Positions 1 to 15,727 of a stretch of 15,727 bases of DNA are shown in pieces; position 1 is the stretch's first letter; every line of letters starts with the position of its first letter. A program made the position numbers and the translations under genes. Origin of the DNA: Candidatus Eiseniibacteriota bacterium (GTDB lineage: Bacteria > Arandabacterota > Arandabacteria > JAGLYR01); the NCBI GenBank assembly GCA_023132135.1, contig JAGLYR010000091.1, positions 1-15,727 of the forward strand, written 5' to 3'. The notes below the pieces were generated by a model that was given only the letters and a program-made list of their open reading frames with translations, had not been told where the DNA came from and ran no database searches.

Positions 1-194
1 TCGATGGTTGCCCCGGTTCCTCCGAAGAAGAGGTCGGTATCCTCGTTGGAGGAATTCCCAAAGCGGACGCGCCACCGCACCGAACCAAGCAGATCTTCGA
101 TCAGTGTCCCGCAGGCACACGCCAGCTCCCCACTGTCCAGGGCCATGTGGAGAGAAGCGAAAGCTTCTGTGAGGTGAACAGCGGGACCGCTCAT
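1..194 (-). CDS. Partial gene, N-terminal 64 residues; possible GAF-domain sensor protein
   Basis: This frame is open from an ATG at 192-194 to the window edge, so only the N-terminus is visible. The ATG overlaps the TGA of the HDOD gene in an ATGA junction, which argues for translational coupling and a real gene. The visible protein is an amphipathic helix-like stretch (LTEAFASLHMALDSGELACACGT is the region, residues 8-30), then LIEDLLGSVRWRVRFGN. This loosely resembles the first helix and strand of a GAF domain in histidine kinases and NtrC-type regulators. The family call is an inference from about 60 residues and is weak; that it is a coupled coding region is fairly secure. Position after motAB and an HDOD gene fits a signalling protein. 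Confidence 0.55.
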   Translation of the reverse strand, partial: MSGPAVHLTEAFASLHMALDSGELACACGTLIEDLLGSVRWRVRFGNSSNEDTDLFFGGTGATI

Positions 195-1168
195 TCGGAT
201 TCATCTCTCATCTGAGAAAAGAGACTCCCGGCGTCCTCGATCTTCTCCCTCCACCGCTCGAGGGTCTCACTGTACTGCTCCTCAGAGACCCCCAGAATCT
301 CCAGCATGCGGTGTTCCCTTTCGGGATCCTCATCCGGTTCTTCCAGGCCGATTCCCAGGCGGTGAGCCCCGGCATCGGCGAGCGAGACGAGAGTCACCTC
401 CGTTGCATAGTCCGGCAGGGCGGTATTCCACCCATGATGGAAAGCGATACAGTGAGTCGTGAGGGGAGCCAGCTGCCACTTCTCCGCTATCGTTCTTCCC
501 ACGGCGGAGTGAGTGAACCCTGTGAGCTCGTCCTCCCACTGCTCCACTGCTCGCTGCTCAACCAGCCTCTCCGGCCCCCCACCTTCCCTCGCTGCCTGCG
601 GGAGGATCTCCTCCAGAACGATCTTCCCGATGTCGTGCAGCAGGGCCCCGACGTGGACCGCATCCCGGGATTCGTCCGGCCAGGAAAGGCTCCCCGCCAG
701 ATCCCGGGCCAGCTCCGCCACCGCGTAGGAGTGCATCCAGAGCCCCCCCGGTGTCATCCCGTAGGACGTGGTCTCCCGGCCCAGGAACTTCAGCGTCGCG
801 GCCGCCATGGCCAGACTCTTGACCGACAGATGTCCAAGCATGACCACGGCCTGCTGGACCGATGCGACCGGGACCTTGGGGCAGTAGAATGCGGAGTTCG
901 CCAGCTTGAGGATACGGGCCGCCAGCACCGCGTCCTTTTCGATGCAGGTTCTGAGATCCGCCGCGGCGGAAGTCGCGCTGCTCGTCAATCCGATGAGTTC
1001 CGAGAGAACCGTCGGGAAGGGCGGGAGGCGATTGATGCGGGACTCAATCTCCGCCGCAATTCTCCGGCGGTGAACGTCGGTGGGCTCCCCAGGGGAACCG
1101 GGTTTGTCGCCGTCGTTCCCGGCCGCCCCACCAGTACCCCTACCTGCCCACATTACCTTTTGCGCCAT
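191..1168 (-). CDS. HDOD-domain signalling protein
   Basis: A 325-residue cytoplasmic protein. Residues 1-35 are Gly/Pro-rich and probably disordered. Residues 38-260 form an HDOD domain: it opens with the typical RINRLPPFPTVLSELI, followed by a DLRTCIEKDAVLAARILKLANSAFY segment (residues 71-95) and the AVVMLGHLSVKSLAM segment. HDOD proteins are usually non-catalytic regulators, but this one keeps HD-type residues: His146, His178-Asp179 in LLHDIGK, His219, His243/His244 and Asp264 in SLADAG. A phosphohydrolase activity is therefore possible and untested. ATG at 1166-1168 is preceded by GGAGG at four bases, which supports the start. It lies 74 bases after the second motB-like gene, the gap holding a short palindromic repeat, and it overlaps the next gene by four bases. 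Likely role: motility or chemotaxis-linked signalling (inference from position). Confidence 0.85.
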   Translation of the reverse strand: MAQKVMWAGRGTGGAAGNDGDKPGSPGEPTDVHRRRIAAEIESRINRLPPFPTVLSELIGLTSSATSAAADLRTCIEKDAVLAARILKLANSAFYCPKVPVASVQQAVVMLGHLSVKSLAMAAATLKFLGRETTSYGMTPGGLWMHSYAVAELARDLAGSLSWPDESRDAVHVGALLHDIGKIVLEEILPQAAREGGGPERLVEQRAVEQWEDELTGFTHSAVGRTIAEKWQLAPLTTHCIAFHHGWNTALPDYATEVTLVSLADAGAHRLGIGLEEPDEDPEREHRMLEILGVSEEQYSETLERWREKIEDAGSLFSQMRDESE

Positions 1169-1224
1169 GAGTCCTCCGAGAAACCGGCTCTATGCAGCAG
1201 TCTTCCTTTCCCATCGCTCTGTTG

Positions 1225-1245
1225 TAGCCTGGGTTATTCAGGCTA
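1225..1245. repeat. Short copy of palindromic intergenic repeat (copy A)
   Basis: A 21-base element with perfect 7-base arms, TAGCCTG and CAGGCTA, around a 7-base centre. Its first 18 plus-strand bases (1225-1242) are identical to the left end of the 65-base copy at 3793-3857, so it looks like an internally deleted derivative of the same family. On the minus strand its outer TAG is the stop codon of the motB-like gene. Confidence 0.8.
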
Positions 1246-1932
1246 ATACTCCAGCAGAATCTCCACGCGGCGATTGAAAACCCTATTCTCCTCGGTGTCG
1301 TTGGGAACCACGGGCCCGGACGATCCCATCCCAACGGCAACCATCCGGCGTCCCTCCAGACCGCTTTTCTCGAGGTAGCGGATCACTTCCGCAGCCCGGA
1401 CAATGGAGAGATCCCAGTTGGATGGGTACACCGCCGTGCGGATGGGCAGGTTGCAGGTGTGGCCGACCACGCGAATCGCCCCAGGCCAATCCATCAGGAA
1501 CTCCCCGATTTCACCCAGGATGGGAACGGCTTCCGGTTTCAACCTTGCATCGCCGCGCTCAAAGAGGACCAGACTGCCCAGGGTCAACGCGAAACCCGAC
1601 TCACATACCTCGACCTCCACCATCCCCTCGGGACTGTCCCCCAGCATCTCTTCAAGGGCTTCCCGCAGTTCCTCGGCGCGCTTCTCCCGGTCGGCGCTTC
1701 CAGCAGCCATGAGCACACCCGGCCCTCCCGAGGAAATCATGCTCGTTCCCGACACCTCCGGGAGCATGGACAGCGCGCCTCTCACCGAGCCGATCGCCTT
1801 TCGAAACCGGGGACCCTCCATCTGCGCCATGGAAACCAGGATGACCATGAAACAGAAAAGCAGCAGCATCAGGGCGATGTACGTTGTTTCAAACGACTCG
1901 TCCGCCGGTAGCTTCTGCTGCTTCTTCTTCAC
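1243..1932 (-). CDS. Second MotB-like OmpA-family protein lacking the ion-binding Asp
   Basis: A 229-residue MotB paralogue. A lysine-rich N-terminus (KKKQQK) is followed by one membrane helix (about residues 17-36) and a periplasmic OmpA/MotB peptidoglycan-binding domain (about 105-229) with GHTCNLPIRT, SNWDLSIVRAAEVIRYL and NRRVEILLEY. Aligning SFETTYIALMLLLFCFMVIL (13-32) with SWLTTFGDLATLLLTFYVLI of the neighbouring MotB (14-33) puts Ala20 opposite the essential Asp21; the helix has no acidic residue. It is therefore unlikely to conduct ions. Start is GTG at 1930-1932, 13 bases after motB; no upstream ATG fits and the next ATG would cut into the membrane helix. The SD is weak (GGGGAT). 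Possible roles: structural partner in a hetero-dimeric stator, or anchoring protein. The stop TAG lies in a repeat. Confidence 0.88.
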   Translation of the reverse strand: MKKKQQKLPADESFETTYIALMLLLFCFMVILVSMAQMEGPRFRKAIGSVRGALSMLPEVSGTSMISSGGPGVLMAAGSADREKRAEELREALEEMLGDSPEGMVEVEVCESGFALTLGSLVLFERGDARLKPEAVPILGEIGEFLMDWPGAIRVVGHTCNLPIRTAVYPSNWDLSIVRAAEVIRYLEKSGLEGRRMVAVGMGSSGPVVPNDTEENRVFNRRVEILLEY

Positions 1933-1945
1933 TGGTTATCCCCGT

Positions 1946-2701
1946 CTATCCCTCGGTCCGATCGCTGAAAATCATCTGGATATCCACGCGACGGTTCCGC
2001 TTCCGGGACCCTGCATCCGCGTTGGGCACGAGCGGATGGTGTTCGCCGTAGGCCACGGCCGAGATCCTCGCATCCCCGATCCCCTCCTCTTCCAGCAGCC
2101 GGAGCACCTCGGATGCCCGGGCGCCCGAGAGTTCCCAGTTCGACGCAAAGCGCTCGGTACGAATGGGAAGATCGCACGTGTACCCTTCCACCACTATTTC
2201 AACCCTGCCCACCCGCGCCATTTTCGCCACCGGCTTGAGGAAATCTCGAATCCCGGGATTGAGGTCGGCCTCACCAATCTTAAAGGCAATGGGCTCCGTC
2301 AGGCGGAATACCAGGCCCCGGTCCGTCGGCTCGATATCGATCCGGCCTTTATAGCGCACGTCCGCGGCCACCGCCAGAGCTTCCTCCAGGGCCTCCGCAA
2401 AGGGATCTCCTCCCGCCTCACCGCTGCCCACTCCCTTTCCAAACCCCAGTAGCGGAAGCACGGCCGTTCCACCTGGGAGTGGTCCGTAGCCTGTGCCGCC
2501 CGCGAGACTGCTGCCTGAGCGGCCGGGCAGGACGGCCAGTATTCTCTCGATCGCACCCTTGGTTGTCTCCCACTGGCCCGGCCGGTACGTACAGGATGCA
2601 TAGATGAGAACGTAGAACGTCAGGAGAAGGGTGGCAAGATCTCCGAAGGTCGTGAGCCAGGATGCGACGTCCTCCTGCTCAGGGCGATCCTTCTTTGCCA
2701 T
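1946..2701 (-). CDS. motB: Flagellar stator protein MotB
   Basis: A 251-residue stator subunit that pairs with MotA to form the ion channel and anchors the stator to peptidoglycan. The N-terminus WLTTFGDLATLLLTF (residues 15-29) carries the essential Asp21 at the start of the single membrane helix (about 16-36). A Gly-rich linker (about 58-98) leads to the OmpA/MotB domain (about 115-245) with the motifs GYTCDLPIRT, SNWELSGARASEVLRLL and RKRNRRVDI. The start ATG at 2699-2701 overlaps the TAA of motA by one base (TAATG), typical translational coupling. The following motB-like gene starts 13 bases after its stop and shares the peptide LPIRT and flanking residues in the periplasmic domain, indicating gene duplication. 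Confidence 0.96.
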   Translation of the reverse strand: MAKKDRPEQEDVASWLTTFGDLATLLLTFYVLIYASCTYRPGQWETTKGAIERILAVLPGRSGSSLAGGTGYGPLPGGTAVLPLLGFGKGVGSGEAGGDPFAEALEEALAVAADVRYKGRIDIEPTDRGLVFRLTEPIAFKIGEADLNPGIRDFLKPVAKMARVGRVEIVVEGYTCDLPIRTERFASNWELSGARASEVLRLLEEEGIGDARISAVAYGEHHPLVPNADAGSRKRNRRVDIQMIFSDRTEG

Positions 2702-3480
2702 TAGCCTGCGCCCTCCAGCACTTTGACTGCATCGCGAACCGCCGGCGGGAGGAAGGTCTTGAGTTTTCTTTCCACAAGCCGCGGGTTATCACCCGACTGG
2801 ATGGACTTGATCCCCTCAAGAACCAGTTCTTTCACGAGCATCTCGTTCTCGGAGATGGTCCCCAGCTTGCCGGCGATGGGGATGCAGATCAGGTTGGCGA
2901 CGAGCGTCCCGTAGAATGTCGTGATCAGAGCCACGGCCATTCCAGGACCGATAGCGGAGGGATCGTTGACGTTCTTGAGCATCGCGATCAGCCCGATGAG
3001 CGTTCCCATCATGCCGAAGGCGGGAGCGAACTTGCCCATCTGCTTGAACATCTCCTGGCCGCGCCGATGGCGGTCGGACAGAAGCGTGAGCTCCATTGTC
3101 ATGAGCGTGTCGATTCTCTCCGGATCCATTCCATCGATGGCCAGCTCCATCCCGGCCCTGAGGAAGGTATCGTCCACCTGCTTCAGGTCCTGCTCCAGGG
3201 CAAGCAACCCGTCCCGGCGAGCCTTCTCGGCGAAGCCGACCAGGGTCCGGATCGTCTCCTCCGGCGTTGTCACCTTGCGGGAGAACGCGTTCTTGACGAC
3301 CTTCATCACGCTCAGGAAGTCGGACATCGGGTAGTTAATGAGCGTGGCTGCTATCGTCCCCCCAATCACAATCATCATCGAGGGGAAGTTGATGAAGGTG
3401 CCCAGACTGCCACCCATCAGGATGGAGACTACCAGGAGCCCGAAACCGGCAACAATTCCAATTACAGTTGCCAGATCCAT
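2701..3480 (-). CDS. motA: Flagellar stator protein MotA
   Basis: A 259-residue inner-membrane stator subunit, normal length for the MotA/PomA family. Four membrane helices are visible at about 4-22, 33-50, 151-170 and 178-202. The large cytoplasmic loop carries the charged EKARRDGLLALE segment (85-96) that contacts FliG in the family. The channel-forming segments FAPAFGMMGTLIGLI (151-165) and DPSAIGPGMAVALITTFYG (173-191) are well conserved, including the key prolines. ATG at 3478-3480, 33 bases after flbD; the upstream AAAGG is a modest ribosome site. I cannot tell from sequence alone whether it uses protons or sodium. Confidence 0.97.
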   Translation of the reverse strand: MDLATVIGIVAGFGLLVVSILMGGSLGTFINFPSMMIVIGGTIAATLINYPMSDFLSVMKVVKNAFSRKVTTPEETIRTLVGFAEKARRDGLLALEQDLKQVDDTFLRAGMELAIDGMDPERIDTLMTMELTLLSDRHRRGQEMFKQMGKFAPAFGMMGTLIGLIAMLKNVNDPSAIGPGMAVALITTFYGTLVANLICIPIAGKLGTISENEMLVKELVLEGIKSIQSGDNPRLVERKLKTFLPPAVRDAVKVLEGAG

Positions 3481-3513
3481 AGTCCGGCCTTTCTAGGACA
3501 GAAAGAAAAAACC

Positions 3514-3711
3514 TCAGACCCTATCCGCATGTGCGTGGCATCTCTGGGCGTAGGCCTCCACCCGTTCGGCGACTTCCTCCACCGATTCCTGCACGACGAT
3601 CCTCTTCCCTGTTGTCAGCGTGATAACCGTATCGGGCGTAGCTTCGAGGCTTTCGATCAGATCGGCATTGAGAACAATCTTCTCACCCTTGAGATGTGTC
3701 AACGTAATCAC
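3514..3711 (-). CDS. flbD: FlbD/SwrD family flagellar protein
   Basis: A 65-residue cytoplasmic protein. Its N-terminal half ITLTHLKGEKIVLNADLIE followed by EATPDTVITLTTGKRIVV is the hallmark of the small FlbD/SwrD family, found next to motA in many flagellar clusters; in Bacillus subtilis SwrD is needed for full stator power during swarming. The start is GTG at 3709-3711: it gives exactly the family N-terminus, and no ATG lies nearby. Ribosome binding is poor by eye (a GGGGG run about 13 bases upstream). The C-terminal VEEVAERVEAYAQRCHAHADRV is helical. It heads the flbD-motA-motB-motB-like group. This is the small motility protein, not the unrelated Caulobacter transcription factor also called FlbD. 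Confidence 0.93.
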   Translation of the reverse strand: MITLTHLKGEKIVLNADLIESLEATPDTVITLTTGKRIVVQESVEEVAERVEAYAQRCHAHADRV

Positions 3712-3775
3712 GGAACGACGCTACCCCCTTGCCGGTTCTGCGCCGGATTCTAAGACCACAATGCCGACGTTCTCC

Positions 3776-3792
3776 ATCAATCACCCAGGTTA
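3776..3792. repeat. Degenerate end of palindromic intergenic repeat
   Basis: Seventeen bases that match the right end of the adjacent full-length repeat (3841-3857) at 13 of 17 positions, and that abut the left end of that repeat exactly. They create a nested inverted repeat, ACCCAGG (3783-3789) against CCTGGGT (3796-3802). Probably the remnant of an older copy. The rest of 3712-3792, upstream of flbD, shows no promoter that I trust. Confidence 0.5.
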
Positions 3793-3857
3793 TAGCCTGG
3801 GTTATTCAGGAATCCCGTAGCGAGAGCGCAGCAGGGATTCATGAATAATCCAGGCTA
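3793..3857. repeat. Full-length 65-base palindromic intergenic repeat (copy B)
   Basis: Near-perfect long inverted repeat. The outer arms TAGCCTGG (3793-3800) and CCAGGCTA (3850-3857) match exactly. The arms continue inward through TTATTCA and TGAATAA and then GGAATCCC and GGGATTC, around a GC-rich centre of about 17 bases. No coding capacity. It lies between flgM and flbD, and its minus-strand TAG is the stop codon of flgM. Copies A (1225-1245) and C (4182-4223) share its ends or arms. It is MITE-like or REP-like in form; the family is not one I can name with certainty. Confidence 0.85.
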
Positions 3858-4160
3858 AGGTACGTACAGATCCAGGATCGCGTCGACGACCCGCTCCTGG
3901 ACTCCGCTGGAATCGTAGAAACCCTGCTCGATCCTTCCCCGGATCAGCTCGAGCCGTGCGTCCGCCGGTTCGCGGACTCCATCGACATGCTCCGCTCGCC
4001 CGGCCAGGCCCGAGTGAAGATCCCGGGCCTCAGTCGAAATCTGGACCTTGTCTGGGCGCCCTGAGGAAGTCGAAGCCCTCTGCGGGTGCTTCCGGGCATC
4101 CTCCCGCTCCACGCCTGTTCCCTCGGGTGGGGGAAGGGGTACTCCGTATCCTACTCTCAT
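3855..4160 (-). CDS. flgM: Anti-sigma-28 factor FlgM
   Basis: A 101-residue protein whose second half has the FlgM layout: DKVQISTEARDL (residues 37-48), a short variable linker, then ADARLELIRGRIEQGFYDSSGVQERVVDAILDLY (66-99). This matches the family pattern of a helix ending EAGTY or similar followed by the terminal sigma-28-binding helices. FlgM holds sigma-28 inactive until it is exported through the finished hook. The N-terminal 35 residues are Pro/Arg-rich and probably unstructured, as in other FlgM proteins. ATG at 4158-4160, preceded by GAGG at five bases. It sits between fliD and flbD, bracketed by two palindromic repeats, instead of beside flgN-flgK-flgL as in many genomes. The stop TAG lies in repeat copy B. 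Identification rests on motif and context. Confidence 0.82.
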   Translation of the reverse strand: MRVGYGVPLPPPEGTGVEREDARKHPQRASTSSGRPDKVQISTEARDLHSGLAGRAEHVDGVREPADARLELIRGRIEQGFYDSSGVQERVVDAILDLYVP

Positions 4161-4181
4161 GGTTGACCTCTAGTCTGCTTG

Positions 4182-4223
4182 ATGCATGAACCCCGGCGTG
4201 GGGTTCATGCATGATCCAGGCTA
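4182..4223. repeat. Partial copy of palindromic intergenic repeat (copy C)
   Basis: A perfect 13-base stem (4182-4194 against 4200-4212) with loop GGCGT, followed by GATCCAGGCTA. The stretch 4200-4223 matches the right arm of copy B at 21 of 24 positions; the left outer arm is missing. It fills most of the 60-base gap between fliD and flgM, and its minus-strand TAG is the stop codon of fliD. It could also act as an mRNA hairpin, but no T-run follows it. Confidence 0.8.
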
Positions 4224-5657
4224 GTAGCTTCCCTGTATCCACGAGTTCATGCTGCTGATCATGGAGAGCATGACCTGCTGCATGTACATCGCCTGCTGGG
4301 AGGCGCCGTACTGCTTGATGAGTTCCTCTTGCTTCAGGTCCTGAAGCTGCTCCAGCCGGTCGATCTGGTCGTCGAGCCGGTCGATGTTGCTGCTCACGGC
4401 ATCCTTGCTGGTCCAGACAATCCCGGCGGCCGAACTGTAGTCGTCCACGAGATCTTCGAGCGCCGTCGCAATTCCGCCGGCGGAGTTGAAGAGGTCTTCG
4501 ACATCATCCAGGTGTTCGGTCAGCGCAGCTACGAAATCGTCCGCATCGGAAATGGAGAAACTCCCGGTAGAGGTCGAAGAAATCCCGATCTGCGAGAGAC
4601 CTGAATAGTTGCCTCCCGCAACGGTCGAGACTATCCCAGCCATGAGCGATCTCATGTTCTGCCAGAGATTCACATACGAATAGTCGCCGGCGAGAGCTCC
4701 CCGCGTGTAGGTTGTGGTGTCCACCGAGATCTTGGAGCTCAGGTACTCGTACGCGTCGTTGTAGACCTCAAAGAACTCCTCGACCTTGGACTTGATCGTG
4801 TCCGTATCAATCGAGACCGTCATCGTGATGTCCGCATCCGCTGCCTCCTGTTCATTCAGGAGAGTCAGCGTGACGCCGGTCAGAACATCGCTGACCGAGT
4901 TCGAGGACCTGATGATACTGACACCATCCACCGTCAGTTTGGCGTCCAGCTCGTTGCCGCCAAGATCAGCGTATATGTACCCGCCCACCGTATCCGTCGA
5001 TGCGCTCGCGTTGGTCACCCCGAGCGCAGCCAGCAGGCCGTCGGTGTCCGTGAAGGTCATCTTGTTCTCGGTGCCCGTCTCGTTGCCGGCAATGTAGAGC
5101 TTCGAGGTCGAGTCCGTGTCGTCAATCCTGGACGCCCGAACGGGGATGTCGGCCACGTCGTTGATGGCCTGTGCGATTGCGGCCAGAACATCCTCGTTTG
5201 TGTCGCCCGAATTGATCGTGAGGCTGACGTCGTAGTCGGTCCCATCCACCGTGATTGTGAAGCTCTTGGTTCCGGCATGAGCGGCACTGAGGTCTGTCGC
5301 TGCCGAGGTGTACCTGCCGGAGAGAACCGAGTGCGCCCGGGCCAGCTGCTCGATGTGAATCGTGTGGGCCATTGCGACGGCCCCGGCCCCGGCCGTGGCG
5401 GTGAGCACGTCGGCATCGCTCGAGGTTGTGCTCTTTGCCCCGAAAGCCGACAGCGTCCCCCCTGCCGCCATGTCCTCAGCCAGATCCCTCAGCGTCGAGA
5501 GCTTGGACTTGAGGTCCGTGTAGATAGCCGTTTTCATGTCCAGAGCATCGCGCTGGCTTTCCAGACCGCTGATCCGCGCGCGCGAGGACGCCAGGTAAAT
5601 ATCAAGAAACTGGCCGAGACCCGCTGTATACACCATCCCGACACTGCTCATGCTCAT
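4221..5657 (-). CDS. fliD: Flagellar filament cap protein FliD (hook-associated protein 2)
   Basis: A 478-residue exported protein, within the usual FliD range. It forms the oligomeric cap that folds incoming flagellin at the filament tip. The N-terminal helical segment (about 9-65, including LDIYLASSRARISGLESQRDAL) and the C-terminal coiled region (about 425-470, NIDRLDDQIDRLEQLQDLKQEELIKQYGA) give the expected D0/D1 architecture, with a Ser/Thr/Asp-rich middle. The end QVMLSMISSMNSWIQGSY is typical of the family. ATG at 5655-5657 overlaps the fliS TGA as ATGA; a second ATG two codons later is also possible. The stop TAG coincides with the outer end of repeat copy C. The middle part diverges, as in most FliD proteins. 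Confidence 0.95.
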   Translation of the reverse strand: MSMSSVGMVYTAGLGQFLDIYLASSRARISGLESQRDALDMKTAIYTDLKSKLSTLRDLAEDMAAGGTLSAFGAKSTTSSDADVLTATAGAGAVAMAHTIHIEQLARAHSVLSGRYTSAATDLSAAHAGTKSFTITVDGTDYDVSLTINSGDTNEDVLAAIAQAINDVADIPVRASRIDDTDSTSKLYIAGNETGTENKMTFTDTDGLLAALGVTNASASTDTVGGYIYADLGGNELDAKLTVDGVSIIRSSNSVSDVLTGVTLTLLNEQEAADADITMTVSIDTDTIKSKVEEFFEVYNDAYEYLSSKISVDTTTYTRGALAGDYSYVNLWQNMRSLMAGIVSTVAGGNYSGLSQIGISSTSTGSFSISDADDFVAALTEHLDDVEDLFNSAGGIATALEDLVDDYSSAAGIVWTSKDAVSSNIDRLDDQIDRLEQLQDLKQEELIKQYGASQQAMYMQQVMLSMISSMNSWIQGSY

Positions 5658-6037
5658 GGCTTCGTGGTCTCCGGCGCCTGAACCCCGGCGCCCCCGGCCG
5701 CGGCTCCCGATTCAACCTGGTCTATGACTCCCCGCCATGCCTCACGCAGCTCCGAGAGGGGCCCGATGGCCTCTTCGAATCTCCCTTCCCGGATGGCGTC
5801 GAGGCAGTACTCGTACATCCGGAACAGCGGGCCGGCGATTTCCTCGTGGTCCAGGTTGAGGGCGCCCATGAGCTCGACCAATCCCTTCTTCGCCTGTGCG
5901 GTCTCTCCCCTGTGGCAGCAGGAGATCACATAGTCGTAGGTCTGGAGCACCAGTTGCCCGGGTGTCGCGCTTTCGAGTTTGCTGGCGCTGTAGGCCTCTA
6001 CCGCGTCACGAGTCGCTGTAGGACATCGAGTCGGCAT
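5654..6037 (-). CDS. fliS: Flagellin export chaperone FliS
   Basis: A 127-residue cytoplasmic four-helix chaperone that binds the C-terminus of flagellin before export. The conserved opening AYSASKLESATPGQLVLQTYDYVI (from residue 15) matches the family pattern (AY....VETASPxxLLxxLYD), followed by NLDHEEIAGPLFRMYEYCLDAI. The C-terminal tail is Ala/Gly-rich. ATG at 6035-6037, preceded by GAGG at five bases. It lies 92 bases after flagellin, the gap holding a strong hairpin, and overlaps fliD by four bases. In the Bacillus scheme FliS also affects the free flagellin pool that FliW senses. Confidence 0.94.
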   Translation of the reverse strand: MPTRCPTATRDAVEAYSASKLESATPGQLVLQTYDYVISCCHRGETAQAKKGLVELMGALNLDHEEIAGPLFRMYEYCLDAIREGRFEEAIGPLSELREAWRGVIDQVESGAAAGGAGVQAPETTKP

Positions 6038-6082
6038 CGTTTCCTCACTCTCCGTCCGGAGGTTCCTGCCATACTGATCGGC

Positions 6083-6120
6083 CGAAACACCCGGGGAGCT
6101 GAGCTCCCCGGTATGTTTCG
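6083..6120 (-). terminator. Strong hairpin between flagellin and fliS (terminator or 3' stabiliser)
   Basis: A perfect 10-base stem (6091-6100 against 6102-6111) with a single-base centre, flanked by a further 7-base pair, CGAAACA (6083-6089) with TGTTTCG (6114-6120). It starts ten bases after the flagellin stop. No clear U-run follows in the minus direction, so a classical intrinsic terminator is not proven. It may be a partial terminator or a 3' stabiliser that keeps flagellin mRNA more abundant than fliS-fliD mRNA. Confidence 0.65.
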
Positions 6121-6129
6121 TTGCCGTCG

Positions 6130-6975
6130 CTACCTGCCCATAATCAGCTGGAGTACCGACTGCGGCTGCACGTTCGCCTGCGAAAGCATCGCATTCGCCG
6201 ATTGCTGCAACAGTGTGTACTTCATCATCTCCACCGACTCCTGCGCCATGTCTGCGTTCATGATTCGGCTGTGGGCGGCGAGCTGGTTGTTGATGGTCAC
6301 CGAGATGTTGGCTTCCTTGATCCCGACTCTCAGCTGCGTGGAACCAATGGTCTGGAGACTCGTGTTGACGGTGGTGATCGCCGTGTTGACGCCGGACAAG
6401 GCGCTAGACGCATTAGCGGCGGTATCCACGGCGAGGTCAGCGTCCGCCACGCTGAGGCCGGAAGCCCCGTGGTTCTGGGTAATGCCGAAACTCAGCGTGT
6501 CCGTGGCCCCCTCGCCAACCTGGAAGATCTTGCCTGTGAATGTTCCGTCCAGGAGAGTATTGCCACCCCACGTCGTCGTAGACACGATGTTGTCGATCTC
6601 CGAGGCGAGGTCGTCCAGCTGGCTCTCGACCGCAGTACGCTCGGTTGTTCCCAGCGTGTCGTTGGCGGCCTGCAGGATTTTCTCCTTCATGACCAGGAGA
6701 ATCTCGCTGATGTTCTGCATGCCGCCCTCGGCGGTGGCCATCAGGTTCTGGGCATCGCCGATGTTATCACGAGCGACGCTCAGACCCCTGGATCTCGACT
6801 CGAGCCGCTTGGCAAACACCATACCGGCCGGGTCGTCGCCCGCGGAGTTGATCCGTTTGCCGGTCGCCAGCCTCAGCTGGTGGATGGACAGTTTTGAGTT
6901 GATGTCTCGCAGGGCCTTGAGCGCATTCAGCGCGGCGACGTTGGTATTGATACGAGACAGGTCAGCGCCCGCCAT
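6130..6975 (-). CDS. fliC: Flagellin (short, core-domain type)
   Basis: A 281-residue flagellin, the filament subunit. The N-terminal D0/D1 is clear: LSRINTNVAALNALKAL, then LATGKRINSAGDDPAGM (36-52) and GLSVARDNIGDAQNLMATAEG (64-84). The C-terminal D1/D0 is also clear: IKEANISVTINNQLAAHSRIMNADMAQE (219-246) and LLQQSANAMLSQANVQPQSVLQLI (255-278). Only about 80 residues (140-218) separate the two halves, so D2/D3 domains are absent. That middle part is rich in Ser/Thr/Ala and could carry O-glycans. There is no cysteine. ATG at 6973-6975 with AGGAG seven bases upstream. It is preceded by a sigma-28 promoter and a long GGA-rich leader, which predicts sigma-28/FlgM control of transcription and CsrA/FliW control of translation. 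fliC or hag are equivalent symbols. Confidence 0.97.
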   Translation of the reverse strand: MAGADLSRINTNVAALNALKALRDINSKLSIHQLRLATGKRINSAGDDPAGMVFAKRLESRSRGLSVARDNIGDAQNLMATAEGGMQNISEILLVMKEKILQAANDTLGTTERTAVESQLDDLASEIDNIVSTTTWGGNTLLDGTFTGKIFQVGEGATDTLSFGITQNHGASGLSVADADLAVDTAANASSALSGVNTAITTVNTSLQTIGSTQLRVGIKEANISVTINNQLAAHSRIMNADMAQESVEMMKYTLLQQSANAMLSQANVQPQSVLQLIMGR

Positions 6976-6982
6976 ACTTTAG

Positions 6983-6993
6983 CTCCTTTCCTT
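6983..6993 (-). promoter_or_regulatory. Flagellin ribosome binding site with overlapping CsrA-type motifs
   Basis: The minus strand reads AAGGAAAGGAG here, seven bases before the ATG. It contains two overlapping-spaced AAGGA motifs, the second being the Shine-Dalgarno sequence itself. A CsrA dimer bound to an upstream hairpin and to this site would block ribosomes, as for site BS2 of Bacillus subtilis hag. Confidence 0.65.
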
Positions 6994-7009
6994 CACTTGC
7001 AACGAAGAC

Positions 7010-7025
7010 GCGGCATCCTTGCCGC
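7010..7025 (-). promoter_or_regulatory. CsrA-binding hairpin 1 in flagellin leader (predicted)
   Basis: The minus strand reads GCGGCAAGGATGCCGC: a perfect six-base stem GCGGCA/TGCCGC with tetraloop AGGA. The core CAAGGATG matches the known CsrA SELEX core CARGGAUG exactly, with the GGA exposed in the loop as the consensus requires. It lies 35-50 bases upstream of the flagellin ATG; its GGA is 32 bases from the GGA of the ribosome site, within reach of one CsrA dimer. Confidence 0.75.
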
Positions 7026-7034
7026 TTACCCGGA

Positions 7035-7052
7035 TTGACCTTCCCTGGTCAA
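7035..7052 (-). promoter_or_regulatory. CsrA-binding hairpin 2 in flagellin leader (predicted)
   Basis: The minus strand reads TTGACCAGGGAAGGTCAA: a perfect six-base stem with hexaloop AGGGAA. The loop contains ANGGA (AGGGA). It lies nine bases upstream of hairpin 1, with 26 bases between the two GGA triplets. On its own this could be a protein operator, but the tandem arrangement of two hairpins with GGA loops favours CsrA. Confidence 0.6.
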
Positions 7053-7163
7053 CCAATTCCCGAAGATTTGCGAGGGTTCGGACCTACCCGCTTGCCCGGC
7101 ACTCCTTGCCTCAGCTCTCCTCCTTTCCTGGGTACGCTCCAGGGCAGAGGTCCGGTTGGTGAA

Positions 7164-7196
7164 CTCCCCATGTGAATGGGACCTTTGTCTGGGGAG
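7164..7196 (-). other. Inverted repeats at the 5' end of the flagellin leader
   Basis: CTCCCCA (7164-7170) pairs with TGGGGAG (7190-7196), and inside it CCCAT (7167-7171) pairs with ATGGG (7176-7180). The two hairpins exclude each other. Depending on where transcription starts, the outer one may be cut short. It could protect the 5' end or be chance; no function is claimed. Confidence 0.35.
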
Positions 7197-7197
7197 C

Positions 7198-7224
7198 TGA
7201 TCGCAAGTCCCGGCCGGAACTTTA
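7198..7224 (-). promoter_or_regulatory. Sigma-28 (FliA/SigD) promoter of flagellin
   Basis: The minus strand reads TAAAGTTC (7217-7224), eleven bases, then TGCGATCA (7198-7205). Compared with the consensus TAAAGTTT-N11-GCCGATAA, the -35 element matches 7 of 8, the -10 keeps the CGAT core (5 of 8), and the spacing is exact. The TAAA overlaps the TAA stop codon of the upstream glycosyltransferase gene. Transcription should start near 7191, giving a leader of about 215 bases. Confidence 0.78.
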
Positions 7225-8709
7225 GTCCGCGTTGCCCGCGTGCCTGCCTTTCTTCGGGTCGGGAGGAAAAGGAGCCGCGGCCACAGCGCCGGGGCCCTGA
7301 TACATCGACCTAAACTCCGCCAAATGTTCCCTTGCCTGACTAACATCCCCCATTTTGTGGTAGAGTCCCGCAAGCCGCCTGTGCGCTTCGTGCGAGCCGG
7401 GATCCAACTCCAGCAGGTGCCTGTAGCTCTGCGCAGCGGCTGCGAAATCCCCCACCTTGATTCGCAGCAAACCCTGGCATCCGTAGAGCCCCGCTTGCGG
7501 GTTCTTGCCGATAGCTGCGTCAACAGCCGCCAGAGCCCTGGCGGGAGAATCGCCCGCGCCGGCAACCCTCGCCAACAGCCGGTAGCCCTCCGGCCACTCC
7601 GGATTGTGTGTGATGACGCGCTCGGCGTCTGCCTGGGCTTCATGCAGTTCGCCCAGCTGCAGGTACGACTCGCCCCGGATCAGGAAGGCCCTGGCCGGAT
7701 CCGGTTCGAAGGTCATGAGCACGGGCGTCTGTCCAGAAGCCTGCCCGGAAACCTGCCTGGAAACGTGCCTGCATTTCTTGAGATACCTGTCCGCTGTCCG
7801 GATCGCCGACCGGTGCTCCCCGCGCTGGCAGAGAGCGGAAGCAAGGATCAGGAGTGGAGTGGGAATGACGGGGTTCAACTTGAGTGCTTCTTCTGCTTCT
7901 TCGACGGCCGGATCCAGTTCCCGGAGTCTCAACAGAATGCTCGCCAGATTCTGGTGGGTCGAAGCAGTGTGTCCGGGGGGAAGGTTCCCGAGCCGGAGCG
8001 CCAGATCGTAGCACCTCCGCGCCTTCTCCGCTTCCCCCAGGAGCGCGTAGGTTTCGCCCAGGTGGTAGCAGACAAACCCGTCATCCGGGCGGTCCTGGAA
8101 ATCGAGATGGAGAAGCTCAAGGTTGCGCCGGAGCTTGGACTCCTGGAAATGCGGGGCCAGAGCATAGCCCGAGTGATCAATCTCCAGGTCCGAGAATACA
8201 AGCCGGGCTCCTGCGGCGCTGAGAGCAGGGTAGATCTGTTCGTGCACCCGGCCCTGGTAGCGATACTGCGGCCGGTTGCGGAACAACCTCTGGAAGGCGT
8301 GCACAAAGGTCTGCCCACGCCGATGGCCCGCCATAGGGCTCCGGATCATGACGTAGCAGGCATCGGCCCGGCCCGAGAGCAACCGCCGGAGTTTGCCCTG
8401 TTGCCCCGGCGCCAGTTTCTCGTCGGCATCCAGGCAGAGAATCCAATCGCCGGTGGCGGCTTCCAGGCTCGCATTCCTGGCGTGAGAGAAGTCGTCCTGC
8501 CACTGGATTTCGAGGACTCGAGCGCCCAGGCTCCTCGCAACCGGGACAGTGTCGTCCCCGGAGCCGGTATCGACCACGACAACTTCGGTCGCCACACCCT
8601 TGACACTCTCCACAGCCGAGGGCAGGCGCTCCGCTTCGTTCTTCACGATCAGGCAGACCGAGAGAGTTGGAGAGGACGCGGGCTTCTCGCGAGCATGCTC
8701 AGTGGACAC
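7222..8709 (-). CDS. GT2 glycosyltransferase with C-terminal TPR repeats
   Basis: A 495-residue protein. Residues 15-190 are a GT-A fold family 2 domain: LSVCLIVKNEAERL, EVVVVDTGSGDDTV, the metal-binding DxD in CLDADEKL (92-99), and RVHEQI (154-159), typical of the SunS/WaaE-like branch. Residues about 210-470 are TPR helices (YHLGETYALLGEAEKARRCY, then several 34-residue-like units). The start is GTG at 8707-8709 with GGGAGG upstream; no in-frame ATG precedes the catalytic domain. It overlaps the preceding glycosyltransferase gene by 11 bases. It lies directly before the flagellin promoter, so flagellin or another filament protein is a plausible acceptor, with TPRs recognising the protein (inference). 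Residues 314-329 are a four-residue tandem repeat. Confidence 0.9.
   Translation of the reverse strand: MSTEHAREKPASSPTLSVCLIVKNEAERLPSAVESVKGVATEVVVVDTGSGDDTVPVARSLGARVLEIQWQDDFSHARNASLEAATGDWILCLDADEKLAPGQQGKLRRLLSGRADACYVMIRSPMAGHRRGQTFVHAFQRLFRNRPQYRYQGRVHEQIYPALSAAGARLVFSDLEIDHSGYALAPHFQESKLRRNLELLHLDFQDRPDDGFVCYHLGETYALLGEAEKARRCYDLALRLGNLPPGHTASTHQNLASILLRLRELDPAVEEAEEALKLNPVIPTPLLILASALCQRGEHRSAIRTADRYLKKCRHVSRQVSGQASGQTPVLMTFEPDPARAFLIRGESYLQLGELHEAQADAERVITHNPEWPEGYRLLARVAGAGDSPARALAAVDAAIGKNPQAGLYGCQGLLRIKVGDFAAAAQSYRHLLELDPGSHEAHRRLAGLYHKMGDVSQAREHLAEFRSMYQGPGAVAAAPFPPDPKKGRHAGNAD
7723..7770 (-). repeat. 12-base tandem repeat inside GT2-TPR gene
   Basis: Four imperfect 12-base units encode RHVS, RQVS, GQAS and GQTP in a row (residues 314-329), between TPR units. 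The frame is kept. It looks like a slippage-derived linker. Confidence 0.6.
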
Positions 8710-11700
8710 TGGAACCTCCCGTCGAATCGACCGGCAGCGCCGCCCCGAGACCCGCAAGACGTTCCTCGGCTTCCCTTTGGCCTGGGGCCACGGCGAGGGC
8801 CTGCCTGTACCAGTCCTCGGCCCCCGCCCGATCCCCAAAGCGGACGAACCAGTCTCCCAGATCCAGGTAGGTTGCAGGATCGGTCGGATTGCGCTGGACC
8901 ATTTCCAAGTACAGGGCCATCGCCTTGTCGAAGTCCCTGGTGCTAAGGTAGAGATCGCCCAGGTTCCGGAGAATCTCCCGGTTTCCGGGTTCCAGTTCCA
9001 GGGCTTCCCTGAAATATCTCTCCGCGTCCTGGTCTTGCCCCTGTTCAAACGCCAGACACCCCAGGCTGTTCTTGGCCTGGGTAAGTCCGGGGTTCACGGT
9101 CTCGATGGTCTTGAGGTCATTTTCCGCCTCGTCCGTGCGTCCCTCGTTCATCAGAATCAGCGCCCGGCAATGGAGCGCCCGCGTGTAGTCCGGCTTGTGA
9201 GCCAGCGATTCTTCGATGCACCGGACCGCGGCGCCCAGGTCTCCCCCGGCAACGTAGCCATCTACGTCCGCGAGCGAGCGGACGGCCTGCAACTCCACGG
9301 GATCCGTTTCCGAACCGCCCCCCTCTTCCGGAGTAAAATGTACGTAGCTTCCTGCAACACAACCCGCTGTCCAGCCCATGTCCGCCATCCGGCGGACAAG
9401 ATCCGGCCACCCGGCCGTGGACCGGAATTCCGGCAGCAGACCGCCCGAGCCGAGGTAGGGTTCCCTTTTCACCAGCAGGCACCACCCGGCCGGTTCCTGG
9501 ATGGTCTTCCAGATCCCGCGGTTTTTCTTCCGGTTCTTCTCCGTGTACTGTTCCAGCCCTTCCTCGGGCAACCGATATCCCGGACGAACCCGCTGAACCG
9601 CAGGACCGAGGTTGCAGCGCGGCACCAGGATGCCGGCCTCCTTCCTCCTCGTGGCGGCCTCAAACAGTTCTCCCAGTCCTCCCTTTTCGGCCATGACCCC
9701 TGAGGACAGAACCAGGACCCAAGGTGTTGAGGCGCGGCGGATTTCCCCGTCGATCTGCCTCATCAGCCGACCGTCCTCGAGGGCCTGGATTGTCACGCCT
9801 CCCTCCTCGAGGGAGCGGAACAACTCCGGACTCCGGCACAGGATACGGACACAGGCGCCCGCCGGGAGCTCCCCAAGCGTTTTCCTGACCTCCGCCGGAG
9901 AGACCTCATCCCCTTCCTGGTACAGCACCACGGTGAGAGCCGGACTTGCGGTTTCCCGAACCGCCGCCTGCGGCCCCATGACCGGCTTCCATTTCTGGAG
10001 AAAGATCTCCGAGTTCTTCTTCAGAAGCGCCTCGTAGTCGACGTTCATGCTGCGGAAGGTGGCTCCGCCCTCGTGGTGAATGAACACGTCCTGGGCGCAA
10101 ACCACCTTGTACCCAGCCAGCCGAAGCCTGAGACAGTAGTCATCGTCCTCGAAGTTCCCGATCCCGAACCGGGTGTCGAAAAGGCCCGTCTCCTCGATCA
10201 CTCTGCGCGGGATTGCCATGCACATTCCCACGACCTTCGGGAGCTCCCTGCGCCGGCCCCGCCAGGTGAGATACCGCTCCTCGCTGAAACTGTAGAGAGC
10301 CTCCTCATCCTTGTACCCGACCTGGATCATCTGCTCGTTGTTCGCGTAGTTGGTAAGGGGAGCGACAACACCGACGCGGGCATCGGCCTCAAAGTGATCC
10401 AGCAATCTCTCCAGCCAACCCGGAGTGACGATGCAATCGTTGTTGAGGAGGACAACGTAGTCCCCGTGCGTGTTCTGGATGCCCTGGTTGACCGCCGCGG
10501 CAAATCCCAGGTTCTTCTCGTTCCGGATGCAGCGATAGTTGTTCTGCCGCGCGGCGTAGCTGACCGGTTCCTCCGAACCGTTGTCGATCACGAGAATTTC
10601 ATAGGGAATGCGGGTGTTCTTCCGGATGCTGGCCCAGCAGCTCTCCGTGAGTGCGAGGTTGTTGCAGACGGGAATCACGATGCTGACAAGGGGTACGATT
10701 TCCGGGCGCTTCGGGAGCCGCCGGTAGCCGGTGCTCGCTTCATCGGATCTCGATTGTCCTTCTCCCTGGCCTCCGGCTCGCGATCCGGTCTCCTGTCCCA
10801 ACCTCGGTCCACGCTCGGCATCCGTTGCACGTCCCGCGTCAATGGCGTCGAATACGTCTTCCCAGTACTGCCTGGCGCTCTCATAACTGTATTTCCTAGC
10901 CACCAGATTCCGGGCGTTCTCCGCCAAGGTTCTCTGGAGCACTTCATCCCCGTACAGGCGGATGACTTGAGCGGCGAAACCTTCCGGTGTGTCTGCGATG
11001 AGGATGTCGCGCTCGTGGGAAAGCCCCATCCCCTCGGCGCCGATGGAGGTCGAGACCTGCGGGATGCCGGCGGCCATGGCCTGTCCAACCTTGCCCTTCA
11101 GGCCGGCGCCGTAGCGCAGTGGCACAACACAGACACTGGACTCCTGGAGATACGGAAGGATGTCGGGCACGAATCCGGTCACGATCACCCGTTCCCCGGC
11201 CAGCGCTTCCACCGCGGGAGTCGGTCCGTTTCCGACAATGTAGAACCTGACATCCGGCAGTTCCCTGTGTATGAGGGGCAGGATCTCCTCTGCGAAATAG
11301 ACGACGGCATCCTCGTTCGGCTGGTGCTTGAAGTTGCCGATGAAAACCAGATCCTTCCGCCCGGCCTTCCACTCGAAGGGGGGCACCGGATGGATATCCG
11401 TAGAGATACCCACCTGGAGAGACGAGTCTTCCCGGAGGAGAACCTCCCGGTCCTTCTCCGTGACCGTCAGCGCCATGTCCGCCTTCCGGTACCACCCAAG
11501 CTCGATTCGCTTGACTTCCTCGGCATGCCAGAAATCCTCGTCCTTTCCGGAGATCTCGGCCCTGCGCCTCTCTCTCAGGAACTCCACGTCGTATGAGTCG
11601 ATGATGAGAAGACTCCGGGGTGAGTAGGTGCGGACATCCCCGTAGTACTGAGACGCAACATGGTAGAAGCCGATGATCACGGCCTTGAAGTCGTTGGACT

Positions 11701-12760
11701 GGAGCAGCTGGGGGAAGTCTATCCAGAGGGGGCCGCTTGTTTCGCACCCCAGTTGCTTCATCCGCGCCTGGTCCGTATGGAAAACGGTGATTCTCTGTTC
11801 TTCCAGAGGATTGATGTACTTGATTCCGTCCTGACCGTTGCGCGCCAGGAACACGACCTGGTACCGCTCCCTGAGAATCTTCAGGGTGTGGAACCACCGC
11901 ATTTCTCCGGCGGCGCGATCGTAGAGGGGGAGAAAAGGCAGGATGACCAGGATCTTCTCCTTCCCCTCCTCCGGCGGAATCTCGAAGACGTTGGACCGCT
12001 GCCGGTCCAGTTCCTTCCGCCACTTCGCTATGAACTTCGGTTTGTTCCGTTGCTGCAGGTCTGCGGAACGGGAGCGCTGGTCCGGGACTCCGAAGCTCCC
12101 GCCCTCGTGATGGACGACAACCGCTCGCGGTTCGTAGACGACGCGGTAGCCCGCTTTGCGCGCCGAGAAACAGAGATCCGTGTCCTCCCAGTACGCCGGC
12201 GCGAACTGGGGATCGAAGGTCCCCGTCTTCTCAAGCGTCTCGCGCTTGACGTAGAGACATGCGCCCGAGACGTAGTCCACGTCCGTAGCCTGGTTGTAGA
12301 TGTAGCGGTCCGGATCGTCGTACTTGCCGATTTCCCGTCCCGAGGCATCGGAGAAAATCTCGCCCCCCGCCGTCTGGAGCCTTCCATCGGGAAAGACGAG
12401 TTTGGCGCCGACGATTCCGATCTGTGGATCCGAGTAGGCGCGCTCGACCAGAACCTCCAGCCAACCCTGGGAAACTTCCGTATCGTTGTTGAGTAGCAGT
12501 ATGTCCCGGTCCGCGTAGCGCTCCATCACCAGATTGTTTCCCAGAACGAATCCGAGGTTCTTTTCCGGCGCCAGGTGATCCACCCCGTCCCCGAGCTCCC
12601 TCAGGTAATTCTTCGTGCTGTCAGTGGAAGCCTGATCGACCACACAGATCCTGCAGGCTTGCTTCGTGTTCGCGAAGATGCTGTCGATGCAGCGGCGAAG
12701 GAGATCCACTTTGTTGTAGCTCAGAATCGCAATGATCGGCGGCTTCGGCGGTCGGCCCAT
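8699..12760 (-). CDS. Giant multi-domain glycosyltransferase (GT2-GT4-GT2-GT2-like-TPR)
   Basis: A 1353-residue cytoplasmic protein with at least four transferase-like domains. Residues 8-250: GT2, with IIAILSYNKVDLLRRCI, NNDTE (91-95) and WEDTDLCF (191-198). Residues 269-640: GT-B fold resembling GT4, with GNFKHQPNEDAV (475-486) and GAGLKGKVGQAMAAGIPQV (551-569). A low-complexity linker spans 645-685. Residues 690-927: second GT2, with SIVIPVCNN, LLNNDC (771-776) and FEDDDYCLR (870-878). Residues 940-1150: a decayed GT2-like segment where the acidic motif is replaced by VLVLSSG (1015-1021). Residues 1160-1345: about five TPR units. ATG at 12758-12760, with GAGGAG nine bases upstream. It lies in the block between csrA and flagellin, so glycan assembly for flagellin is likely but unproven; a surface polysaccharide is the alternative. 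It overlaps the next gene by 11 bases. Confidence 0.93.
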   Translation of the reverse strand: MGRPPKPPIIAILSYNKVDLLRRCIDSIFANTKQACRICVVDQASTDSTKNYLRELGDGVDHLAPEKNLGFVLGNNLVMERYADRDILLLNNDTEVSQGWLEVLVERAYSDPQIGIVGAKLVFPDGRLQTAGGEIFSDASGREIGKYDDPDRYIYNQATDVDYVSGACLYVKRETLEKTGTFDPQFAPAYWEDTDLCFSARKAGYRVVYEPRAVVVHHEGGSFGVPDQRSRSADLQQRNKPKFIAKWRKELDRQRSNVFEIPPEEGKEKILVILPFLPLYDRAAGEMRWFHTLKILRERYQVVFLARNGQDGIKYINPLEEQRITVFHTDQARMKQLGCETSGPLWIDFPQLLQSNDFKAVIIGFYHVASQYYGDVRTYSPRSLLIIDSYDVEFLRERRRAEISGKDEDFWHAEEVKRIELGWYRKADMALTVTEKDREVLLREDSSLQVGISTDIHPVPPFEWKAGRKDLVFIGNFKHQPNEDAVVYFAEEILPLIHRELPDVRFYIVGNGPTPAVEALAGERVIVTGFVPDILPYLQESSVCVVPLRYGAGLKGKVGQAMAAGIPQVSTSIGAEGMGLSHERDILIADTPEGFAAQVIRLYGDEVLQRTLAENARNLVARKYSYESARQYWEDVFDAIDAGRATDAERGPRLGQETGSRAGGQGEGQSRSDEASTGYRRLPKRPEIVPLVSIVIPVCNNLALTESCWASIRKNTRIPYEILVIDNGSEEPVSYAARQNNYRCIRNEKNLGFAAAVNQGIQNTHGDYVVLLNNDCIVTPGWLERLLDHFEADARVGVVAPLTNYANNEQMIQVGYKDEEALYSFSEERYLTWRGRRRELPKVVGMCMAIPRRVIEETGLFDTRFGIGNFEDDDYCLRLRLAGYKVVCAQDVFIHHEGGATFRSMNVDYEALLKKNSEIFLQKWKPVMGPQAAVRETASPALTVVLYQEGDEVSPAEVRKTLGELPAGACVRILCRSPELFRSLEEGGVTIQALEDGRLMRQIDGEIRRASTPWVLVLSSGVMAEKGGLGELFEAATRRKEAGILVPRCNLGPAVQRVRPGYRLPEEGLEQYTEKNRKKNRGIWKTIQEPAGWCLLVKREPYLGSGGLLPEFRSTAGWPDLVRRMADMGWTAGCVAGSYVHFTPEEGGGSETDPVELQAVRSLADVDGYVAGGDLGAAVRCIEESLAHKPDYTRALHCRALILMNEGRTDEAENDLKTIETVNPGLTQAKNSLGCLAFEQGQDQDAERYFREALELEPGNREILRNLGDLYLSTRDFDKAMALYLEMVQRNPTDPATYLDLGDWFVRFGDRAGAEDWYRQALAVAPGQREAEERLAGLGAALPVDSTGGSSVH

Positions 12761-12796
12761 GACGTTTCTCTCCTCTTCTTCTCCCGGAGATCCGGG

Positions 12797-13783
12797 TTAC
12801 CCTCTCCGGCTGCCACGGCCGGAGAGTGGACTCTGAAGGTTCGCTATCAGCCGGTCCCGCTGCCGGACCTGCTCGTCCAGCTCCAGCGCCCACCGGGTTC
12901 TGTCTTCGAACTCCACCTGGAGTCTCTCGATAGTCTGGTCCCTCAGTTCCAGTTCTTGCTGAAGGCTCTCGATCCACTGGGTCCGGCTGTCGAGATCGGA
13001 ATCGACCTCCTGCAAACCCAGGCTGTCTCCCATTGAGTACCACCGGGCGCCGGGCAAGGATGCAAGATCCCGCTCCTCCCTGTAGCAGACGGCAATGAGA
13101 TACCGGCACAGGTCCATCGCGACCGTCGTTGGAGCCGGCTCTCCCCACGTGGACTCCGACGGGGGCCGAACGAGGTGCGCGCAGGTCAGAAGCGTTGTCC
13201 CTGTTTGCCGGCTGTGAACCGGCAGGATGCTCAGGCCACCCGCGCGGTTCTGCGCGTAGGAGAAAACCTGCGGGAACCGATTCTTGAGAAGCCCCTCGAA
13301 TTCATCGGGAGTGTATTCGCGGTAGTGGAAAGGATTGTCCCCGTCCTTTCCCCCTGCTGCGTATGTGTTGGCATTCGGCGTCGACAGCACCAGGACCCCG
13401 TCAGGCCTTAGAAGCCGCCGCATCTCGTCAAGAAGAACCTCGGGTTCCGGGACGTGTTCGAAGACTTCGAAACACACAATCGCATCAAAGGAAGCCTCAT
13501 CGAGCCCGGTGTTGAGAACATCCCTCTGCTCGTAGGAAAGCCGTTCGCTCCGGTAGTGCTCCCGGCAGTAGGCCACGGCCTCTTCCGAGATGTCGATCCC
13601 GAGAACGGACTCCGCCCCGCCCCGAGCGAGATGGTAGCTGCCGTAGCCGCAGCCACAGCCGGCATCGAGCACGCGCTTGCCCTCAATAAGGCTCGAGGCA
13701 AACAGATATCGTGTCATATGCTCAAGGAACAGGTCGTCGAGTCCCCCAACGGTCGGAACCAATCTTTCGCCGGTGAATTCCAT
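12797..13783 (-). CDS. Class I SAM-dependent methyltransferase with coiled-coil tail
   Basis: A 328-residue protein starting MEFTGERLVP, a common start for methyltransferases in glycan clusters. The Rossmann motif I VLDAGCGCGYGSYHLA (38-53), acidic motif II LGIDIS (61-66), FDAIVCFEVFEHV (99-111) and LRPDGVLVLSTPN (125-137) are intact. Residues 265-318 form a charged heptad-like coiled coil (SLQQELELRDQTIERLQVEF and following), ending in an Arg/Gly tail. ATG at 13781-13783 with a near-ideal AGGAGG four bases upstream; an open frame extends further upstream but has no family homology in its translation. It starts 25 bases after the GT9 gene. Likely job: methylating a sugar in the glycan built by the neighbouring transferases (inference). 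The coiled coil may tether it to them. Confidence 0.9.
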   Translation of the reverse strand: MEFTGERLVPTVGGLDDLFLEHMTRYLFASSLIEGKRVLDAGCGCGYGSYHLARGGAESVLGIDISEEAVAYCREHYRSERLSYEQRDVLNTGLDEASFDAIVCFEVFEHVPEPEVLLDEMRRLLRPDGVLVLSTPNANTYAAGGKDGDNPFHYREYTPDEFEGLLKNRFPQVFSYAQNRAGGLSILPVHSRQTGTTLLTCAHLVRPPSESTWGEPAPTTVAMDLCRYLIAVCYREERDLASLPGARWYSMGDSLGLQEVDSDLDSRTQWIESLQQELELRDQTIERLQVEFEDRTRWALELDEQVRQRDRLIANLQSPLSGRGSRRG

Positions 13784-13808
13784 CACACCTCCTGATTTGC
13801 AGTTCCCG

Positions 13809-14960
13809 CTATGTCGTTGCGCACGCCGGCACCTCTTCGGTCTTCTCCCCGCGCGCGAGCAGGCCCTCCAGCGCTTCGTGAACCTCCACCGGTTCAATGA
13901 GATCCATGCAGCCGGGCGTTTTCCCGCAATCTCCCCGGTAGCAACACACGCAGTCCAGCTCCGGAACGATCGCCACCCCGCTGCCGTAGAGATCAATCTC
14001 CCAGGACGAGGTGGGACCGAAAAGAGCGACGACCTTCTTCCCCAGCCCCAGGGCCGCATGAAGACCCAGGGTGTCGCCCGTAACCACCACGTCGCACAGG
14101 TCGACCAGCGCGAAATACTCGCGCAGCGAATGGTCGCCGCCCGGGTCGACGGCCCACCCGTAACTCATGGCGTTCAGCCAATGGTTGGTCTCCCGCTCCG
14201 AAGCGCCGCCAAGAAGCAGAACCCTCCAGTCGGTCTCGCCCCGCAGTCGCAGGATGAGATCCCGGTAGCTTTCCTTCGGCCAGCGCTTCCGCGGCCAGCG
14301 GAGGCTCGCGCCTGTGTTGAGCCCGATGACCGTCTCGCCCTCAAGATGCCGGACACGAGCCAATTCCATTGCGAAGGACCTCTCCGAATCCGTGAGCCGG
14401 AGAATGATCTGCTGTCCATCGGGCTCCAGACCACAGATCCGGTGCAGGTGATCCTGGTAGGTCCGGCGGTTTGCCCGCTTGCGATCGTCACTGCCCCCCA
14501 TCTCCAGCCACTCTACGGACTCAGGATTCGCCGGACGAACCTGCCCCGTTTCGTCCAGTGTGTACCCCCGCTTGGTCCGGCCTTCCGCAAGAGTGGCCAA
14601 CGCTGCGCTCTTCTTCGACGCGTCGGGATTCAGAATGAGATCGAACCGTTCCACCTGCAGCCGCGCCAGGCCCTCCGCGTCGAGAAACAATGTCTCGTCA
14701 ATCAGAGAGTTGTTCTCCAGGACCGCCGCAGCCTCGCGGGCCGTGAACCAGGTAATGTGGCAGTCCGGGTACCGCCGCAGGAGAGAGGGGAGCAGGCAGG
14801 TTGTCCGGAGCACATCCCCAAGGGCATCCAGTTTGATGATCAGGACCCGGAATCCTGTCGGGGAAAAGTGCGGACATCCCCGGCACTGTATCCCCGACTG
14901 CTTGTGGAACCGGCACGGGCGATCCCCGGGAAAGTGCCGGCAATCAGGATTAACCCGCAT
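13809..14960 (-). CDS. Glycosyltransferase family 9 (heptosyltransferase-like)
   Basis: A 383-residue GT-B enzyme. Residues 37-53 (RVLIIKLDALGDVLRTT) are the GT9 N-terminal signature; TGASLRWPRKRWP (216-228) and TGDTLGLHAALGLGKKVVALFGPTS (294-318) form the nucleotide-sugar side. An N-terminal Cys/His cluster precedes the fold (Cys7, His9, Cys16, His19, Cys26, Cys29, His31), and a second Cys group lies near the C-terminus (Cys337, 339, 340, 345, 351); both could bind metal. I chose ATG 14958-14960, which overlaps csrA by 11 bases; an ATG at 15024-15026 would overlap csrA by 77 bases and adds only a basic tail. GT9 enzymes build LPS core, but position beside csrA and flagellin suggests flagellar glycan work here. 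Confidence 0.9.
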   Translation of the reverse strand: MRVNPDCRHFPGDRPCRFHKQSGIQCRGCPHFSPTGFRVLIIKLDALGDVLRTTCLLPSLLRRYPDCHITWFTAREAAAVLENNSLIDETLFLDAEGLARLQVERFDLILNPDASKKSAALATLAEGRTKRGYTLDETGQVRPANPESVEWLEMGGSDDRKRANRRTYQDHLHRICGLEPDGQQIILRLTDSERSFAMELARVRHLEGETVIGLNTGASLRWPRKRWPKESYRDLILRLRGETDWRVLLLGGASERETNHWLNAMSYGWAVDPGGDHSLREYFALVDLCDVVVTGDTLGLHAALGLGKKVVALFGPTSSWEIDLYGSGVAIVPELDCVCCYRGDCGKTPGCMDLIEPVEVHEALEGLLARGEKTEEVPACATT

Positions 14961-15198
14961 GTGAGTGCCCGCCCTCTCCTTGCCCCGCGTTTTCCCCGGA
15001 ATCCGGCGAGGCAGCACCAGAGGCATCTCCCGAGGCGTGCCTGCTGGAATCCGACCCGATTTCCGCTCGCAGGATAGTCATCTCGGCCGGCGCCGAGATG
15101 GTGAGCTTCACCTCCCTGCTCCGGATTTCCCGCACCTCGATCCTGATGTCGGGTCCGATCCGGAGGGCCTCTCCCTCCCTGCGGGTAATCACCAGCAT
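14950..15198 (-). CDS. csrA: Carbon storage regulator CsrA with extended tail
   Basis: An 82-residue RNA-binding translational regulator. Residues 1-47 (MLVITRREGEALRIG, then EVREIRSREVKLTISAPAEM and TILRAEI) cover all five strands of the CsrA fold, including the key Arg44 and the Arg6/Arg7 pair. The tail 48-82 is long, low-complexity and rich in Ser, Gly, Ala and Asp; typical CsrA proteins are 60-75 residues. The start is ATG 15196-15198: the open frame extends to 15321, but the extra residues run inside fliW and are not CsrA-like. GGAG overlapping the fliW stop provides ribosome binding; the gap is seven bases. The likely main target is the flagellin leader at 6976-7191. FliW, encoded just upstream, is the expected antagonist. 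Confidence 0.96.
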   Translation of the reverse strand: MLVITRREGEALRIGPDIRIEVREIRSREVKLTISAPAEMTILRAEIGSDSSRHASGDASGAASPDSGENAGQGEGGHSHAG

Positions 15199-15205
15199 TC
15201 TTATC

Positions 15206-15667
15206 TCACTCCGAAACGGCTGTCCTGTCCTTCGCCATCCGGATCCCGTCAACAATCCGGAACCGGGGCGAGTACTGATCTCCCGGGAGGACAATCTGGC
15301 GCCCAATCCGCCTGACGGCATTGATCAGAATCGGACCCTTGAGATTCGCCGTCATCTCCACCGGGTCGTCGGGGATTCCAACCACCACCAGAACCTGCAG
15401 ACCCTCCCCGTCGGAGGACTTGAGAACCAGCCCGTCCTCCTCCGGAATATCGAAGTCGTAGTGGGAACAGAACTCCCGGGGATCCATGACGACAAAAGCC
15501 AGATCGGGCCGGCCCACCGCCTGAAGCCACCTGAAGGGCGAGCCCGGCCGGTGATCGAGGAGAACATACCGGTCGATGTCTTCGAACCCGAACAGACCCC
15601 TGGAGAACTCGACAACCTCTTCCTCAGGTACTTCGAGGACTCCGAACCGTGTCGTGTCGATCTTCAT
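15206..15667 (-). CDS. fliW: Flagellar assembly factor FliW
   Basis: A 153-residue cytoplasmic protein that binds either CsrA or flagellin, releasing flagellin mRNA from repression when flagellin is exported. The family pattern is clear: IDTTRFGVLEV, FSRGLFGFEDIDRYVLLD (21-38), FRWLQAVGRPDLAFVVMDPREF, LVVVGIPDDPVEMTANLKGPILIN and RIGRQIVLPGDQYSPRF (residues about 121-137). Length is normal. ATG at 15665-15667 follows the flgL stop by 34 bases, the classic flgL-fliW-csrA order. Confidence 0.96.
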   Translation of the reverse strand: MKIDTTRFGVLEVPEEEVVEFSRGLFGFEDIDRYVLLDHRPGSPFRWLQAVGRPDLAFVVMDPREFCSHYDFDIPEEDGLVLKSSDGEGLQVLVVVGIPDDPVEMTANLKGPILINAVRRIGRQIVLPGDQYSPRFRIVDGIRMAKDRTAVSE

Positions 15668-15701
15668 TACCCTGTCCCGCCTTCCCGAACCCGATTCCGG
15701 G

Positions 15702-15727
15702 CTACAGGTAGTTGATCAAACTGATCT
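15702..15727 (-). CDS. flgL: 3' end of flgL (hook-filament junction protein), partial
   Basis: Only the last seven codons and the TAG are visible; they translate as ISLINYL. FlgL proteins end with a similar leucine-rich SLxxYL-type tail, and flgL precedes fliW in most fliW-csrA genomes. The call therefore depends on the short tail plus gene order. Confidence 0.65.

Follow-up and report, generated by a model that had tools for sequence, protein, structure and literature searches.

The 5' leader of a flagellin gene from an uncultured bacterial lineage contains two tandem hairpins of the CsrA-binding type. We propose, with a probability of about 0.62, that CsrA represses flagellin synthesis through these two hairpins and the ribosome site, and that repression is relieved by titration of CsrA or by a FliW contact so far undescribed. 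The flagellin mRNA leader, made from a sigma-28 promoter, would be a CsrA-binding regulatory leader. A CsrA dimer would grip hairpins 1 and 2, or link hairpin 1 with the GGA-rich ribosome site, and bound CsrA would block ribosome entry, so that flagellin translation is repressed. Relief would follow either when the abundant leader itself titrates CsrA, as a flagellin leader can do in C. jejuni (PMC4894983), or when FliW touches CsrA by that undescribed contact. We infer binding, repression and relief, and likewise which of the sites are bridged.

Two CsrA-type hairpins in the flagellin leader

The window (the whole 15,727-nt stretch of DNA analysed here) encodes on its minus strand a flagellin gene followed by fliS and fliD, and fliW and csrA are found about 8 kb upstream of the leader on the same strand, as a sequence-only reading had proposed (Table 1). 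An N12-spaced sigma-28-like promoter precedes the flagellin gene in the window and all related flagellin genes (6/6 leaders).

Table 1. Features of the flagellin locus in the window
Feature	Position	Strand	Description
Hairpin 1	7010-7025	minus	GCGGC-AAGGAT-GCCGC, CsrA-type hexaloop CANGGANG; the inner A-U can close, giving a 4-nt loop
Hairpin 2	7033-7054	minus	GGTTGACC-AGGGAA-GGTCAATC, CsrA-type hexaloop CANGGANG; core 7035-7052
Ribosome site	6984-6993	minus	two AAGGA motifs (6984-6988, 6989-6993), AAGGAAAGGA; candidate third CsrA contact
Weak upstream hairpin	7098-7110	minus	GGCA-AGGAG-TGCC, 4 bp; doubtful CsrA site
Flagellin 5' leader	6976-7191	minus	transcription start predicted from the promoter, about 7190
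Sigma-28-like promoter	7197-7224	minus	TAAAGTTC-N12-GCGATCAG; -35 overlaps the stop codon of the upstream gene
Flagellin gene	6130-6975	minus	281 aa; Pfam Flagellin_N and Flagellin_C
fliS	5654-6037	minus	3' of flagellin
fliD	4221-5657	minus	3' of fliS
csrA	14950-15198	minus	82 aa; R6 and R44 kept; C-terminal helix and N55 absent
fliW	15206-15667	minus	153 aa; conserved positions intact

Both six-base stems of that reading, with their AGGA and AGGGAA loops, are present on the minus strand. Drawn in this way, hairpin 1 is GCGGCA-AGGA-TGCCGC and contains CAAGGATG, which is indeed an exact match to the CsrA SELEX core CARGGAUG. The core of hairpin 2 (TTGACC-AGGGAA-GGTCAA) grows to eight pairs, including a G-U, when the stem is extended to its full length. 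In three folding contexts the pairs of hairpins 1 and 2 have probabilities of 0.73-1.0, and the GGA of each loop is unpaired at a probability of at least 0.95. The ribosome site has no hairpin of its own. All four AAGGA motifs of the earlier reading exist, two at the ribosome site and two upstream (7103-7107 and 7121-7125, minus strand). The upstream pair did not hold up as further CsrA sites: the weak hairpin that carries the first motif has a probability of 0.6-0.7 in one folding context, drops to 0 in another and is lost once more of the surrounding sequence is included. The second motif is mostly paired. The stability of the whole leader is not unusual when compared with shuffled sequences (z is -0.79), and the signal therefore resides in the two hairpins rather than in global folding.

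We also noted a Shine-Dalgarno-like AAAGGAGG about 150 nt 5' of the flagellin start (about 7119-7126, minus strand), which recurs in the related leaders L004 and L006 and differs by one base in L003 and L005. No obvious start codon lies at normal spacing from this site.

The hairpins are not chance occurrences

We searched for the CsrA/RsmE consensus, an ANGGAN hexaloop closed by C-G (CANGGANG) on a stem of at least three pairs. Exactly two such hairpins occur on both strands of the 15.7-kb window, namely hairpins 1 and 2. When the leader was dinucleotide-shuffled 5000 times, two or more of these loops, again with at least three stem pairs, arose twice (0.0004), and two whose stems had at least five pairs never arose; permitting one 1x1 mismatch in the stems brought the figure to 0.0012. 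The leader holds 12 GGA triplets, compared with a shuffle mean of 6.9 (0.0056). Relaxing the loop to any closing pair returned ten further matches elsewhere in the window, all but one of them with only three pairs. The hairpins are thus real and not a product of chance.

Flagellin leaders of other phyla served as a positive control for the search. A CsrA-type hairpin is present in 14 of the 21, and several combine a hairpin between -30 and -80 with a second one at the ribosome site. Within 110 bases of the start these loci have 7.0 hairpins per kb, and in their remaining sequence 0.31 per kb, a difference of ∼23-fold. Our finding belongs to a widespread kind of control, here in an uncultured lineage. 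Rfam returned no relevant family at gathering or relaxed thresholds.

The loops share the C-ANGGAN-G arrangement closed by C-G with known RsmE/CsrA sites such as hcnA and the SELEX ligands. The window hairpins differ in their stems, which are longer than in most SELEX ligands, and in occurring as a tandem pair within a single flagellin leader. Stems with no more than four pairs were favoured in SELEX (PMC7652899), and the longer stems of hairpins 1 and 2 count against reading them as CsrA sites.

Hairpin 1 is conserved, hairpin 2 is shared with the nearest relative

The phylum is represented by only eight genomes in the collection, five of which, including that of the window, encode this flagellin. 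The flagellins of the other four are 71-72% identical to that of the window. A sixth flagellin (79% identical) comes from JALGYY010000035.1 (L032), whose source, the metagenome-assembled genome LQ108M_Bin_12, has been placed in the candidate phylum Orphanbacterota (PMC9727166), the nearest named relative of the window lineage.

The sequence-only reading had named covariation of both stems in relatives, with the loop GGA held constant, as a check. The GGA is constant in hairpin 1, which is kept in 6/6 leaders as GGC-A[AG]GGA[TAC]-GCC, between -41 and -50 relative to the start codon, but hairpin 2 has a counterpart only in L032, on another stem (CGGUUG-c-UC-ACGGAU-GA-a-UAACCG). The GGA spacing between hairpins 1 and 2 is nearly equal in the two (26 nt in the window and 27 nt in L032). 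As a GGA loop, hairpin 2 is absent from four more distant class members, which have a hairpin with covarying pairs and an AUGA or ACGA loop near the same place. The GGA at the ribosome site is not kept in L005 and L006.

In the consensus fold of the four distant class members, whose leaders are long and structured, an upstream CUUGCCUG is paired to the hairpin-1 element and GCCCC to the ribosome site. At equilibrium the GGA of hairpin 1 is hidden in these four and their ribosome site is paired. Since the GGA is hidden, the site may act differently there. In L003 and L004, hairpin 1 forms only if a short stretch is folded alone, and in L005 it does not form even then. The hairpin-1 sequence is kept in L005 though the long-range pairing is partly broken, an indication that selection acts on the sequence itself.

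These folds bear on a different regulatory outcome, in which CsrA binding at hairpin 1 would disrupt a structure that hides the ribosome site and so activate translation. In its favour, the GGA element of the class relatives lies where two helices meet, and one of these helices joins GCCCC to a GGGGG ribosome site. However, the window and L032 are without this CCCC:GGGGG pairing, hairpin 1 of the window forms in all contexts, and the known flagellin targets are repressed (PMC4894983, PMC7652899). We regard activation as very unlikely.

Could the conserved block instead be a small open reading frame, the hairpin pattern being a by-product of coding? In L003 and L004 a frame of 49 codons runs through the block without a stop, and all four class relatives have a different frame that is uninterrupted there. 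Against this, no frame shows a consistent synonymous excess; the largest value, 0.38 compared with 0.24 expected, comes from the most divergent and least alignable pair. The six leaders share no common frame or start codon, and internal variation of the 12-base hairpin-1 element between lineages is confined to the two N positions in its loop. The substitution comparison gave no convincing sign of coding, and we find a coding origin hardly credible.

The L003-L006 leaders are themselves structured from about -150 to -1 (∼200 nt), with covarying stems and the ribosome site paired to GCCCC, and match no Rfam family.

CsrA keeps its RNA-contact residues and lacks the FliW dock

The csrA product scores 62.3 bits against PF02599 (cut-off 27) and retains the invariant RNA-contact residues Arg-6 and Arg-44. 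Its family match stops at residue 48 and is followed by a low-complexity tail (GSDSSRHASGDAS...), with serine at position 51 and alanine at position 55. The CsrA of L032 likewise has neither the C-terminal helix nor Asn-55. AlphaFold models built on a common sequence set give no helix for the window CsrA and a helix at residues 48-59 for that of a relative; with 8 sequences and a pTM of about 0.45, we count them as support only.

FliW binding depends on CsrA Asn-55 and the C-terminal region in B. subtilis, C. jejuni, C. difficile and G. sulfurreducens (PMC7829508, PMC13407953). A complete alanine scan of C. jejuni CsrA found only Val-51 and Asn-55 to be needed, and Asn-55 is identical in all FliW-containing species examined (PMC7829508); in Geobacter binding is likewise Asn-55-dependent (PMC13407953). 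In our set, Asn-55 is kept in the FliW-linked CsrA proteins of four class members and in 22 of 24 from more distant genomes (for two of these the position was assigned by eye, offset by one or two residues). The remaining two (L061 and L070) form one family that has threonine at position 55 and keeps the helix region. A search of the window's genome at relaxed thresholds found no second CsrA or FliW, in an assembly that is 96% complete and from which a gene could be missed.

The partner protein is well preserved. FliW matches the known FliW structures 5dmb and 2aj7 and keeps nearly all positions conserved in 31 other FliW proteins. Each of the phylum's five genomes with flagellin encodes both proteins, and fliW adjoins csrA in these five and in L032.

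The sequence-only reading had envisaged a complete CsrA-FliW-flagellin loop. Its CsrA half stands: from the loop consensus, position, conservation and promoter, CsrA control of the leader appears highly likely. The FliW step fares less well. Because the window CsrA is without the helix and the Asn-55 that FliW needs, relief is likely not by canonical docking. Canonical FliW relief has probably been lost or rewired, and titration or the undescribed FliW contact is the more likely route. It may be argued, against a loss of FliW relief, that some working link remains since fliW still adjoins csrA.

An intact loop of the Bacillus type would have FliW bind CsrA by other contacts and free the flagellin mRNA, with FliW in turn bound by free flagellin. 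The gene adjacency in the five flagellin-bearing genomes and in L032, the synteny preserved in L032 and the near-complete set of conserved FliW positions all fit such a loop. The helix and Asn-55 are nevertheless gone from both the window and L032 proteins, and the only two residues needed in the C. jejuni scan, Val-51 and Asn-55, are replaced by Ser-51 and Ala-55 in the window. On balance, we consider an intact loop unlikely. A further version, in which CsrA uncoupled from FliW docking goes with the second hairpin and flagellin output is set by titration between leader and CsrA and not by FliW, seems to us quite unlikely. Our preferred reading remains that CsrA acts as a repressor at two hairpins and the ribosome site, and that titration or the undescribed FliW contact lifts this repression.

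Second CsrA proteins occur elsewhere. Four class members (L043, L044, L045 and L046) have a second, more canonical CsrA outside the flagellin locus. In the genome of L032, a second FliW adjoins a divergent CsrA-like protein (L085, 1420-2171, minus strand), which keeps Ile-51 and Asn-55 and has glycine in place of Arg-44, the mirror image of the flagellin-locus CsrA with Arg-44 kept and Asn-55 absent. To judge from these residues, one of the two CsrA proteins in this genome may serve for RNA binding and the other for FliW binding, possibly within a mixed dimer.

Relation to known flagellin leaders

The system is not categorically new. The B. subtilis hag leader likewise combines an upstream GGA hairpin with a GGA at the Shine-Dalgarno sequence, and csrA and fliW are present and adjacent. 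The window leader differs in its second upstream hairpin, which fits the earlier claim of at least one site more than in Bacillus, in its length of about 200 nt, and in a CsrA without the FliW-docking helix and Asn-55. The C. jejuni flaA leader (PMC4894983) also has two ANGGA hairpin sites, in a structure kept in relatives. It is 45 nt long and places its second hairpin at the ribosome site, whereas both window hairpins lie upstream of the ribosome site, and the window CsrA again differs by the absence of Asn-55.

What is new is the second upstream hairpin, common only to the window and its nearest relative, and a CsrA without the FliW dock, two changes seen in one lineage that may be connected or independent. 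Our analysis adds an uncultured lineage to those with likely CsrA control of flagellin, and offers a natural test of the rule that CsrA Asn-55 is invariant wherever FliW regulates CsrA. If FliW still works in the window lineage, the docking rule is incomplete; if it does not, the lineage illustrates how a flagellin homeostasis loop can be rewired while its RNA half is kept.

Between csrA and flagellin, the window (7222-15026, minus strand) contains glycosyltransferase and methyltransferase genes, whose order matches that in L032 and which may serve to glycosylate flagellin.
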